The translations under genes and the position numbers were made by a program. From an uncultured Christensenellaceae bacterium (lineage in GTDB: Bacteria; Bacillota; Clostridia; Christensenellales; UBA3700), in contig CALWHJ010000006.1 in the NCBI GenBank assembly GCA_944380355.1, positions 1 to 64,000 on the forward strand: DNA of 64,000 nucleotides, written 5' to 3'. Every line of letters begins with the position of its first letter. The first letter of the stretch is position 1. A model generated the notes under the pieces. It did not search any database. It was given only the letters and a program-made list of their open reading frames with translations, and was not told where the DNA came from. This document shows, in pieces, positions 1 to 64,000 of the stretch.

Positions 1-70
1 AATATTAACAATGAAATTATCCGCTTGCTTCACATAGCAAGTCGGTAAGAATAAATTACTGAATACCACA

Positions 71-233
71 GGTACCGCCGAGAAGGGGTGCGAAATAGAC
101 TGTAAGCCGTGGATTTTGCGATGCTTTTCCGCGAGAAGGAAGAAGTAATACTTGCCGTATTACGATGACGCCGAACGAAAAAGCGCGGAAAAGACACGCT
201 TACAGACAGTGAGCACCCCTTCGAGGCGGTACC
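71..233. repeat. Hairpin repeat, family A copy 1
   Basis: This is an imperfect palindrome about 163 bp long. The outer arms (71-91 and 213-233) pair with one or two mismatches. Inner arms also pair: CTTTTCCGCG near 124 with CGCGGAAAAG near 186, and the TGTAAGC block near 101 with GCTTACA near 198. The apex contains AATACTTGCCGTATT. The segment TAAGCCGTGGATTTTGCG and the apex recur in the copies at 23.8-24.1 kb. It lies directly upstream of the cobalamin riboswitch, so it may sit in the promoter or leader of that unit. It has no coding potential. Confidence 0.75.
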
Positions 234-245
234 CAAAAAACGCAC

Positions 246-418
246 AAAGGTTGTTTCGGAAGCTAAGCTCCGTACATTAAAAAGGGAACAAGGTGACAAT
301 CCTTGACAGCCCCCGCTACTGTATCGGCTACAAGTATCCAAGGTCACCCGCAAGGGGAAGACGGATATGAGGTCTGAAGCCGTAAGTCAGGAGACCTGCC
401 TTTTGCGAACAAAACTTG
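246..418 (+). promoter_or_regulatory. Cobalamin riboswitch
   Basis: The region has the conserved landmarks of the adenosylcobalamin aptamer in order: AAAGGGAACAAGGTG (near 280), AATCCTTGACAGCCCCCGCTACTG with the B12-box-like GCTACTG (near 299-320), a GGGGAAG segment (near 354), and the 3' signature AAGTCAGGAGACCTGCC (384-400). A terminator hairpin follows about 50 nt downstream, and two genes compatible with vitamin B12 capture and uptake come next. The family normally shuts off expression when cobalamin is abundant. The outer boundaries are approximate because the P1 helix is weak by eye. Confidence 0.93.
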
Positions 419-448
419 TTTCGGCGGGAAATAAAGTTGATTTTTGTC

Positions 449-477
449 AACCCTTTCGTCCCGAAAGGGCTTTTTTC
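449..477 (+). terminator. Rho-independent terminator, riboswitch expression platform
   Basis: CCCTTTCG-TCC-CGAAAGGG is a perfect 8-bp stem followed by GCTTTTTT. Its place between the aptamer and the first ORF fits transcription attenuation by cobalamin. Confidence 0.85.
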
Positions 478-559
478 TTATTTGAGCCTTTGAGTTTTGT
501 TTGCACCGCGTCTTATCTACTATTAATTTATTACGTAAAAAATTTAAAGGAGCAAATAT

Positions 560-1021
560 ATGAAAAAACTCTTAACCGTTATCTTAACTCTTGCACTTTT
601 GTGCACTCTTTCGCTCGCACTCTTTGCGTGCACCGACCCTGCTACTCCCGACGAAGGAACAATGACTCTTGTGCTTCTCGAAGGCGATTACGCAGAAGAA
701 TTTACTGTCGACCTCGACAAACTTACATCTTCCGAACAAAAAAGCCAAGGACTTTTTGCCGTATTCGATTATCTCAAACAGACAGAAGGTCTGACTTATA
801 CTACTGATGCATCCGGATTCCTTACACAAGTCAACGAAATAAAACAAGAAGGCAATAAGTATATCTATCTCTATACAAGCGTAGCAAAAGACGAGGATTT
901 GACGCAATACGCAAGCTCTATCGAATATAAAGGTAATCAATACCCTAACAGCGGCGTAGGCGCGAAAGATATGACAATCGAAAAAGACTGCGTGATCATA
1001 ATATCCGTTATCGTATGGTAA
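560..1021 (+). CDS. DUF4430 (transcobalamin-like) lipoprotein
   Basis: This 153-aa exported lipoprotein has an N-terminal signal peptide (KK, then a hydrophobic stretch) and a lipobox LFAC with Cys24 as the lipidation site. After a short acidic linker comes one small domain of about 110 residues. Its pattern (LFAVFDYLK, then a glycine-centred strand, then YIYLYTS) resembles DUF4430, the fold related to the C-terminal domain of transcobalamin and intrinsic factor. The AAAGGAG site lies a few bases before the ATG. It is the first gene behind the cobalamin riboswitch and terminator, and the next ORF is an ECF S-component 9 bp downstream. I infer that it binds cobalamin or a corrinoid outside the cell and hands it to the membrane transporter. 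The family assignment is by eye. Confidence 0.8.
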   Translation: MKKLLTVILTLALLCTLSLALFACTDPATPDEGTMTLVLLEGDYAEEFTVDLDKLTSSEQKSQGLFAVFDYLKQTEGLTYTTDASGFLTQVNEIKQEGNKYIYLYTSVAKDEDLTQYASSIEYKGNQYPNSGVGAKDMTIEKDCVIIISVIVW

Positions 1022-1030
1022 AAAACTAAA

Positions 1031-1693
1031 ATGACAGACAAGACTATGCACCGTGACAGAGCGGTCAAACTCGCTCTCATAGCCGTTATGGCGGCAACTG
1101 TCGAAGTGGGGAAGCTCGCGCTTGCCTTTATTCCCAACGTGGAAATAGTTACGCTTTTATGCGCGACTTTCGGTTTCGTATTCGGCTGGTCGGGTCTTGT
1201 CGCTACGTATATTTTCGTACTTTTGGAATGCTTTGTCTGGGGCTTCAATACGTGGGTGCTTACGTACGTGATTTACTGGCCCTTGGTAACATTTACGTTT
1301 ATGCTTTTGGGGCGGCGCAACTTCAACAACCGCTTCGTAGCTACGCTTATAGCCGTAACTCTGACCGCCTTTTTCGGAGTACTGAGTTCTTTGGTCGATA
1401 CGGGACTTCTCAGCGGATTCTGGGACAGATTCTGGTACAGATTTTCGATAATATACGTAAGAGGTCTGAGCTTTTATCTTACGCAGATAATATGCAATCT
1501 TTTGCTTTTCCTTTTGGTATTCAAACCTTTGACGGATTACATAGACAAAGTGTGTCCCGCCAGATTCAGAAGTCTGAGGTCGCAAAAAAAAGGAAAGGAG
1601 GCTATGCCTTGTGACGGTATAGGTACCCTCACGAAAAGCGATGTCTCCCAACAAAAGCAATCGTCAGATGATGACGGTAGCGACAGCAAATAG
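1031..1693 (+). CDS. ECF transporter S component, probable cobalamin type
   Basis: This 220-aa integral membrane protein has about six hydrophobic segments between residues 10 and 180. It resembles ECF S-components (a helical substrate-binding subunit that works with a shared EcfA1A2T energizing module). The N-terminal helix with small residues (ALIAVMAATVEVGKLAL) fits the docking helix of this class. The gene has no clear SD and starts 9 bp after the lipoprotein stop, so it is probably translationally coupled. Riboswitch control points to cobalamin or a precursor as substrate. A hydrophilic tail of about 35 residues rich in S, D, Q and K follows the last helix and is unusual for S-components. 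The EcfAT genes are not in the window. Confidence 0.82.
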   Translation: MTDKTMHRDRAVKLALIAVMAATVEVGKLALAFIPNVEIVTLLCATFGFVFGWSGLVATYIFVLLECFVWGFNTWVLTYVIYWPLVTFTFMLLGRRNFNNRFVATLIAVTLTAFFGVLSSLVDTGLLSGFWDRFWYRFSIIYVRGLSFYLTQIICNLLLFLLVFKPLTDYIDKVCPARFRSLRSQKKGKEAMPCDGIGTLTKSDVSQQKQSSDDDGSDSK

Positions 1694-1710
1694 GATTTTT
1701 GAAATTAAAC

Positions 1711-1739
1711 GACGGCAACTGCGCCGTCGCTTTTTTTTT
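1711..1739 (+). terminator. Terminator after the cobalamin uptake genes
   Basis: GACGGC-AACTGC-GCCGTC hairpin followed by nine T residues, just after the ECF S gene. Confidence 0.85.
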
Positions 1740-1852
1740 ATTGATTTTACCGTTATCCCTAAGTGTGGGGTTTTGTTTTGCGGCATTATCAGCTCACGGT
1801 ATTGACAAGAATATAAGCATAATATATAATGATAAAGCAATAGGAGGAGATT

Positions 1853-2209
1853 ATGATACAGGAAAACATAAGAGCGTGTATGCAAACGCTGTCTAGCAAA
1901 CTTTCTTCGGAAACGCTCGCTATGGTCAAGCGCAAAATAGAAAATGCCGACGACAGAATTGCTGAGGAAATTATATTTGCAAAATACGACGAGCCTTGGA
2001 TGATACTGATATTCTCGGTATTGCTCGGCTCTCTCGGCGTGGACAGATTTATTCTGGGCGACGTAGGGCTCGGCGTGTGCAAGCTGCTTTTCGGATGGCT
2101 TACTCTGGGAATATGGCCGCTCGCAGATATATATTTCTGTTACAAAAAGGCGCAGCACCGCAATCTCCAAAGGGTAATGCAAATCCTTGCCGACCACAAC
2201 ATTGCATAA
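1853..2209 (+). CDS. TM2 domain membrane protein
   Basis: This 118-aa protein has a soluble helical N-terminus (residues 1-45) and a TM2 domain (about 48-105): two hydrophobic helices joined by a short turn, with the family signatures GSLGVDRFILGD and G.WPLADI. An AGGAGG site is 5 bp before the ATG. TM2 proteins are small membrane proteins of poorly known function. It lies between two terminators and is probably monocistronic. A second, shorter TM2-like protein is at 38162-38380. Confidence 0.85.
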   Translation: MIQENIRACMQTLSSKLSSETLAMVKRKIENADDRIAEEIIFAKYDEPWMILIFSVLLGSLGVDRFILGDVGLGVCKLLFGWLTLGIWPLADIYFCYKKAQHRNLQRVMQILADHNIA

Positions 2210-2227
2210 TCTAATAACCAAAAAACG

Positions 2228-2254
2228 AAAGACGGCTTGAAGCCGTCTTTTTTA
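2228..2254 (+). terminator. Terminator after the TM2 gene
   Basis: AAAGACGGCTTGAAGCCGTCTTTTTT: a 9-bp stem with a T-run, immediately after the TM2 stop codon. The A-run on the other side could also make it work on the minus strand, behind the MATE gene. Confidence 0.85.
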
Positions 2255-2296
2255 TTTATGTTTTTATTTTTTAGTCTGTCCGACCTAAGCGTCGAC

Positions 2297-3679
2297 TTAA
2301 GCGTCGGTTTTTTTGCTATCCAGAGCTCGCACTTTCGGCTCAGGTACCTTGTCGCCTGACTTCGAGAAAAGTTTTTTTTCGTATACAGCCGCTATTATTA
2401 TCATCACGGCAAATGTAACCGCCTCAACTATATTCATAACGTACCACAGCGAATCTTTGCCCGCAATCGCAGGCATAGCAAACAGCAGTATACTGCTGAG
2501 TATTACGCTTCTGAGAAGGGATACAATCAATGACGCTCCCGCTTTCATTATCGCCTGCAAATAATACGTGGAAAGTATATTCAAAGGCACTATAAGATAA
2601 CAAATACAGTACGTGCGCAAAATGTCAGGCGCGATTTGCTCGACCTGAGGCGTAGTCTTCATAAATATCCTTATAAGCTGCATAGGCATAATCTCTGCAA
2701 CCGACAAAAAGACTACTCCCGCCACTGCGGCCGTTATCCAAGCGTACCTCGAAGCTTTCTTCACTCTGTCGTACTGCATAGCACCGTAATTTACCGACAA
2801 TACCGGCTGAGCTGCCTGTCCTATGCCGTATGCAACGCACTGCACGAAATAATTGATATTGACGATTACGCCGTAGACGGCAAGCGCGTCCTCGTCGAGA
2901 TAATGCATTATCCTGTTGTTGAAAATCAAAACGGTTATGCCCACAGCTATATCTACGATAAAGACGGGAAAACCTATCTTGATAATATCAAAAGCTTTTT
3001 TGAATACGTGGCTAACCTTTGCAAATCTCAACGTACACTTTTTGGAAAAGAAATGCGTACACAGTATTCCTATCGTCAGCACCTGCCCCAAAGAAGTTGC
3101 CAGACCTGCGCCCTCGATACCCATATCGCATACGAATACGAGTACGTAATCACCTATAATATTGAACACTCCGCCGCTTATGACGGCAATCATAGCTTTT
3201 GAAGGAGCGTTGTCGTTACGGATAAAAGGCGTAATCAGCTGTCCGAAAGTAAAAAGCGGTATGAAATATTTTAGCCACTTGATATATGCCAGCGCGTGCG
3301 GAAGTATGTTTTCGCTAGCGCCGAAAAAACTGAGCAATCGCGAGGGGAAAATCAATACCGCAAGCCATACTAAAACGGTAAGAAGCGCGCAAAGCACCGT
3401 CGAAACTGTAAAGTACTCGTCGCCTTCCGCCTTTTTATTCTCTCCTCTGAGTTTTGCCATCAGAACTGCGCCGCCCGTACCCGTGAGAATACCCATTGAC
3501 AAAACTGTAGTCCATATAGGCATTACTATTGCAAGCGCGGAAGAACCGTCGGGCCCCTGATACTGCCCCACCATAATACAGTCGACTATAGAGTATACCG
3601 AAAATATCAAAGCCGCGCCTATGCCCGTCGCGAGATATTTGAAGTACGCCTTTCTGACGTTGCCGCCAAGCAAATCCAT
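2297..3679 (-). CDS. MATE family multidrug/metabolite exporter
   Basis: This 460-aa membrane protein has about twelve transmembrane helices in two six-helix halves. The N-terminal half contains the MATE-like IVDCIMVGQY and the TGTGGAVLMAK stretch. MATE proteins export cationic drugs or metabolites by Na+ or H+ antiport; the substrate cannot be told here. I chose the internal ATG at 3679 (MDLLGGN) because GAGGAGAAGAAT lies just upstream; the longer frame from 3715 has no such site. The last coding bases contain a GACGCTTAAGTCGACGCTTA repeat that gives the tail its aspartate/lysine run. It is isolated, with no partner genes next to it. Confidence 0.9.
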   Translation of the reverse strand: MDLLGGNVRKAYFKYLATGIGAALIFSVYSIVDCIMVGQYQGPDGSSALAIVMPIWTTVLSMGILTGTGGAVLMAKLRGENKKAEGDEYFTVSTVLCALLTVLVWLAVLIFPSRLLSFFGASENILPHALAYIKWLKYFIPLFTFGQLITPFIRNDNAPSKAMIAVISGGVFNIIGDYVLVFVCDMGIEGAGLATSLGQVLTIGILCTHFFSKKCTLRFAKVSHVFKKAFDIIKIGFPVFIVDIAVGITVLIFNNRIMHYLDEDALAVYGVIVNINYFVQCVAYGIGQAAQPVLSVNYGAMQYDRVKKASRYAWITAAVAGVVFLSVAEIMPMQLIRIFMKTTPQVEQIAPDILRTYCICYLIVPLNILSTYYLQAIMKAGASLIVSLLRSVILSSILLFAMPAIAGKDSLWYVMNIVEAVTFAVMIIIAAVYEKKLFSKSGDKVPEPKVRALDSKKTDA

Positions 3680-3861
3680 ATTCTTCTCCTCTATCTTTCC
3701 TGACTTCCCTTGCATTATATCAATACGAATATACTATGTCAATGAAAAGTCCTGCGTTGTTCCTGTATGCGTATAAAAACTTCAATCGGGCTTTAAAGCG
3801 AACCTTTAAGCCGTACGCTACATATACTGTATCAGTCCGGATATCGGACAAGGAGAAGAAT

Positions 3862-4014
3862 ATGTCAGAATTATCAGACAACCGGACTTGCCCCACCGTG
3901 GGCTATCAGGCTGCAACGGTTGCAAAGACCCTTGTTGTTAAAAAAGTAGGGATAGAATACCTACCCCGAATACATACTTCTTCTTCGCTCAGGCTCCGCA
4001 CAAACGGAGCCTGA
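3862..4014 (+). CDS. Uncertain small ORF (50 aa)
   Basis: An AGGAGAAGAAT site sits directly before the ATG, which is the main reason to call it. The peptide begins MSELSDNRTCPTVGYQAATV and then turns basic (residues 21-50). I do not recognise it with confidence. The last nine codons run through a perfect terminator-like hairpin and the stop codon lies at the hairpin's edge. That is odd for a real gene and suggests either a truncated coding remnant or a non-coding RNA that contains an SD-like motif. Upstream is a GTCCGGATATCGGAC palindrome (3836-3850). Confidence 0.35.
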   Translation: MSELSDNRTCPTVGYQAATVAKTLVVKKVGIEYLPRIHTSSSLRLRTNGA

Positions 4015-4020
4015 TTGTTT
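3990..4020 (+). terminator. Terminator overlapping the small ORF
   Basis: CAGGCTCCG-CACAAA-CGGAGCCTG is a perfect 9-bp stem followed by ATTGTTTT. It would end a plus-strand transcript covering about 3770-4020. Confidence 0.75.
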
Positions 4021-4037
4021 TAACAAAAGTACCGCTA

Positions 4038-5213
4038 TTATCTGTAAGCGTCCTTATAAATGGATACGCAATCCTCCAGCGTAAGAGGGTATCTGTCCAC
4101 GGTAAACAGTCCGCCCATACTCTCCATAGCGTTTTTAGCAAGCACGGGGAACTCGTCGGGAGTAATGCCGTAGTCAGACATTTTGAGGTCGTCTACCCCG
4201 CAAGCTTTCTGAAGATTGGACAAAGCCGTGAGGAAGTCCTGAGGCTTTTTCGCATCGGGAATACCCATAAATTTTGCCATATCCACAAACCTTTCGTCGC
4301 ATACGTGCTTGTCTATAAAGAAACGGTAATACGCAAGACTTATCATTATCAATCCCGCGCCGTGAGGCAACTGTTGATGGTACGCGCTCATAGCGTGCTC
4401 GAGCGAATGCTCGCTGGTGCAATTGCCTACAACCATAGAATAGCCCGACATCGTATTTCCGAAAGCAACCTGTGTACGCGCCTCTATGTCGCTTCCGTCC
4501 GCAACGGCACGCGCAAGATAGCCCGCTACCGACTTTATAGCCGTAGAGGCAACCATATCGCTCATAGGATTGGCGATATTGCAAATGTAAGTTTCCGTGC
4601 TGTGGAAAAGCGCGTCAAAGCCTTGATATGCAGTAAACTTGGGCGGTACCGTAACCATTAGCTGAGGGTCGACTATCGCTATTTTGGGGAACAAAGCCTT
4701 ATCTCCGCCGAAGCCTATTTTTTCGTGAGTCTGAGGATTGGTGATAACGCCGTATTCGTCGACTTCCGAGCCTGTGCCTGCCGTGGTCGTAATCGCAACT
4801 ATCGGGATAGGAGTAACGGGAATGGGCTTTCCTTTACCCGTACCGCCCACGACGTAATCCCACAAGTCGCCGTCATTTACTGCCATAGTAGCAATGGCTT
4901 TGCAAGCGTCCATTACGCTGCCGCCGCCTAATGCCACAATAAAATCGCATCCGTTATCGCGGGCAAACTTACCGCCCTTTTCTACGGTAGCTTTGAGAGG
5001 ATTTGCCTCTATCTCGCTGAATAGTACGTATTTGACGTTTGCCATTTCCAGTTGACGCCGGGTGCGCTCGAGCGCGCCGCTCGTCTTTGCGGATTTGCCG
5101 TTGGAAATAACCAAAAGAGCCTTCTTTCCGGGCAAAGACAATTTATGAAGATTGTCAAGCTGTCCCACTCCGAAGTGCACTTCCGTGGGAGCGTAAAAAT
5201 CGTATTTGTTCAT
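4038..5213 (-). CDS. Iron-containing alcohol dehydrogenase (butanol dehydrogenase-like)
   Basis: This 391-aa cytoplasmic group III dehydrogenase probably interconverts aldehydes and primary alcohols with NAD(P)H, as in fermentative alcohol formation. It has the nucleotide-binding GGGSVMDACK (near residue 95), the TTTAGTGSE segment (near 145), and metal ligands in DALFHSTE and in HSLEHAMSAYHQQLPHGAGL, the typical pattern for a divalent iron site. Length and order fit the BdhA/YqhD-like branch. The RBS AAGGCGG lies 6-7 bp before the ATG. It has no operon partner. A second, different iron-type dehydrogenase is at 53757-54968. The exact substrate is not predictable from the sequence. Confidence 0.92.
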   Translation of the reverse strand: MNKYDFYAPTEVHFGVGQLDNLHKLSLPGKKALLVISNGKSAKTSGALERTRRQLEMANVKYVLFSEIEANPLKATVEKGGKFARDNGCDFIVALGGGSVMDACKAIATMAVNDGDLWDYVVGGTGKGKPIPVTPIPIVAITTTAGTGSEVDEYGVITNPQTHEKIGFGGDKALFPKIAIVDPQLMVTVPPKFTAYQGFDALFHSTETYICNIANPMSDMVASTAIKSVAGYLARAVADGSDIEARTQVAFGNTMSGYSMVVGNCTSEHSLEHAMSAYHQQLPHGAGLIMISLAYYRFFIDKHVCDERFVDMAKFMGIPDAKKPQDFLTALSNLQKACGVDDLKMSDYGITPDEFPVLAKNAMESMGGLFTVDRYPLTLEDCVSIYKDAYR

Positions 5214-5383
5214 ATTATACCGCCTTGTATTTTAGTTAAGCGTTGCTTATATTTTAAAGATATCATTTTTAGATTTTTTTATCAATACGGCTAATCAAAA
5301 TTTTACATTTTCTTATTCTGATTTATACGATATTTTTTTAATATCGACTGCCCTAGCTTGTCTTAAATTCGCCGATAAAAGAA

Positions 5384-5407
5384 GACGCCGCGGTTTCCCG
5401 CGGCGTT
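5384..5407 (-). terminator. Terminator of the 3010-aa surface protein gene
   Basis: On the minus strand CGCCGCGG-GAAA-CCGCGGCG is a perfect stem followed by TCTTCTTTTA, 17 bp past the stop codon. Confidence 0.85.
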
Positions 5408-5423
5408 CTTGCGTTTGGATTAG

Positions 5424-8400
5424 TTATACCAAATCTATTACTACTTTGTAGCCCCAAGCGTCGGTATAGCTTACCTGATACTTAGAAGCCGTTTCCGTCT
5501 TAAGGTTGCAGACAATCTCTACGCTTGCGTTGTCGAGAGTCTCAACACCCGTATTTTTGAGTTTACCCTTGACGGTAGCGATACCTTTGCTCTCGTCTAC
5601 CACGATTGTGTAACCTCCTACGAAGTTATCCTTAGTAAGCGATATATTCGCATCTGTCTTCTCGCCTATGAGCGAATTGACGTTGAGAAGCAGATTGTAT
5701 TTGTTGACGGTAATTGCACCTTTATCGTAAGTGTAGATTGATTCTTCTCCTTCAATCACGTCAACCTTGAGGTTGTTGTAGCTCTTGACGATTTCGAGTA
5801 CGTCAGCCATATTGTCGACTTCGACTTTTTCACAGCCTGCTGCTGCGAATACCGCGCCGAATACAACAGCGGTCAAAAGCAATCCTGCTACTGCCATACG
5901 TCTGAGTCTGCTCTTCTTCTCACCCTTTTTGCCTGCGCTCAACGAAAGTGCGATAAGAGCGAAGCCTGTGCTGACAGAAGACATTGTCCAGCTTACTGCG
6001 ATTGCCGTCGAGCGATAACCCGCCATCTTGGAACCTGTCGACAACGCGCTGGAGATTGCTCCGATAAGTTCTCCCGAAACCTGCTCGTACTGAGCGAGAA
6101 GGTTTGCATAAGCCTCGTCGTATTCCTTGCTTTCGCCGTCAGGGTCTTTTGCGTAAGTCTTGAATACTTCGAACGCAGCTATATCCTCTTTGCCGAACGT
6201 ATCGTCGAAAGTCTCTTTGATGTACTCGTAAAGAGCGGCTTTGGTAATCTTCTTTTCGACAAGTACGGTCTTGCTCGCAAGATAGTTGTTACCCTCGTTG
6301 TACTTGAGGTATATATCGTATTTGTCACTCATACCCACGCTCAGCGTAAGAGATTCCAGCTTCTGCCACGACTTGTTGTCGAAGGAATAGTAAGCGTCCT
6401 CCAAACCGTTTTTGAGTTCGAAAGTAACCGTCTTGTAGCCTACGGTCATATCCGCTTCCATAAGTCTCGACGCCTTTTCGATTTCGTAGGTTGTGGATAT
6501 CGTATTGGACGAGAAGTTCTTAGCCGAATCTGTCGACAGCGTTGCCATAACGGTATACTTGCCTGCGTTTACGATTTGGCTTTCGCCGCTTGCAAAAGTC
6601 AATTCTATGCCGATATCCTCGATAGTAAAGTTTTCTTCTTCACCTATTACGGTATTGATGCGGAAGAATTGTCTGAAGTACTCCAAGTCTACGGCTTCGC
6701 CGTCATAAGTCTTGCCGCTAACGGTTTCGGGCGCACGTACAATAGTTACGTTTCTCTTCGCGATAGACCACTCGACGGGTATATCCGTAACGGAGCCGTC
6801 AAAAACGGAGTTGTCAATTGACCATACGCAGTTTTCTTTGTCGCGGAGTACGATATACGCAGTGTAGTTGCCTGCGTCCGTCTTGACGTTGTCGATAATA
6901 CCGTAGTACTCGCCGTCAATACCCGCGTCGTAAACAAAAGTCTGCTCATTGCCGTTGTAGATAAACGTCTGACGCAAAAACTCGTTGGGAGTAATCGAAC
7001 GTTTTTCGACCGTAAGTCCCGTGAGCAAGGCAGACTTTGTAATATCGTCTTCGGTATAGGTAATTTCGATACCTTCCTCGGTATGCTTTACTTCCATTTT
7101 CTGTACGGTAACCACAAAGTCGGAAACAGTCTTGTTCGTACCGTCGGTGTAGTATGCCGTAACTTCCATACCGTTTCTGTTGAAAGGCTCGAAAGCGATA
7201 TATGCAGTCTTGGAAGGCTGAGCAGTAATTTCTATTCTGTCAAGCTGAGCCGTAGATACGGTAACCACGAAAGTAGTATCCTCAACGCTAAGCGAAGTAT
7301 CGCTTCCGGTATAGTGTACCGTAATTACGGAAGAAGCCTTGCTAAAGTCGCCCGAAAGCTCATACTCTTCGATAACGCCGTATTCGCTGCCGTCATTGTT
7401 GTAGCCCGTAACGGTAAGATTGGACTTGATGCTGTCGAGAGGAGTGTTGGGATAAACAATAAGACCTTCCTGGACGAATACCGCTTTGATAGAAGCGAGT
7501 TCGACAAGTACGATATTGACCGCAAAGTCATCGGTAATTCCCTCATCCGCAAGATAATAGATATTGAATATCTTAGCACCCGTTGAGATTTCGCCTTCGA
7601 TTCTCACAAGCTCCGGCGAGATTGATTCGACAAGCGAACCGTCATTGTTAACGCCCGAGATGTCGAGGTAGTTTTTGATATCGTCGAGCGAGAAGCTCGT
7701 ATATATCGTTACGCCCTCCTTGACCTCAGCCGTTATGCTCTTGAGTGCGATTGCCGTTATGCTCAGGTTGTAATTGCCCGTAAGCGTATTGTAGTTTTTA
7801 GTATCCGTAGGCAGGAACTTCCAAGCGTATTCGCTCTTGCCGAGTTGCAAAACGCTGTCCGTCCATACGATAGTACCTAAGGTATCTCCCGCAGAGACGT
7901 CGATTTGAGGCATCTCGTGTCCGTCATAGAATACTTCGCCTTCTACCTGAGGATTTACCGTAGGCATAGCCTTTGCGATAGACCACGAGAATGTTTTGTC
8001 CGCCGTAGTCTGAGTATCTGCCCAAACGTAGTTTTTCTTGTCTACAAGTTTTACGGTAGCGGTATAATTTCCCGCATCGGTAGCCTTATTGCCGCTGACC
8101 GCGTACAACGCGCTGTCACCCACAACGTAGGTTTGTTCCTGAGTATTGTAGGTAAAGCTCTGAGCAGCGGGAGTAGGCACCTCTGCCGTAGCGGGCGTAA
8201 CAGTATATTTGATGCTTACCGAGCTTGCCTTGTAGTTGGTTACGGAAGAAGCGAGTTTTGCGGTGAGCGTATATATGCCTACGTTGCTGACCGTTTCTCC
8301 CGCACCCGTAACGGTTACCGCGAGAGCAAGCGCGCCTTCGGAAAGCACTCCCGCAGGAGCGGTAAAGTACGTAGCAAGTTCTTCCGAAGTAACTTCGCCT

Positions 8401-11400
8401 TTATAAGTCTTGACGACTTCGCTCTGATTTGCCGTAATGGTAACTGTCTTCTGAAGAATCACTATTTCGATAGAGGAGATTCTGTCGCCCGAGTAGCTGT
8501 CAGTAAGCGAAACTACTCTTACGGTGTAAGTACCTGCATTTACGGGAGCTGTAGCCGACCATTCTTCTTTGCCTTTGAGCGAATACTGTATTTCGTAGTC
8601 GCTTTCGCTCGCCGTCGTTTCGGTAAGTCTTGCGCCGTGTGCGAGACCGTCATATTCTACGTTGGTGGAGTCCGCAACGAGTACGCCTTCGAGAGGAGTA
8701 GCGATTACCTTGAGAGTTGCGGTATTGACATAGGTATAGTTGCCCTCGTCAAGTCCGTCGATAACGACCGTAACGCTGAGAGGATAAGTCGTATCCTTAG
8801 GGTCGCCGTATTCGTAGGTATTGCCGGGGTCGGCATAGTCTATGCTGATAGTGTAATTGTAAGTAGTCGAGCCTATCTCAACTTGCGTGCCCGACGTACC
8901 TCTCACGGTAGCCACAATGCTGCTTATATCGAAATCTTCGGTGGGAGTACCGTAGACTACGGTGAGTTCGCTGAAGGATATCTCGAGCGAATAGGGTTTG
9001 ATTATCATCTGCGCGGTAGTTACGCTATCCTCTGCAAAGACGTAGTTTTCGGAAGGAAGCTTTGCAGTAATGTTTACGCTTCCCGCGTTTACTCTGTCAC
9101 CTTCATACTCGAGAACGATGCTGTCGTCGAGGAAGAGTTGTCCTACGGTAACGTTGAATTCCGCACTCTTTTCTTGTCCGTCGAATACGAGATTGCCGGG
9201 CATTACGATTTCGCCCTTTATTGTCATCTTATTAATCGTCCATACGTAAGAGATATTGTCGGAATTACCCGTCGTCCACTCATAGTTGACGGAATCGTCG
9301 AGAGAGATAACGGCGGTATAGGACTTAGCCTCGGTACCCGTATTTCCGCTTACGGAATAATGCTCGCCGTCGAGAATAGCAAACGTCTGCAATTGACTGT
9401 TGTATATAAAGTGCTGGCTTTCGTCCACGTCGGGAGCGGCAACTTTGATTTTGTATACCGTAACCGAAAGGTCAACGCTCTTGCTGCCCGTAGTGTCGGT
9501 ATAAGTAAACGTAACTTTGGTTGTATCTATAGCAAGTTCGCTTACGCTTGCGCTGCAGCTCTCGGTAACGACCTTTCTTACTCCGTCGGTATAATATGCC
9601 GTGATAACCATACCTTCGGTGTTAAGAGTTTCGAATACCGTATAAGCCGTCTTGTGAGGAAGCGTAGTAATCTCTATTCTCTCGAGTACAACGCCTATTA
9701 CGTTGTCGATGTTAACGGTAGCGGTAAAGCCGTTGTAGCTTACGGTAATACTGCTCGTACCCGCCGTGAGCGTACCGCTAAGGGTATATTGCTCCTGCGT
9801 AAGAACGCTTGCTATACTTCCGTCGTTGTTGACTGCTTTGACTACGAGGAATTGTTTGAGGTAGTCCAAATCAGTGGAAGTATATATCGGGTCTTCGCCT
9901 GCCGTGTACTCAGCCGAAACGGAAGCAACTTGTATTTGCTTAACATTGATTGTAACAGTACCTTTTTCGGCAGTATAGTTGGTGGTATCGTCAGGCGTGA
10001 ACGTCCAGTTGTAGGTCGTGGTGCCGTAGACGAGTATACTTTCTACCCACGCGATAGTACCGGGAGTATCTCCTTCGCTCGTCGAGATAGCGGGCATAGC
10101 GTGACCGTCGAAGTAGTTGCCGTTTCCGCCGCCGCCTTCAACAACGGGAGTTACGAGAGACTCAGCCTTGTTGATAGTCCAAGGGAAACTCAAAGGCTCG
10201 CTCTTACCCGTATTCCACTGATAGTTTTCGGTATCGTTGAGCGTTACGGTTGCGTTGTAAGAGCCTGCCGTCGTAGCCTTGTTGCCCGAGATGGTGTATC
10301 TGGGATTGGTAGCTATAACGTAAGTGAACTCGCTGCCGTCGTACGTAAAGATTTGCGTCTCGGGTACAGGTGCGGCAACCTGTTGTTTGATAAGCTCGTA
10401 AGTGAGCGAAGCGGGCGTAGCGGTATAGTTGCCGCTAGCGTCGTTAAGGCTCATAGTAACGGTATAAGTACCTGCGTTGAGAATTTGGGTATCCTTGCCG
10501 CTTATGCTGATAGTAACCGACAGTGGATTGCCCTCGACGTCATTGGGGATAACGAAGTATTTGGTGATTTCGCTGCCCGTAACTACGTCCCCGTCGTACA
10601 TACTCGTAGCAGAGCTTTGAGTAGCCTCTATGGTAACCTCAAGAGCGTTGACGGTAAATTCTACGCTTGCGCTGTCGGATACGTAGTTATCCTGACCTGC
10701 GGCAAGGGTAGCCGTAACGGTATAGGTACCCGCATTGACTATTTCCCGGACAGTCTCGCCATCCTTGGTAATAGCGTAATCGTATACCAAAGGCGCGCCC
10801 TGACCTTCAGCCGTAACGGAAGAAGGTATATTGAACAGCGACGCAAAATCGGTAAACGCCTGACCGTCAAAGGTCTTGCTCTGAGGCTCTTTTGCAGTAA
10901 TATGTACTTCGAGAGCTTCGATAGTGAGCGTTGCGTTATCGCTTCTGGTAATTTCGTAGTTTGCATTATCGTCGGCGGTAGTCGTAATCTTTATAGGATA
11001 TACGCCCTTATTTTCCGTCGCGCCCTGCGCAAATACGGTGATACCTACAGCGTCTTCGGCCACAAATCCGTCGCCTCCTATTGTCACCTCGTAATCGGTG
11101 AAGTCATAGGGTTTTGCATCGTAAGTCTTTGTTGCATTCTCTACGGTGAGCGTAACCGACCTTGCCGTAACGGTAAGGGTTTTGTCCTCGCTCTTCGTAA
11201 TTGTATAGTTGGGGTTAGCGTCCGCGGAAGTCGAGATAACAAGCGCATATACGCCCTTATCCGCTTTTTCGTTTGTCGCGCTGACGCTCGCCGTAACTGC
11301 GTCGGAAGCTATGAAGCCGTCCATACCGTTTACGGTGTAACCGTTGAAATCGTACAGCTTGCCGTCATAAACCTTGGTCGCATTGTCTACGGTAAGATTT

Positions 11401-14400
11401 ACGCTCTTGGGATTGATTGTCAAAGTCTTGTCTGCGTCTTTGGCAATAGTATAGTTGGTATTGCCGTCCAAAGACGTGGTGATTACGAGAGGATAACTTC
11501 CTGCGTTTGCCGTAGCCGTAGGAGAAGACACGCTTACCGTAAAGTCGTCCACAAAACCTTCGGTACCCGATACGCTTACCGACGAGAAGTCGTATATCTC
11601 GCCGTCGTATTCCTTAACAATATTGTCTACGGAAAGATTTACCTGTCTCTTGGAAATCTGCATAGCAGCCGTCTGAGTAGCCGACGCACTGCCGTCTACG
11701 AGGAACTCGTAGTTTTCGGAAGGAAGATTTGCCGTTACGGTGATTTCTCCCGCATTGACGTTACTTCCCGAGTAATCGAAAGTAATCTGCTCGCCCTCTG
11801 CGTAAAGTTGAGAGCCTTCGGCAAACACGTAGGTAGGAACTTTCGCCGTGCCGTCATACTGCATATCGGCGGGCATCTGAATAGTACCCGTAATCTGTGC
11901 TTTGCTGACGGTGAAGTTTACGCTTGCGCTGTTGGAAGTATAATTGGTTTCGCTTTGGCTGATGTTAGCCGTAACCGTATAAACTCCTGCATTGATTATT
12001 CCCTCGGGAGAAACGCTGAAGTCGTATGCTATATCGTCTGCGAGCGCGCCTTGAGGCATATTGAACAGACTTGCGTAATCCGTAAACTCAGTATTGTCGT
12101 AAGCCTTGCTCTGCTGTGCTTTCGCGCTTATGCTTACCGCCATAGGCGTGATAGTATATTGCGCACTGATCACGCTGTCAGATGAGAATATGTAGTTGGC
12201 AACGCCGTCTACCGCAGGCAATATTGCTTTTGCCGTAAAAGTACCTGCGTTGGTATTGTCCCCCGTATATTCGAACGTGATTCTCGAACCTATTTCGGGG
12301 TCGGTTTCGTTGCCCGACGTAATATCGAATTTTGCCGTCTTGGCGGTGCCGTCGTAAACAAGACTTACGCCGTCCGCAAGAGATATGCTGCCCTTTATCT
12401 GACGCGCCGCCACGATGGTGTTTGTCGAGAGAGCGGTTATTATGTAGTTATCCGTACTGCCGTTGGTCATCGTTACGTTCTGAACAGACAAAGGAACGGG
12501 CGCGCCCGCATTCTGAGCGTAAGGCACGTATCCGGCTACGTCCCAGTCCTCGATAGCGTCGGGAGCTTGAGCGCCCTGAACGCCGTTTACTGATTTAATG
12601 ACCACGTCGGTATTTGCCGCCTTTACCGCCTCGAGCGTGTCGCCGTAGGTAATGTAGCTAGTGCTGTTGTAACCTATCTCGATAGGAAGTCTGTTTACGG
12701 TTACTTTAATATCTTTCGTAATATCCAAATATGCCGAACCCGAATCGAGCGTTACGGATGCGGGAAGGTACATTACTCCGTGAATAGGATTGCCTACTAT
12801 ACTCTTGCCGCCGTACGTATATATATTGTAATCGGCATTGATAATAGCGCTAGAATTGTAATTCAGGATATGCTCTCCTGCGTTTCTGTCGGGAGCAGCC
12901 TCTGTATATACGTTGGAAATAGTCAAGTTGTTGACAGAATCCTGAAGTCTTATGACGGGAGCAGTGATTAAGTTACCGTCGTAAAGTTTTTCGAAGTAAT
13001 TGTATTCTCCGTCGCTGCTCGTAGGCGTCATCGCCGTTTCTATGGCGTAAGTTCCCTGACTGACCTTGCTGTAATTGAGATTGACTTCTCCGGCAACACC
13101 CGCAGCGTCGCCCGCTTTGGCTACCTTTATCCATACGGGACCTGCGCTCTCGCCGTCTGCAAGAATAAGCTGGTCGGCTACTACCTGAGTCTGCGAGCCG
13201 TTTTTAATTTGATAAACAAGGTCGGCGGAATCGGGAGCTGCGGAATTGGCTCCGTAAAACCAGATATTGTCGCCGTCGAACTCGGGAGTCAATGACGAAG
13301 CGTAATTGATTAACGCATTGTAATCTTCGCTCGAACCCACAACCCATGCGTTAGAAAGTGAAGGAGAACTCGTATTGAAATATACGTTGGAGAGAGAAGC
13401 GAGATTGCCTTTGTCGGCAGTACCTACGATTATGCCGGTTTGCACTCTGGTTCCGTTGACGGTGTTTATTAATCCCATCGCATCTATTATGACGCCGTCG
13501 ATTGTCGTAACGTTTTCGTTGCAATAGCCGACGAGCATACCCGTATACATCTCATTCTTTCTGCTTGAGGTAGATGTGTTGTAATTGATAAAATTACCGC
13601 TACCCTCTATCCTGATATTGGAAATGTTGGTATCTCCGCCGTTGACCTCGCCTATAAGACCGCCGAGATATTGATACATCGTCCAAATAGTACCGCTGTC
13701 TCTCCATCCGTTGATACCAAAACCGAATGTAGTGCCTGCGTTGTTTACGAGAGTAAAATTGCTTATCGTACCGCCGAATGACTTGCCGGCTACGCCTCCG
13801 AAAATAAGATAAACGCTTGAAAACGTACTGTATCTCTGTCCGCTTTGGTGCATATAAAAATCAGATGCGCCGTTGGCGGCGGACGTAGGCACGTGATTGA
13901 GCTCCAGTCTTACGTTATCGACCGTACCGCCTTTGAGGTGTCCGAACATTACGCCGACTTCCATGTTACAGTTGTCACCGCCCGCGCTGAATTTCTGCAC
14001 GTTGATAACCGCGTTTTTAACCGTACCGGAAAGATATGCGAAAAGTCCTCCGTATTCGGTACTTCCCGAATTTGCGGCTACGTTGATATTGATCGTATAC
14101 CCGTTGCCGTCGAGAATTCCCGAAAAAGTCGTGCCGTAATCAAAAGTCGTTACGTCTATATTCCCCATCAGCATATAATTCCCGGTCGGATTGCTTCTAA
14201 TGTAAGAAAAATCACGGCCCGAATCACCGCCTATGGAAGTATAGTTTGACGGTTTATCCGAATCCGTGTATTGATGGTTTACCGAACCGTCTTCCGCAGG
14301 CGCGGAGGTTACGGCAAGATTAGTTACGCCGTCATTATTGCGTGCTGCCGACTCCGACATATTTCCGCCGTAGACAGAGATACCCGCTACAAGCACGACA

Positions 14401-14456
14401 GCCAGACAAACAACCACAAAAGTTGAAACGACGAGCGTAGTCTTTTTTATATTCAT
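5424..14456 (-). CDS. Giant cell-surface repeat protein fused to a lipoprotein domain (3010 aa)
   Basis: The start is the ATG at 14456 (AAAGGGGGA upstream), not the longer frame. Residues 5-30 form a signal peptide or anchor. Residues about 60-430 are glycine- and asparagine-rich beta-helix repeats (FSGILDGNGYTI, GGLIGEV types, GLUG-like). Residues about 620-2700 are Ig-like repeats of MBG/YDG type; three consecutive units at about 970-1190 repeat every 80 residues. Two Big_3-like units lie near 1590 and 2410. A helical segment follows (about 2735-2815), then a TM helix, the basic stretch KKGEKKSRLRR, a second hydrophobic segment ending in a lipobox-like AAGC (Cys2875), and a 135-residue domain matching the separate 159-aa lipoprotein at 15206-15685. 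There is no LPXTG. It is probably an adhesin or S-layer-like surface protein; the ligand is unknown. Confidence 0.9.
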   Translation of the reverse strand: MNIKKTTLVVSTFVVVCLAVVLVAGISVYGGNMSESAARNNDGVTNLAVTSAPAEDGSVNHQYTDSDKPSNYTSIGGDSGRDFSYIRSNPTGNYMLMGNIDVTTFDYGTTFSGILDGNGYTININVAANSGSTEYGGLFAYLSGTVKNAVINVQKFSAGGDNCNMEVGVMFGHLKGGTVDNVRLELNHVPTSAANGASDFYMHQSGQRYSTFSSVYLIFGGVAGKSFGGTISNFTLVNNAGTTFGFGINGWRDSGTIWTMYQYLGGLIGEVNGGDTNISNIRIEGSGNFINYNTSTSSRKNEMYTGMLVGYCNENVTTIDGVIIDAMGLINTVNGTRVQTGIIVGTADKGNLASLSNVYFNTSSPSLSNAWVVGSSEDYNALINYASSLTPEFDGDNIWFYGANSAAPDSADLVYQIKNGSQTQVVADQLILADGESAGPVWIKVAKAGDAAGVAGEVNLNYSKVSQGTYAIETAMTPTSSDGEYNYFEKLYDGNLITAPVIRLQDSVNNLTISNVYTEAAPDRNAGEHILNYNSSAIINADYNIYTYGGKSIVGNPIHGVMYLPASVTLDSGSAYLDITKDIKVTVNRLPIEIGYNSTSYITYGDTLEAVKAANTDVVIKSVNGVQGAQAPDAIEDWDVAGYVPYAQNAGAPVPLSVQNVTMTNGSTDNYIITALSTNTIVAARQIKGSISLADGVSLVYDGTAKTAKFDITSGNETDPEIGSRITFEYTGDNTNAGTFTAKAILPAVDGVANYIFSSDSVISAQYTITPMAVSISAKAQQSKAYDNTEFTDYASLFNMPQGALADDIAYDFSVSPEGIINAGVYTVTANISQSETNYTSNSASVNFTVSKAQITGTIQMPADMQYDGTAKVPTYVFAEGSQLYAEGEQITFDYSGSNVNAGEITVTANLPSENYEFLVDGSASATQTAAMQISKRQVNLSVDNIVKEYDGEIYDFSSVSVSGTEGFVDDFTVSVSSPTATANAGSYPLVITTSLDGNTNYTIAKDADKTLTINPKSVNLTVDNATKVYDGKLYDFNGYTVNGMDGFIASDAVTASVSATNEKADKGVYALVISTSADANPNYTITKSEDKTLTVTARSVTLTVENATKTYDAKPYDFTDYEVTIGGDGFVAEDAVGITVFAQGATENKGVYPIKITTTADDNANYEITRSDNATLTIEALEVHITAKEPQSKTFDGQAFTDFASLFNIPSSVTAEGQGAPLVYDYAITKDGETVREIVNAGTYTVTATLAAGQDNYVSDSASVEFTVNALEVTIEATQSSATSMYDGDVVTGSEITKYFVIPNDVEGNPLSVTISISGKDTQILNAGTYTVTMSLNDASGNYTATPASLTYELIKQQVAAPVPETQIFTYDGSEFTYVIATNPRYTISGNKATTAGSYNATVTLNDTENYQWNTGKSEPLSFPWTINKAESLVTPVVEGGGGNGNYFDGHAMPAISTSEGDTPGTIAWVESILVYGTTTYNWTFTPDDTTNYTAEKGTVTINVKQIQVASVSAEYTAGEDPIYTSTDLDYLKQFLVVKAVNNDGSIASVLTQEQYTLSGTLTAGTSSITVSYNGFTATVNIDNVIGVVLERIEITTLPHKTAYTVFETLNTEGMVITAYYTDGVRKVVTESCSASVSELAIDTTKVTFTYTDTTGSKSVDLSVTVYKIKVAAPDVDESQHFIYNSQLQTFAILDGEHYSVSGNTGTEAKSYTAVISLDDSVNYEWTTGNSDNISYVWTINKMTIKGEIVMPGNLVFDGQEKSAEFNVTVGQLFLDDSIVLEYEGDRVNAGSVNITAKLPSENYVFAEDSVTTAQMIIKPYSLEISFSELTVVYGTPTEDFDISSIVATVRGTSGTQVEIGSTTYNYTISIDYADPGNTYEYGDPKDTTYPLSVTVVIDGLDEGNYTYVNTATLKVIATPLEGVLVADSTNVEYDGLAHGARLTETTASESDYEIQYSLKGKEEWSATAPVNAGTYTVRVVSLTDSYSGDRISSIEIVILQKTVTITANQSEVVKTYKGEVTSEELATYFTAPAGVLSEGALALAVTVTGAGETVSNVGIYTLTAKLASSVTNYKASSVSIKYTVTPATAEVPTPAAQSFTYNTQEQTYVVGDSALYAVSGNKATDAGNYTATVKLVDKKNYVWADTQTTADKTFSWSIAKAMPTVNPQVEGEVFYDGHEMPQIDVSAGDTLGTIVWTDSVLQLGKSEYAWKFLPTDTKNYNTLTGNYNLSITAIALKSITAEVKEGVTIYTSFSLDDIKNYLDISGVNNDGSLVESISPELVRIEGEISTGAKIFNIYYLADEGITDDFAVNIVLVELASIKAVFVQEGLIVYPNTPLDSIKSNLTVTGYNNDGSEYGVIEEYELSGDFSKASSVITVHYTGSDTSLSVEDTTFVVTVSTAQLDRIEITAQPSKTAYIAFEPFNRNGMEVTAYYTDGTNKTVSDFVVTVQKMEVKHTEEGIEITYTEDDITKSALLTGLTVEKRSITPNEFLRQTFIYNGNEQTFVYDAGIDGEYYGIIDNVKTDAGNYTAYIVLRDKENCVWSIDNSVFDGSVTDIPVEWSIAKRNVTIVRAPETVSGKTYDGEAVDLEYFRQFFRINTVIGEEENFTIEDIGIELTFASGESQIVNAGKYTVMATLSTDSAKNFSSNTISTTYEIEKASRLMEADMTVGYKTVTFELKNGLEDAYYSFDNKSWQKLESLTLSVGMSDKYDIYLKYNEGNNYLASKTVLVEKKITKAALYEYIKETFDDTFGKEDIAAFEVFKTYAKDPDGESKEYDEAYANLLAQYEQVSGELIGAISSALSTGSKMAGYRSTAIAVSWTMSSVSTGFALIALSLSAGKKGEKKSRLRRMAVAGLLLTAVVFGAVFAAAGCEKVEVDNMADVLEIVKSYNNLKVDVIEGEESIYTYDKGAITVNKYNLLLNVNSLIGEKTDANISLTKDNFVGGYTIVVDESKGIATVKGKLKNTGVETLDNASVEIVCNLKTETASKYQVSYTDAWGYKVVIDLV

Positions 14457-14720
14457 AACTTTTCCCCCTTTAGATAATCGCGGCATAAAGCCGTACTGTA
14501 TAGAATCGGACGAAGTCCGCTTTTTCCCTTATACATAATATGCGCGTACGCGCCCGCGGTCGACAAACGGGAGAAAATTTCGATAAAAAATACTATCCCA
14601 CACGCACGCCTTGAGCGCAAACTACGACAAAACCCCGAAATTTTTGCATAATTTTGCATTTTTTCGGTATAAAAACTTTGATTTTTATATACTTTAGAAA
14701 AAAAATACAAGTATTTTTGT
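14457..14720 (-). other. Long 5' leader of the giant gene
   Basis: If the promoter at 14727-14755 is used, the transcript has a leader of about 265 nt. It contains a GCGGACTTCGTCCG hairpin (near 14507-14521) and a GC-rich patch with GCGCGTACGCGC (near 14541-14552) in otherwise AT-rich sequence. No known riboswitch motif is recognised. Confidence 0.45.
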
Positions 14721-14726
14721 AATAAA

Positions 14727-14755
14727 ATTTTATCACACGTATATGCCGTTGTCAA
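14727..14755 (-). promoter_or_regulatory. Sigma-A-type promoter for the giant surface gene
   Basis: On the minus strand TTGACA (14755-14750), a 17-bp spacer, and TAAAAT (14732-14727). The match to the vegetative consensus is strong. From here to the terminator at 15157 there are about 400 bp of AT-rich sequence in which I see no gene. Confidence 0.7.
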
Positions 14756-15156
14756 TAGCGATTTTTTAACGTATAGCCTAAATTTTTCTTAGATTCCCTA
14801 TAAAAAAACTGTTTTTTTTGTGCAAAGCACAATATATCGTTGCAAGAAAATCAAAACCTCAAAAATATTGTGCCGAAAAATTTTTTCGATATTTTTATTC
14901 TGTTTTGTCAAAGCTGGGTTTTCCCCTCTTTTTCCTCTATTATTACGCATTTTTAAAGGTGTTTTATCAGTCGCAAACAACCTTTTGTCCGCAAACCTCT
15001 GCTTCTAAGTTATGTATATACTTGCAAAAAGCAGCCTTAGTTTCTTAAAAATTATACGCAAACACTTCGCTGAACTTACCATTGAAAGCGCGTGCGATTC
15101 GGCATCCGCCTTACCCCCTATCTACCCTGCCCTTATGACTAAATCACTAAAAAAGA

Positions 15157-15180
15157 ACGGGCAGGATAATCCTGCCCGTC
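15157..15180 (-). terminator. Terminator of the second surface operon
   Basis: ACGGGCAGG-ATAAT-CCTGCCCGT is a perfect palindrome followed on the minus strand by TCTTTTTTAG, about 25 bp beyond the lipoprotein stop. Confidence 0.85.
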
Positions 15181-15205
15181 ATTGCAATTATGCATTTTTA
15201 TGCAC

Positions 15206-15685
15206 TTATTTGCTAAGCGTGATAACCACGTCGTAGCCTCTGGCGTCGGTATAGCTTACCTTGTATTCGCTTACGCTCTTAGCATCGAGGTCTGCCTTGA
15301 TGCTTACGTCAGCCGTTACGTCAACTCCGATAAGTTGAGCCGCATTGGCAAACTGACCGCTGAGAGATGCTTTGCTGCCTTCGATTTTGAATTGAAAACC
15401 GTCTTTGAAATCGCTCTTCTTAAGACGAAGTCCATTCTCTCCTGCTTTTGCCACTATAGCCGAAACGTCTATGCCGAGGTCGTATTCGTCGGTTACCTTG
15501 CCGTTGTCATATACATATACGACCTGCTCGTCCTTAGCAACTTCTACCTTGAGAGAGGTGCACTCTCCTGCATAACTGAGCGTAAGGTCGAGTTGGTCTA
15601 CGGTTTTCTCACAAGCAACAGCCGTGAAAATTACCGCCAAAGTCAGTACTATTACCGCAGTAATCAATATCTTTTTATTCTTCAT
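15206..15685 (-). CDS. Lipoprotein paired with the 2045-aa surface protein
   Basis: This 159-aa protein has a signal peptide and a lipobox AVAC with Cys25. The mature domain of about 134 residues is homologous by eye to the C-terminal 135 residues of the 3010-aa protein: both have a VYVYD/IYTYD strand, a KSDF/KDNF turn, and the closing motif YKVSYTDARGY / YQVSYTDAWGY followed by VVI.L. The ATG lies inside the last codons of the upstream surface gene (11-bp overlap, ATGAAGAATAA) and has its own AGGGAGG site, so the two are translationally coupled. No known domain is recognised. I infer an outer-face accessory or anchor factor for the giant protein. Confidence 0.85.
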   Translation of the reverse strand: MKNKKILITAVIVLTLAVIFTAVACEKTVDQLDLTLSYAGECTSLKVEVAKDEQVVYVYDNGKVTDEYDLGIDVSAIVAKAGENGLRLKKSDFKDGFQFKIEGSKASLSGQFANAAQLIGVDVTADVSIKADLDAKSVSEYKVSYTDARGYDVVITLSK

Positions 15686-18600
15686 CTTTCTTACCTCCCT
15701 TGCGAGCTTTTACGCAGAGTGTTGCAAGCGCGATACCTGCGCCGACACCCGTCAGCGTAAGAGCCGTAGCAACAGCCGCTTTTCTGCCTGCAAGCGTTGC
15801 GCCTGCACCGAGTGCGTCCTCAACGCTCTCTTTTGCTCCGTTCATAAGCGCGTTGTACTTAGCGTCGAGATTTGCGATAGCTTCGTCGCATTCCTCGCTA
15901 GTACCCTCAGCTGCCTGAGCAAGAGTCTTGACTGCGTTGTATCTGTCGATATCGGCAAAAGTGAATTCTTCGCCGAAGCTGTCCGCAATATACTCTGCCA
16001 CTATTGCTTTAGTGAGCGTGAGTTTAACTTCTACTGCCTCGCTTGCGAGATAGTTGGAAGTTTCCTTGTATCTGAGGTATACGGTATAGTTGAGAGATAT
16101 CTCTACTGCTATCTTGCCGTCTGCGAGCGCGCTGTAAGTCTTGCCGTCGGTAGAATACTCTACTTCTGCGAGATTGTCTGCGCTTACGTTGATAACCTTG
16201 TATCCGAGCGTTGCGCTTGCGCTCAACTCTCTCTCAGCCTTGTCAATCGACCAAGCAAAGGTCAAATCGTCCGTAGAGCCGTCTGCCCAAGTCGTGTTTT
16301 CCTTGTCGGTAAGAGTAAGGGTAGCTACGTAGTTGCCTGCTTCGGTAGCCGTATTGCCGCTTACCGTATATCCCTCGCCCTCAGCTATTACAAAGGTCTT
16401 TTGGCTTCCGTCGTAAGTGAGTTTCTGCTCTGTGTCTACTTGGGGAGCCGTAATTGCCTTAGCGTTTACAATGAGTATTGCATTCGTTACGTTGATTTCG
16501 TAGTTAGCGTTTACCGCGCTGTCGGGAGTAAGAGTTACGACGATATCGTACTCGCCCTTGACGAATACCGAAGGAACTTCCTGTAAGCCTACGGTGTATT
16601 CGAGATTTTCACCGTTGACGGTACCGCTTACCTGTGCGGTATAAGCCTCGGGAGTCTGACCGTAAACGATAGTCTGTGCGTCTGCCGTAATGCTTGCAAC
16701 TTTCTTTTCAATCGTCCATTCAACGACCGTGCTTGCGCCTTCAGCGTTTGCCCACTTGTAATTGTCGCTGTCGGTGAGCGTAAGAGTTATTTCGTATTTA
16801 TCCGCATTAGTTGCTTGTACGTCGCCGGATACGGTGTATTCGGACGTGCTTTCGATACCTGCGGACTGCTCGAGACCGCTGTATACGAACTGACCTTCTA
16901 CTACGGGAGCTTCGAGAGTCTTCTTGTCTACGGTAATACCTTCTACAGTCGCGCTCGCGCTCTCAGCGGTATAAGTTACCTGAACGGAAGTCATACCTGT
17001 TACGAGGTCGCTTACGGTATATTCGTCAGCAGAAAGAACGGTTTCGCTGCCGTCGTTGTAAACTGCCTTTACGGTAATGCCGTCCTTGAAGAATACGTCG
17101 CCGTATACGTAATCGGACTTGAAGCTTTCGTTTTTCTCAACAACTATGTTGCTGAATACTACTTCTTCTGCGGTAATCTCTACGCTGCCGGTAGCATTCT
17201 TGTAGTTAGGGTCGGAAGAGGTGAATACCCATGTGTAGGAATTAAGACCTGCAATGAGTTTAGCCTCTGCGTCTTCCCATACGATTACGCCTTCCGAGCT
17301 GCCCTCGCCGAGCGTAATTTCGGGAAGTGCGTGTCCTTCATAATAAGTACCTTCTGCAACCTGAGGATTTACGATAGCCTCAGCCTGAGCGATAGTGAAT
17401 GTAATCTGAGCAATCTGGTCAGCCGAGTAGTTATCTGTAAGGCTGACTACTTTTACCTTATAAGTGCCTGCGTTTACGGGCTTTTCGGTAGTCCATACGT
17501 CGGTGCCGTCAAGCGCGTATTCTATCTGATAATCGCTTTCGCTAACGCCGTCTACGGTACCGGTAAGAGTTGCGCCGTAAGCCGTGCCGTCGTAAACTGC
17601 GCCGTCATTGTCAGCTACGAGAGTACCACCCATAGAGGTTGCGATAACTCTTACTTCGACAGTCTGAGCGTAGGTATAGTTAGCTGCGTCTACTCCGTCT
17701 ATCGTGAGCGTTACGGAAAGAGTAAACGTATCGCCTACGTTAGCCGACGTAGTATAGTCTCCGTCTACCCAGCCGTTGTCGGTCAAGGTATAGGTGTAAG
17801 TATTTCCGCCTATCTGAACGGTGTTGTCGGTAGTGCCTTCAATCTTTGCGTCGAATACGAATTCCTGTCCGACTACAACGGTAATTCCGCTTTCGGAAGT
17901 ACCCTTTTCGTTGAAGTCGACAACGTATTCTACGGGAGCAACTTCTATCGTGCCCGTCGTAACAGCCGTATCTGCAAATACGTAGTTGACGGAAGGAAGT
18001 TCAGCCGTTACGCTGACAGCCGTGCCTACGTTGATTCTGTCGCCCTCGTCACCGTAAACGACAGCTATTTCGTCGCCGTTTACCATAGGGCTTTCGCCTG
18101 CAAATTCAAAAGTTGCGGTCTTTGCGGTGCCGTCATAAGTCATATCCGTGAATACGAGTTTGCCGTCAACGCTGATTCTCTCGACTGCTATAACGCCTTC
18201 GGTTACGGCTGTCGAAGCAAATGTATAGTTTGCGGAAGGAAGCTGAGCCGTTACGGATACGCTTGCACCGTAGTTGACTATGTCGCCCTCACCGTATGCG
18301 ATTATTATTTCGTCTGCGCCTATCATAGGGCTCTCGCCTGCGAATTCGAAGCTTGCAGTCTTTTCGCTGCCGTCATAGGTCATATCGTCGAATACGAGAC
18401 TACCGTCTACAACGACTTTCTCTACCGTAACGGTTGCAGCAGCTTCGTCGGAAGCGTAGTTGTCCTGTCCTGCGGAAAGCGTTGCGGTAACGGTATATAC
18501 GCCCGCATCCTTTATCTCATTTACGACAACACCGTCTTTCTCGATAGTATAATCGTATATGAGTTGTTCGCCCTGAACGTCTTCGGGCAATACAAACAAG

Positions 18601-21600
18601 CTTGCAAAGTCGTCAAATACCTCACCGTCATAAGTCTTAGTCTGACCCTCGAGTGCGGTTACGCTTACCTGTACTTTATCAATAGTGAGTTCGCTTACGG
18701 CATTGAATCCGTCTGCCCACTTATAGTTGCTCTTGCCTGCCTCAAATTCGGGAATTACTGCCGTTACGCTGTAGGTGCCTGCGTCAACCGCGCTTTTTAC
18801 AGGTGCGCCGTCCTTTGCATAAGCTACCGTAACTGCATCCTGTCCGTAAAGAATACCCTCGCTGAGCTCGAATACGGCAACCTTTGCAGTGCCGTCATAA
18901 AGCTTGTTTTCGGGAAGAATAACGCTTCCGTTGAGCGTAGCCTGTTCTACGGTGAACTGTACGCTTGCCTGAGCGCATTCGATATCGTTGACTTCCTCGG
19001 AAGGAATTACAGCGTCTGCCGTAATCGTATATACGCCGGCATTGATTATCTGCTCGCTGGCGTTTACGGTTATGGGGAAAATCTGAGAGAGGTATTCAGG
19101 TGCGGTAAACAATGCGTTCATCTCGTCCTGAGTCATTGCCTCGCTGTCATATACGGAAGTCAATTTTGCTCCGTCCTGCTCGGTTCCTATCGTAAGTACC
19201 GCTTTGTTGACGGTGTAAATTTCGTTAACGTCTTGAGCTGCATAGTTTGACTCTGCAAGACTTGCGGTTACCGTATATTCTCCTGCGTGCTGTATTACAG
19301 CCTCAACGTCGCCGAGCATCGTCTTGAAGTTGAGCGTAAGAGGATTGCCGTCGATATCTACGGGTACCTCAAAGAGGTCTGCAGGATTGAGTACGCCTCT
19401 GTTGTAATCGTGAGAGAACTGTACGTCCGCTTTCTTTTCGATTACGATGGTCTTGGGTGCAACGCTGAAGCTCTTGCTTGCGTTGTTGAGTACTACGTTT
19501 TCGTCATCGAGAGTTACGTTGACGACATAGTCGCCTGCATTGATTACTTCATCAACGGGCTGACCTTCTGCATCTGTATAAGAGTATACGTATTCAAAAG
19601 GATATTCTCCCTTGCCGTATACAGCGTTCATATGATTGAGTCCGTCGTATTCGAGATTGCTTACGCCGCCTATAGGTCCTTCGAGTACGAGTACCTGTAT
19701 CGTCTTGTCAACGCCTGCGCCGTAAGTTATCTCATAGTTGGAGTTGCCGTCGGAAAGTCCTATCGCACCGATTTTGATATTGACTACCGTGCCTACAGGC
19801 ATACCCTGTACGTACTCTTCGCCACCCGCGGTAATAGCGTATTCGCTAATCCACGCACTTGCATAGTACTGTCCGGATACTGCCTTGATTTGTATCTTGC
19901 CGATAATATCGTCTATGCTGTCATAATAGGTTACTTCGTTTGTTCCGAAGTCTGCGTCTACCGTCAAAGGAGCGGGCAATACTTGTACCTCGATATTCTT
20001 GTCGAAGTTCAAATCCAAAGTACCGCCGCTAGTCTGTACGCCGCTCTGAGGAGCGTATACGTAAGATGCAGAATCGCTGTAAATATAGGTTACGCCGCCG
20101 TAAACTGTCGACGAATATCCGCTGCCCGCGATTACTGCGTCCAAATCGGGTATAGCGGTATAAGTTGCGTTTGCGTCGATACTGTTGGCGCAGGTATATA
20201 CCCCCTCGAGAGAGCCGACCTTCTGAGAAGCATTGTCATAGAGTGCTACAGAGGGACTCTGCACGTTCTGATAGTCGTAATACTTTGTAGCCGTATAAGC
20301 CGAGCCGCTGTCACCCGTAATCGCGAGTTTGTCGCTCTCGAGTTTTACGCTGCCGTGTCCTGCCATTACTGCCGAAAGATTGAGATTGTAATTTTTTCCG
20401 TCAGTAGGGCTCAACGCAGGTACCGAAAGCCATACCGTCTCTTCGCTTTCGCCTTCTTTGAGCATCAGCGAAGACATTACGTATTGCTGCTGTCCGGCAT
20501 TACTAATTTTAGCAACGAGTTCGGCAGAATTAGGAGCAACCTTCTTCGCGCCGTAGAAAGCTATGTTTTCCTCTCCGTCGAATCTGGCATTAGCAGACGC
20601 GGGGAAAACGGTAACGCCGGAAATGTTATTCTTTTTACCGGATATCCACGACGTGCTGGCTCCTTCGACAAAATACATATTCGATACGCTGATCGGACCG
20701 CCGCTGTTGCCGTCCCAACCTACGACTATACCCACGGAAGTCTGGTCGTTATAGTTCATTTTGGTACGGATAATATTTGTATCGATTACTGCAGGATAAG
20801 AAATAATAATACCGTTGACATTGTAAGTGCCGTTGTTCATATATCCCACTACAAGTCCCGTCTTGGTAGCGTTGTATCTATAACTGCCAGTGCTTTCGTT
20901 GCGGATAGTAATTTTCGAAGAAGCGTTACCTGCAAAAGTAATGCGGTTAAGATTGACAGTACCGCCGCCTTCCGCAGACGCTATAAAACCGCCTAAATCA
21001 TGGAAACCGTCGCTGTGAGAGAAGAAGTTTCCGCCTGTTCTCCAACCGTTGATGGAAAAACCGTAATTGCCCGTAGTTACGTTTTCGACCGTGGTGTCCT
21101 CTATCGTGGTGTCGCCTTGAGTTTCGCCTATGAGACCGCCCAGTCGGATATACGCACCGTCACCTCTCGAGGTGTTCTGAAAGAAATAGAAGTCGGAAGT
21201 ACCGTTGCCCTCGTTGGTAGGACTCCATGCAAGCGTAACGCATACGTTGCTGAATACTGCGCCGCCCGTAGCCGAGCCAGCAAATACGCCGCATGAGGTA
21301 TCGTTGCTATCAGTACCAACAATAAACTTCGATGCCAAAACGGTAAGATTTTTGATAGTACCGCCGTCAACCGTTTTGAATACACCGCCTACCAAATCGC
21401 TGTTGGTGCTTCTGTTGGTAATATCGAGCGTAATCGTATAACCGTTACCGTCGAGAATACCTTTAAACGTAGTAGAGGTATCGACATCCGTAAGGGTAAT
21501 ATCTCCCATCAGGATATAATTACCTGTAGGATTTGCCTTAACCGCCGAAAAATCGTTGCCGGAATCACCTCCGATTTCGGTATATCCCGTGGTCGCGCCC

Positions 21601-21812
21601 GATTGCTTTTGCGCTACGGTACCGTCTTTGGCAACGCCGTTAGTACCGCTGTAGGTATTTACAGCCGTATTGTCGGTACCGATGTTGCCGCCTGCGCCTT
21701 CGTATACATTGTCGTACGCGCCCATAACAGCCATCAGCGAAAACAACAACGCTGCAACGAGCAATACGGCAACAACCGAAAGTACTGCGACTTTAGTTTT
21801 TTTGTTAACCAT
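15675..21812 (-). CDS. Large cell-surface repeat protein (2045 aa), paralog of the 3010-aa protein
   Basis: The start is the ATG at 21812, preceded by AAGGAGGAAAAGGATT. A signal segment (residues 3-26) is followed by a beta-helix region (about 50-390) with the same opening pattern as its neighbour (YTEIGGDSGNDFS, then GNYILMGDI, then FKGILDGNGYTI). MBG/YDG-like Ig repeats (KTYDG, MTYDGS.KTA types) and Big_3-like units fill about 570-1860. The end is a helical domain, a TM helix (ATALTLTGVGAGIALATLCV) and a basic RKGGKKDEE tail. No sortase motif is visible. The lipoprotein gene overlaps its stop codon. The two loci clearly arose by duplication, although repeat number and the 3' gene arrangement differ. 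Probable adhesin or surface-layer role. Confidence 0.9.
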   Translation of the reverse strand: MVNKKTKVAVLSVVAVLLVAALLFSLMAVMGAYDNVYEGAGGNIGTDNTAVNTYSGTNGVAKDGTVAQKQSGATTGYTEIGGDSGNDFSAVKANPTGNYILMGDITLTDVDTSTTFKGILDGNGYTITLDITNRSTNSDLVGGVFKTVDGGTIKNLTVLASKFIVGTDSNDTSCGVFAGSATGGAVFSNVCVTLAWSPTNEGNGTSDFYFFQNTSRGDGAYIRLGGLIGETQGDTTIEDTTVENVTTGNYGFSINGWRTGGNFFSHSDGFHDLGGFIASAEGGGTVNLNRITFAGNASSKITIRNESTGSYRYNATKTGLVVGYMNNGTYNVNGIIISYPAVIDTNIIRTKMNYNDQTSVGIVVGWDGNSGGPISVSNMYFVEGASTSWISGKKNNISGVTVFPASANARFDGEENIAFYGAKKVAPNSAELVAKISNAGQQQYVMSSLMLKEGESEETVWLSVPALSPTDGKNYNLNLSAVMAGHGSVKLESDKLAITGDSGSAYTATKYYDYQNVQSPSVALYDNASQKVGSLEGVYTCANSIDANATYTAIPDLDAVIAGSGYSSTVYGGVTYIYSDSASYVYAPQSGVQTSGGTLDLNFDKNIEVQVLPAPLTVDADFGTNEVTYYDSIDDIIGKIQIKAVSGQYYASAWISEYAITAGGEEYVQGMPVGTVVNIKIGAIGLSDGNSNYEITYGAGVDKTIQVLVLEGPIGGVSNLEYDGLNHMNAVYGKGEYPFEYVYSYTDAEGQPVDEVINAGDYVVNVTLDDENVVLNNASKSFSVAPKTIVIEKKADVQFSHDYNRGVLNPADLFEVPVDIDGNPLTLNFKTMLGDVEAVIQHAGEYTVTASLAESNYAAQDVNEIYTVNKAVLTIGTEQDGAKLTSVYDSEAMTQDEMNALFTAPEYLSQIFPITVNASEQIINAGVYTITADAVIPSEEVNDIECAQASVQFTVEQATLNGSVILPENKLYDGTAKVAVFELSEGILYGQDAVTVAYAKDGAPVKSAVDAGTYSVTAVIPEFEAGKSNYKWADGFNAVSELTIDKVQVSVTALEGQTKTYDGEVFDDFASLFVLPEDVQGEQLIYDYTIEKDGVVVNEIKDAGVYTVTATLSAGQDNYASDEAAATVTVEKVVVDGSLVFDDMTYDGSEKTASFEFAGESPMIGADEIIIAYGEGDIVNYGASVSVTAQLPSANYTFASTAVTEGVIAVERISVDGKLVFTDMTYDGTAKTATFEFAGESPMVNGDEIAVVYGDEGDRINVGTAVSVTAELPSVNYVFADTAVTTGTIEVAPVEYVVDFNEKGTSESGITVVVGQEFVFDAKIEGTTDNTVQIGGNTYTYTLTDNGWVDGDYTTSANVGDTFTLSVTLTIDGVDAANYTYAQTVEVRVIATSMGGTLVADNDGAVYDGTAYGATLTGTVDGVSESDYQIEYALDGTDVWTTEKPVNAGTYKVKVVSLTDNYSADQIAQITFTIAQAEAIVNPQVAEGTYYEGHALPEITLGEGSSEGVIVWEDAEAKLIAGLNSYTWVFTSSDPNYKNATGSVEITAEEVVFSNIVVEKNESFKSDYVYGDVFFKDGITVKAVYNDGSETVLSADEYTVSDLVTGMTSVQVTYTAESASATVEGITVDKKTLEAPVVEGQFVYSGLEQSAGIESTSEYTVSGDVQATNADKYEITLTLTDSDNYKWANAEGASTVVEWTIEKKVASITADAQTIVYGQTPEAYTAQVSGTVNGENLEYTVGLQEVPSVFVKGEYDIVVTLTPDSAVNANYEINVTNAILIVNAKAITAPQVDTEQKLTYDGSQKTFVIAEGEGYTVSGNTATEAGNYVATLTLTDKENTTWADGSTDDLTFAWSIDKAERELSASATLGYKVINVSADNLAEVEYSTDGKTYSALADGKIAVEISLNYTVYLRYKETSNYLASEAVEVKLTLTKAIVAEYIADSFGEEFTFADIDRYNAVKTLAQAAEGTSEECDEAIANLDAKYNALMNGAKESVEDALGAGATLAGRKAAVATALTLTGVGAGIALATLCVKARKGGKKDEE

Positions 21813-21989
21813 AATCCTTTTCCTCCTTACTAGAATGAAAAATTTCAAAAAAGTTTACAAAGCGCGTTTTGCTTTTAGCCTTATCTGCGTGCCGAGATGT
21901 ATGTTTTTTACAGATATTTTACCATTTTATCCATAAAACAGTATTCACGGTATAGCAAAGCGTGCGCCACGCGCCTCTTATGCATTATA

Positions 21990-22019
21990 ATGTTATCATG
22001 GTTTATGCTTTTATGTCAA
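21990..22019 (-). promoter_or_regulatory. Candidate promoter for the 2045-aa surface gene
   Basis: Minus strand TTGACA (22019-22014), 18-bp spacer, TAACAT (21995-21990). It would give a leader of about 170 nt that contains a GC-rich patch GCGCGTGGCGCACG. Confidence 0.5.
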
Positions 22020-22024
22020 TTCAT

Positions 22025-22520
22025 TATTTGGCATATAGGACGATTAACGGGGGAATTTTTTTGCGATATAGCACGATTTTACGCAAATTTCGCGGTGCAA
22101 AATTAAAGCAACCTTAAACTGCGTATTTTACCTCGCTTGCAAACGACATTTTGCGGTATTTTTATATAATTTTATATTATTTAATTGGAAAATTTTACCA
22201 TAATGTACATATTTTGTATTTTATCAATATTTTTTTACACAAAAACAATATTTCATCGGCTTAAATATCGTTTTTTCTGTTCGCACACTCACATAGGTAT
22301 ATACGCACTGACACTATTTAGATTGACGCCGTTGAAAGTATAGATTTGATTTTATTTATTAATCATTAATCGGTTTATATAATATATGCGCTCCGTATGC
22401 GCGCATTTTCAATACGTAAATCAGCAATTTTACGCTTATTATACACTGACTGTATAATTTAGCCGATTTTCTGTATGTTTTTAGTCGAATTTTTGACAAT
22501 TGCCACTGCTTAAACTGACG
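22025..22520. other. AT-rich gene-free region
   Basis: About 500 bp between divergent genes with no supportable ORF, RNA or repeat. It probably holds regulatory sequence for the surface gene and the GH43 gene. Confidence 0.6.
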
Positions 22521-22523
22521 GTA

Positions 22524-22553
22524 TTGACCCAAGTCGGGATTTTATTATATAAT
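22524..22553 (+). promoter_or_regulatory. Promoter of the GH43-like gene
   Basis: TTGACC, 18-bp spacer, TATAAT, ending 41 bp before the ATG. Confidence 0.7.
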
Positions 22554-22593
22554 ATTCTTATCAAATCAATAATAAATGTTATAAAAGGTCAGT

Positions 22594-23619
22594 ATGAAAA
22601 AACAGTTAAAAATCGTAATCGTAGCAATCGCTTGTCTTCTCGTGGTATCGGCAATAGTCGTGCCTAGCGTTTTGTTTGCTCTTGGGTATATCGACTATAT
22701 AGAGCCTGCCGTTTCGCAGGAAGGCAAATATCTCCTGGTATACTTTTCGGGTAATCTTCCCGAGGAAGAGCGTATAAAGTATGCCGTAAGCGAGGACGGC
22801 TACAACTTCTCTCCTCTCAATAACAATCAGCCCGTAGTTACTCAGACTGTGGGTACAGGGTGCGCCCGCGACCCCTTTATCATAAGAGGAGAGGACGGTT
22901 GCTTTTATCTAATGGCTACCGATATGAGAAGCGAACTGGGCTGGACATCCAATCACGCTATCGTAACCTGGAAATCCACCGACCTCATCAACTGGACGGA
23001 AGAAACGCTGATTGACTTGAAAGCCGTAAAATCTCCCCTATCCAACCGCGCGTGGGCACCTCAGGCAATCTGGGACGAGGATAAGGAAATGTATATGATT
23101 TATCTCTCGGCAAGCGTATGGCTTGACGAAAATCAAACGCAGTCTTCGATAACCTCTATCTGGGGTATGTATACAAAAGACTTCAAGACAATCGAAGGCG
23201 AGCCTTTTGAGTTATTCCGCGCCCCTGAAGGCAAGGACGCAATCGACGCCGATATAGTCAAGGGCGATGACGGCATATATTATATGTACTATAAGGACGA
23301 AAACAAGGCTACGATTTGCTATGCTACTTGCGATACCCTCGCGGGCACTTATACCGCGCCCGATGACAATATAGTCAACGTGCGTTACGAAGGCGTAGAA
23401 GGTAACTTTATGTACCGCATCGCGGGTACGGATACCTACGTAATGATGATGGACAGCTACAAGCACGACAGATTTTATATACAGCAGACCACCGATATGG
23501 TGCACTTCAAGCGCGTAGCTTTCTCCGATTACAGCTTTGACTTTGCACCCCGCCACGGCGCGATATTGCATATCTCCAACAAAGAATACGCATCCTTAGT
23601 CGAAGCTTTCGGCAAATAA
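22594..23619 (+). CDS. Membrane-anchored GH43-like glycosidase
   Basis: This 341-aa protein has an N-terminal uncleaved-looking signal anchor (residues 5-30) and a single five-bladed beta-propeller typical of clan GH-F. It has the general base in ARDPF (Asp93), a second acidic site in IDADIV (Asp218), a candidate acid in VEGN (Glu269), and a late HGAI motif. The family cleaves arabinose- or xylose-containing plant polysaccharides, but GH43-like proteins have wide specificity, so the substrate is open. The AAAAGGTC RBS and a good promoter lie upstream and a terminator follows, so it is a single-gene unit. It suggests polysaccharide use at the cell surface, next to the adhesin-like loci. Confidence 0.82.
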   Translation: MKKQLKIVIVAIACLLVVSAIVVPSVLFALGYIDYIEPAVSQEGKYLLVYFSGNLPEEERIKYAVSEDGYNFSPLNNNQPVVTQTVGTGCARDPFIIRGEDGCFYLMATDMRSELGWTSNHAIVTWKSTDLINWTEETLIDLKAVKSPLSNRAWAPQAIWDEDKEMYMIYLSASVWLDENQTQSSITSIWGMYTKDFKTIEGEPFELFRAPEGKDAIDADIVKGDDGIYYMYYKDENKATICYATCDTLAGTYTAPDDNIVNVRYEGVEGNFMYRIAGTDTYVMMMDSYKHDRFYIQQTTDMVHFKRVAFSDYSFDFAPRHGAILHISNKEYASLVEAFGK

Positions 23620-23664
23620 CGCAAAAGCTTTGTCTGCAACAACGACAAAACTCACAAAACAAAA

Positions 23665-23688
23665 AAAAGACGGGCAACCGTCTTTTTT
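23665..23688 (+). terminator. Terminator of the GH43-like gene
   Basis: AAAAGACGG-GCAA-CCGTCTTTTTT, 45 bp past the stop. Confidence 0.85.
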
Positions 23689-23769
23689 CACTCAACCGAA
23701 TTATACGCTCGTTATGAAAAAGGAATTTATATTTTAAATTATAATATTGCCCGACAAATAATTGCTCTT

Positions 23770-23893
23770 GCGCCGCAGGACAGCAGGCGGCATAGTGTAG
23801 AAGATAGCGGAATTTGTCTCTGTACGAGGCGAGACGCGCAGGCAATACTTGCCGTATTGTCAAGCAAAATAATACCTTCTAATATATACACTC
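23770..23893. repeat. Hairpin repeat, family A copy 2
   Basis: It begins GCGCCGCAGGACAGCAGGCG like copy 3 and has an apex AATACTTGCCGTATT. An inner stem AGTGTAGAAG (23794-23803) pairs with CTTC...ACACT near 23877-23893. The right outer arm is missing or replaced by the start of copy 3, so this is a truncated unit in direct tandem with it. Confidence 0.7.
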
Positions 23894-23894
23894 T

Positions 23895-24074
23895 GCACCG
23901 CAGGACAGCAGGCGGCATATGCCCGAAGGGTACGAAGTAGTTTTAAGCCGTGGAATTTGCGTTTGCGCAAGGCGACGAGTGCAGACAATACTTGCCGTAT
24001 TATCAAACGAGTCAACAAAGTGCAAACGCAAAGTACACGTTTAAAACCTTATGCCGCCTGCTGTACTGCGGTGC
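23895..24074. repeat. Hairpin repeat, family A copy 3 (complete)
   Basis: This is a 180-bp imperfect palindrome. The outer arms GCACCGCAGGACAGCAGGCG and its complement at 24051-24074 differ at one base, the inner arms TTTGCGTTTGC and GCAAACGCAAA are perfect, and the apex is AATACTTGCCGTATT. Its right end extends into the 3' end of the spoIIE-like gene. It could act as that gene's transcription end, although no clean T-run is seen. Confidence 0.8.
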
Positions 24075-26325
24075 TTAACCTAAACACAACCACGCTTGCA
24101 TCGTCCTTAAGTCCCAGCGCTTTTGCCTGATTGAGTATCTCGTCGCATATCTGACGGGGATTGAGAGAGGAAAGCACGTTGAGAATATGCCCAATTCCTT
24201 TGAGAGTGAGTGCGTCGGATATTCCGTCGGTAAACATAACTACCATTTCCCCTACGCTTAGGAGCTGTCGCTGCACTTGCGCACGCGCCTCTTCGACTAT
24301 GCCTAAAGGCAAGGTATTGCTCTCTACAATCTGTATACTGTCAAGACGTTTGATTACGCTCTGCACTCCGCCTTGTTTGATAAAATCCACTATACCGAGC
24401 TCCAGGTCAACCACGCACATATCGAGTGCGGAAAAGGTGTCTTTGGATACCACGCTGAGCAGTCTGTTTACGAGTGCGAGAGAGTTTACGTTGTCGAATC
24501 CCGCTTTGTAATACGCGCTTACCATATCCAGCGCACTCTGACTTCCTGCACGCGCCTGAGTCCCGCTTCCCATTCCGTCGCACAATGCGACAAGCACTTT
24601 ATCCGTGCTGAGTTTTGTTACGCTGTAAGTATCTCCCGACGCACTCGACCCTTGTTTTGTATAACTCGCTACCGCGTAAGTCAGCGAATATTTAGGCGTA
24701 CCCGTAAAGGTAAGACAGTATCTGTTGTCAGGAAGTTTTCTCTCCTCGCTCTTTTCCAAAGGACAGCGTATAAGCCTTGCCAAAACCTGAGTGAGTGCTT
24801 TTTTGTTTCTGTCGCCCTCACGCACGATAAGCGATACCGTACTCTTTCCTTTCTTGGTCAAAGTCATTACGTCGCTACATACGATATTGTTGTAACCCAA
24901 CTCCTCGACTATACGCCTGTCGAGCTTGTCGTCGATATTGACGGTGCTTTTGACTTCTTCCTGCAATTCTCCCAGTATATTGCCTACGCCTTTAAGCTGT
25001 CCCGACATAAGCTTTTGGTCAACTTCGAATTCCTTGCCCGACGCATACTTGATATCGTAAGAAAGCGCAAGATGATTGCAGTTTGCCAAAAGCGCGGGAA
25101 GCTGTATACATTTGGAAGAAAGGTATTGAGGTAAATCCTCTATCGTGGCTTTACCCGAAGTAAGCACGGTAGTTACTACGCCCTCGATAAGCTTTTGCTG
25201 ATTACCTCCCAACAAATTCTGACAATATTCTCTGTTGATACAGCCCGCACAGGTTTTGAGTAATATCTCTTCGGCTATCTTAGGTACAGCTTGTACGGGA
25301 GAAGGATACTTCACCACGCCCTTTGAATAAATATCCGACATCTCGTAAAACACTCCCGATACCAGCCCTATGCGCCTTGCCAGCTCCTGACGCGAGCGGT
25401 TGACAAGCTCTTTCGCACTCTCTCTTCCGTACCCGGATTTGAATGCGGGAAGTTTTTTCATATATTTATCCGTAACCAAAGTAGTCAAAAGTACGCCCGC
25501 GGCAAATCCCGCGAGATTGAGATAGTAATTGCCGGCAAACGCCTCGAAATACAAGCCGCAAATCACGTGCGTGAGTATTGCCGCAAGTCCCGCAATCCAT
25601 CTGTTTTGCACAAAACAATACGCCGTGAGAAACACGAGCAATACCGCTCCCGCCATTGCCAAATCTTCACGCCACAGCCCTCCTCCGACTGCAGCCGCGC
25701 CTATGATGACAATGCCTTGCGTAAGCGACAGATTACGGTATGCATACGGCATAGCAATACCCAGCAACAACCAGTAAATTCTGAAACCGTAAATATCTAT
25801 ATAATAAATGCCGTTTGCCAAAAGAGCGACAAGTGCAAATCCGCCTATAATTTCGTCTACGCTGAGCATTCTGCCTATACCGCGCACGCCGACCGCGTAA
25901 CATATCGTACAACACAGAAGACATACTACGACAAGACTGACCGAATATACTATCCCCTCGAGATTGATATAAGCGGGAAAATCAACAAACATAGCGGGCA
26001 ACGCGCTGAGCGCGGCATAAATAATTACCGCATACAGCCGCATAGGCTTGGCAAACAGATAATGAAGATACTTTGCCGCTACCATTATTACGACGGGTGC
26101 GACTGCGTAGATTATGCCCCAAAGAGTATGGTCGAAAATAAGCGAAATGGCAAGATACATAGGGCTTAGCACCGCTATGCTGAAACGGCAGTAAACAAGC
26201 GCGATGTATATGCTCATCGCATAACCGCCGTAATCGGGCACTATCCGCGCTAAACTTAGCAATGCAATAAGTACGCCGAGAAAAATGTAGTTTTTGACGT
26301 GTATGAGTGCGCTGTTGATTTTCAT
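24049..26325 (-). CDS. SpoIIE-type serine phosphatase
   Basis: In this 758-aa protein residues about 10-290 form roughly ten TM helices, about 300-540 a cytosolic central region with a CAGCINREYC cysteine cluster, and about 545-750 a PP2C-type phosphatase with the metal motif LCDGMGSG and the closing DDASVVVF. This is the architecture of SpoIIE, which dephosphorylates SpoIIAA to activate sigma F in the forespore and acts at the polar septum. Two direct repeats matching the Spo0A box lie upstream (26366-26395). The last residues STAVQQAA and the stop codon are encoded by the family A hairpin element, so the natural C-terminus has been replaced or extended. Confidence 0.93.
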   Translation of the reverse strand: MKINSALIHVKNYIFLGVLIALLSLARIVPDYGGYAMSIYIALVYCRFSIAVLSPMYLAISLIFDHTLWGIIYAVAPVVIMVAAKYLHYLFAKPMRLYAVIIYAALSALPAMFVDFPAYINLEGIVYSVSLVVVCLLCCTICYAVGVRGIGRMLSVDEIIGGFALVALLANGIYYIDIYGFRIYWLLLGIAMPYAYRNLSLTQGIVIIGAAAVGGGLWREDLAMAGAVLLVFLTAYCFVQNRWIAGLAAILTHVICGLYFEAFAGNYYLNLAGFAAGVLLTTLVTDKYMKKLPAFKSGYGRESAKELVNRSRQELARRIGLVSGVFYEMSDIYSKGVVKYPSPVQAVPKIAEEILLKTCAGCINREYCQNLLGGNQQKLIEGVVTTVLTSGKATIEDLPQYLSSKCIQLPALLANCNHLALSYDIKYASGKEFEVDQKLMSGQLKGVGNILGELQEEVKSTVNIDDKLDRRIVEELGYNNIVCSDVMTLTKKGKSTVSLIVREGDRNKKALTQVLARLIRCPLEKSEERKLPDNRYCLTFTGTPKYSLTYAVASYTKQGSSASGDTYSVTKLSTDKVLVALCDGMGSGTQARAGSQSALDMVSAYYKAGFDNVNSLALVNRLLSVVSKDTFSALDMCVVDLELGIVDFIKQGGVQSVIKRLDSIQIVESNTLPLGIVEEARAQVQRQLLSVGEMVVMFTDGISDALTLKGIGHILNVLSSLNPRQICDEILNQAKALGLKDDASVVVFRLSTAVQQAA

Positions 26326-26365
26326 AAGTACAAGGTACTATATCCGCCCGCGCTCAATTTGCACA

Positions 26366-26396
26366 CTTTTGACGAATGATTTGTTCTTTTGACGAT
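26366..26396 (-). promoter_or_regulatory. Candidate Spo0A box pair upstream of spoIIE
   Basis: CTTTTGACGA occurs at 26366-26375 and 26386-26395, exactly 20 bp (two helical turns) apart. The first gives TGACGAA, a full match to the 0A-box TGNCGAA; the second gives TGACGAT, one mismatch. They lie 41-70 bp before the spoIIE ATG. Spo0A activates spoIIE in Bacillus. Confidence 0.5.
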
Positions 26397-26432
26397 TTTT
26401 ATCAAGGCGCAAAACGCGACCGCCTATACGTA

Positions 26433-27089
26433 TTACTCCTCTTCCACGTATTTTACGCGCTTTGAAAGTTTTCTGCCCGTCGCAAGCGACATAGGCAAAT
26501 AAAACGCTGTCATATTACCCGTCTTGACGCTCTCGAGCGCGCCGTATGGCGTAATACACACCTTGCTTTCCCCGAATACCGCAAGCACGTATTTGCCCGC
26601 ATAAAGAGCGAATGCCCGCGCGCATACCAAAGCCTCCGTATCGGTCTTGCCGCCGCTAAGGCATATTACGTAACGGCTTGTGCTTGCAAACTCCCACAGC
26701 TCGGGATATTTAATGTCGCCTCCCGCGAATACGCAAAGTTTGCCCATACTCGTAGCGTATCTTCTGAGCGCACTGCCCGACGATATACCCTCTTCTTTGG
26801 GATTGATGCAATCGCTTACGCCGAGGATTTTACCTCTGTCTATAACCACCGCGCTTTCATACTTTTTGTTTGCCGTATCGGCGGTCATACCCGCTACTAT
26901 TATCACCTGCTTATGCTTGGAAAACCTCGCCAGCCTCAACAGTACGTCGCTTGCGCCTTTAAGCTCGTCGGGAAGATTTACCCGCCCCGCTACGCAGGGC
27001 GAAAGCACGAGTATATCCCCCGTGGAAACCACACCGTTGTAGTCGGCTGTTACTTCGTCAATATCCGTATTGTCAAAACAGAATACCAT
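26433..27089 (-). CDS. Degenerate nitrilase-superfamily-like protein
   Basis: This 218-aa protein shows the layout of carbon-nitrogen hydrolases: VIIVAGMT...ESAVVIDRGKILG (near 62-90), a lysine-containing NPKEEG, and GKLCVFAGGDIKYPELW (116-132). The last motif aligns with the family's G.LICYD..FPE, but the catalytic Cys position is Gly123. The usual early catalytic Glu is also absent, where SPC is found instead. It is therefore likely to be catalytically dead, if the homology is right. It lies just upstream of spoIIE in the same direction with a 107-bp gap. A binding or structural role is possible but unproven. Confidence 0.55.
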   Translation of the reverse strand: MVFCFDNTDIDEVTADYNGVVSTGDILVLSPCVAGRVNLPDELKGASDVLLRLARFSKHKQVIIVAGMTADTANKKYESAVVIDRGKILGVSDCINPKEEGISSGSALRRYATSMGKLCVFAGGDIKYPELWEFASTSRYVICLSGGKTDTEALVCARAFALYAGKYVLAVFGESKVCITPYGALESVKTGNMTAFYLPMSLATGRKLSKRVKYVEEE

Positions 27090-27160
27090 ACCTCATAGTA
27101 TGAAAAATTTTAAAATCTTGCTACGGAAATTTTCGGCACACTTTCAGATAGAGTTATAAA

Positions 27161-27186
27161 AAAGACCGCTTTAAAAACGGTCTTTC
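27161..27186 (-). terminator. Terminator of metA
   Basis: AAAGACCG-CTTTAAAAA-CGGTCTTT with T residues on the minus strand, 20 bp past the metA stop. Confidence 0.8.
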
Positions 27187-27205
27187 AGTTATACGCTGAC
27201 GCGGT

Positions 27206-28141
27206 TTATTTTTGTTTGTCGGTCTCTTTCAATCCCTCTTCGAAAGAATAAGGCGTAACCTGATATACATAGTAGTTGAGCCAGTTGTTGAACAAGAGAT
27301 AAGCCGTGCTTCTCCACGAGAGGTCGATATTGTAAAGTCCGTCGTCTTCGAAATAGTTGACGGGTCTTTCTATCTTCAGCCCCTTGTCCAAATCGCGCAG
27401 ATACTCTTTCTTGAGCGTAGTACGGTCGTATTCGCTGTGTCCCGTAAGGAAAAATCTCTTGCCGTCTTCGCTCTTGATTATACACGCTCCGCACTCCTTT
27501 CCGCCGGCAAGCACCTTTAGCCCTTCGACCTTTCTCAAAGCGTCCTCGTCTATTGCGGTGTGGCGCGACATAGGTATATACATTCTGTCGTTCATACCCT
27601 TCAAAAGCATATCGTACTTATCCTCGGCGCGCACTTCGTATATACCGAAAAGCTTGCTGTCCAAAAGACGTTTGTTTATGCCGTAATGATGATAAAGCCC
27701 CGCCTGCGCTCCCCAACAAATATGCACGGTGGACGTAACGTGAGTAGTCGACCAGTCCATTATCTTGACCAGCTCCTGCCAATACGCAACCTCTTCGAAT
27801 TCCATATGTTCGACGGGCGCACCCGTGATAATCATACCGTCAAAGTATCTGTCCTTGATTTCGTCGAAAACCTTGTAGAATTTCTGCATATGGCTTATGG
27901 GCGTATTCTTTGCAATATAGCTGTCCATATTGACAAGCGTTACGTTTATCTGCAAAGAGGAATTGCCCAGCAGTCGCATAAGCTGAGTTTCCGTCTCTAT
28001 CTTGGTAGGCATCAGGTTGACTATGGCTATCTCGATAGGTCTTATATCCTGACTTATTGCTCGCGCGCTCGTCATTACGAAAATCTTCTCTTTCGTAAGC
28101 ACGTCAAACGCGGGCAGCTCTTTGGGTATTACTATTGGCAT
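27206..28141 (-). CDS. metA: Homoserine O-acyltransferase, probably acetyl-specific
   Basis: This 311-aa cytoplasmic enzyme acylates homoserine in methionine synthesis. The catalytic cysteine is Cys142 in HICWGAQAG, and the His/Glu pair is in GHSEYD. Residue 111 (TGAPVE, numbering matches the family) is glutamate. In characterised MetA proteins Glu111 goes with acetyl-CoA and Gly111 with succinyl-CoA, so O-acetylhomoserine is the expected product. This agrees with the MetY gene directly upstream, which uses O-acetylhomoserine. A hairpin with GCGGGCAA arms lies in the 51-bp gap, just before the AAGGAG RBS. Confidence 0.95.
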   Translation of the reverse strand: MPIVIPKELPAFDVLTKEKIFVMTSARAISQDIRPIEIAIVNLMPTKIETETQLMRLLGNSSLQINVTLVNMDSYIAKNTPISHMQKFYKVFDEIKDRYFDGMIITGAPVEHMEFEEVAYWQELVKIMDWSTTHVTSTVHICWGAQAGLYHHYGINKRLLDSKLFGIYEVRAEDKYDMLLKGMNDRMYIPMSRHTAIDEDALRKVEGLKVLAGGKECGACIIKSEDGKRFFLTGHSEYDRTTLKKEYLRDLDKGLKIERPVNYFEDDGLYNIDLSWRSTAYLLFNNWLNYYVYQVTPYSFEEGLKETDKQK

Positions 28142-28192
28142 ACTTTCTCCTTGCGGGCAAAAGAAAATTGCCCGCTTTTTTTCATACTGTAA

Positions 28193-29479
28193 TTATTTGT
28201 TTATGCTGTCGAGCGCTTGTTTTACGTCGGCTATCAAATCGTCGATATTCTCTATGCCGACGGAAAGACGGATAAGCTCGGGGGATACTCCCGCAGCCTT
28301 AAGCTCGTCGTCGTTCATCTGTCTGTGCGTTGCGCTCGCAGGGTGCAGACAACAGCTTCTTGCGTCCGCTACGTGCGTTTCGATTGCTATTACCTTGAGA
28401 TGCTTCATCACTTCTTCAGCGGCTTTTCTTCCGCCCTTGACGCCGAAACTCAATACTCCGCACGAGCCGTTTTTGAGATACTTCTGTCCCAAATCATAGC
28501 ACTTGTCGCCTTTGAGTCCGCAGTAGGTTACCCACGCGACGTTGGGATGCTCGGACAAAAATTCCGCCATCTTCTGAGCATTCTCGCAATGTCTTTTCAT
28601 TCTTACCGCAAGGCTTTCGAGTCCGAGGTTGAGAATAAAAGCGTTCTGAGGAGACTGTATCGAACCGAAGTCTCTCATGAGTTGCGCCGTCGCTTTTGTG
28701 ATGAACGCGCCGCCCTTGCCAAACTTCTCCGCATACACGATACCGTGATAGCTATCGTCGGGAGTGCAAAGTCCGGGGAACATGTCCGCGTGCGCCATCC
28801 AGTCAAAGTTGCCCGCGTCTACGATTGCGCCGCCTACGCCCGCACCGTGTCCGTCCATATACTTCGTCGTCGAGTGCGTAACGATATCCGCACCCCACTC
28901 GATAGGTCTGCAATTGATAGGCGTAGCAAAGGTGTTGTCCACGATAAGAGGTACGCCATGCTTATGCGCCGCTTTTGCAAATCTTTCGATATCGAATACG
29001 ATTACCGCGGGATTTGCTATCGTCTCGCCGAATACCGCTTTGGTGTTGGGCTTGAATGCCTTCTCGAGCTCCTCGTCCGTACAATCGGGCTTTACGAAAG
29101 TAAAGTCAACGCCCATCTTTTTCATCGTTACGGCAAAGAGGTTGTATGTGCCGCCGTAAATCGTCGAGCTTGCCACAATGTGGTCACCGCAAGTAGCGAT
29201 ATTGAATACGGCATAGAAGTTTGCCGCCTGTCCCGAAGAAGTAAGCATTGCCGCACTGCCTCCTTCGAGTTCGCATATCTTCTTGGCTACGTAATCGTTG
29301 GTAGGGTTTTGAAGTCTGGTATAAAAATATCCCGCTTCTTCCAAATCGAACAGCTTTGCCATATGCTCGCTGGTATCGTATTTGAAAGTAGTGCTCTGTA
29401 TTATAGGTATTTGTCTGGGTTCGCCGTTGCCGGGGGTATATCCGCCCTGCACGCAAATCGTCTCGATTTTCTTGTTCAT
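28193..29479 (-). CDS. metY: O-acetylhomoserine sulfhydrylase (MetY type)
   Basis: This 428-aa PLP enzyme condenses O-acetylhomoserine with sulfide to homocysteine. It has the Cys/Met metabolism family features: YFYTRLQNPTN near residue 48, TSSGQAAN for cofactor phosphate binding, IVDNTFATP, and the Schiff-base lysine in THSTTKYMDGHG. I start it at the ATG at 29479 (AGGAGACGATAAA upstream). The upstream extension in the same frame would overlap smpB by 4 bp and has no RBS. It forms a two-gene methionine unit with metA. No SAM riboswitch or T-box is visible in the 41 bp before it, so it may be read from the smpB promoter. Confidence 0.95.
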   Translation of the reverse strand: MNKKIETICVQGGYTPGNGEPRQIPIIQSTTFKYDTSEHMAKLFDLEEAGYFYTRLQNPTNDYVAKKICELEGGSAAMLTSSGQAANFYAVFNIATCGDHIVASSTIYGGTYNLFAVTMKKMGVDFTFVKPDCTDEELEKAFKPNTKAVFGETIANPAVIVFDIERFAKAAHKHGVPLIVDNTFATPINCRPIEWGADIVTHSTTKYMDGHGAGVGGAIVDAGNFDWMAHADMFPGLCTPDDSYHGIVYAEKFGKGGAFITKATAQLMRDFGSIQSPQNAFILNLGLESLAVRMKRHCENAQKMAEFLSEHPNVAWVTYCGLKGDKCYDLGQKYLKNGSCGVLSFGVKGGRKAAEEVMKHLKVIAIETHVADARSCCLHPASATHRQMNDDELKAAGVSPELIRLSVGIENIDDLIADVKQALDSINK

Positions 29480-29520
29480 TTTATCGTCTCCTTTTATTCT
29501 TATGGATACCGCGATTGCGG

Positions 29521-29979
29521 TCAATTGTTGTACTGTTTCATTGTGCGCTCTATAGTGCGCTTTGCCTCTTTGTCGGCTATGCTCTTGCGCTTATCGTGAA
29601 GCTCCTTACCCTTTGCCAAAGCTATCTCGACTTTTACAAGACCTTGTTTGAAATACATCTTGGTAGGCACTATCGTGTATGACTTCTGCGTAACCGCGCC
29701 TCTCAATTTGTCAATCTCTCTCTTGTGAAGCAAGAGTTTTCTCGAACGCTTTGCGTCTACATTGAAGTAGCTTCCCTTGTCGTAAGGCTTGATATGTGCG
29801 TTCATAAGCCACACTTCGTTGTCCTTTACCACGCAGAAAGAATCCTTGAGATTGACGTGTCCTTGGCGTACGGACTTGACCTCGCAACCGACTAAAGCAA
29901 TGCCCGCCTCATAGGTGTCTTCTATGAAGTAATCGAAGTAGGCTTTTTTGTTGTTGTCGATAATCTTAATTCCGTCCAT
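29521..29979 (-). CDS. smpB: SsrA-binding protein SmpB
   Basis: This 152-aa RNA-binding protein is the partner of tmRNA in rescue of stalled ribosomes. It shows the beta-barrel signatures [26 protein letters not shown] and LKDSF, the HDKR segment near residue 128, and the basic tail. The tmRNA gene, often next to smpB, is not seen nearby. In many Firmicutes secG, rnr and smpB are adjacent. Here secG and smpB are separated by 427 bp with two hairpin repeats and no rnr. Confidence 0.96.
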
Positions 29980-30023
29980 ACTTCTATATTATATCATATT
30001 TTTTCCATTTGTACACTATCTTA

Positions 30024-30152
30024 GCGACGTTGTATAGCACTGCGCCTTTACAAATTTCGGGAACGCTCCTCGCCGTCACGTACATCTAGTACGCTCAGGA
30101 CTCGGAGCAACCGCCGAAAATTTGCAAAATCGCGGTACTCTCCAACGTCGCG
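30024..30152. repeat. Hairpin repeat, family B copy 1 (inverted orientation)
   Basis: The outer arms GCGACGTTG and CAACGTCGC (30024 and 30143) and the longer arms CAAATTTCGG and CCGAAAATTTG pair. The inner arms GCTCCTCG..GTCACGTAC and GTACGC...CTCGGAGC frame the apex GTACATCTAGTAC. Its core is the reverse complement of copies 2 and 3. It lies just upstream of smpB, beyond a short AT-rich promoter-like stretch. Confidence 0.7.
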
Positions 30153-30226
30153 ATTTATAAATTATTATTAACTCCGTGCGACCGCGTACAAAAGGAAAAG
30201 ATGCGCTGTTATATTTCCCGCTTCGT

Positions 30227-30353
30227 GTGAGCGCGGAGAGTGGTGCAGAGTTGCGATTTTGAAGAGAGTTCGCGAGCGGAGCGTACTTGTCGTACGTGAC
30301 CGAGCGCAACTACTCGCGCAAAATCGCTAATATGTGCCGCTATACGCGCTCAC
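30227..30353. repeat. Hairpin repeat, family B copy 2
   Basis: The outer arms GTGAGCGCG and CGCGCTCAC are nearly perfect, the middle arms GCGATTTTG and CAAAATCGC pair, and the core is TTCGCGAGCGGAGCGTACTT / CGTACGTGACCGAGCG. More than 60 positions match copy 3 at 48987-49113. It abuts the secG terminator. Confidence 0.8.
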
Positions 30354-30359
30354 AAAAAA

Positions 30360-30390
30360 AGGCTCTTTGACCGAAAGTCAAAGAGCCTTT
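30360..30390 (-). terminator. Terminator of secG
   Basis: GGCTCTTTGAC-CGAAA-GTCAAAGAGCC, an 11-bp stem with T residues on the minus strand, 16 bp past the secG stop. Confidence 0.85.
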
Positions 30391-30405
30391 AGAACTTTTC
30401 GCTTT

Positions 30406-30702
30406 TTACGCCTGCAAGAACGTGATGAAGAAGAAAATTGCCAACACTGCCATAAGTACTGCGCCTGTGATTGTAAGTTTCTTCAGGATACTTTCTTTGG
30501 ACCTTGCTTTGTTCTGTCTGGAATAAGAATCCATCTCCTGACCACCGATTACACCGATATTGTCGTTCTGAGGCTTTTGCATCATAATTACGACAATAGT
30601 AGCTATTCCTATCAAGAGCATCAATACCATCAAGACAGGTCTAAGCCATCTGTATACGTATTCGGGGAATATGGAAGCTCCCAACAAATATACGAAATCC
30701 AT
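30406..30702 (-). CDS. secG: Protein translocase subunit SecG
   Basis: This 98-aa subunit of the SecYEG channel has two TM helices (about 13-34 and 75-95) separated by a polar loop with MMQKPQND and GGQEMDSY, typical of Gram-positive SecG. The start at 30702 follows a GGAGG site; the longer frame from 30732 reads through that site. It is a single-gene unit with its own terminator. Confidence 0.88.
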   Translation of the reverse strand: MDFVYLLGASIFPEYVYRWLRPVLMVLMLLIGIATIVVIMMQKPQNDNIGVIGGQEMDSYSRQNKARSKESILKKLTITGAVLMAVLAIFFFITFLQA

Positions 30703-30913
30703 CAAAACAGTCCTCCGTTTTAATATTGCCATAATATGTTAGCATAACTTTTCAAAAATTACAACAATTTTTCGATAAAATTTAAAATTAGTAATTTTTT
30801 ATGGCTTTTATACAAGATATTGTGTTTTTTGCCCGATTTTTATTCTGTAACCATTATCCGTATGCCTCTCATATAATGCAGTACGAAGAAAAACATACAC
30901 TCAGGAGAACGTT

Positions 30914-31426
30914 ATGCCTAAAGAATATGCTATAAATCTGCCCTATCCCAAACTTACGGGAACGCTTTACCCTCAGGACATACGCTGTATCGTTGACGAC
31001 TATTCGGGACGTCAGGGCGAACTTACCGCCGTAACGCAATACATATATCAACAGTACATATCGCACTCTTTCGACGAGGCACTCGCCGAGGAGCTCTTGG
31101 GCATCGCAATCGTCGAAATACACCATCACGAATTACTCGGCGAGGCAATCGCGCAAATGGGCGGTGACCCTATTATGGGCGGGTCGACGTGTTTTTGGTC
31201 GGGCTCAAACGTCAACTACACCAAAAACCCCGTAACTTTTTTGCGCAACAATATTCAGGCGGAATATCAGGCAATAGCAAATTACCGCCGCTCGATTGCG
31301 TGCGTACGCAACGAGTCGCTCAAGGAACTGCTTGCCAGAATAATTATGGACGAGGAACTTCACATAAGAATTTTTTCGGAGATACTCGAGAGGCTTACGG
31401 GACAGATTCAGACAGATAAAAACTGA
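30914..31426 (+). CDS. Ferritin-like diiron/dimanganese protein
   Basis: This 170-aa four-helix-bundle protein carries metal ligands in the order E..A..QY (near 36-43), E..HHELL (near 68-73), QAEYQAI (near 116) and DEELHIRIF (near 146). A QMGGDP loop is typical of the CotJC/Mn-catalase and bacterioferritin-like branch. It may take part in peroxide or metal handling, or belong to a spore-coat-associated catalase family; the branch cannot be fixed by eye. The AGGAGAAC RBS is good. Its terminator precedes the promoter of the response regulator, so it is independent of the next cluster. Confidence 0.82.
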   Translation: MPKEYAINLPYPKLTGTLYPQDIRCIVDDYSGRQGELTAVTQYIYQQYISHSFDEALAEELLGIAIVEIHHHELLGEAIAQMGGDPIMGGSTCFWSGSNVNYTKNPVTFLRNNIQAEYQAIANYRRSIACVRNESLKELLARIIMDEELHIRIFSEILERLTGQIQTDKN

Positions 31427-31433
31427 CGTCGAA

Positions 31434-31464
31434 AGACGCTTGCGGGATTTTCGCAAGCGTCTTC
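31434..31464 (+). terminator. Terminator of the ferritin-like gene
   Basis: AGACGCTTGCG-GGATTTT-CGCAAGCGTCT, an 11-bp perfect stem followed by TCTAAG. The T-run is poor but the stem is strong. Confidence 0.65.
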
Positions 31465-31486
31465 TAAGCAGGCGGATAAAAGTAAA

Positions 31487-31515
31487 TTGACTAACGAACG
31501 TTTTTGCTTTATAAT
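31487..31515 (+). promoter_or_regulatory. Promoter of the response regulator gene
   Basis: TTGACT, 17-bp spacer, TATAAT, 30 bp before the ATG. Confidence 0.75.
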
Positions 31516-31545
31516 GTCCTTGACGACATAAAGAGGTAAAAGCGT

Positions 31546-32214
31546 ATGAACAGAAAACGTATTCTCATAGTAGACGACGATATCCATATAGGCAATATGC
31601 TCGAGGAGTTACTGCGCAAACAAGGATACGACGTACTGCGCGCATACTCGGGTACAGAAGCAATACTCGTACTCAAAAATTCTTCGCCCGATTTGGTACT
31701 GCTCGACCTTATGTTGCCCGGCCTTAACGGAGAAGACGTGCTACCCTTGATTAAAGACATTCCCGTAATAGTAGTCAGCGCGAAAACGGGTACGGAAAAC
31801 AAAGTCGATTTGCTTATGCAAGGCGCGGCGGACTACGTAACCAAGCCTTTCGATACACAAGAACTTCTGGCAAGAATACACGTGCAATTGAGAAAAGATA
31901 CGCAAAAAACCGATACTCTCTCTTACGGCGAAATAACTCTGGACAAGCTCTCCCGCTCGGTAAAAGCCAATGACCAACCCGTCAAACTTACAAAGACGGA
32001 GTATGCGATTTTATTCACTCTTATGCACTATCCCAAAAAGGTTTTTTCAAAGGACGATATTCTGCTGCAAATAGCAGATTTAACGCTCGACTGCGACGAA
32101 AACTCTTTGCGCACGCATATAGGCAATCTTCGCAACAAATTGCGCGCCGCTACGGGCAAGGACTATATCGAAGCGGTATGGGGCATAGGCTATAAGCTTG
32201 CCAAAGTCGAATAA
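31546..32214 (+). CDS. OmpR-family response regulator
   Basis: This 222-aa protein has a receiver domain (residues 5-115) with the acidic pocket VDDD, phospho-acceptor Asp54 and the conserved TKPF lysine. A winged-helix DNA-binding domain (about 125-220) shows the typical LTKTEYAILFTLM and the final AVWGIGYKLA. It resembles VanR/BceR-type regulators. The matching kinase is probably the one at 35119-36027, on the other side of an ABC transporter. The likely target is the inverted repeat before the transporter genes. Confidence 0.93.
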   Translation: MNRKRILIVDDDIHIGNMLEELLRKQGYDVLRAYSGTEAILVLKNSSPDLVLLDLMLPGLNGEDVLPLIKDIPVIVVSAKTGTENKVDLLMQGAADYVTKPFDTQELLARIHVQLRKDTQKTDTLSYGEITLDKLSRSVKANDQPVKLTKTEYAILFTLMHYPKKVFSKDDILLQIADLTLDCDENSLRTHIGNLRNKLRAATGKDYIEAVWGIGYKLAKVE

Positions 32215-32382
32215 ATATATCATTTTATCCGATAAATAAATATATAAGGCTATACGGCATAAAACTATAAGGCGCTAAACCTCGGCAAGGTTGAAACTTA
32301 CGTTTGAAAATGGTTTCGGATACGGCTAGGCGGGCAATTGTAAAACCGGTCATTAGAAAGCGGCAACAATCTTGCTCGAATC

Positions 32383-32437
32383 TTGATACTTTTCTTTTCA
32401 GTTCCTTGATTTGAATAGTATAAACTGAAAGTATCAA
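32383..32437 (+). promoter_or_regulatory. Inverted repeat, candidate operator of the ABC genes
   Basis: TTGATAC(6)TTTCAGTT is mirrored by AACTGAAA/GTATCAA around a 19-bp centre, ending 17 bp before the ATPase ATG. It could bind the neighbouring response regulator. The pairing can also form an RNA hairpin. Confidence 0.5.
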
Positions 32438-32454
32438 ATCAAAGGAGCTTTTCT

Positions 32455-33366
32455 ATGGAAAATTGTCTTACAACTCACAATCTTACAAAACGCTATCGCA
32501 AATTCACGGCGCTAGACAACGTTTCGCTGCAAGTAAAGCGAGGTGCAATATACGGCTTGGTAGGCAGAAACGGCGCAGGCAAAACCACGATAATCAGAGT
32601 GGTGACAGGTCTGCAAGAACCTACCGAAGGCGAATATACGCTATTTGACGTAAATCACAGCGACGGCAAAGCACTTGCCCGCATACGAAGACGTATCGGC
32701 GCAATTGTCGAAACGCCTGCACTGTACAACTCAATGAGCGCAAAAGAAAATCTTTATCACCAGGCTATCTTGCTGGGGCTTCCGTCGACAAGCAAAATCG
32801 ACGAACTTCTCAAACTTGTGGGGCTTGAAGATGCAGGGAAAAAACGAGTATCCAACTTTTCTCTCGGTATGCGCCAAAGACTGGGAATCGCACTTGCTCT
32901 GATAGGAGACCCCGACCTTATTATTCTCGACGAACCCACCAACGGACTTGACCCTCAGGGTATAGTGGAGATACGCGAACTCATACTCAAACTCAACAAG
33001 GAACACGGCGTGTCTTTTGTTATTTCGAGCCACATTCTCGGTGAACTCTCAAAACTTGCCACCGACTACGGCTTTATCGAAAAAGGCAGACTGATATGCG
33101 AAATGACTGCCGAACAGCTCGAAGAAAAGTGCCGCAAAAAGATTATACTCAAAGTCGACGGTAAAAAGTCTCTCTCGTCGGTATTGGACAAAGCAAAACT
33201 CGAATACAAAATGCTTTCTCCCGACGAATGCGAGATATACGGACCAACAGACATACAAGCGGTGCTGACTCTGTTGACAGACTCCAAACTTTCAGTAGTG
33301 CACATCAATGAGTGCGACGAGGATTTGGAAACCTTTTTCCTCAACCTCATAGGTACGAAACAATGA
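32455..33366 (+). CDS. ABC transporter ATP-binding protein (bacitracin/lantibiotic type)
   Basis: This 303-aa protein has Walker A GRNGAGKTT (near 41-49), Q-loop region, signature FSLGMRQR, Walker B LIILDEP and the ISSHIL switch. Its length and C-terminal region resemble BcrA/LanF-like ATPases. It powers the two permeases that follow (ATGA overlap with the first). Families of this layout export or detoxify peptide antibiotics acting on the cell envelope. AAAGGAG lies upstream. Confidence 0.92.
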   Translation: MENCLTTHNLTKRYRKFTALDNVSLQVKRGAIYGLVGRNGAGKTTIIRVVTGLQEPTEGEYTLFDVNHSDGKALARIRRRIGAIVETPALYNSMSAKENLYHQAILLGLPSTSKIDELLKLVGLEDAGKKRVSNFSLGMRQRLGIALALIGDPDLIILDEPTNGLDPQGIVEIRELILKLNKEHGVSFVISSHILGELSKLATDYGFIEKGRLICEMTAEQLEEKCRKKIILKVDGKKSLSSVLDKAKLEYKMLSPDECEIYGPTDIQAVLTLLTDSKLSVVHINECDEDLETFFLNLIGTKQ

Positions 33367-34208
33367 TAAGGCTGATAAGAAGCAACTTGTTGCGTGCTTA
33401 CCGAAACTTGATTGTTTGGGTATCAGTTGTTTTGCAATTCTGCATCACTTTTTTCTATACGCTAATTTACAAGTTAACAAATCCGCTCTATTCCACGGCG
33501 GACTCTGCGTTTTTTACAGGTTTTACGCTGCTTGTATTCCCCTTTACGGGCATGATAACAATCTTCGCTTGCATAACGGTCCTTGCTGCCGACTTCGACA
33601 ACAGAGCGATTGTATTAAAACTGCAAGCCGGATTTTCCAAATACGAAATATATCTGGCGGGATTTTTGTCGTCAATCATAATAGGTCTTACTCTGTATGC
33701 AACGCATCTCGTTACGTACTGCGTAATCTCCATTCCGGTACTAGGCAAGCCGACGATGCCGACAGAGTATCTTACGGCGGTACTCGCTATATCGCTGTTA
33801 TCGGAACTAGTGTATGCGGCGCTGTCCGTCTTTTCTGTGAGCGTATGCAGAAAAACGGTTAATTCGCTTTGCGTTGCGCTCGGCGTATTGTTGTTTACAA
33901 CCATTATGATGTTTTTTAGCGAACAATTACCCGAGTACGCATACATGCTTTACGATTGCGTCCACGCTTATACTCCCGGACAAACCGAAGATATAGTCGA
34001 TTCGATGTACGGATATATGCATTGGATAAATTTCAAAAACACCGCTAAAAGCGAATTTTTTTACAACTTCTTTATTGCGGGCAACGCAAGTAAAATCTTC
34101 TATCGTTCCCCGCTCAACCTGTGGCAGATTATACCTTTTGCCATAGCGAAAATAACTTTCCTTTTCGGCACCGGATTTATCGTAGCCGGCAGAAAGGATA
34201 TCAAGTAA
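33363..34208 (+). CDS. ABC transporter permease 1
   Basis: This 281-aa ABC-2-like permease has six hydrophobic segments. Translation starts at ATG 33363, overlapping the ATPase stop by 4 bp, so the two are coupled. It is weakly similar to the next gene, with the shared N-terminal pattern IR.NLLR....LI.W, the paired end SPLNLWQIIPFAI.., and a closing GFIVAGRKDIK; the two probably form a heterodimer. Confidence 0.85.
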   Translation: MIRLIRSNLLRAYRNLIVWVSVVLQFCITFFYTLIYKLTNPLYSTADSAFFTGFTLLVFPFTGMITIFACITVLAADFDNRAIVLKLQAGFSKYEIYLAGFLSSIIIGLTLYATHLVTYCVISIPVLGKPTMPTEYLTAVLAISLLSELVYAALSVFSVSVCRKTVNSLCVALGVLLFTTIMMFFSEQLPEYAYMLYDCVHAYTPGQTEDIVDSMYGYMHWINFKNTAKSEFFYNFFIAGNASKIFYRSPLNLWQIIPFAIAKITFLFGTGFIVAGRKDIK

Positions 34209-34222
34209 TAGTGAGGATTAAT

Positions 34223-35080
34223 ATGTCAATATTGATAAAAGATAATTTGAAACGCCTCGTCAAAAATCCCATATTGTGGGTATATACGGCAATTGAGGCT
34301 CTGATAACGATAGTTTACACCTATCTGGTAACGCACAACATGATTCACAAAGGGTACGTCCCCAAACTCGAAACCGTAATGTTTTCGGGAATAGCATACG
34401 AGATGATTCCTGTATTGGGTTTTATGATAATTATTCTCGGTATCTCTTTTATCGGCAGCGATTACTCCGCAGGAAATATCAAAAAAAAGATTATCGTAGG
34501 ATATTCGAAAGAATCGGTATATTTAAGTAATTTTATCACTTTGCTCATAGGCGCAGCGATAATGCTTACTGCAAGACTGATTGTATTTTGTCTTGTCGCT
34601 CTGCCCTCGATACGTGAAATCGACTACCGCTCGTCATATCTTCTCGCCGCTACAACGGTCGTAGCTCTTTCAACTGTGTTTTATTGCGCTTTCGCTACGT
34701 TTTTGGTTACGGTTTGCAAAAGTGCAAAAGGCTCTTTCGTACGTTTTATTCTTTTTTATCTTTTTCTTATAATCATTTTGATTATGTTAGTCAATATGAT
34801 GCCTCAAACGTACGAACCCGACTACGCAAAGTATTCGGTACTTACCGGTTTTGAAGACTACTCCAAATATACTTTGCCTACCGATGCAGCCCCCAAGCAA
34901 TTGCGCGATTTGACAAAAGTGATTTACGACGCATTACCGATGATGCAATTAAGTCAAATTTCGCCCGAATCGGCATTCTCCCCTCTCTGTCTGTGGGCGA
35001 TAATTCCCTTCTCGGTAGTTGAAATACTCGCCTTCTTCTTTGCGGGGTTCTTTGTAGCAAAAAAACAAAATCTCAACTAA
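34223..35080 (+). CDS. ABC transporter permease 2
   Basis: This 285-aa permease has six TM segments. The start is ATG 34223, preceded by GTGAGGA. Its end (SPLCLWAIIPFSVVEI...GFFVAKKQN) mirrors the first permease, which indicates an old duplication. The N-terminal half shows IGSDYSAGNIKKKI, typical of ABC-2 permeases of the lantibiotic-protection class. It is 14 bp from the previous gene and 38 bp from the kinase. Confidence 0.85.
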   Translation: MSILIKDNLKRLVKNPILWVYTAIEALITIVYTYLVTHNMIHKGYVPKLETVMFSGIAYEMIPVLGFMIIILGISFIGSDYSAGNIKKKIIVGYSKESVYLSNFITLLIGAAIMLTARLIVFCLVALPSIREIDYRSSYLLAATTVVALSTVFYCAFATFLVTVCKSAKGSFVRFILFYLFLIIILIMLVNMMPQTYEPDYAKYSVLTGFEDYSKYTLPTDAAPKQLRDLTKVIYDALPMMQLSQISPESAFSPLCLWAIIPFSVVEILAFFFAGFFVAKKQNLN

Positions 35081-35118
35081 CTCATTGCGTACCGACATAG
35101 TACGAATAAGGAGAAAAT

Positions 35119-36027
35119 ATGTATCAGACTTTTTGTATCGTATTTGCAATACTGTTTATTTTGGCACTAGGCGCAATAGGAGCTATTGTCGTCAAAATTT
35201 TCCTGCTGAAAAAGGATATAAACAATATCAAAAGACAAACAAAAGAAATACTCAACAGCAATACGAATGCGAAAATAGTCCTCTGCGGCAGAGATAAGTC
35301 TATCCGTGAATTGGCGATTTCGCTCAACGAGAGTCTGAGCCTTATCAGACAAAAACAACTCACCTACAACAACGGAGACGCAGAATTGAAGAGTGCCATG
35401 ACAAACATATCTCACGATCTGCGTACTCCGCTCACGGCGATATGCGGTTATCTCGACCTTACCGAAAAGGAAAAGAATCCCGCAAAAATCAAAGAATATC
35501 TCGATATCGTAAAAGAACGTACGCTTACTCTCAAAACGCTTACGGACGAGTTATTCAAATACTCCGTTTCCCTCGATAAAAGTCACGGCGTTTATTTGCA
35601 GGACGTATGTCTCAATACTCTCATAAGAGAATGTCTTCTCGACCAATACGAACAATTCAATCAAAAGAATATCACGCCCGTCATTGACTTGCCGCAAAAA
35701 AATATCAATTGCGTAGCAGACAAAAAGGACCTCGCAAGAGTCTTTCAAAACATTATCGGCAATGCCCTCAAATACGGCGAAGGCGACTTCGGAGTAAAAC
35801 TCTATGAAGACGGCGTTATTGATTTTTATAACACTGCGTCGGGACTCACACAGCTAGACGTCGAGAGAATGTTTGACCGCTTCTATACCGTAAAGAATTA
35901 CAACTATTCTACGGGCTTGGGACTTTCGATTGCAAAAAGTCTTGTCGAGCAGTACGGCGGAAGCATATCCGCATCTCTCGAAAACGGCGTCTTTTCGATA
36001 AAGCTCAATCTGGCAAAAACACGCTAG
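35119..36027 (+). CDS. Sensor histidine kinase with a single TM helix
   Basis: In this 302-aa kinase residues 4-30 form the only hydrophobic segment. A linker helix precedes the H-box NISHDLRTPLTAI (His99). The ATP-binding part has an N-box NIIGNALKYGEG, then FDRFY and the G-box STGLGLSIAKSL. No extracellular sensor domain exists, so signal input may come through the transporter, as in BceS-like or lantibiotic systems. It ends the cluster that starts with the response regulator, which is an unusual split order. Confidence 0.92.
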   Translation: MYQTFCIVFAILFILALGAIGAIVVKIFLLKKDINNIKRQTKEILNSNTNAKIVLCGRDKSIRELAISLNESLSLIRQKQLTYNNGDAELKSAMTNISHDLRTPLTAICGYLDLTEKEKNPAKIKEYLDIVKERTLTLKTLTDELFKYSVSLDKSHGVYLQDVCLNTLIRECLLDQYEQFNQKNITPVIDLPQKNINCVADKKDLARVFQNIIGNALKYGEGDFGVKLYEDGVIDFYNTASGLTQLDVERMFDRFYTVKNYNYSTGLGLSIAKSLVEQYGGSISASLENGVFSIKLNLAKTR

Positions 36028-36144
36028 CGCATTTCCTGACGGCGCAACTCAATCCAAAGCCTCTGCTGCAAACTTTAAAATCCAAACATTCATCCCAACG
36101 TATACACCACATCAGGCTTAAGGAATTGACGTGTTAAAGCAAAA
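36028..36144. other. Short gene-free stretch
   Basis: About 117 bp after the kinase gene in which I see no feature before the shared terminator. Confidence 0.5.
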
Positions 36145-36167
36145 GGCAGGTCGGAAAGACCTGCCTT
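36145..36167 (+). terminator. Terminator between convergent kinase and phosphoglucomutase genes
   Basis: GGCAGGTC-GGAAA-GACCTGCC followed by TTATTATTTTATTTTT on the plus strand; the minus side has TTTTGCTTT, so it may work both ways. Confidence 0.75.
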
Positions 36168-36233
36168 ATTATTTTATTTTTCACCGTCGGACAATATCTC
36201 ATTTCTTTCGATATCCCCGCTTATTCAACCGCT

Positions 36234-37976
36234 TCAAATCATATCTACGATTGCCTGCTGTAGTTTTGCGTTTTTGACCTGACTTTGCTCTTTGCTATCT
36301 GCCTTGGTGGATACGTATATCTTGAGTTTAGGCTCGGTACCGCTGGGTCTTATGCAAAGCCACTCGTCATCTCCGAATTCGTACTTGATTACGTTGGTAG
36401 AAGGCAAATCGCTCATCTCTATTCTTCCGTCCTCGAAGTACTTGATTGTGCCGTCGGTCAAATCCAGCTTGCTTATCATAGGTATGCCCGCTACCTCGGT
36501 CAAGTCGGTATCCTTGAACTTCTTCATAATGTCCGCCATCTGCTGCATACCGTCAAGTCCCTTGAAAGCTATGCTCTTGCTGCTCTCGACAAAGTAACCG
36601 AATTTTTTGAAAAGCTCCTCGAGCTTGTCGCAAAGTCTTACGCCCTTGTAAGTGTAATAGCATACCATCTCTGCAAAAAGCATACTTGCGACTACCGCGT
36701 CTTTATCCCTTGCGTGCGTACCCGAAAGATAGCCGTAGCTTTCCTCGTAACCGAACATAAAGGTATATTCTCCGCTCTTCTCCCATTCTTTGATTTTCTC
36801 GCCGATAAACTTAAAGCCCGTGAGTACGTCGAATACCTTTGCGCCGTAACTTCTCGCTATCTTATCCGCAAGACGCGTCGTGACGATAGTTTTGACTACC
36901 GCGCTGTTTTTGGGAAGCGTACCCTCTTCTTTGTGGCGCATAAGGATATAGTCCATCAAAAGCGCGCCTATCTGGTTGCCGTTGAGAAGAATAAATTCGC
37001 CCTTTGCGTCTTTTATCGCAACGCCCATTCTGTCGCAGTCAGGGTCGGTGCCTATGACTATATCGCTACCCAGTTTGTCTGCAAGCGCGATACCCAGCTT
37101 AAGGGCGTCGGGCTGTTCGGGATTGGGCATAACAACCGTGGAAAACTCCGTATCGGGATTTTTCTGTTCCTCTACGACAGATACGGATATGCCCATCTTG
37201 GCAAGCATAGTCGTAACGGGAATATATCCCGAACCGTGTATAGGAGAATATACGATTTTGATATCCTTACCCACTTGCTTTACTGCTTGGGGAGAGAGCG
37301 AAAGCTTGGATATCTCAGCATAGTACTTATCGTCAAGACTCTTGCCTATAACCGTAATATGCTCGCTGAGTTTATATCCGTCCTTACCCGCTATACCGTC
37401 GTGATTTTCGCACGCTACATCTTCCCTGTCAAGACCGAAGTAGGGGGTTTTGTCTATATATTTTACTACCTCAGCCGTTGCCTCGGGCGACATCTGCGCG
37501 CCGTCCTCGCCGTAAACTTTGTAGCCGTTGTATTCCTTGGGATTGTGGCTGGCGGTAATCATTATACCTGCTATGCAATTGAGCTGTCTTACCGCGAAAG
37601 AACACATAGGCACGGGGCGCACGTTTTCAAACAAAGACACCTTAATGCCGTTGGCTGCCAGCACTCTCGCCGCGGTAAGGGCAAACTCGAAGGACATACG
37701 TCTTGTATCGTACGATATGACTACGCCTCTCTCCGCCTGCTTCTTGCCCAGCGCGTTGATGTAATCGGACAAACCTTTGGTCGCTCTCGCTACCGTATAT
37801 TCGTTCATATTGGATATGCCCATACAAATCGTGCCTCTCATTCCTGCCGTGCCGAATGCCAAAGGCAACGTAAATCTTTCCTTTATTTCCTTGTCGTTGT
37901 CGGCTATGGACTCGAGCTCCTGAGAGTACTTTTTGTCAACCGACGCTTTCCATTGTTCGTAATTATCCTTGTACAT
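36234..37976 (-). CDS. Phosphoglucomutase/phosphomannomutase family enzyme
   Basis: This 580-aa alpha-D-phosphohexomutase interconverts hexose 1- and 6-phosphates. It has the early FGTAGMRG, the catalytic phosphoserine loop TASHNPKEYNG (near 145), the metal loop GTDPDCDRMG (near 305), the substrate GYEESYG (near 405) and the phosphate-binding RPSGTEPK (near 545). This is the standard four-domain order and the PgcA-type length. The ATG at 37976 is closest to the AAGAGG site; a GTG two codons earlier is possible. It is flanked by convergent and divergent genes and so is a single unit, probably serving cell-wall or glycogen sugar supply. Confidence 0.95.
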   Translation of the reverse strand: MYKDNYEQWKASVDKKYSQELESIADNDKEIKERFTLPLAFGTAGMRGTICMGISNMNEYTVARATKGLSDYINALGKKQAERGVVISYDTRRMSFEFALTAARVLAANGIKVSLFENVRPVPMCSFAVRQLNCIAGIMITASHNPKEYNGYKVYGEDGAQMSPEATAEVVKYIDKTPYFGLDREDVACENHDGIAGKDGYKLSEHITVIGKSLDDKYYAEISKLSLSPQAVKQVGKDIKIVYSPIHGSGYIPVTTMLAKMGISVSVVEEQKNPDTEFSTVVMPNPEQPDALKLGIALADKLGSDIVIGTDPDCDRMGVAIKDAKGEFILLNGNQIGALLMDYILMRHKEEGTLPKNSAVVKTIVTTRLADKIARSYGAKVFDVLTGFKFIGEKIKEWEKSGEYTFMFGYEESYGYLSGTHARDKDAVVASMLFAEMVCYYTYKGVRLCDKLEELFKKFGYFVESSKSIAFKGLDGMQQMADIMKKFKDTDLTEVAGIPMISKLDLTDGTIKYFEDGRIEMSDLPSTNVIKYEFGDDEWLCIRPSGTEPKLKIYVSTKADSKEQSQVKNAKLQQAIVDMI

Positions 37977-38099
37977 ATTCACCTCTTTGCCCCTTTTGGA
38001 GCATTAACAGTATATCATTATAAATAAGTTTTTTCAATATTTTATCATATAATTGTGCATACTCGACACGATTTATCAAATACTGCTCAAATTTGATTA

Positions 38100-38128
38100 T
38101 TGACAATATAATCAAAAAGTTGTATAAT
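38100..38128 (+). promoter_or_regulatory. Promoter of the small TM2-like gene
   Basis: TTGACA, 17-bp spacer, TATAAT: a full consensus match, 34 bp before the ATG. Confidence 0.8.
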
Positions 38129-38161
38129 CTAAGCAAACCAAACAAAAAAGGGGGGAACTAT

Positions 38162-38380
38162 ATGGCTAAATCTAAAAAACTCGGCGGAAGCTGGATTCTC
38201 TGGTTAATTCTTCAAATCTTCTTCGGCGCAATTACGGGTTTTGTCGCACGTCTCATCAAGGGACATATCCTTTCGGGTATTCTCTATCTGCTGACGGGCG
38301 GTTTCTTCGCTATAGGCTGGATTGTGGACATCATATCCTTGCTTGTACATCACGATTACGTATGGCTGTGGTCTAAATAA
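38162..38380 (+). CDS. Small TM2-like membrane protein (72 aa)
   Basis: Two hydrophobic helices are joined by a polar turn with ARLIKGHILSG, ending in GGFFAIGWIVDIISLL, close to the TM2 pattern. A basic N-terminus (MAKSKK) and the AAAAAGGGGGG RBS decide the ATG. It has a perfect promoter and its own terminator, so it may be strongly expressed. Function unknown. Confidence 0.75.
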   Translation: MAKSKKLGGSWILWLILQIFFGAITGFVARLIKGHILSGILYLLTGGFFAIGWIVDIISLLVHHDYVWLWSK

Positions 38381-38411
38381 TCCATTTGACTTTTACGCAA
38401 CGCAAAACAGG

Positions 38412-38439
38412 AAGGTCGCTTACGCAAGCGGCCTTTTTT
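38412..38439 (+). terminator. Terminator of the TM2-like gene
   Basis: AAGGTCGCTTACGCAAGCGGCCTTTTTT hairpin with one G-T pair and a T-run. Confidence 0.8.
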
Positions 38440-38627
38440 ATGACCTTTTTACGTCTTGACTGCAAAAGCAAAATGCTCTATACTGTACTTGACAAATCTT
38501 TTACGGCGGAAAAATACTCTGCCTGCTTAAAGTCGAGCAGAACTTAAAAATACAAGCCGGAAGTATACATAATAATAAAGACAATAAAAAGCGTACCGTA
38601 TCCGCGCGGTACAAAATCGGAGACACT

Positions 38628-39221
38628 ATGGATATCGAACTCAACAAGGCACGGTTTTTAAAAATTTTCAACGATAATATCAAGCGCGACGGCGCGGACA
38701 AGCTTCTCAAATGGCTGGAAAACAGCGACTTCTTTGTCGCGCCCGCAAGCAGTAAATTTCACAACGCTATGCAGGGAGGACTGTGCGACCACTCGCTCAA
38801 CGTATATGACAGAGCTATGGAGTTGTATAAGCTGGAGCAAAAGAAAAAGTCGGGACTATTTGACGGCATTACGCCCGAAAATATCGCAGTAGCCGCACTT
38901 TTGCACGATTTGTGCAAAGTCAACTTCTACAAAATCAGCTTCCGCAACGTCAAGGTAGACGGAGCGTGGGAACAAGTACCCTTTTATAGCGTAGAAGATT
39001 CACTCCCCTACGGTCACGGAGAAAAATCCGTATATATCATAAGCGGTTTTATGCGACTGACCAGAGAGGAAGCTATGGCAATCAACTGGCATATGGGCGG
39101 TTTTGACAAACGCGTACTTGGCGGAGATTTCGCTATATCTCAGGCTTTCGAAGAATATCCTTTTGCTACGATGATACACATTGCCGACGTAATGGCTACG
39201 TATTTCGACGAAGAAAAATAG
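38628..39221 (+). CDS. HD-domain hydrolase
   Basis: This 197-aa protein has metal-binding residues in order: FHNAMQGGLCDHS (near 44-56), LLHDLCK (near 91-97, the HD pair), INWHMGG (near 152) and HIADVM (near 185). HD proteins hydrolyse phosphoesters of nucleotides or RNA ends; this layout resembles the catalytic part of YhaM-type exonucleases without the OB domain. The substrate is unknown. The RBS is GGAG with a spacer of about 6 bp. It is probably a single gene. Confidence 0.8.
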   Translation: MDIELNKARFLKIFNDNIKRDGADKLLKWLENSDFFVAPASSKFHNAMQGGLCDHSLNVYDRAMELYKLEQKKKSGLFDGITPENIAVAALLHDLCKVNFYKISFRNVKVDGAWEQVPFYSVEDSLPYGHGEKSVYIISGFMRLTREEAMAINWHMGGFDKRVLGGDFAISQAFEEYPFATMIHIADVMATYFDEEK

Positions 39222-39325
39222 TATCTTTGACTATATAACCGATTAACAACAAGCGCGCACCGCGCATTATTCTAATTATAAGTCAAGCAGAAATGCAAGT
39301 ATTTTTCAATTAACGTATTACGATA

Positions 39326-39352
39326 AAAAAGAGGATGCAAAGTCCTCTTTTT
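39326..39352 (-). terminator. Terminator of the VanW gene
   Basis: AAAAAGAGGA-TGCAAAG-TCCTCTTTTT. The last base is part of the stop codon of the minus-strand gene. It could also end the HD gene transcript. Confidence 0.75.
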
Positions 39353-40272
39353 CAATCAACCGAAAAGTCGATATCCGGCAAAAGCATTTTTACCTTTTTT
39401 CTGTAAATCTTGCCTTGAGAGGGCAAATAACTGTCTTTTCTTATCTGTACGGACTTTACTATTTTACCGTCTTTGTCGCGATACTCAAGAAAAGCTCGCG
39501 ATTTGTATCCCTCTCTCGCTTCTTTCTTTATGCCGTATTCTCCCGCGGCGTCTCTGAGAATCTTACCCGTAAAGTCATCGGGGAATTCGTCCACTTCTAT
39601 TATCTCGGGGGCAGGCGGCTCAATTGTTTCGATAAGCTCCGTACGCACTGTAATGTCGTAATCCAAAGGATTTGCGTATACGTCAAAACATATCTTCAAA
39701 TCCTTTACGTAGCCGTTGACTAGTACGTCGAAGTCGGAATTGTTGACCAGTACGAGGTCGGTATATTCCGTCACCGTAGCGTCCTGCGACAATTCGCAAT
39801 ACGAAGCCGGCAGGCTGTGCGCTCTCACGTATTCCACTCCCAGTCCCGCTCTTATCCACGCGTTGTAGAGCGTGGTAGATACCTGACATACTCCCCCGCC
39901 TACGCCCTCGGTATATTCGCCGTCCACTATGACTTTAGACACTCTGTAACCTCTCTCTTCCGTTCTCTTACCGACAAGGGTATTGAAAGAGAGTTTGCCT
40001 CCCTTTTTCACGCCAATCCAGCTGAAACTTTCGCTCGCTAAAGCTACGTTGTGCCGCCTGTCCTCTTTGGACGAGGAATAGTCGGTAGAGAAAGAACTGA
40101 CTAGCTGCATTTTGGGCGAGAAGCCGTAATCGTTGGGTCTGAATACGCTCGACAAATCGGTTAAATCCGAGACAGCAAGGAAAAATCCCGACATAAGAAT
40201 AACCGCCGAGATAACAGTAATTGCCAGTGCCGCAACAAAGCGTATTTTATTTCTCTGATTTTCCACAAGCAT
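39352..40272 (-). CDS. VanW family protein, membrane-anchored
   Basis: This 306-aa protein has an N-terminal TM anchor (about residues 12-35) and an extracellular VanW domain (about 75-205) with the hallmark GGGVCQVSTTLYNAWIRAGL and the preceding KGGKLSFNTLVG.RT. After a proline-rich linker (IEPPAPEII) the C-terminal 80 residues form a beta domain, perhaps G5-like. VanW proteins are common in Clostridia and likely act on or bind the cell wall; the name does not imply vancomycin resistance here, as no van genes are near. The start codon is uncertain because none of the candidates has a good RBS. Confidence 0.85.
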   Translation of the reverse strand: MLVENQRNKIRFVAALAITVISAVILMSGFFLAVSDLTDLSSVFRPNDYGFSPKMQLVSSFSTDYSSSKEDRRHNVALASESFSWIGVKKGGKLSFNTLVGKRTEERGYRVSKVIVDGEYTEGVGGGVCQVSTTLYNAWIRAGLGVEYVRAHSLPASYCELSQDATVTEYTDLVLVNNSDFDVLVNGYVKDLKICFDVYANPLDYDITVRTELIETIEPPAPEIIEVDEFPDDFTGKILRDAAGEYGIKKEAREGYKSRAFLEYRDKDGKIVKSVQIRKDSYLPSQGKIYRKKVKMLLPDIDFSVD

Positions 40273-40420
40273 ATTGTGTGATATTAATTTGAAAATACAG
40301 CTTTTACCGACATACAAAAAGTGGCAATTTTAAATCAAACAATTCTTGTTTTGCGCGGCTTAGTGCGCCTTTTTCTTAGTTGAGTAAAAAGACTGCGCCT
40401 GCTGATACGTTTTTGGGCAA

Positions 40421-40448
40421 AAAAAAGCGCGGCTTTTTAAGCCGCGTG
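40421..40448 (-). terminator. Terminator of argS
   Basis: CGCGGCTT-AAA-AAGCCGCG with an eight-T run on the minus strand. Confidence 0.85.
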
Positions 40449-40486
40449 TTGATACTGTTTTGTTGTGTTGTTTCTTAATTTATCCG

Positions 40487-42175
40487 TCACATCTTTGCGG
40501 GCGTAGCTATACCCAACAGTCCCAAAGCGTTGGAAAGAACTTGTCTGACTGCCTGCGTAAGCATAAGACGCGCATTTTTGACTCCCTCTGCCTCTCCGTT
40601 TATCTTGTGCTCGAAGTAGAATTTGTTGAATGCTTGCGCAAGGTCTACCGCGTATCTGGTGATTATGCTGGGCTCGTATTTGCGCGCGCTCTCCTTAATC
40701 ACTTCGGGGTACTTTTCCAAAAGTCTGACTATGTCCTTGCTTTCGTCGTTGTCTATGCCCTTGTAATCTATCTCTTTGCCTATCTGTCCGCACTTGTCGA
40801 AAAGACTGTTGCAACGCGCATAGGTGTACTGTACGTAAGGTCCCGTCTCCCCGTCAAAGTTGAGCACCTTGTCAAAAGAGAATACGATATCCTTTATTCT
40901 GCCGTTGTAAAGCATACCGAATATTACCGCGCCTACGCCGACTTTTTCTGCCGTATCGTCCTTGTCCGCAAGGTCGGGATTTTTGCTGTCGATGACTTCC
41001 TTTGCCTTGGCTACGGCGGTATCGAGCACGTCTTGCAAGAATACCACGTTGCCCTCTCTGGTCGACATCGAACCGTTTTCGAGCGATACCATTCCGTGAG
41101 CTACGTGCACCATATCTTTAGACCATTCGCACCCTGCCATCTCGAGCACCTTGAAAAGCTGTCTGAAATGGAGGTTTTGCTGATAAGCCACGACGTACAG
41201 ACACTTGTCGAAGTCATAAGTCTTTTTGCGGTAAAAAGCCGCCGCCATATCTCTCGTAGCGTAAAGCGTCGCGCCGTCGCTTCTCTGCAACAGACAAGGC
41301 GGCATATTTTCGCTCTCGTCAAAACGCACTACCTTTGCGCCGTCGCTCTCTACCAAAAGTCCCTTTTCGGTGAGCATATCGAGTACGGGTTGCATCTTAT
41401 CGTTATAGAAAGATTCTCCCGCATAGCTGTCGAATTTGACGTGCAGTCTGTCATAGACTTTGCCTACTTCTTTAAGGGTGATTTCCTTGAAGTAATTGAA
41501 AAGCTCCAAGGCTTCCTTGTTTCCGTCCTCTATAGCCTTAAACCAAGCGCGCGCCTCGTCCTCGAGTGCGGGATTGCTCTCGGCTTCCTTGTGGAATTTT
41601 ACATATATGTCGAGAAGTCCTCTCACTCCTCTTGCGTCTATATCCTCTTTATTGCCCCAAAGCTTGTATGCGACTATGAGTTTACCGAATTGAGTACCCC
41701 AGTCTCCGAGATGATTGATGCCTACGACCTTGTAGCCGAGTTTTGCATACGTCCTGTAAATAGCCGCGCCTATTGACGTATTGAGCATATGTCCCATATG
41801 GAAAGGCTTAGCGATATTGACCGACGAAAAGTCTATGCAAACCGTCTTGCCTTTTCCCTCGTCGCTTGCGCCGTAGTCCTCTCCCTTCGCTATTACGTCT
41901 TCGAGCACTTTCTTTCCGTAACGCATATTGTCGAATTTGAAATTGACAAAACCCGCTACCGCTTGAACCGAAGCAATCATCTCGCCTTTGTCTACGCTTT
42001 GCGCCATTTCCTGAGCAATAGCCATAGGAGGCTTTTTGAGCTGTTTTGCGAGTTTAAAACAAGGTATGCACAAGTCCGCCATAGCCGTATCTTTGGGTAC
42101 GGCAACGAGCGACAAGAGTTCGTCCTTGTCGTAATCGCCTTTTATACTGTCTACTATAATCTGTCTGTAATCCAT
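40487..42175 (-). CDS. argS: Arginyl-tRNA synthetase
   Basis: This 562-aa class I enzyme charges tRNA-Arg. It has the N-terminal Add-1 tRNA-recognition region (1-105), the HIGH-type motif KPFHMGHMLN (near 112), GDWGTQFG (near 143), the MSTREGNVV region in place of KMSKS, and an anticodon-binding helical domain with the typical C-terminal ALGLLGI. The ATG at 42175 is chosen; the longer frame starts from TTG and its extra residues are not family-like. Its RBS is weak. It lies downstream of ychF in the same direction with a 66-bp gap. Confidence 0.96.
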   Translation of the reverse strand: MDYRQIIVDSIKGDYDKDELLSLVAVPKDTAMADLCIPCFKLAKQLKKPPMAIAQEMAQSVDKGEMIASVQAVAGFVNFKFDNMRYGKKVLEDVIAKGEDYGASDEGKGKTVCIDFSSVNIAKPFHMGHMLNTSIGAAIYRTYAKLGYKVVGINHLGDWGTQFGKLIVAYKLWGNKEDIDARGVRGLLDIYVKFHKEAESNPALEDEARAWFKAIEDGNKEALELFNYFKEITLKEVGKVYDRLHVKFDSYAGESFYNDKMQPVLDMLTEKGLLVESDGAKVVRFDESENMPPCLLQRSDGATLYATRDMAAAFYRKKTYDFDKCLYVVAYQQNLHFRQLFKVLEMAGCEWSKDMVHVAHGMVSLENGSMSTREGNVVFLQDVLDTAVAKAKEVIDSKNPDLADKDDTAEKVGVGAVIFGMLYNGRIKDIVFSFDKVLNFDGETGPYVQYTYARCNSLFDKCGQIGKEIDYKGIDNDESKDIVRLLEKYPEVIKESARKYEPSIITRYAVDLAQAFNKFYFEHKINGEAEGVKNARLMLTQAVRQVLSNALGLLGIATPAKM

Positions 42176-42241
42176 AATTCTGTCTTTTGCCCGCACTTGC
42201 CGATAAGCCGACAAGGAATATTTTAGCGTGTAATGATATTG

Positions 42242-43333
42242 TTATACGTTGAATCTGAAGAGTACCACGTCGCCGTCCTTGATGACGTAATCCTTGCCTT
42301 CGCTTCTTACCTTGCCGTGCTCTTTAGCAGCCACGTAAGAACCGCACTCGAGCAAAGTCTGCCAGTCGACAATCTCCGCGCGGATAAAACCTCTTTCGAA
42401 GTCGCTGTGAATCTTGCCTGCCGCCTGAGGAGCTTTCGTGCCTCGGGTAATTGTCCACGCTCTCGTTTCTTTCTCTCCCGCGGTAAGATAGCTGATAAGT
42501 CCAAGCAAATCGTAACAAGCGGATACGAGCTTGTCAAGACCGCTCTTGTCGATGCCGTACTCAGCCTGGAACATCTCTTTGTCTTCCTTATCCATTCCCG
42601 CGAGTTCCTCTTCGAGCTTTGCACAGAGGACTATCGTCTTGGCTCCCTGCTTTTCTGCGTACTGTCTGACCTCGTCGACGTAAGCATTAGTACCTGCGGC
42701 TACATCGTTTTCGCTTATGTTTGCCGCGTATATCACAGGCTTAGCCGTCAAAAGGAACAGATCTCTTACTATCTCTTTCTCGTCGTCGCTAAGCTCTATA
42801 AGTCTTGCGGGAGTACCTTTTTCCAGCTCTGCATATACTCTGTCGAGAAGGTCGGCTTCGACTATGTACTTCTTGTCACCGCCCTTTGCAGAGTTACGCG
42901 CTTTGGCGGCTCTCTTCTGTACGCTCTCCATATCCGCAAAAATCAGCTCGAACTCAATCGTCTCGATATCTCTCAAAGGATTTACGCTGCCGTCGACGTG
43001 CGTTATGTTGGCGTCGTCAAAACACCTTACTACGTGCACGATTGCGTCAACCTCTCTGATATGCGACAAAAACTTGTTGCCCAGTCCCTCGCCCTTTGAC
43101 GCGCCTTTTACGAGTCCTGCTATGTCCACGAATTCGAGTACCGTGGGAGTTACTTTCTTGCTGTTGTAAAGCGCGGCAAGCTTGTCCAGTCTTTCGTCGG
43201 GGACAGCTACTACGCCCACGTTGGGCTCTATCGTGCAAAAAGGATAATTCGCGCTCTCTGCGCCCGCTTGCGTTATCGCGTTGAACAACGTACTCTTTCC
43301 TACGTTGGGAAGTCCTACTACACCCAGTTTCAT
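42242..43333 (-). CDS. ychF: Ribosome-binding ATPase/GTPase YchF
   Basis: This 363-aa OBG-family P-loop protein has G1 GLPNVGKS (7-14), a switch region YPFCTIEPNVG, G3 DIAGLVKGAS, a coiled-coil insertion and a C-terminal TGS domain with AWTITRGTKAPQAAG and IH.DFERGFIRAE. YchF binds ribosomes and prefers ATP. Full length. The RBS is AGAGG. In many Firmicutes the gene lies near the replication origin, which matters for the DnaA-box finding. Confidence 0.97.
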   Translation of the reverse strand: MKLGVVGLPNVGKSTLFNAITQAGAESANYPFCTIEPNVGVVAVPDERLDKLAALYNSKKVTPTVLEFVDIAGLVKGASKGEGLGNKFLSHIREVDAIVHVVRCFDDANITHVDGSVNPLRDIETIEFELIFADMESVQKRAAKARNSAKGGDKKYIVEADLLDRVYAELEKGTPARLIELSDDEKEIVRDLFLLTAKPVIYAANISENDVAAGTNAYVDEVRQYAEKQGAKTIVLCAKLEEELAGMDKEDKEMFQAEYGIDKSGLDKLVSACYDLLGLISYLTAGEKETRAWTITRGTKAPQAAGKIHSDFERGFIRAEIVDWQTLLECGSYVAAKEHGKVRSEGKDYVIKDGDVVLFRFNV

Positions 43334-43386
43334 TTCTCTACCTCTGTATTTTCCGTTACCTGTACGGTAAAACGTGTATTTGCTTT

Positions 43387-44139
43387 TTATTCGGTCTTTT
43401 CTTCTAAAGCCGCGTCCTCTTGCTCGTTTTCGGACTCGTCGGCATTATTTTCCCCGCTATCTGCTTCGGCTGTATCGCCGTCTGCGTTTTGCGATTTTTC
43501 GTTACCCTCGTCGTCAAGCTCCTTGACCTCGTTCTTTCCTACGATACTCAAGGTATTCTCCTTGCCGTGTATAAATCTGATTACGTTGTCCTTGTGACGG
43601 ATAACTACCAGCAGCCACATTATTACGCAACATACTACTATAATTATACTCGAGCCGTATTGTATACAACACGTGATGGCAAGCGCGGTTATCGCAAGAT
43701 ACGAGCCGATAAAACCTATCTTGCACAAGAGCAGATATACAATCAGTCCGACGAGTACGCACGCCGCTACGATAGGGGAAGCAACGAGAAATACTCCTAT
43801 GGACGTTGCTACGCCCTTTCCGCCCTTAAAGCCCGTGTATAAGGGGAATATATGTCCTACGACGACTATCGTGCCGAGTATAAACATCCACTCGTACGAG
43901 CCGCCGTCTATAGCAAATCTTCCGATAAGCGCAAATGCAAGTCCCTTTACGCTGTCAAATGCAAAAGTAAGCGCGCCCCAGCCCTTGCCTATCGAACGCA
44001 GTACGTTCATAGTTCCGGGATTGCCGCTTCCCAGTTTTTTGATGTTTTTACCTTTGATTCTGCTGACTATCGTCGCCGCGTTGATTGAACCGACAAGATA
44101 TGCGGCAATAACGCAAATTACTTTTACGAAAATATCCAT
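43387..44139 (-). CDS. plsY: Glycerol-3-phosphate acyltransferase PlsY
   Basis: In this 250-aa enzyme residues 1-195 are the usual PlsY membrane enzyme, which moves an acyl group from acyl-phosphate to glycerol-3-phosphate. It has the three conserved loops: GSINAATIVSR, GSGNPGTMNVLR and HIFPLYTGFKGGKGVATS. About 45 extra C-terminal residues are almost purely E, D, N, A and S, a highly acidic and probably disordered tail not found in typical PlsY. The AAAGGTAG site precedes the ATG. A 53-bp gap separates it from ychF downstream. Confidence 0.93.
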   Translation of the reverse strand: MDIFVKVICVIAAYLVGSINAATIVSRIKGKNIKKLGSGNPGTMNVLRSIGKGWGALTFAFDSVKGLAFALIGRFAIDGGSYEWMFILGTIVVVGHIFPLYTGFKGGKGVATSIGVFLVASPIVAACVLVGLIVYLLLCKIGFIGSYLAITALAITCCIQYGSSIIIVVCCVIMWLLVVIRHKDNVIRFIHGKENTLSIVGKNEVKELDDEGNEKSQNADGDTAEADSGENNADESENEQEDAALEEKTE

Positions 44140-44201
44140 CTTTCACTACCTTTTCATCATTTTAGCATAATTTGCAAAAGAGTACAACAAAATATAATAT
44201 A

Positions 44202-45077
44202 TTATTTTAATGCTACGGGACTGACGTCGAAGTCAGGCACGAAAGCTTCGTCTGCACTCTCTTCGTCCTGTACGAACGCATTTACAAATCCCAGCTTTTC
44301 CGCATAAGAAAGGGCTATTTTGTATTCCAAAGGCTTGAGTTTTCTGTCTAGCGGTGGATATTCTTTTGCCTGTCCGCAGGGGATATACTGTCCCATTACG
44401 GATATGTAAGTATCGAAAGATAAATTGCACTTTATCCACTCCAGCACTCTCTTTGTATTATCTACGGCGTCGGGCAATACAAGGTGCCTTATAATCATTC
44501 CCTTTTGCATTATACCGTCATCGAAAATATCTTGAGGTTGCTGTCTTCTCATTTCGCTGAGTGCAAGAGTGCATCTTTCTGCATAATCGGGCGCGTTGCT
44601 GTATTTTTCCGCAAGCGCGTTGTCGGCATATTTGAAGTCGGGAAGATATATATCGACTATGCCCTCCAGCCTTTTGAGATTACCCACGCTTTCGTAGCCT
44701 CCGCAATTGTACACCACGGGAATCGCGGGGCGGTAAATACCGAATGCTTCCGTAATTCCGTCGGTAAAATGCGATGCCGTCACGAGATTTATGTTGTGCG
44801 CGCCGGCGTCCTCCAGTCTTTTAAACACGTCGGCAAGCTGCCCGGGCGTAAGCAAAGTACCCTTTCCCCTCGATATATCGTAATTTTGACAATACACGCA
44901 CTTAAGATTGCACCCGCTGAAAAATACCGTACCGCTTCCGCGCGTACCCGATATAGGCGGCTCCTCCCAAAAATGCAAGGAAGCACGGGCTACTTTCAGT
45001 CCGTACTCACCGCAGTATCCGGCAGTCTTTACTCTGTCCGCAAGGCAATGTCTCGGACAACAATTACAAAATTCCAT
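44202..45077 (-). CDS. Radical SAM protein, PFL-activase-like
   Basis: This 291-aa protein has an N-terminal cysteine cluster (CNCCPRHC, then GYCGEYG), the radical SAM motif CNLKCVYC (near 62-69) that binds the 4Fe-4S cluster, and later VYNCGGYE and IYLPDFKY. This is the layout of the uncharacterised PflA-like family (COG1313), whose substrate is unknown. The ATG at 45077 lies only 6 bp after a TATAAT (45089-45084) and has no SD, so the message may be leaderless. A GTG eight codons upstream is possible but also lacks an RBS and would place the -10 inside the gene. Confidence 0.85.
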   Translation of the reverse strand: MEFCNCCPRHCLADRVKTAGYCGEYGLKVARASLHFWEEPPISGTRGSGTVFFSGCNLKCVYCQNYDISRGKGTLLTPGQLADVFKRLEDAGAHNINLVTASHFTDGITEAFGIYRPAIPVVYNCGGYESVGNLKRLEGIVDIYLPDFKYADNALAEKYSNAPDYAERCTLALSEMRRQQPQDIFDDGIMQKGMIIRHLVLPDAVDNTKRVLEWIKCNLSFDTYISVMGQYIPCGQAKEYPPLDRKLKPLEYKIALSYAEKLGFVNAFVQDEESADEAFVPDFDVSPVALK

Positions 45078-45083
45078 AGTCAG

Positions 45084-45111
45084 ATTATACCACATATTCA
45101 CACTTATGCAA
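45084..45111 (-). promoter_or_regulatory. Promoter of the radical SAM gene, possibly leaderless
   Basis: Minus strand TTGCAT (45111-45106), 16-bp spacer, TATAAT (45089-45084), then CTGACT and the ATG. Expected transcription starts fall on or next to the start codon. Confidence 0.6.
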
Positions 45112-45312
45112 ATAATGCAAAAGAAAAACTCTTTATCGTACTGTCGTATCTGCCAAAATCGAAGTGCCGTCGGACACTACACGCTCAAACCGCACGACAG
45201 ACGAGTCAATGCCTACGCAAGACAGAGTTTTGACAAGCCCTGAGATTTCACAAAGCGATTGCAAAAACATCGCAAACGAAACGAGCGGAAACTACGATGT
45301 CCGAACAGAAAA

Positions 45313-45337
45313 AAAGGACGCTTGATCGCGTCCTTTA
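45313..45337 (-). terminator. Terminator of the TetR gene
   Basis: AAAGGACGC-TTGATC-GCGTCCTTT, with TTTTCTGTT following on the minus strand. Confidence 0.75.
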
Positions 45338-45384
45338 GTGTACGGTTAAATTTAGCGTATTTCCTGAGTATCTTCAAAATATTT

Positions 45385-46011
45385 CTAATCTTTTTCAAGA
45401 TACTGTTTTTTGAGCTTTTGGATTTTCTTGACTTTGGTTATCGTATAATCCTCGAAACCTACCGCAACAATCTGCCCTATAATTTCGGCAAGTGCCGTAA
45501 GACTTATTTTGAGTACGCCTTTGAATACGTCCTCGAACATAGAAGCAAAGCCGTTGGTATAAAATCTCACGACAACCGCAAACGTGGCTTTGTCCTTAAT
45601 GTGAGATATTTTGTCATTGTCCGCCGTGATTACGGTACTGATAAAATTTTCCTTTAATCTGTCTATAAAGTGACTTCCTACGTTGGCGCAAACAAGACGC
45701 TTGTAAAAATCGAATTCCTTTTGCAACAGCGCGGCAATACTCGTCAGAAAAGGCGTAGGGTTTTCCATTACGCTTTCTCGGTAAGACATAAACGAATTGA
45801 GTATGCCCTCGGCTACTCTCATCTCTATCTCTTCGAGCACTTCGGTCATATTGTTGTAATGCGCATAGAACGTGCTTCGGTTGATACCTGCCGTCTTTAC
45901 TACTTCTGTGACGGATATCTCCTCAAAATCTTTTTTCATCAGCAACCGGCTTAGTGCGTTTTTGATTGCTTTTTTTGATTTAATCGCGCTGCTGTATTCT
46001 GCTTTATCCAA
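45385..46011 (-). CDS. TetR-family transcriptional regulator
   Basis: This 208-aa protein has an N-terminal helix-turn-helix (about 12-58) with AIKNALSRLLMKKDFEEISVTEVVKTAG split over the first helices and NRSTFYAHYNN as the recognition helix. The C-terminal ligand domain resembles the TetR_C_33 type (DhaS/YfiR-like, EFDFYKRLV). Translation starts from TTG at 46011, behind AAGGGGGAAGAAA; this is the only start with an RBS. It lies between rsmI and the radical SAM gene; its target may be elsewhere. The tail is lysine-rich. Confidence 0.88.
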   Translation of the reverse strand: MDKAEYSSAIKSKKAIKNALSRLLMKKDFEEISVTEVVKTAGINRSTFYAHYNNMTEVLEEIEMRVAEGILNSFMSYRESVMENPTPFLTSIAALLQKEFDFYKRLVCANVGSHFIDRLKENFISTVITADNDKISHIKDKATFAVVVRFYTNGFASMFEDVFKGVLKISLTALAEIIGQIVAVGFEDYTITKVKKIQKLKKQYLEKD

Positions 46012-46029
46012 TTTCTTCCCCCTTGAAAA

Positions 46030-46836
46030 TCATAAATCTATTGCTTCTTTGTATACCTCGTCTTTTGTGAGCGAGTTGGCTTTTGCCACTTGTTTGACGG
46101 CGTCTTTTTTATCCGTACCCGATGAGATAAGCTTAATAAGTTGTTCTTTTATACTGCCCTGAGGTTTTTCTACACACTTTTCTCCCGCTTCTACTATAAG
46201 CACGTATTCGCCTCTGGCTTCCCCCTCGAGTCCTTGCGACAGCGTGGTGAGAATATGCTCCTCGTGTATTTTAGTCAGCTCTCTTACGATATGGAGTTTT
46301 CTGTCCCCGAGACGCGAATAAAGATATTTGATATCCTTGCCGACGTCGTAAGGCGAACTGTAAAACACAAGAGAAGTCGTAATATCCTTAAAAGGCATAA
46401 TCAAATTGTCTTTTTCTTTTGTTTTTGCAGGAAGAAAACCTATGAACGTAAACACAGGCTGGATTATCCCGCTTAGCGCGATTGCCGTAGTGAGCGCGGT
46501 AGGTCCGGGAATTACCGCAATATCCGCACCGAGTTTTCGCAATCCGTCCACAACTACTGCTCCCGGGTCGGATACGGCAGGCATACCCGCGTCCGTCACG
46601 AGCGCAACTTCCTTGCCCTCTGTGAGCATAGCGTATATTTTGTCTACGCTGTCCCTTTCGTTAAACTTGTGACAGGCAAACAAAGGCTTCTTTATATCGT
46701 AATAATTGAGAAGCTTGAGCGTGTGTCGGGTATCTTCGCAGGCTATTGCGTCTGCCCCGCGCAATACGTCCAGCGCACGAGTGCTGATATCTCCCAGATT
46801 GCCTATGGGCGTACCCACAAGATAAAGTCTTGCCAT
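46030..46836 (-). CDS. rsmI: 16S rRNA (cytidine-1402-2'-O)-methyltransferase
   Basis: This 268-aa SAM-dependent enzyme of the tetrapyrrole-methylase fold has GTPIGNLGDIS (9-19), ACEDTRHT, LVTDAGMPAVSDPG and the P-loop-like IPGPTALTTAIALSG. It acts on the ribosomal P site. The C-terminal 30 residues form a small helical domain as usual. The AGGAGAGAG site is good. It is followed after 18 bp by the TetR gene, so the two may be cotranscribed. Confidence 0.96.
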   Translation of the reverse strand: MARLYLVGTPIGNLGDISTRALDVLRGADAIACEDTRHTLKLLNYYDIKKPLFACHKFNERDSVDKIYAMLTEGKEVALVTDAGMPAVSDPGAVVVDGLRKLGADIAVIPGPTALTTAIALSGIIQPVFTFIGFLPAKTKEKDNLIMPFKDITTSLVFYSSPYDVGKDIKYLYSRLGDRKLHIVRELTKIHEEHILTTLSQGLEGEARGEYVLIVEAGEKCVEKPQGSIKEQLIKLISSGTDKKDAVKQVAKANSLTKDEVYKEAIDL

Positions 46837-46985
46837 TTCTCTCTCCTCTGACTTTTTTCAATAATACTATATCATATCCCCGCCCTTAAATCAATCATAC
46901 CGCTATCGAATAACGACAAGCTTTGCCTAATCCCCCGATTGATACCTCAAAATAAAAAGCTTTGAGCTTTATGTCCTTTTATTAC

Positions 46986-47014
46986 TTTACATAATTTTTC
47001 TTAAGTGTTATAAT
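46986..47014 (+). promoter_or_regulatory. Promoter of the GDSL esterase gene
   Basis: TTTACA, 17-bp spacer, TATAAT, about 55 bp before the ATG. Confidence 0.6.
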
Positions 47015-47069
47015 ATATATGTGTTGTGCAAAGGGATACTTTTATTTTAAACTCTTATACTGACAGACG

Positions 47070-47813
47070 ATGATTGCTATGGGAGAATACTACAAAAGAA
47101 TTATCCGTTCGATTATATGTTTTTACGTGTCGGTCATCACTACGGTGGTGATTATATTTTTCGTGTATTACGACGCTTACGGCAAGTATATGACTACTAT
47201 GCTCAAACCTCAGGACGAAAAAGCCCAATACTATACCGAACTCAACAAAACCGAAGAACACGGTCTGACTGTTTTCTTCGGAGATTCTCTTACTGAATTG
47301 TGCGATACGGAAAAATACTATCCTGATATTCCCAACGTCAACAGAGGCATTTCGGGAGATACTACTTCGGGTATGCTCAAACGCTTAGAAGACAACGTAA
47401 TCGCAATCCAACCCGTAAGCGTAGTTTTCCTTGGCGGAATCAACGATATAGGACACGGAGTAAGCGTAGAAACCGTATTGTCCAACATAGATAAAATACT
47501 GATGCAACTTTCGACGAGTCTTCCCGACTGTCGCGTACTGGTAGAATCGCTTTATCCCGTCAACAGCCACAAAAAACCCGCCTTTCTCAATGCCGTAGGC
47601 ATACGTACCAACGAAGCCGTGTTAGCGGTCAATTCCGTACTGCCCGACATCTGCTCAAAATATAACGCTACATACGTAAACATACACGACCTATTGACCG
47701 ACGATGAGGGCAATCTCAACAAACGCTATACTATGGACGGTCTGCACGTCAACGATAAAGGCTACGAGATTATTACCGCAGAAATAAACAAATATCTGAA
47801 AACCGGCGACTAG
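47070..47813 (+). CDS. Membrane-anchored SGNH/GDSL hydrolase
   Basis: This 247-aa protein has an N-terminal TM anchor (11-34) and an extracellular SGNH domain: block I FFGDSLTE with nucleophile Ser73, block II RGISGDTT, block III GGINDIGHG, and block V DGLHVNDKGY with the catalytic Asp/His. The family includes lipases, acyl-CoA thioesterases and polysaccharide deacetylases. Location outside the membrane suggests de-esterification of cell-wall or environmental polymers. No SD is seen before the ATG. A single-gene unit. Confidence 0.88.
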   Translation: MIAMGEYYKRIIRSIICFYVSVITTVVIIFFVYYDAYGKYMTTMLKPQDEKAQYYTELNKTEEHGLTVFFGDSLTELCDTEKYYPDIPNVNRGISGDTTSGMLKRLEDNVIAIQPVSVVFLGGINDIGHGVSVETVLSNIDKILMQLSTSLPDCRVLVESLYPVNSHKKPAFLNAVGIRTNEAVLAVNSVLPDICSKYNATYVNIHDLLTDDEGNLNKRYTMDGLHVNDKGYEIITAEINKYLKTGD

Positions 47814-47856
47814 AATATTAAAGGTCTTACACGGTTTGCTTAGACAGTGTAAAACA

Positions 47857-47880
47857 AAAAGCCCCTTTCGAGGGGTTTTT
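47857..47880 (+). terminator. Terminator of the GDSL gene
   Basis: AAAGCCCCTTTCGAGGGGTTTTT. Confidence 0.85.
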
Positions 47881-48026
47881 ATATTTATTAAAAGGTGATT
47901 TTTATAGTACAAGCAGAATACTTACGCTCTATTTATCGGCACTTTACACGCAAACGACCTTTTCTGTTTTGCCGACCGCTCCGTACGGGAAATTGCGATA
48001 GCGAAATTTTCAATTAAAATTTGCAT

Positions 48027-48065
48027 AGAGAGAGGGCGGAAAGCTATGCTCTCCGCCCTCTCTCT
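48027..48065 (-). terminator. Terminator of the four-TM protein gene
   Basis: AGAGAGAGGGCGGA..., a stem of 14-16 bp (AGAGGGCGGAGAGC pairing with GCTTTCCGCCCTCT) about 20 bp past the stop. The stem is very strong and the T-run after it is weak. Confidence 0.7.
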
Positions 48066-48084
48066 ATTAAGGGATTGTGTTTGT

Positions 48085-48621
48085 CTACTTATTTACTCCG
48101 CTGATTATCGCGCCAGCTCCGCCGACGATACCGCCGACAAGAGTGAGATAGCAACCTACTGCCAAACTGGTAGTCGCGCTTGCGATACCTGCGTCAGCAC
48201 TCATTTCCTTGCCCATAAGAGCGGTAAATACTGCAGCCATAATACCTGCTACTATCGCAAGTATGCCGGCTATCATACCGATAGTCTTGAGCAATTTCAT
48301 TTTGAGAAGTCCGCCTACGAGGAAACAGCCGAATGCCGCTGCCGTGGCGATAAGAGTAATCCACGCACATGTGTACGTGATATCAAAATATTTTATCGAA
48401 TAGTCCTCATCGATTTCTCTCATATCAGCCTGACTGTCATACAAATCTTGCAAAGTCGTACTGCCTTCAGTGGTGATAAGTCCTCCGATTGCCTCACCCT
48501 TTGTCGTAATCCAATCGGTAAAGATACCTACAACGGATAATACGAGACCTACTGCCATAACAGCCAGCATAATCCAAGCCAACATAGTCATACCGGCCTT
48601 TTTCTTCTTAGCCTTAGCCAT
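48085..48621 (-). CDS. Four-TM membrane protein of unknown function
   Basis: This 178-aa protein has a very basic N-terminus (MAKAKKKKAG) and then TM helices at about 12-34, 83-105, 110-133 and 152-174. The loop between TM1 and TM2 (about 45 residues, with an acidic DSQADMREIDEDYS) would be extracellular. The topology resembles claudin-like or DUF4064-type proteins, but I do not recognise the family. CTAGGAGG precedes the ATG and a consensus promoter lies upstream; a strong terminator follows. Probably abundant. Confidence 0.7.
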   Translation of the reverse strand: MAKAKKKKAGMTMLAWIMLAVMAVGLVLSVVGIFTDWITTKGEAIGGLITTEGSTTLQDLYDSQADMREIDEDYSIKYFDITYTCAWITLIATAAAFGCFLVGGLLKMKLLKTIGMIAGILAIVAGIMAAVFTALMGKEMSADAGIASATTSLAVGCYLTLVGGIVGGAGAIISGVNK

Positions 48622-48695
48622 AATAACCTCCTAGATATTGTTTTTATAAGAAAAGGTGGCATACTAACAGTAGGTCCACCTAAATCCACGTCTTT

Positions 48696-48724
48696 ATTGT
48701 ACCTTAAAAAAATCTTAATGTCAA
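48696..48724 (-). promoter_or_regulatory. Promoter of the four-TM gene
   Basis: Minus strand TTGACA, 17-bp spacer, TACAAT, about 75 bp before the ATG. Confidence 0.75.
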
Positions 48725-48866
48725 TACCCATTTTGATTATTTTACACTTGGCTTTCTACAGCGAAAAAGTACAATATATTATATTGTAAAATAATAAAAA
48801 AATATAATAATACCGCGCCAATTGTCTGAAAACTTATAATACTAATTTATTTAATATAACGAAAAA

Positions 48867-48895
48867 CCACTCTCACGTTAATACGGAGAGTGGCT
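48867..48895 (-). terminator. Bidirectional-looking terminator
   Basis: CCACTCTC-ACGTTAATACG-GAGAGTGG with T residues on both strands. It probably ends the leftward transcript of the L15-like gene. Confidence 0.65.
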
Positions 48896-49002
48896 GTTTT
48901 TTATTTATTATCCACTACGTGCGAACACGGAAGTGGTATGCTTTTTATTTTAGCGCGTGCTGTTTTTTATTTATTATCCACTACGTGCGAGCACGGAGAG
49001 TG
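48895..49002. repeat. Direct repeat of about 42 bp
   Basis: TGTTTTTTATTTATTATCCA followed by CTACGTGCG.RCACGG occurs at 48895-48936 and again at 48961-49002, with only a few differences. The second copy runs into the family B hairpin. The pattern suggests a duplication when the hairpin inserted or expanded. Confidence 0.7.
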
Positions 49003-49113
49003 GTGTGATTTTGCGAATTTTAAGAGAGTTCGCGAGCGGAGCGTACTAGACGTACGTGACCGAGCGTAACTGCTCGCGAAAATTCGCAAAGGCGCGCCGC
49101 TATACGCGCTCGC
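48987..49113. repeat. Hairpin repeat, family B copy 3
   Basis: The outer arms GCGAGCACGG and the GCGCTCGC side pair imperfectly; the middle arms TTTGCGAATTTT and AAAATTCGCAAA are perfect; the core GCGAGCGGAGCGTACT / GACGTACGTGACCGAGCG is shared with copy 2. Its end touches the stop codon of the L15-like gene at 49114. Confidence 0.8.
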
Positions 49114-51600
49114 TTAGCGTTTGCGCCAAATACGATAAACCTCACCGCCCGCCAACGCTATCATCTTGACTGCATTGGGAGTGATTTCGTCTACGTATAC
49201 TTTGAGTTTCTTGTTGACTACCTGACCGTCTTCAATAATGAGATAGTTGGCATTCTGCACACCGATACCGCCCTCTCTTATGGAGTCGATGGTGACTATG
49301 TCTCCGTCGTCAAACTGCGCTACGATATCGTCGAGCGAAACAGAAGTCTTGATAAATCTCATAAACTTGTTCTCTTCGGTATATACGTCGGCGAGTTGTT
49401 CTGCGAGTTCGTCGGGCAAAGCTTCTGCCTGTTCGAGAGTAAACGCGTCTCTTACGAGATAGCCGTATCCCTTTCTCTCGGCAAGAGTCATTCCCTCAGG
49501 TGAAAGCTCTTCGGTAAAGTCTTTCTCCTTGTATCTGGGTTTCTTTTCGAGCTGACAAGCCTCTGCTATCTTCGCGATAAGCTCCTTTGCTTTCTTGACA
49601 GCAAGCTTAGAGCGTACGGGCATCAACGTAGGAATTTCGGCGACGCCTCTCTTTTCGCTCATATCCTTGTGGTGATAGTACTTCTCGTCAAGTTCCTTGG
49701 GGTCAAGCGCAAGATATAGTTTCAAGGTCTTGCCGTTGATGACTATTCTTGCCTTTGTATCGCGGCTGTGATTGAAGTTTTCCTTGGTCTTGCTGATTCT
49801 GTTTCTGAAACCGTAAGACAACAACTCGTTCTTGAGTTCGGAATAGAATTTCTTGATATCGTCGCTTGCAAGTCTGAGCTTTGTGAGGTAAGTAAATCTG
49901 GGTCTTACGCTCTTGATTGCACTAATATCCTCTTCTTCCTCATCCTCTTCCTCGTCTTCGTCGTCATCGTCATCCTTATTCTGATTCATAAGCGCAACGA
50001 GGTTGGTCTCTATGCTTTCGAGTCTTTCCTTGATTTCTTCGTCGTCTCTGTCGTCTATAGGCACGTAAACCGTCTGCACTACGGGCTGTACGGGTTCGTC
50101 CTTAGGCTCTTCGATTACTTCTGCGACAGGCTCTACCACAGGCTCGTCTACGGGTTCCTCAATAGGCTCCTCGACAGGCTCTTCAACGGGTTCCTCGATA
50201 GGCTCTTCAACGGGTTCCTCGATAGGTTCGTCTACAGGTTCCTCTATGGGCTCTTCAACGGGCTCGTCGACAGGCTCCTCGATATGTACGGGTTCCTCCT
50301 GAGGCTCGACTATCTCTTCCTGCTCCTCTACCGCATATACGGGCTTGGAGATAACTACGTGCGCTCTGTTGTCTCTCTTGTAGATAGACATCTTTAGCGT
50401 ATACTGACAAAGGATAAGCCACAAAAGACCTACGATTCCGCAACCTATCGCAATGTAGAGATACATATAAATGTCAAAGAGGAAGTATGCGAGCAACGTA
50501 CCTATCGCAACGATTATGAATATGTAAGGCATACAGTCAACGAGGTTGACTCTTCCTCTTACGAGTCTTATGAAAAGCGAAACGACCATCATTACTACCG
50601 CTACTGCCGCAAACGCGAAAGTAACGAATACCTCGAGATTGCTTGCTACGTACTCGAAGTTTTCAAGCACGGGGGACTTGGTAACGATGTAGATTATCAA
50701 TATGCCCAAAAGCGCGAGCATAACGATAAATGCGGCATACTTGGTAAATACTACCTTGAAGTACATAGAAAGCTTGTTGCCGGCGTTGTAAACGGCATCG
50801 TTGGCTTTTTCTTGTACTCTGACTTTGAATATTGCTATACGTATCGTCATAAGTACGAGCATAACACCGGTAAGCGCAAGCGTCATTATTGCAAGGTTGT
50901 TGATGGGCGAGAAGTGCTTGAGAATAACGCACTGCAACAGCATACCCAGCGAAACCAAAAGGCCTATCAGCAAGAACGCGTCGAGCGAACAAACCTTTTG
51001 TTTGCCCATAGTGATAAAAGCCCATACTATCAAAGCCGCGCCCATAATTGCTACCATAGTAATCATAAAGCTCTTATGCTGCTCGAAGAAAGGTATTCCT
51101 GCGCCGTCGGCTATGTCTGCCGCAAAGAACACTACGTAGAGCAAGCAGGTAATAGGCAAGAAGGTGATAGGATTGTAAAACTTCATCAACGAACCGAAAT
51201 AAAACGCGATTTTGTTGCGTTTTTTCTTCTTTCCTGCATCCTCTTCCTCTTCAGCCACTTCGTGACTGTCATAAGTCTCGTAGCGAAGTTCGCCGCCGGG
51301 ACCGTAAGGCATATTTGTCTCTTCTTCCTTTTCGGGCTCGTCGAGAAAGCCTACTACGGCTTGTTGTTTTTTACCTTTTTTTCCTTTAGCGGAAGTCTTG
51401 GGCTGAGCAAAGGTGTCTACGCTTGATTTTTTGCTTTTTTTCTTAGCCTTTTCCTTTTTGCCCTCCGCCTGTACACGGATAATGGTAGTCTGTTCAGGTT
51501 GAGCCTGAGTGCTCTCCTGAGAGACTTCCAAAGTATCGGGTGCTTGCGCAGTATCTAAAGTCTGGTCTGTGTTTTGCGCTTTTTTATCGGCTTTTTTCAT
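49114..51600 (-). CDS. 8-TM protein with EP-repeat linker and ribosomal-L15-like tail
   Basis: This 828-aa protein has a K- and acidic-rich N-terminus (1-130), then about eight TM helices (140-415). A linker of roughly 65 residues is built of EEPV/DEPV/EEPI units (437-502). A poly-acidic stretch (DDDDEDEEEDEEEE) follows, then an unrecognised domain (about 565-680), and a final domain (about 754-828) that reads like the C-terminal half of ribosomal protein L15: DGDIVTIDSIREGG, then LIIEDGQVVNKKLKVYV, then AVKMIALAGGEV. Positive charges flanking the helices put both ends in the cytosol. The start has the AAGGGGG RBS. Function unknown; a ribosome- or RNA-binding role of the tail is conceivable. 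Confidence 0.85.
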   Translation of the reverse strand: MKKADKKAQNTDQTLDTAQAPDTLEVSQESTQAQPEQTTIIRVQAEGKKEKAKKKSKKSSVDTFAQPKTSAKGKKGKKQQAVVGFLDEPEKEEETNMPYGPGGELRYETYDSHEVAEEEEDAGKKKKRNKIAFYFGSLMKFYNPITFLPITCLLYVVFFAADIADGAGIPFFEQHKSFMITMVAIMGAALIVWAFITMGKQKVCSLDAFLLIGLLVSLGMLLQCVILKHFSPINNLAIMTLALTGVMLVLMTIRIAIFKVRVQEKANDAVYNAGNKLSMYFKVVFTKYAAFIVMLALLGILIIYIVTKSPVLENFEYVASNLEVFVTFAFAAVAVVMMVVSLFIRLVRGRVNLVDCMPYIFIIVAIGTLLAYFLFDIYMYLYIAIGCGIVGLLWLILCQYTLKMSIYKRDNRAHVVISKPVYAVEEQEEIVEPQEEPVHIEEPVDEPVEEPIEEPVDEPIEEPVEEPIEEPVEEPVEEPIEEPVDEPVVEPVAEVIEEPKDEPVQPVVQTVYVPIDDRDDEEIKERLESIETNLVALMNQNKDDDDDEDEEEDEEEEDISAIKSVRPRFTYLTKLRLASDDIKKFYSELKNELLSYGFRNRISKTKENFNHSRDTKARIVINGKTLKLYLALDPKELDEKYYHHKDMSEKRGVAEIPTLMPVRSKLAVKKAKELIAKIAEACQLEKKPRYKEKDFTEELSPEGMTLAERKGYGYLVRDAFTLEQAEALPDELAEQLADVYTEENKFMRFIKTSVSLDDIVAQFDDGDIVTIDSIREGGIGVQNANYLIIEDGQVVNKKLKVYVDEITPNAVKMIALAGGEVYRIWRKR
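50095..50290 (-). repeat. In-gene tandem repeat encoding EP units
   Basis: About ten imperfect 12-15-bp units of the type GAGGAACCCGTT / GACGAGCCTGTAGAG encode EEPVEEPIDEPV. Unit order is irregular, as expected of slippage-prone sequence, so copy number may vary between strains. Confidence 0.8.
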
Positions 51601-51646
51601 AAAAAACCCCCTTGACCTTTAAGTATTTTTTAAGATAACTAAGTAC

Positions 51647-51676
51647 ATTATATTATATTACGCACAATAAAATCAA
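51647..51676 (-). promoter_or_regulatory. Candidate promoter of the L15-like gene
   Basis: Minus strand TTGATT, 18-bp spacer, TATAAT. Confidence 0.5.
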
Positions 51677-51782
51677 TGCTTTTTAAGAGATTTTCTCATT
51701 TTTTTCTTATTTTTGCGCTAATATACGCGAAACCCCTTGTTTTTGCGGGTATTTGCGGGTATTTTATGCTGACGAGATTATG

Positions 51783-52439
51783 TCAAAGCTGTAAAAACCG
51801 CTTCAGTTCGCGAATGTCGGAAGCTATTGTTTTAGCCCCTGAGGATAGCAGTTCCTGTTTTGTCCTGAAGCCCCAGCAAACCGCTATGAGAGGGATACGG
51901 CAATTGTTGGCAAACTGCACGTCGACCTCGCTGTCTCCCACGTAAAGGCACTCTTTCGGGTCGAGAGAATTTTCTTTACAAACCTTATCGAAAACCGCTC
52001 TGTCGGGCTTGGGAAGCATATCGTCGGTGTTGCCGTATATTCCGTCAAAAAGCTCGCCGTAAAAATTTTTTACCAACTCTTTTGCGGCGTCGTCGTACTT
52101 GTTAGAGATGACGAAAACGCGTATGCCGCTCTCTTTTAGAGAGCGAATAAGCTCGGGCATACCCTCGTAGGGGTGCGTATGCACTGCTTTGTGCGCGTCG
52201 TAATATTCTTTGAAAATCGCGCGGCATTTTTCCAGTACCTCCACGTCTTCGCAGTGCATAAGGTCCTTGAGCAAATTGCGTATGCCGTGACCGATTGCGC
52301 ATCTTACCTGCTCGTAGGACTGCGACGGATAACCCAACTCGACAAGCGCGTAATTAGCCGATTCCACGAGGTCGGGCAAGGTATCGAGTACGGTACCGTC
52401 CAAATCGAACAAAACGTTTTTTATTTTTTTCTCAAGCAT
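51783..52439 (-). CDS. HAD-family phosphatase (phosphoglycolate phosphatase-like)
   Basis: This 218-aa enzyme has HAD motif I FDLDGTVLDT (nucleophile Asp12), cap domain 16-85, motif II VISNKYDD, motif III lysine in PKPDRAVF, and motif IV VGDSEVDVQFA. The pattern matches Gph/PpaX-like enzymes that clear phosphoglycolate or pyrophosphate. The exact substrate is uncertain. The 182 bp to the next upstream gene start hold only a promoter-like stretch, and no terminator is clear. Confidence 0.88.
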   Translation of the reverse strand: MLEKKIKNVLFDLDGTVLDTLPDLVESANYALVELGYPSQSYEQVRCAIGHGIRNLLKDLMHCEDVEVLEKCRAIFKEYYDAHKAVHTHPYEGMPELIRSLKESGIRVFVISNKYDDAAKELVKNFYGELFDGIYGNTDDMLPKPDRAVFDKVCKENSLDPKECLYVGDSEVDVQFANNCRIPLIAVCWGFRTKQELLSSGAKTIASDIRELKRFLQL

Positions 52440-52668
52440 AAATTTTCCTCGCGCATTTTGAGCGCATATAAAAGTATTTTTAAGAATTTTTCTTTTGCAA
52501 AACCGTTGTATAAGGCTTCAAAACACCTCAGCCATTATAAGCGTTTTTGCGTATTTCCGCATAACAATGATATAGCCCTTTACCTTTTTTGACAAGCGAT
52601 TTTAGCAATAATAACAAAATACGCCTGCCTTGGCAAGCGTAAAACTGTTTATTCGCGACTACACCGCT
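52440..52668. other. Short gene-free stretch
   Basis: About 230 bp in which I see no gene, RNA or repeat. It should hold the promoter of the HAD gene, and possibly a terminator for the dehydrogenase operon, which I do not identify. Confidence 0.5.
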
Positions 52669-53139
52669 TTATTCGTGCACTTTGCAGGATATACTGTCTA
52701 CAATAAGGCGCAATACGCAGGTTTTGTCCGTGCTTTCGCGCGAAAATTCCCACGAATCCTTGGCAGTATAGTGCTCCATAATACGGTTTAAAGCGTAAAT
52801 TTTTTCCTCGCGATTTTCTACGAAAGTTATTTCTCCACTGCCCATTACGCAAGAGTATTGCGCGGTATATCCGCAAGCGAAGGAAGCGTCCTTGACTTTA
52901 AATGCGCAATCTAGCTCGAAGCTGACTTTTGCATCTTTTTGCAAAACCGTTATTTTCCTGCCGACCTTTGCCGAGTGAAAATAAAAAAACCTCACCCCGT
53001 CCTTGTTTTCATAACCGAAACTCAACGGCACGATATAAGTTTCTCCTCCGTCGTTGAGACCCAGTCGGCAACAATCGCAGGCATTGATTATGCCGTCGAT
53101 TTTCTCGCCGTCGGTAATTTCTCTGTCCTTTCTTCTCAT
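52669..53139 (-). CDS. FMN-binding pyridoxamine 5'-phosphate oxidase-like protein
   Basis: This 156-aa split-barrel protein resembles NimA-type flavoproteins: MRRKDREITD at the start, a CRLGLNDGG..Y.VPLSFGY strand pair, FYFHSAKVGRKI (flavin phosphate region), and the CVMGSGEITFVE strand. Members reduce nitro compounds or bind cofactors, but most are uncharacterised. It is the last gene of a three-gene leftward unit (dehydrogenase, thiN, this), with a 4-bp gap from thiN. Confidence 0.82.
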   Translation of the reverse strand: MRRKDREITDGEKIDGIINACDCCRLGLNDGGETYIVPLSFGYENKDGVRFFYFHSAKVGRKITVLQKDAKVSFELDCAFKVKDASFACGYTAQYSCVMGSGEITFVENREEKIYALNRIMEHYTAKDSWEFSRESTDKTCVLRLIVDSISCKVHE

Positions 53140-53143
53140 AATC

Positions 53144-53755
53144 CTACACTACTCCCGCATCGTCGATTATCGCGAGAAGCACTCCGCCTTCTACGCTTAC
53201 TGAGCATTTTTCTCCCGTAAAAGCGTTGCTTACGCCGAGAGGATAAGTATTGTCGACGTCAATGCCGGATATCTCGTATTTTGCGCCTTTTATGCTCACT
53301 TTCTCTGCCTTGTCCATAGCGAAAAGCGAGAAAAATCTGCCCGCTTCTCCGTACAATTCAGCTTTGTCCGTAATATAAAACGCCGTACAGTCTTTGCCTA
53401 TAAACCGTACTCTTAAGCCCTTAAGAGCAAATCCGTATCCCGTCTGCAAATTGGCAAGAGTATGGTCTAATCTTCCGCCCAAACCGCCGTAAACAACGCA
53501 CTCTTTTGCGCCGTTTTGCATAGCGTATTCCAACGCAAGCTGAGTGTCCGTATAATCCTTGACGGGGTCGTGCCGCAAAACCTTTACCCCTTCGGGTACA
53601 TAGCCCAAAGAGTCGAAGTCGCCCACTACGCAGTCGACTTTGGCAAGGTCCTTTATCTTAGCGTATCCGCTGTCCACACCTACCAAAACGTCGCCCTCTT
53701 CGAGGCAAAATTTTTCCGCGGCAAACTCACCGCCGCAAACCAATATCCATCTCAT
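53144..53755 (-). CDS. thiN: Thiamine pyrophosphokinase
   Basis: This 203-aa enzyme makes thiamine diphosphate from thiamine and ATP. It has GVDSGYAKIKDL (near 26), VGDFDSLG (near 44), HDPVKDYTDTQLAL (near 62) and GGLGGRLDHTLANL (near 90), all typical of TPK catalytic and substrate-binding parts. It follows the dehydrogenase stop by 1 bp and has no clear SD, so it is probably coupled. No TPP riboswitch is visible in this operon. Confidence 0.95.
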   Translation of the reverse strand: MRWILVCGGEFAAEKFCLEEGDVLVGVDSGYAKIKDLAKVDCVVGDFDSLGYVPEGVKVLRHDPVKDYTDTQLALEYAMQNGAKECVVYGGLGGRLDHTLANLQTGYGFALKGLRVRFIGKDCTAFYITDKAELYGEAGRFFSLFAMDKAEKVSIKGAKYEISGIDVDNTYPLGVSNAFTGEKCSVSVEGGVLLAIIDDAGVV

Positions 53756-53756
53756 A

Positions 53757-54968
53757 TCAGCAAGAGATTTTACGGTACATTTCTTCTAGTTGCTTTTTGC
53801 CCATAAACTTGGGAACGGGATAGAGAGGATGCGCCTCTTTGTATGCGCGTTCTACCATTACGGGTATATCTTCTTCCTTGATGATACCCTCGAATTTTTC
53901 GGGGATATCCATCTTTTTATTCATATCCTTGATTGCCTGAATAAACTTTTCAGCCTTGACCGCGTCGCTGTCTCCCTCCGCGCTTATGCCCGTAATATCG
54001 GCAAGTCTTGCGAGCTTTTTATGTACACTCTTGCCGTAATACTCCAGTACGTAAGGCAATATCACGGAGTTGGCAAGACCGTGCGCGACGTGATAAAAAC
54101 CGCCCAGCGTATGCGCTATGGCGTGTACGTAACCTACGTACGCTCTCGTAAACGCAACGCCTGCATAGTAGGAACCTTTGAGCATATTTTCTCGCGCCTC
54201 GAGATTGCTGCCGTTCTCGTATGCCTCGAGCAGATTGTCAAAGATAAGCTTGACAGCCTTTTCCGCCATAGCTTTGGTTTCTTTGGTATTGCTCTTGCCT
54301 ACGTAAGCCTCTACCGCGTGCGTCAAAGCGTCGATACCCGTAGTAGCGGTTGTCTTGGGAGGAAGTCCTACCGTCAGCGTAGCGTCCAATATAGCGTAAT
54401 GAGGTATTATGCTATGGTCGTTGATAGCGTATTTTTCGTGTGTTTCGCTGTTGGAAATAACCGCCGCAAGCGTAGTTTCGCTGCCCGTGCCTGCCGTAGT
54501 AGGAATGGCTATGAACATAGGGATTTTCTTGCGGATTTTCAAAAGACCTTTCATCTTGCTTACGGACTTTTTGGGTCTAGCCACTCTCGCGCCGACTACT
54601 TTTGCGCAGTCCATAGGAGAGCCGCCGCCGAAAGCGACGATGCATTGACAGTTGCCCTCTTTGTACATTTTCAGAGCGTCCTCTACGTTGTTAATCGTAG
54701 GATTGGCTACCGTATCGTGATACACGGTGCAATTTATGCCCCTTTCTTTGAGTCCGTCGATAATAGGAGCGGGCGCGCCCAGTCTGAAGAGATTGGGTCC
54801 CGTGACGAGAAGCACGCTTTTGATGCCCTTATTCTCGATAAAAGCAGGCAAGTCTTTTATGCCGCCGTCAAATTGCAAAATCTCGGGTTGTCTCCAAGGC
54901 AGAAAAGGCGAACAAATATAAATTGCCTTTTGAAAAAATCTGTACCAGCCTTTTTGAAATACGTTCAT
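53757..54968 (-). CDS. Iron-containing alcohol dehydrogenase, second type
   Basis: This 403-aa group III dehydrogenase has GGGSPMDCAKVVG (near 114), IPTTAGTGSETT (near 155), DALTHAVEAYV (near 215) and HAIAHTLGGFYHVAHGLAN (near 280) with the usual iron ligands. An N-terminal extension of about 25 residues (a hydrophobic, aromatic stretch FQKGWYRFFQKAIYICSPF) precedes the Rossmann domain. It is only distantly similar to the one at 4038-5213. It heads the operon with thiN and the flavoprotein. A fermentative aldehyde/alcohol role is likely. Confidence 0.92.
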   Translation of the reverse strand: MNVFQKGWYRFFQKAIYICSPFLPWRQPEILQFDGGIKDLPAFIENKGIKSVLLVTGPNLFRLGAPAPIIDGLKERGINCTVYHDTVANPTINNVEDALKMYKEGNCQCIVAFGGGSPMDCAKVVGARVARPKKSVSKMKGLLKIRKKIPMFIAIPTTAGTGSETTLAAVISNSETHEKYAINDHSIIPHYAILDATLTVGLPPKTTATTGIDALTHAVEAYVGKSNTKETKAMAEKAVKLIFDNLLEAYENGSNLEARENMLKGSYYAGVAFTRAYVGYVHAIAHTLGGFYHVAHGLANSVILPYVLEYYGKSVHKKLARLADITGISAEGDSDAVKAEKFIQAIKDMNKKMDIPEKFEGIIKEEDIPVMVERAYKEAHPLYPVPKFMGKKQLEEMYRKISC

Positions 54969-55218
54969 AGTCTGTCCTCGCTTTAATTTAAATACCGAAT
55001 ACTATTATATATTATCCGTACCTATTAGTCAATACAAGAGGGGAAATAGCTTGCGCCCGATATTGTCCGAAAGCCGAAAAAATAGCAATTGCGCGCGTTT
55101 TGCGCGCATAGCGGCCGCTGTGCGGCTGCGCGGGCGCAAGTGCAAATCCGCTTGAGCACTTTTTTAAAATTCATATAAAAATGTCTTTTGAAATATTAAT
55201 ACCTGACGCGGTAATATT

Positions 55219-56136
55219 CTAATCCTTTACGGTATTCTTTAACACGTCGCGAAATTCTTCTTGCGAAATAAAGTCGGGAGCGCTTGAAAAACAAAGCTTT
55301 TTACCGCTGACGGGATGCGTAAACTCGAGATAATAACTGTGCAAAGCCTGTCTGTCGAGTATCTTGCCGTCGTCAAGCGTAAGCGACCTGCAACAGGGGT
55401 TGTAAAGCTTGTCGCACATAAGAGGATAACCTATGCTCGAACTATGTACTCTTATCTGATGCGTCCTTCCCGTAACGGGTATGAATTCGGCGGAAAAATA
55501 TCCGTCGTACTGTTTTAAAAATTTGTAACGCGTAACCGCCTCCGCGCCTTTGCCGACTTGGCATACGTATCTTTTCATACCGTCTTCCGCCCTGTCCAAA
55601 GGCGCGTCGATTATGCCTTCCCTCTTTCCCGAAAAAACTCCTTGACATAACGCTAGATAACGCCTGTGCGTCTTGCCCGAAAGTCTGCTGTGCGCAAGAG
55701 AATTTTTTGCTACGACCATAAGCCCCGACGTATCTCTGTCAAGACGGTTGACGGGGCGGTAAACAAAATCCCCCCAACGCTTTGCAAGACAGTTGGCAAG
55801 ACTTCTGCCGTAATGACCTTTTACGGGAATGACGGCAAGCGAGGCGGGTTTTTCGACGACAGCCAAGTCCTCGTCTTCGTAGACGATTGGTATCTCCCTG
55901 TCGCACACGGGTACTCCGGGCACTTCCCTGTCCTCGAGATATATGCAAAATTCCTCGTCTTTTTTAAGTACGTCGACAAGCGTAACGGGTATTTCTTCCT
56001 GCCCGTTTATCTTGGCGACAAGTCCGATGCGTTTTCTCAGTTCCGTACGTATGCCGGAGGATACGTCAAGACTTTTGAGTACGTCGTCCGCCTTTCCGTC
56101 GAAAGGCGCGGTAAATACTATTCGCCTTGCTTTCAC
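55219..56136 (-). CDS. RluA-family RNA pseudouridine synthase
   Basis: In this protein of about 305 aa an S4-like N-terminal region (1-80) precedes the catalytic domain, with the key motif NRLDRDTSGLMVVAK whose Asp is the nucleophile, then TGRTHQIRVHSSSIGYPL. It modifies uridines in rRNA or tRNA; the exact site cannot be told. A GTG at 56136 behind GGAGAGAGGG overlaps the MGMT stop in the GTGA arrangement, and I favour it; an ATG at 56151 without SD is the alternative. Confidence 0.92.
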   Translation of the reverse strand: MKARRIVFTAPFDGKADDVLKSLDVSSGIRTELRKRIGLVAKINGQEEIPVTLVDVLKKDEEFCIYLEDREVPGVPVCDREIPIVYEDEDLAVVEKPASLAVIPVKGHYGRSLANCLAKRWGDFVYRPVNRLDRDTSGLMVVAKNSLAHSRLSGKTHRRYLALCQGVFSGKREGIIDAPLDRAEDGMKRYVCQVGKGAEAVTRYKFLKQYDGYFSAEFIPVTGRTHQIRVHSSSIGYPLMCDKLYNPCCRSLTLDDGKILDRQALHSYYLEFTHPVSGKKLCFSSAPDFISQEEFRDVLKNTVKD

Positions 56137-56444
56137 AATCCCTCTCTCCATTGGTATTTTTTCAAATCCACGACAAAGTCATTGTCGCACTTTACGCCTT
56201 CTTTTTCCAAAAGTTCGGCTTGTACGTCTATGCCTCCGAAAGCAAAAGCGGGGGCAAGCCTTCCCTCGCGGTTGACCACTCTGTGGCAAGGAATTATACC
56301 CGGCAAAGGATTGAAGTGCAGTGCGTAACCTACGGCGCGCGACGCTTTAGGCGAACACAACAAACGCGCTATCTGCCCGTACGTGGCAACTTTGCCTTTA
56401 GGTATTTTCTTAACTACTTCGTATACTTCGTCGTAAAAACTCAT
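56133..56444 (-). CDS. Short MGMT-family DNA-binding/alkyltransferase protein
   Basis: This 103-aa protein contains only the C-terminal winged-helix domain of O6-alkylguanine-DNA alkyltransferases: KIPKGKVATYGQIA, PKASRAVGYAL with the arginine finger, and the active-site PCHRVV (Cys53). The Cys is present, unlike in Atl proteins where it is Trp or Ala. The N-terminal domain is missing, so repair activity is possible but unproven. AGGAGAAAAAA precedes the ATG. It is coupled to the pseudouridine synthase by a 4-bp overlap. Confidence 0.88.
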   Translation of the reverse strand: MSFYDEVYEVVKKIPKGKVATYGQIARLLCSPKASRAVGYALHFNPLPGIIPCHRVVNREGRLAPAFAFGGIDVQAELLEKEGVKCDNDFVVDLKKYQWREGL

Positions 56445-56677
56445 TTTTTTCTCCTGTGTCGCTAACAATAATCGGCAATCACTTGTCCGGCTTAAGACCG
56501 ATTTTCCGTTAACGGCTAATATTGTTTTTATAGTTATCGTTTTCTCTTATTCTGATTAATAAACCGTTTCTAATTGATAAACCGTTTTTTATGCGGTATG
56601 CGATTTCGCAAATCGCCTTAACTCAATTATATCGCAAAATCCCGTATTTTCATATACTTTGATAGTAATTTTTATTT

Positions 56678-57604
56678 TTATTTACCGCTTGCGGCAAGTT
56701 TGTCATAAGGCGCGAATATATCTTCGAGCGACTCTTTCGTAGCGTCGCGGTTAAGACGCTTTAAAAGATACAAATCCTCGGGAGAAGATACGCTGTTGAT
56801 ACCCTCGTTGCAAGTCAAGGTCATCTTTATTCCCTTTTCCTTGAGTATTCTTTCGCTAATCGAATTGTATTTGCCGTAAGGATATGCGTATATCTCGTAA
56901 AATCTTCCTTGTACCTCGGCATTGTAAAGCGATTTGATTAGCTTGTCCGTATCGTCGGCAAATACGCGTGAATATTCTTTGTCGCTCTCTCCCTTGAGCT
57001 GTGCGACGCCCAGACGCGGGCGCAGATTGTGCATTGAATAGGAGTGCAATCCTATCTCGATATTTTTGCTTTGACTTGCCTGCCGTATATCATTCCAGCC
57101 CAGATATACGAAATCCCCGCCGACTTTGGGATTGTTTTTGTCAAGAAGCGTATAATCCCCCACCACCGAAAAGAGTGCGGTATATCCGTACTCTTTCAAC
57201 AACGGCAAAGCGTATTTTACGTTGTTGAGATAGCCGTCGTCGAAAGTAATCATCACTGCCTTGTCGGGCAGACTTTTGCCCGCGTAAACCCTGTCTATGA
57301 CCTCGGCGCAACTGATTATATTGAATTTGTTTTTTCTGAGATATTCGAAATCCTTTTTGAGCGCGTCTTCGCCTATGCAATAGGTACTTTGTTTTTTGCC
57401 TTCTTTCAGCACGTTGTGATACATAAGGACAATAAGCGTACTGCCGTCGGAAAAACACTCTTTTGTCTGCACTTTAGCATCGACTTGCACAAAAGAAGCC
57501 GCGTCTGTTACCTCACGCAACGCAGCAGCCGCTGTTACCGCCGACAAAAAAATCAAAAAGCAAATCAGTACGGCTTTCGTTCTCAATCTGTAAAATCTTT
57601 CCAT
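56678..57604 (-). CDS. Polysaccharide deacetylase (NodB type), membrane-anchored
   Basis: This 308-aa protein has an N-terminal anchor (10-28) and a NodB domain: motif 1 MITFDDGY, motif 2 LHSYSMHNL (HxxxH, zinc ligands), motif 3 YPYGKY. Such enzymes remove acetyl groups from peptidoglycan or chitin-like polymers. With CwlD just upstream it may act in spore cortex (PdaA-like muramic lactam formation), but an ordinary cell-wall role is equally possible. The ATG at 57604 has the AAGGTG site; the longer frame is not supported. Confidence 0.88.
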   Translation of the reverse strand: MERFYRLRTKAVLICFLIFLSAVTAAAALREVTDAASFVQVDAKVQTKECFSDGSTLIVLMYHNVLKEGKKQSTYCIGEDALKKDFEYLRKNKFNIISCAEVIDRVYAGKSLPDKAVMITFDDGYLNNVKYALPLLKEYGYTALFSVVGDYTLLDKNNPKVGGDFVYLGWNDIRQASQSKNIEIGLHSYSMHNLRPRLGVAQLKGESDKEYSRVFADDTDKLIKSLYNAEVQGRFYEIYAYPYGKYNSISERILKEKGIKMTLTCNEGINSVSSPEDLYLLKRLNRDATKESLEDIFAPYDKLAASGK

Positions 57605-57798
57605 ATCACACCTTGCATATAGTGTGTATGATATTTTTTTATTTATTCGGCAAAGAATAATGCAAGTGCTAATTTCCGCTTGCGCTATCAAAGACAATAT
57701 CAAAATACGGCCTCTAAAATGATTTACTGTGTATTACTGCAAGACTTGCCGACTTACGCACCCCTCTTGCAAGCGTCCTCTCAGTAAAGTAAAAGCTC

Positions 57799-58500
57799 TT
57801 ACTCCGGATTATGCTCTCTTGCGATAAGTTCGGCTATGCGTGAGCAGAGCTCGTTGCGGTAAGCCTCGTCCAGCAATAATTTTTCATCCTCGGCATTGGA
57901 TATAAATCCGCATTCTATAATTATCGACGGTACGGGCGCGCATTTGGTAATAAACAAATCCCCCTCTATCGCCTCGTAATCGTCGCGACCGCCGTACTTG
58001 GCATTTACGGTCTTGTTGAGATGCGCCTGCATAGCCTCGGCAAAATCCTTGCCTACTTCGGTATCGTCGTAAAATACCTGTACTCCTCTTCGCGCGCTGT
58101 CGGAAAATCTGTTGACGTGAAGACTTATGACCGTCAGAGGAGAAGAAGAAAGTATGATTTCCTTGCGCATCTGCATATCTATACGCTTTATATTGCTTAA
58201 GGCGTTTTCGTCCTCTCGCGTCATTACCACACGGTAGTTGGCTTCTTCCAGACGGCTTTTGAGAAGTCTTGCCATAGCGAGATTGATATCGCTCTCTTTT
58301 ACTCCCGCCGAGCCTACTACTCCGCCGTCTATCCCACCGTGCCCGGCGTCAACTACGACGGTACCGTAAAAAAAACTCTTTCCGCCCGCTTGCGCTACGC
58401 CTGCGACCGCCCCTGCGCACGCAGATATGCATAAAACGGGAATGAGAATACACGATAGTGCGATAATTATAGCTTTTTTGTAGATAATTTTGATTTTCAT
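57799..58500 (-). CDS. N-acetylmuramoyl-L-alanine amidase, CwlD-like
   Basis: This 233-aa protein has a signal anchor (10-32) and an Amidase_3 domain with zinc ligands: VVVDAGHGGIDGG, then VKESDINL, then VISLHVNRF, and the catalytic IIIECGFISN. Length and architecture match CwlD, which removes peptide side chains from spore-cortex peptidoglycan. The next leftward gene is a NodB deacetylase, and the pair CwlD/PdaA makes muramic lactam in known spore formers. Its promoter lies in the region with the DnaA boxes. Confidence 0.9.
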   Translation of the reverse strand: MKIKIIYKKAIIIALSCILIPVLCISACAGAVAGVAQAGGKSFFYGTVVVDAGHGGIDGGVVGSAGVKESDINLAMARLLKSRLEEANYRVVMTREDENALSNIKRIDMQMRKEIILSSSPLTVISLHVNRFSDSARRGVQVFYDDTEVGKDFAEAMQAHLNKTVNAKYGGRDDYEAIEGDLFITKCAPVPSIIIECGFISNAEDEKLLLDEAYRNELCSRIAELIAREHNPE

Positions 58501-58563
58501 AATTTTGAGTTAAACACCTCGTCAAATGCCTTTTTATTGCCTCAAACCGCCTTTATAGCCGAC

Positions 58564-58607
58564 TTATCCACAGAGTTATCCACAAAAACACTTGTTCGTG
58601 TGGATAA
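58564..58607. promoter_or_regulatory. Cluster of three perfect DnaA boxes
   Basis: TTATCCACA occurs at 58564-58572 and 58576-58584, and inverted (TGTGGATAA) at 58599-58607. The second and third lie in a 12-bp perfect inverted repeat (GAGTTATCCACA / TGTGGATAACTC). A further one-mismatch box TGTGGAAAA is at 58727-58735. It lies in the 269-bp gap between divergent genes. Confidence 0.75.
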
Positions 58608-58683
58608 CTCGCCGACTATATTTGCCCTTCATTTCTATGTATATGTGACGAATTAAGGCGATATTCTCAACTTTCGGCTAGCG

Positions 58684-58713
58684 TTGACAATGCCCGAAAA
58701 GGTGTATTATAAT
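58684..58713 (+). promoter_or_regulatory. Promoter of the GH20 gene
   Basis: TTGACA, 18-bp spacer, TATAAT, 56 bp before the ATG. Confidence 0.75.
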
Positions 58714-58769
58714 GTTTATGGACAAATGTGGAAAACAGCCTTTTTAAGGCTTATCCGAAGGAGTAAATT

Positions 58770-60299
58770 ATGAAAATTATCCCCGCACCCTCGACTTGCA
58801 TAACAAAGGAAGGTTCGTTGAAAGTTACCGCGGTTGACCTTTCTGCGGAAAACTATATGTCCGATTTGCAAAAACTCGGCGTAAGAGTTTCCCTATGCCC
58901 CTCGCAATTCTCCCCCGACAACGCCAAAACAGACAGCCAATCCTATTCGCTCGACGTCGACGCAGACGGTATATCCGTTAAGGCAGGAGGAGAACAAGGC
59001 GTATTTTATGCTTACGTTACGCTTGCTCAGCTTTTGCACAACTACTCTTTCGAATTGCCTTATTGCAGTATAGTCGACCGACCCAGATTTAATTACAGAG
59101 GCTATATGCTAGACGTAGGAAGATACTTTATGCCCGTAGAAAACATAAAAAGCCTGATGCGTCTTTGCGCCCTGCACAAAATAAATAAATTCCGTATACA
59201 TATCACGGAAGACCAAGGCTGGCGCATAGAAATAAAAAAATATCCTCTGCTTACGCAAAAAGGAAGCGTGCGCAACGGCACTAATTTTTCTCACAAAAAA
59301 CATTCGGGATTTTACACTCAGGACGAACTCAAGGACCTCGTGGCTTACTGTAAAAAGTTTTTTATAGAACTTATACCCGAGATAGATATGCCGGGACACT
59401 CGCGCGCGGCTATCGCGTGCTATCCCGAGCTTAGCTGCTTTGACAGAAAGCTGCCCGTCGCAACTCACTGGGGAGTAAAACACGACATACTCTGCGCGGG
59501 AAAGGAAAGCACTTACAAATTCGCTGAGGACGTGTGGGACGAGGCGTGCCAAATCTTTGACAGCGAATACGTGCATATAGGAGGCGACGAAGCTCCCAAA
59601 ACGCGCTGGAAAATCTGCCCTCACTGTCAGAAAAAGATGCGCGAAGAAGGGCTTGAAAACGAAGAACAGCTTCAGTCCCTTTTCGTCAACCGCCTTGCAA
59701 AATATCTGCAGTCAAAAGGCAAAAAGGTAATGATGTGGAATGAGTTTTCACCCACCTTTATGACCGACAAAACCCTAATCCGTCAATTCTGGTCAAGTCC
59801 CGCAAAGGACCAGACCGCCATCCGCAAGGAACTCAGCGAAGGAATAGAATACGTAAATTCCGACGCTGCCAGCTGTTATCTCGATTTGCCCGAAAAAACC
59901 GTTACTCTCAAAAAAGGCTATCTTTTCAATCCCTTCATAGAAGGCGCGGAAAAAGGTTTAACGGGCGTAGAGGCGTGCCTGTGGAGCGAATACGTACCCG
60001 ACTGGAAAAAGGCTCAGAAACTTACTTTGCCGAGACTTTGCGCTCTGTCCGAAACTATGTGGACTGATATTCCCGACGATAAAAAGGAATACGACGAATT
60101 TCTCTCCCGTCTAGACGCGCATTGCAAGTATCTCAAGCAATTCGGCTACCTCATAGCCGACTATTCGGACTCGCTTGCCAACAAAACGCGTAAATTCTTC
60201 TCGTGGCTGTGGTTTAACCGCCGCCCTCTTCACTGGGAAGGCCTGCACAACGCGCTCGATAACGCAAAAGTCAAAAGAAAATTCGGCAAACACAAATAG
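58770..60299 (+). CDS. GH20 beta-N-acetylhexosaminidase, cytoplasmic
   Basis: This 509-aa protein has no signal peptide. The N-terminal GH20b domain (1-105) is followed by a TIM barrel with YRGYMLDVGRYFMP, the catalytic pair Asp273-Glu274 in HIGGDEAPKTRW, and the later LWSEYVP tryptophan loop. The family removes terminal GlcNAc or GalNAc. Cytoplasmic location suggests use of imported oligosaccharides, for example from cell-wall recycling or mucin glycans. The GAAGGAG RBS fits. A basic tail (KVKRKFGKHK) ends the protein. Confidence 0.93.
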   Translation: MKIIPAPSTCITKEGSLKVTAVDLSAENYMSDLQKLGVRVSLCPSQFSPDNAKTDSQSYSLDVDADGISVKAGGEQGVFYAYVTLAQLLHNYSFELPYCSIVDRPRFNYRGYMLDVGRYFMPVENIKSLMRLCALHKINKFRIHITEDQGWRIEIKKYPLLTQKGSVRNGTNFSHKKHSGFYTQDELKDLVAYCKKFFIELIPEIDMPGHSRAAIACYPELSCFDRKLPVATHWGVKHDILCAGKESTYKFAEDVWDEACQIFDSEYVHIGGDEAPKTRWKICPHCQKKMREEGLENEEQLQSLFVNRLAKYLQSKGKKVMMWNEFSPTFMTDKTLIRQFWSSPAKDQTAIRKELSEGIEYVNSDAASCYLDLPEKTVTLKKGYLFNPFIEGAEKGLTGVEACLWSEYVPDWKKAQKLTLPRLCALSETMWTDIPDDKKEYDEFLSRLDAHCKYLKQFGYLIADYSDSLANKTRKFFSWLWFNRRPLHWEGLHNALDNAKVKRKFGKHK

Positions 60300-60360
60300 G
60301 CAACCGTTAATCTTTGCCCTTGTAGGGGAATTACCGTATTTATCACTGCAATTAATTATT

Positions 60361-61347
60361 ATGGAGCAGAAAATCAAACTTCTCAAAATCTACGATATGC
60401 TTGTAAAAGAGAGTGACGAAACTCACCCTCTCTCGACTTACGATATAATAGAAAAACTTGCAAAACAAGGCATAAAGGTAGAGCGCAAAACTCTCTACGA
60501 CGATATAAATCTTCTCAACGCCAACGGTTTCGAAGTAAAGCAGACTCGGGAAAAATGCAATATGTATTACGTGGAAAAGCGCGTTTTCGATATCGCGGAA
60601 GTGCGTATCCTTATGGACGCGGTACAGGCGGCAAGCTTTATTACGCCGTCAAAGACAAAAATCCTCGTGGACAAAATCGCTACTCTCGCGGGACCGCTCA
60701 AAGGAGAAGTCGTCAAGCGCAATATAGCCGTATTCGACACCACAAAACATACCAACGAAAATATATATCTCAACGTCTTCACTCTCAACGAAGCGATAAT
60801 CAACCATAAGAAAATTTCATTTGAATACTTCCGTCTCGACGCAAGAGGAAGACGCGTGAGAAGAAACGCCGAAAAACGCGTATATACCGTCAGTCCTCTC
60901 GCTACTCTTTTGTCGGGCGACAACTACTATCTCGTGTGCGTAACCGACTCTCACCCCGACGTAATATCCAATTACCGCGTGGACAGAATGGACGACGTGC
61001 GTACCCTTCCGCAGGATATCAAGGTCGCCGATAAATTCCTGGACTTCGACATTCGCAAACAGAAAAAACAGCTTTTCGGTATGTTCCTCGGCGAGCGCAG
61101 GGACGTAACTATGCAAATAGATAAAAACCTCGTCGAAGCCGTATATGACAAGTTCGGCGCGAAAACGCGTCTTACCCCTTACTCGGACAAGTACCGCTTT
61201 ACCGCCGAAGTGCAGATAAGCGATATGTTTTTCGGTTGGTGTTTTTCTCTCGGAAGCGGACTGAAAATACTTGCGCCCAGAGAAATATGTCTTCTCTACC
61301 GCAGCCGTCTTCTCGACAGACTCAAAGAATTACCCGAAAACGATTAG
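60361..61347 (+). CDS. WYL-domain transcriptional regulator (YafY/PafC-like)
   Basis: In this 328-aa protein an HTH_11 domain occupies residues 1-65 (KIYDMLVKESDETHPLST..DIIEKL, then ERKTLYDDINLL), a WYL domain about 145-225 (YTVSPLATLLSGDNYYLVC) and a WCX domain the rest. WYL proteins sense nucleotides or ssDNA-related signals and control DNA-damage or defence genes; the ligand is unknown here. The ATG at 60361 has no SD and only a weak -10 nearby; the in-frame extension upstream overlaps the GH20 gene and is not family-like. The end overlaps the convergent gene by 18 bp. Confidence 0.85.
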   Translation: MEQKIKLLKIYDMLVKESDETHPLSTYDIIEKLAKQGIKVERKTLYDDINLLNANGFEVKQTREKCNMYYVEKRVFDIAEVRILMDAVQAASFITPSKTKILVDKIATLAGPLKGEVVKRNIAVFDTTKHTNENIYLNVFTLNEAIINHKKISFEYFRLDARGRRVRRNAEKRVYTVSPLATLLSGDNYYLVCVTDSHPDVISNYRVDRMDDVRTLPQDIKVADKFLDFDIRKQKKQLFGMFLGERRDVTMQIDKNLVEAVYDKFGAKTRLTPYSDKYRFTAEVQISDMFFGWCFSLGSGLKILAPREICLLYRSRLLDRLKELPEND

Positions 61348-61953
61348 TACCAACGAATTGAGCGCGCACGCAAGCGACAGCTGATTGAGCCTTATCTCTT
61401 TGCTTTTCCCGCTCCTGTCGTAAACGAGTATTTTATCGAGCAGCATACTCTGCGTCGTAACGATTTTCAAAAGAGCGGACAGCGCGGCTTTCAAAGGCAT
61501 AGGAGAGTACTGCGCGCGTATGTCGCTTCTTATATCGGCAAGCTCGCGGATATATACGCTGTTTTTATCCTCTTTGACGTAGATATACTCGAGTTCGTTT
61601 TTGTAAACGTTCAAAAATCTCTTGTCCAGATTGTTTATTATTGCCCCCGCGCTCTCGGCAAGCTCGAGATATCTCACACAGTCGCTGCGCATATACACGG
61701 GCAAAGGCGTATTTATCAGCGCGCTCAACGTCGAGGTTTTTCCATCTTCCTTATTTACTATTCCTCTCTCGGTTTGTCCGTCCTTTTCTGCCGCTTTTTC
61801 ATAACGATTGTTTTCCGATGTCGCTTGCGCGTTATTTTCTGCTTTGACGGTATTTTCTCCCGCGCCCGACATAACTATCCCCAGCTTTTCGTATTCTTCG
61901 TTCATTTTCCTTGCCTGCTCGTCATCGGCTATAATATCGAATTCTTCTTTCAT
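61330..61953 (-). CDS. Hypothetical protein, 207 aa
   Basis: The N-terminal 70 residues are acidic, Q/N/E-rich and probably disordered. Residues about 75-200 are helical with two hydrophobic stretches (ALSALLKIVTTQSML and a closing SLACALNSLVLIVFG). The final hydrophobic run at the very C-terminus could be a tail anchor. No family is recognised. Its 3' end overlaps the WYL gene by 18 bp in convergent orientation, so the genes may interfere. The start at 61953 is preceded by GGAGGCAAA, a fair RBS. Confidence 0.7.
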   Translation of the reverse strand: MKEEFDIIADDEQARKMNEEYEKLGIVMSGAGENTVKAENNAQATSENNRYEKAAEKDGQTERGIVNKEDGKTSTLSALINTPLPVYMRSDCVRYLELAESAGAIINNLDKRFLNVYKNELEYIYVKEDKNSVYIRELADIRSDIRAQYSPMPLKAALSALLKIVTTQSMLLDKILVYDRSGKSKEIRLNQLSLACALNSLVLIVFG

Positions 61954-62053
61954 TTTGCCTCCAAAATCTCAAAAAGTGTCCGATATATCATATTTTACAT
62001 GCGCCCGCTATATACCCCGCGCGCCCCTAAAAACATAAATTGTTACTCGGCAG

Positions 62054-62082
62054 TTGCTTTTTCGCTATATTTTGATTATAAT
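62054..62082 (+). promoter_or_regulatory. Promoter of the pseudo-hydrolase gene, possibly leaderless
   Basis: TTGCTT, 17-bp spacer, TATAAT (62077-62082), then ACTTAT and the ATG. The -10 to ATG distance is 6 bp, the same as at the radical SAM gene. Confidence 0.6.
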
Positions 62083-62088
62083 ACTTAT

Positions 62089-63735
62089 ATGGACAACAAT
62101 CTTATGTCGCCCGCGCAATTGTGGGCAAATTACAAAGAGGACTCCAAACTCAAGTCTAAATTTATTAAGTACGAACGCAAGGACGACCACACCGTGTTCG
62201 AAGCTTTCGTTTCTTCTCCCGACGAAAACGGTGAAGATACGCTCGTATATTGTTACGGCAAAATCCCTTGCGAGCGCAAAAACGCTACTTTGATTTATAT
62301 CAACGGTTTCGACAGCGATGTGGAACAAAAAGTTTTCGACGTCTTTTCCGCCGACGGTTACAGCGTGGTTTGTTTTGACTACAAAGGCGACTCAGACAAA
62401 CGCCGTCATACCGTTTATCCCCCGACTGTTTCTTATGCCAATTTCGATAATTGTCAAGGACATTTGTGCTCTTTCGAAAAGTCTCCCAAAGATACCTGTG
62501 TATTCGTATGGAGCAGACTTTTGAGAGACGTCATATCCTTTGTCAAAAACACTATGGGACAGGATGAAAAAATCTATCTCCTTTCCTCCGCCGAGGGTGG
62601 CAATATCCTTTGGCAAGTCGCAGGTACCGACAAACGCGTAGACGCAATACTCGTTACCAACAACGCGGGCTGGCAGGACTGTAAAGGTATATTCAAATAT
62701 TCCGCAAGCCCCGAAGAATACAACTTCAGCGAGGACAAGATAAAATTCATCAGCGCGTGCGCGCCTCAGTCCTACGCCAAGACGGTAGCTTGTCCCGTAT
62801 TTTACGCTTCGGGTACCAACTGCACCATTACCAGTATGGACAGAGTGGAAAACACCCTTTCCCTCACCCGCAACGACAAAGCCAACCACACCTGCTTCTG
62901 CGCCAATCTCAGCAATATAATTTCCGAAAGAGCGCGCAAAGCTATGTCCGTATGGCTCAACAATATCTATACGTCTTCGCCTATGCCCCAGCCCCCCTCG
63001 ATAACTCTCGAAGAGGACGACGGCGCACTCGTGGCGAAAGCACAGTTCGACAAGGCTTCCGACGTGGAAATGCTCGTGCTTTTCTATAGCTACAACGAGG
63101 TCAACAGCGAGCTGAGACACTGGAACAGAATTATCCTTTCCACCGCCTCCCCCGTAAGCGAAATACCCGTGAGGACGGACGACGAAAGAGTTTTTGCGTA
63201 CTGCTCGGTCTTTTATAAAGACGGTCAGTACTATTCTTCCTTTCCCAAGGCATACGACCTCAAGGACAGCAAAATCAACCGTATTACTCCCAAGCGTTCG
63301 CACATTATCTACGAAAGAAAAATGGGCGTAAACGTATGGGTCGTCGACGACGCTACGGGAGAATATATTGCCCCTCGTATCGAAGCGGGCGCATACGATA
63401 TAACGGGCGTTACCGCACCCGCGGGCAACCTGTCGACTTGTGTGCTGGGAGATACGTTTTTCGAAAGCAGCGAAGAGAGTATTCTGCAATTCGACTGCTG
63501 CGCTTCTTCCGACCGTACTCTCACCGTAGAGCTGTGCGTAGAAACAGGTAAAGCGTCCTATGAATACTATACCTCTTCCGTGGAAATCACGGGCGGAGAA
63601 TGGCAGAAATTCGCGCTCGACCATACCGACTTCAAGACAAAGGAACTGGTGCCGCTCAAAAACTGGAACAACGTAAAAAAACTGTCCTTTGTCAACATAG
63701 ACGGCACTCTGGTCGGCAACCTGATTTGGATATGA
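62089..63735 (+). CDS. Alpha/beta-hydrolase-like protein with degenerate nucleophile, plus C-terminal beta domains
   Basis: In this 548-aa protein residues about 60-300 follow the alpha/beta-hydrolase plan of acetyl-xylan-esterase-like proteins: ATLIYINGFDSD (oxyanion strand), GYSVVCFDYKGD, and the nucleophile-elbow position SSAEGG (166-171), where the expected G-x-S-x-G-G has Ala168 in place of Ser. Residues about 310-548 look like two beta-sandwich units, the second (near 415-548) resembling a carbohydrate-binding fold. No signal peptide. It may be a pseudo-enzyme with a binding role. It begins 6 bp after a TATAAT and has no SD. DUF951 follows after 1 bp. Confidence 0.7.
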   Translation: MDNNLMSPAQLWANYKEDSKLKSKFIKYERKDDHTVFEAFVSSPDENGEDTLVYCYGKIPCERKNATLIYINGFDSDVEQKVFDVFSADGYSVVCFDYKGDSDKRRHTVYPPTVSYANFDNCQGHLCSFEKSPKDTCVFVWSRLLRDVISFVKNTMGQDEKIYLLSSAEGGNILWQVAGTDKRVDAILVTNNAGWQDCKGIFKYSASPEEYNFSEDKIKFISACAPQSYAKTVACPVFYASGTNCTITSMDRVENTLSLTRNDKANHTCFCANLSNIISERARKAMSVWLNNIYTSSPMPQPPSITLEEDDGALVAKAQFDKASDVEMLVLFYSYNEVNSELRHWNRIILSTASPVSEIPVRTDDERVFAYCSVFYKDGQYYSSFPKAYDLKDSKINRITPKRSHIIYERKMGVNVWVVDDATGEYIAPRIEAGAYDITGVTAPAGNLSTCVLGDTFFESSEESILQFDCCASSDRTLTVELCVETGKASYEYYTSSVEITGGEWQKFALDHTDFKTKELVPLKNWNNVKKLSFVNIDGTLVGNLIWI

Positions 63736-63736
63736 T

Positions 63737-63946
63737 ATGTTGAAACTGAGTGAGCTGAAAGAAAACGATACGGTCGTTACGAAAAAAAACCATCCCTGCG
63801 GCGGCAACCGCTGGAAAATCGTGTCTACGGGCGCAGACTTCAAACTGTGTTGTCTTAAATGCGGACGCACGCTGATTATGCCCTCCGAAACCTTGAAAAA
63901 ATCTGTAAAAACCGTTGAGCCGTCAGGCTCCGACAAAGAGGAATAA
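63737..63946 (+). CDS. DUF951 small zinc-ribbon-like protein
   Basis: This 69-aa protein is a clear DUF951 member: K..HPCGGNRWKI (near 19-28), then GADFKLCCLKCGRTL with a CxxC knuckle, and the basic FEKS-like tail (ETLKKSVKTV). The cysteines could bind one metal ion. Function unknown. The gene is often found near the replication origin in Clostridia. It starts 1 bp after the previous stop and ends where the next ATG begins, so it is part of an operon. Confidence 0.9.
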   Translation: MLKLSELKENDTVVTKKNHPCGGNRWKIVSTGADFKLCCLKCGRTLIMPSETLKKSVKTVEPSGSDKEE

Positions 63947-64000
63947 ATGCATCAGGACGATATAGAAAAACAAGTCGATAATTATAAAATCAACTATATC
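63947..64000 (+). CDS. Partial CDS, cut by the window end
   Basis: An ATG directly follows the DUF951 stop and is open to the window edge (18 codons, beginning MHQDDIEKQVDN). No family can be named. Confidence 0.5.
   Translation, partial: MHQDDIEKQVDNYKINYI

Follow-up and report, generated by a model that had tools for sequence, protein, structure and literature searches.

The DNA analysed here, referred to as the window, is a stretch of 64,000 nucleotides from contig 6 of the 1.6-Mb assembly (97% complete) of an uncultured Christensenellaceae bacterium, genome G000. Two loci on its minus strand code for giant surface proteins, and each of them carries a copy of a small domain that will be called the module (Table 1). 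At locus 1 the module is a separate lipoprotein, the gene of which overlaps the end of the gene for giant 1. At locus 2, where the gene for giant 2 begins about 750 bp beyond the lipoprotein gene, the module forms the C-terminus of the giant itself. The positions and lengths given in the original prediction were correct base for base.

Table 1. Features of the two loci in the window
Feature	Position	Strand	Basis or remark
Giant 1, surface protein, 2045 aa	21812..15675	-	sequence-confirmed
Giant 1 TM helix (TM1), TALTLTGVGAGIALATLCV	15711..15767	-	hydropathy scan, 1.78
Shine-Dalgarno AGGGAGG of the lipoprotein gene, within the last codons (3' end) of the giant 1 gene	15694..15700	-	anti-Shine-Dalgarno pairing -13.2 kcal/mol
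Overlap of giant 1 stop and lipoprotein start, 11 bp, ATGAAGAATAA	15675..15685	-	sequence; overlaps in relatives 8-26 bp
Separate lipoprotein, 159 aa, lipobox A-V-A-C25 (Cys25)	15685..15206	-	sequence
Signal peptide of the separate lipoprotein	15685..15614	-	
Giant 2, 3010 aa, single open frame with the module fused at the C-terminus	14456..5424	-	sequence-confirmed
Giant 2 TM1, IAVSWTMSSVSTGFALIAL	5946..6002	-	borderline hydropathy, 1.54
Giant 2 basic loop between TM1 and TM2, predicted cytosolic, SLSAGKKGEKKSRLRRMA, net charge +6	5892..5945	-	hydropathy/charge scan
Giant 2 TM2, the old signal-peptide core, ending in lipobox A-A-G, then Cys2875	5835..5891	-	hydropathy 2.37
Fused module, from Cys2875 (codon 5834..5832) to the C-terminus, 136 aa	5427..5834	-	homology to the lipoprotein
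Internal ATG, suggested earlier as a start	5895..5897	-	no usable Shine-Dalgarno; pairing -4.7 kcal/mol

Giant 1 is composed of a signal sequence, an N-terminal repeat domain, a stalk of MBG/Big_3 Ig-like repeats, a membrane-proximal helical domain and a C-terminal TM helix that is followed by a basic tail, KARKGGKKDEE, with a net charge of +2, which the hydropathy scan places in the cytosol. It scored 32 bits against Pfam MBG_2 (PF18676; gathering score 25), and giant 2 scored 21.1 bits, which is under the Pfam cut-off. The repeat stalk is that of the MBG/Big_3 surface proteins, the definition of which does not comprise a coupled juxtamembrane helical domain and a lipoprotein partner, whereas both are found here. 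The juxtamembrane domain with its TM helix occurs at full length in three places in the window genome and is followed by the module in each of them. Giant 2 is a paralogue of giant 1 (E 7e-87), and the fused and the separate module of the window are 34% identical (BLASTP E 8e-24); with these values both relationships are far beyond chance. Two long open frames run antisense to the giant genes on the plus strand (7905-12185, 1426 aa, and 16815-19250, 811 aa) and are probably a by-product of the codon usage of the repeats rather than genes. The sole Rfam match in the window was a cobalamin riboswitch (RF00174, 233-414, plus strand, 88.7 bits).

Searches of Pfam, NCBIfam and PHROGs returned nothing convincing for the module, nor did a sequence search of solved structures. 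The AlphaFold model of the mature separate lipoprotein has a mean pLDDT of 92.2, and the best match to the fold of the module was the LolA-type lipid carrier 8veh (Foldseek E 1.8e-3, probability 0.99). The resemblance is weak, as the TM-score was 0.41, below 0.5, at 11% identity, and membership of the LolA superfamily is not supported.

Distribution of the module in the family

All 46 genomes of the host's family were scanned with a profile of the module, which gave about 65 strong matches; a narrower profile, run against the genome contigs, yielded nine named loci. Weak matches (E 1e-7 to 1e-4) were excluded, since they mostly covered the signal-peptide columns only. Sixty-four homologues were classified, 47 as separate genes and 17 as fusions, and 62 of these (45 separate and 17 fused) bear a lipobox. 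One match (G002:C21), which has undetermined bases at the junction, was left unclassified. G037:C1 had been considered as a fusion, but its apparent frame starts in non-coding read-through and the gene is a separate one.

All 47 separate modules are located directly downstream of a gene for a protein with a C-terminal TM helix, either with an overlap of 8-26 bp or with a gap of 10-14 bp. Counting the fusions, each of the 64 classifiable homologues follows or belongs to a protein with a TM helix at its end, to which a basic tail is attached in nearly all cases. The length of the partner gene is a lower bound in several cases, in which the end of the stretch or contig cuts the gene. The module is thus paired with a TM-anchored surface protein throughout the family. 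The original prediction held that the pair works as a unit, which this survey supports, and proposed a profile search as a check; the domain was not found mostly elsewhere, as it always adjoins or is fused to such a protein in the family survey. The fusion of the pair is itself evidence for a partnership of giant and module. Besides, subunits of heteromeric complexes are over-represented among gene pairs that overlap or abut (PMC10666635).

Two separate homologues in another genus, g2 (G017 and G022), do not have the lipobox cysteine, which implies that some members can do without lipidation. Their genes overlap the gene of an MBG-like protein of 626 or 659 aa by 11 bp. The miniature pair of this genus (L110:934-3286, minus strand; L111:918-3390, plus strand), with an MBG-like TM protein of 626 or 659 aa, is a handy small model of the giant/module pair. 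Seven distant relatives of the module were examined, one of them in the host's family (G025) and the others in two further families of the order, f3 and f19; most of them follow a protein with a TM helix at its end. Those at L147, L148 and L150-L153, in two other families, are lipoproteins, most of which come directly after a protein that has a TM helix at its C-terminus. As distant relatives in two families are paired likewise, the pairing may be older than the host's family.

The 17 fused copies comprise three at locus 2 (G000, G006 and G010), 13 at a second locus type and one in G031. The second type is fused in 13 genomes of the host's genus and includes the third module copy of the window genome, which is located outside the window (G000:C2:190304-190804, plus strand) and is fused to a frame of 1913 aa. 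The G031 copy belongs to a different genus and to a frame of 4520 aa. The pair of loci, followed by the same alcohol dehydrogenase gene, was also found in the close relative G010 (contig CASERZ010000005.1, uncultured Christensenella sp.) and in G006, both other species of the same genus; the further relatives are uncultured Christensenellaceae. In both species the layout is identical, with locus 1 separate and locus 2 fused.

In a maximum likelihood tree of the modules (n = 62) the fused state requires three changes, which are forced by the starred branches. A single fused clade was rejected by the AU test (p = 0.0002), as was a common clade of locus 2 and the second fused type (loci 2 and 3; p 2.5e-5); the third event, in G031, is less firmly supported (p 0.02). 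This suggests that the frames were joined at least two, probably three times. The separate form is spread across genera and therefore appears to be ancestral. A programmed frameshift over the overlap was considered and rejected: the length and the letters of the overlap vary, the members with a gap do not have an overlap, and there is no conserved slippery motif.

Retention of the lipobox in the fused copies

The separate lipoprotein of the window has the basic n-region, the hydrophobic core and the lipobox cysteine of an ordinary Lgt/LspA substrate (MKNKKILITAVIVLTLAVIFTAVAC), and the window genome contains one Lgt gene and one LspA gene. The signal of ordinary lipoproteins is N-terminal, whereas that of the fused form lies within a membrane protein, after about 2870 residues. 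The lipobox cysteine is present in 17 of 17 fused copies, at the predicted outer end of TM2, compared with 45 of the 47 separate homologues. It is preceded by G or A at position -1 and by A, V or T at position -2 in all 17. Measured against the lipobox consensus [LV][ASTVI][GAS]C (PMC8048626), position -3 of the fused copies is mostly F and thus outside [LV]. However, F and A are also common at this position in the separate genes, which have A, L, F, M or I there across the family; the window lipoprotein (P0003) has A at -3 and fits the consensus at -2 and -1.

The cysteine is the only invariant TM2 column in the fused copies, which stem from three separate lineages. In the two larger fused clades it has undergone no change compared with a mean of 4.8 changes per TM2 column (Poisson P 0.008, a moderate value that does not take account of the general slowness of cysteine columns). 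Its codon alternates between TGT and TGC. All 17 fused copies also have a basic loop of 18-28 residues with a net charge of +4 to +8 before TM2, which resembles the n-region of a signal peptide. Over the fused junctions and modules dN/dS was 0.05-0.16, and for the fused module in G000 versus G010 it was 0.05. Purifying selection on both the junction and the module is strong. The lipobox of the fused form was regarded in the original prediction as a former one; as it is kept in 17 of 17 copies, it is possibly still in use.

Proposed processing of the fused proteins

The most likely mode of action is the following. The giant would be anchored by TM1 with its basic tail inside the cell. In the two-gene form the lipoprotein would be made from its own start, probably by translational coupling, and become lipid-anchored beside the foot of the stalk. 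When the frames are joined, the lipoprotein signal peptide would turn into another TM helix, TM2, which a basic loop in the cytosol precedes. TM2 would cross the membrane again, so that the module is still exposed on the outer face, as had been foreseen for both forms. Lgt would then lipidate the internal cysteine and LspA would cut before it, by which the module is freed as a lipoprotein. One precursor would in this way give a TM-anchored giant and the lipoprotein in a 1:1 ratio, as in the two-gene form. Lipidation by Lgt and cleavage by LspA is the most likely route, because no fused copy has lost the cysteine or the small residue that precedes it. The topology, the lipidation and the cleavage are all predictions from sequence, and so is the idea that the module acts as a cap or accessory at the foot of the stalk. 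A probability of roughly 0.6 is given to the reading that the stalk has in the module an obligate membrane-proximal partner and that the fused signal peptide of the latter serves as TM2, receives a lipid from Lgt and is cleaved by LspA, so that the same two products arise.

A precedent for two products from one fused precursor is fbcH of Bradyrhizobium, in which the adjacent genes of two membrane proteins, cytochrome b and c1, were fused in one lineage. A signal sequence inside its precursor is the site of cleavage, which gives the two products of the unfused genes. These are respiratory proteins, and the enzyme is signal peptidase I and not the lipoprotein pathway proposed here. The literature searched contained no natural fusion in which LspA processes an internal lipobox, which is not proof of absence.

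Cleavage is not the only way in which the fused form could work. The protein might never be cut, TM1 and TM2 forming a permanent hairpin that tethers the module as the binding domain is tethered in OpuA; the cysteine would then carry a lipid although no cut follows, or its conservation would have some other cause. This alternative is considered less likely than cleavage. In OpuA-type ABC importers a TM anchoring sequence precedes the binding domain, which is covalently linked; other importers have a lipid-anchored protein in its place (PMC11065425). OpuA/GlnPQ-type importers and the fused giants are therefore alike in that a domain that is separate and lipid-anchored elsewhere is fused behind a TM anchor on the outer face. 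The partner in OpuA is a permease and here it is a giant stalk; no sequence relation was found, and neither a permease nor a substrate-binding domain was among the Pfam matches listed. OpuA is natively cysteine-free (PMC11065425) and cannot be cut at a lipobox for that reason. The F at -3 of most fused lipoboxes is in accordance with a protein that remains uncut. Against it stand the cysteine in 17 of 17 copies, the G or A at -1 and the conservation of no other TM2 column across three lineages. The earlier statement that no described system exchanges a lipoprotein for a fusion needs to be narrowed accordingly: the exchange is known from the OpuA-type importers, and it is the kept lipobox cysteine that sets the giants apart.

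The predicted topology requires that TM1 spans the membrane. In the fused proteins of locus 2 the hydropathy of TM1 was 1.52-1.55, compared with 1.7-3.0 in other copies; this helix may be eroding now that TM2 exists. If this borderline TM1 did not span, the module would face inward.

It had also been suggested that the ATG at 5897 allows internal initiation, by which the fused gene would yield the separate lipoprotein as well. An ATG is indeed present 21 codons before the cysteine in G000, G010 and G006. At 5897 the anti-Shine-Dalgarno pairing of -4.7 kcal/mol contrasts with the -15.0 to -7.5 kcal/mol (median -11.8) of the starts of the separate genes (n = 45). Over the 17 fused junctions the best ATG gave a median of -1.9 and never a value below -6.0 kcal/mol; five of them do not have an ATG in range, and two do not have an ATG, GTG or TTG. 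Some fused junctions possess a stronger GTG further upstream (up to -8.9 kcal/mol in G031, 34 codons before the cysteine), the position of which differs from the start site of the separate genes. The separate start has been lost in the fused genes. Because the pairing is weak and five of the 17 copies are without an ATG, internal initiation, also at 5897, is very improbable.

That the module is a mere neighbour, functionally unrelated to the giant, might be argued from the lack of a matching domain family, yet it is hardly tenable when 64 of 64 classifiable homologues in the family and most of the seven distant relatives follow or form part of a protein with a TM helix at its end and the fusion is recurrent. 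Finally, the named relatives are assemblies from uncultured organisms, but a sequencing or assembly fault, with a base lost in the overlap, has a negligible chance of explaining the fusion, because the orthologous locus is fused, and not split by a frameshift, in G010 and G006 as well as in G000, 17 fused frames are known family-wide, and the junction has a basic loop of 18-28 residues, a dN/dS of 0.05 and no leftover of the overlap.

Whether the processing by Lgt and LspA extends to the giants of the Christensenellales in general (1900-4500 residues) is an even question. If so, these proteins would be lipoprotein-pathway polyproteins from which Lgt and LspA release a stoichiometric lipoprotein partner at the C-terminus, and on two or three occasions they would have evolved from genes that overlapped or abutted. 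Recognition of the lipobox has been defined for N-terminal signal peptides. If the natural fusions are processed, they would show that an internal helix can serve Lgt and LspA as a substrate and that two proteins are made from a single membrane protein in this way. The giant surface stalks of gut bacteria have been found to possess an undescribed partner protein throughout the lineage, and the comparative series that it offers (fused, overlapping and gapped pairs, besides the two members that lack a lipobox) is suited to testing why both proteins are made together.
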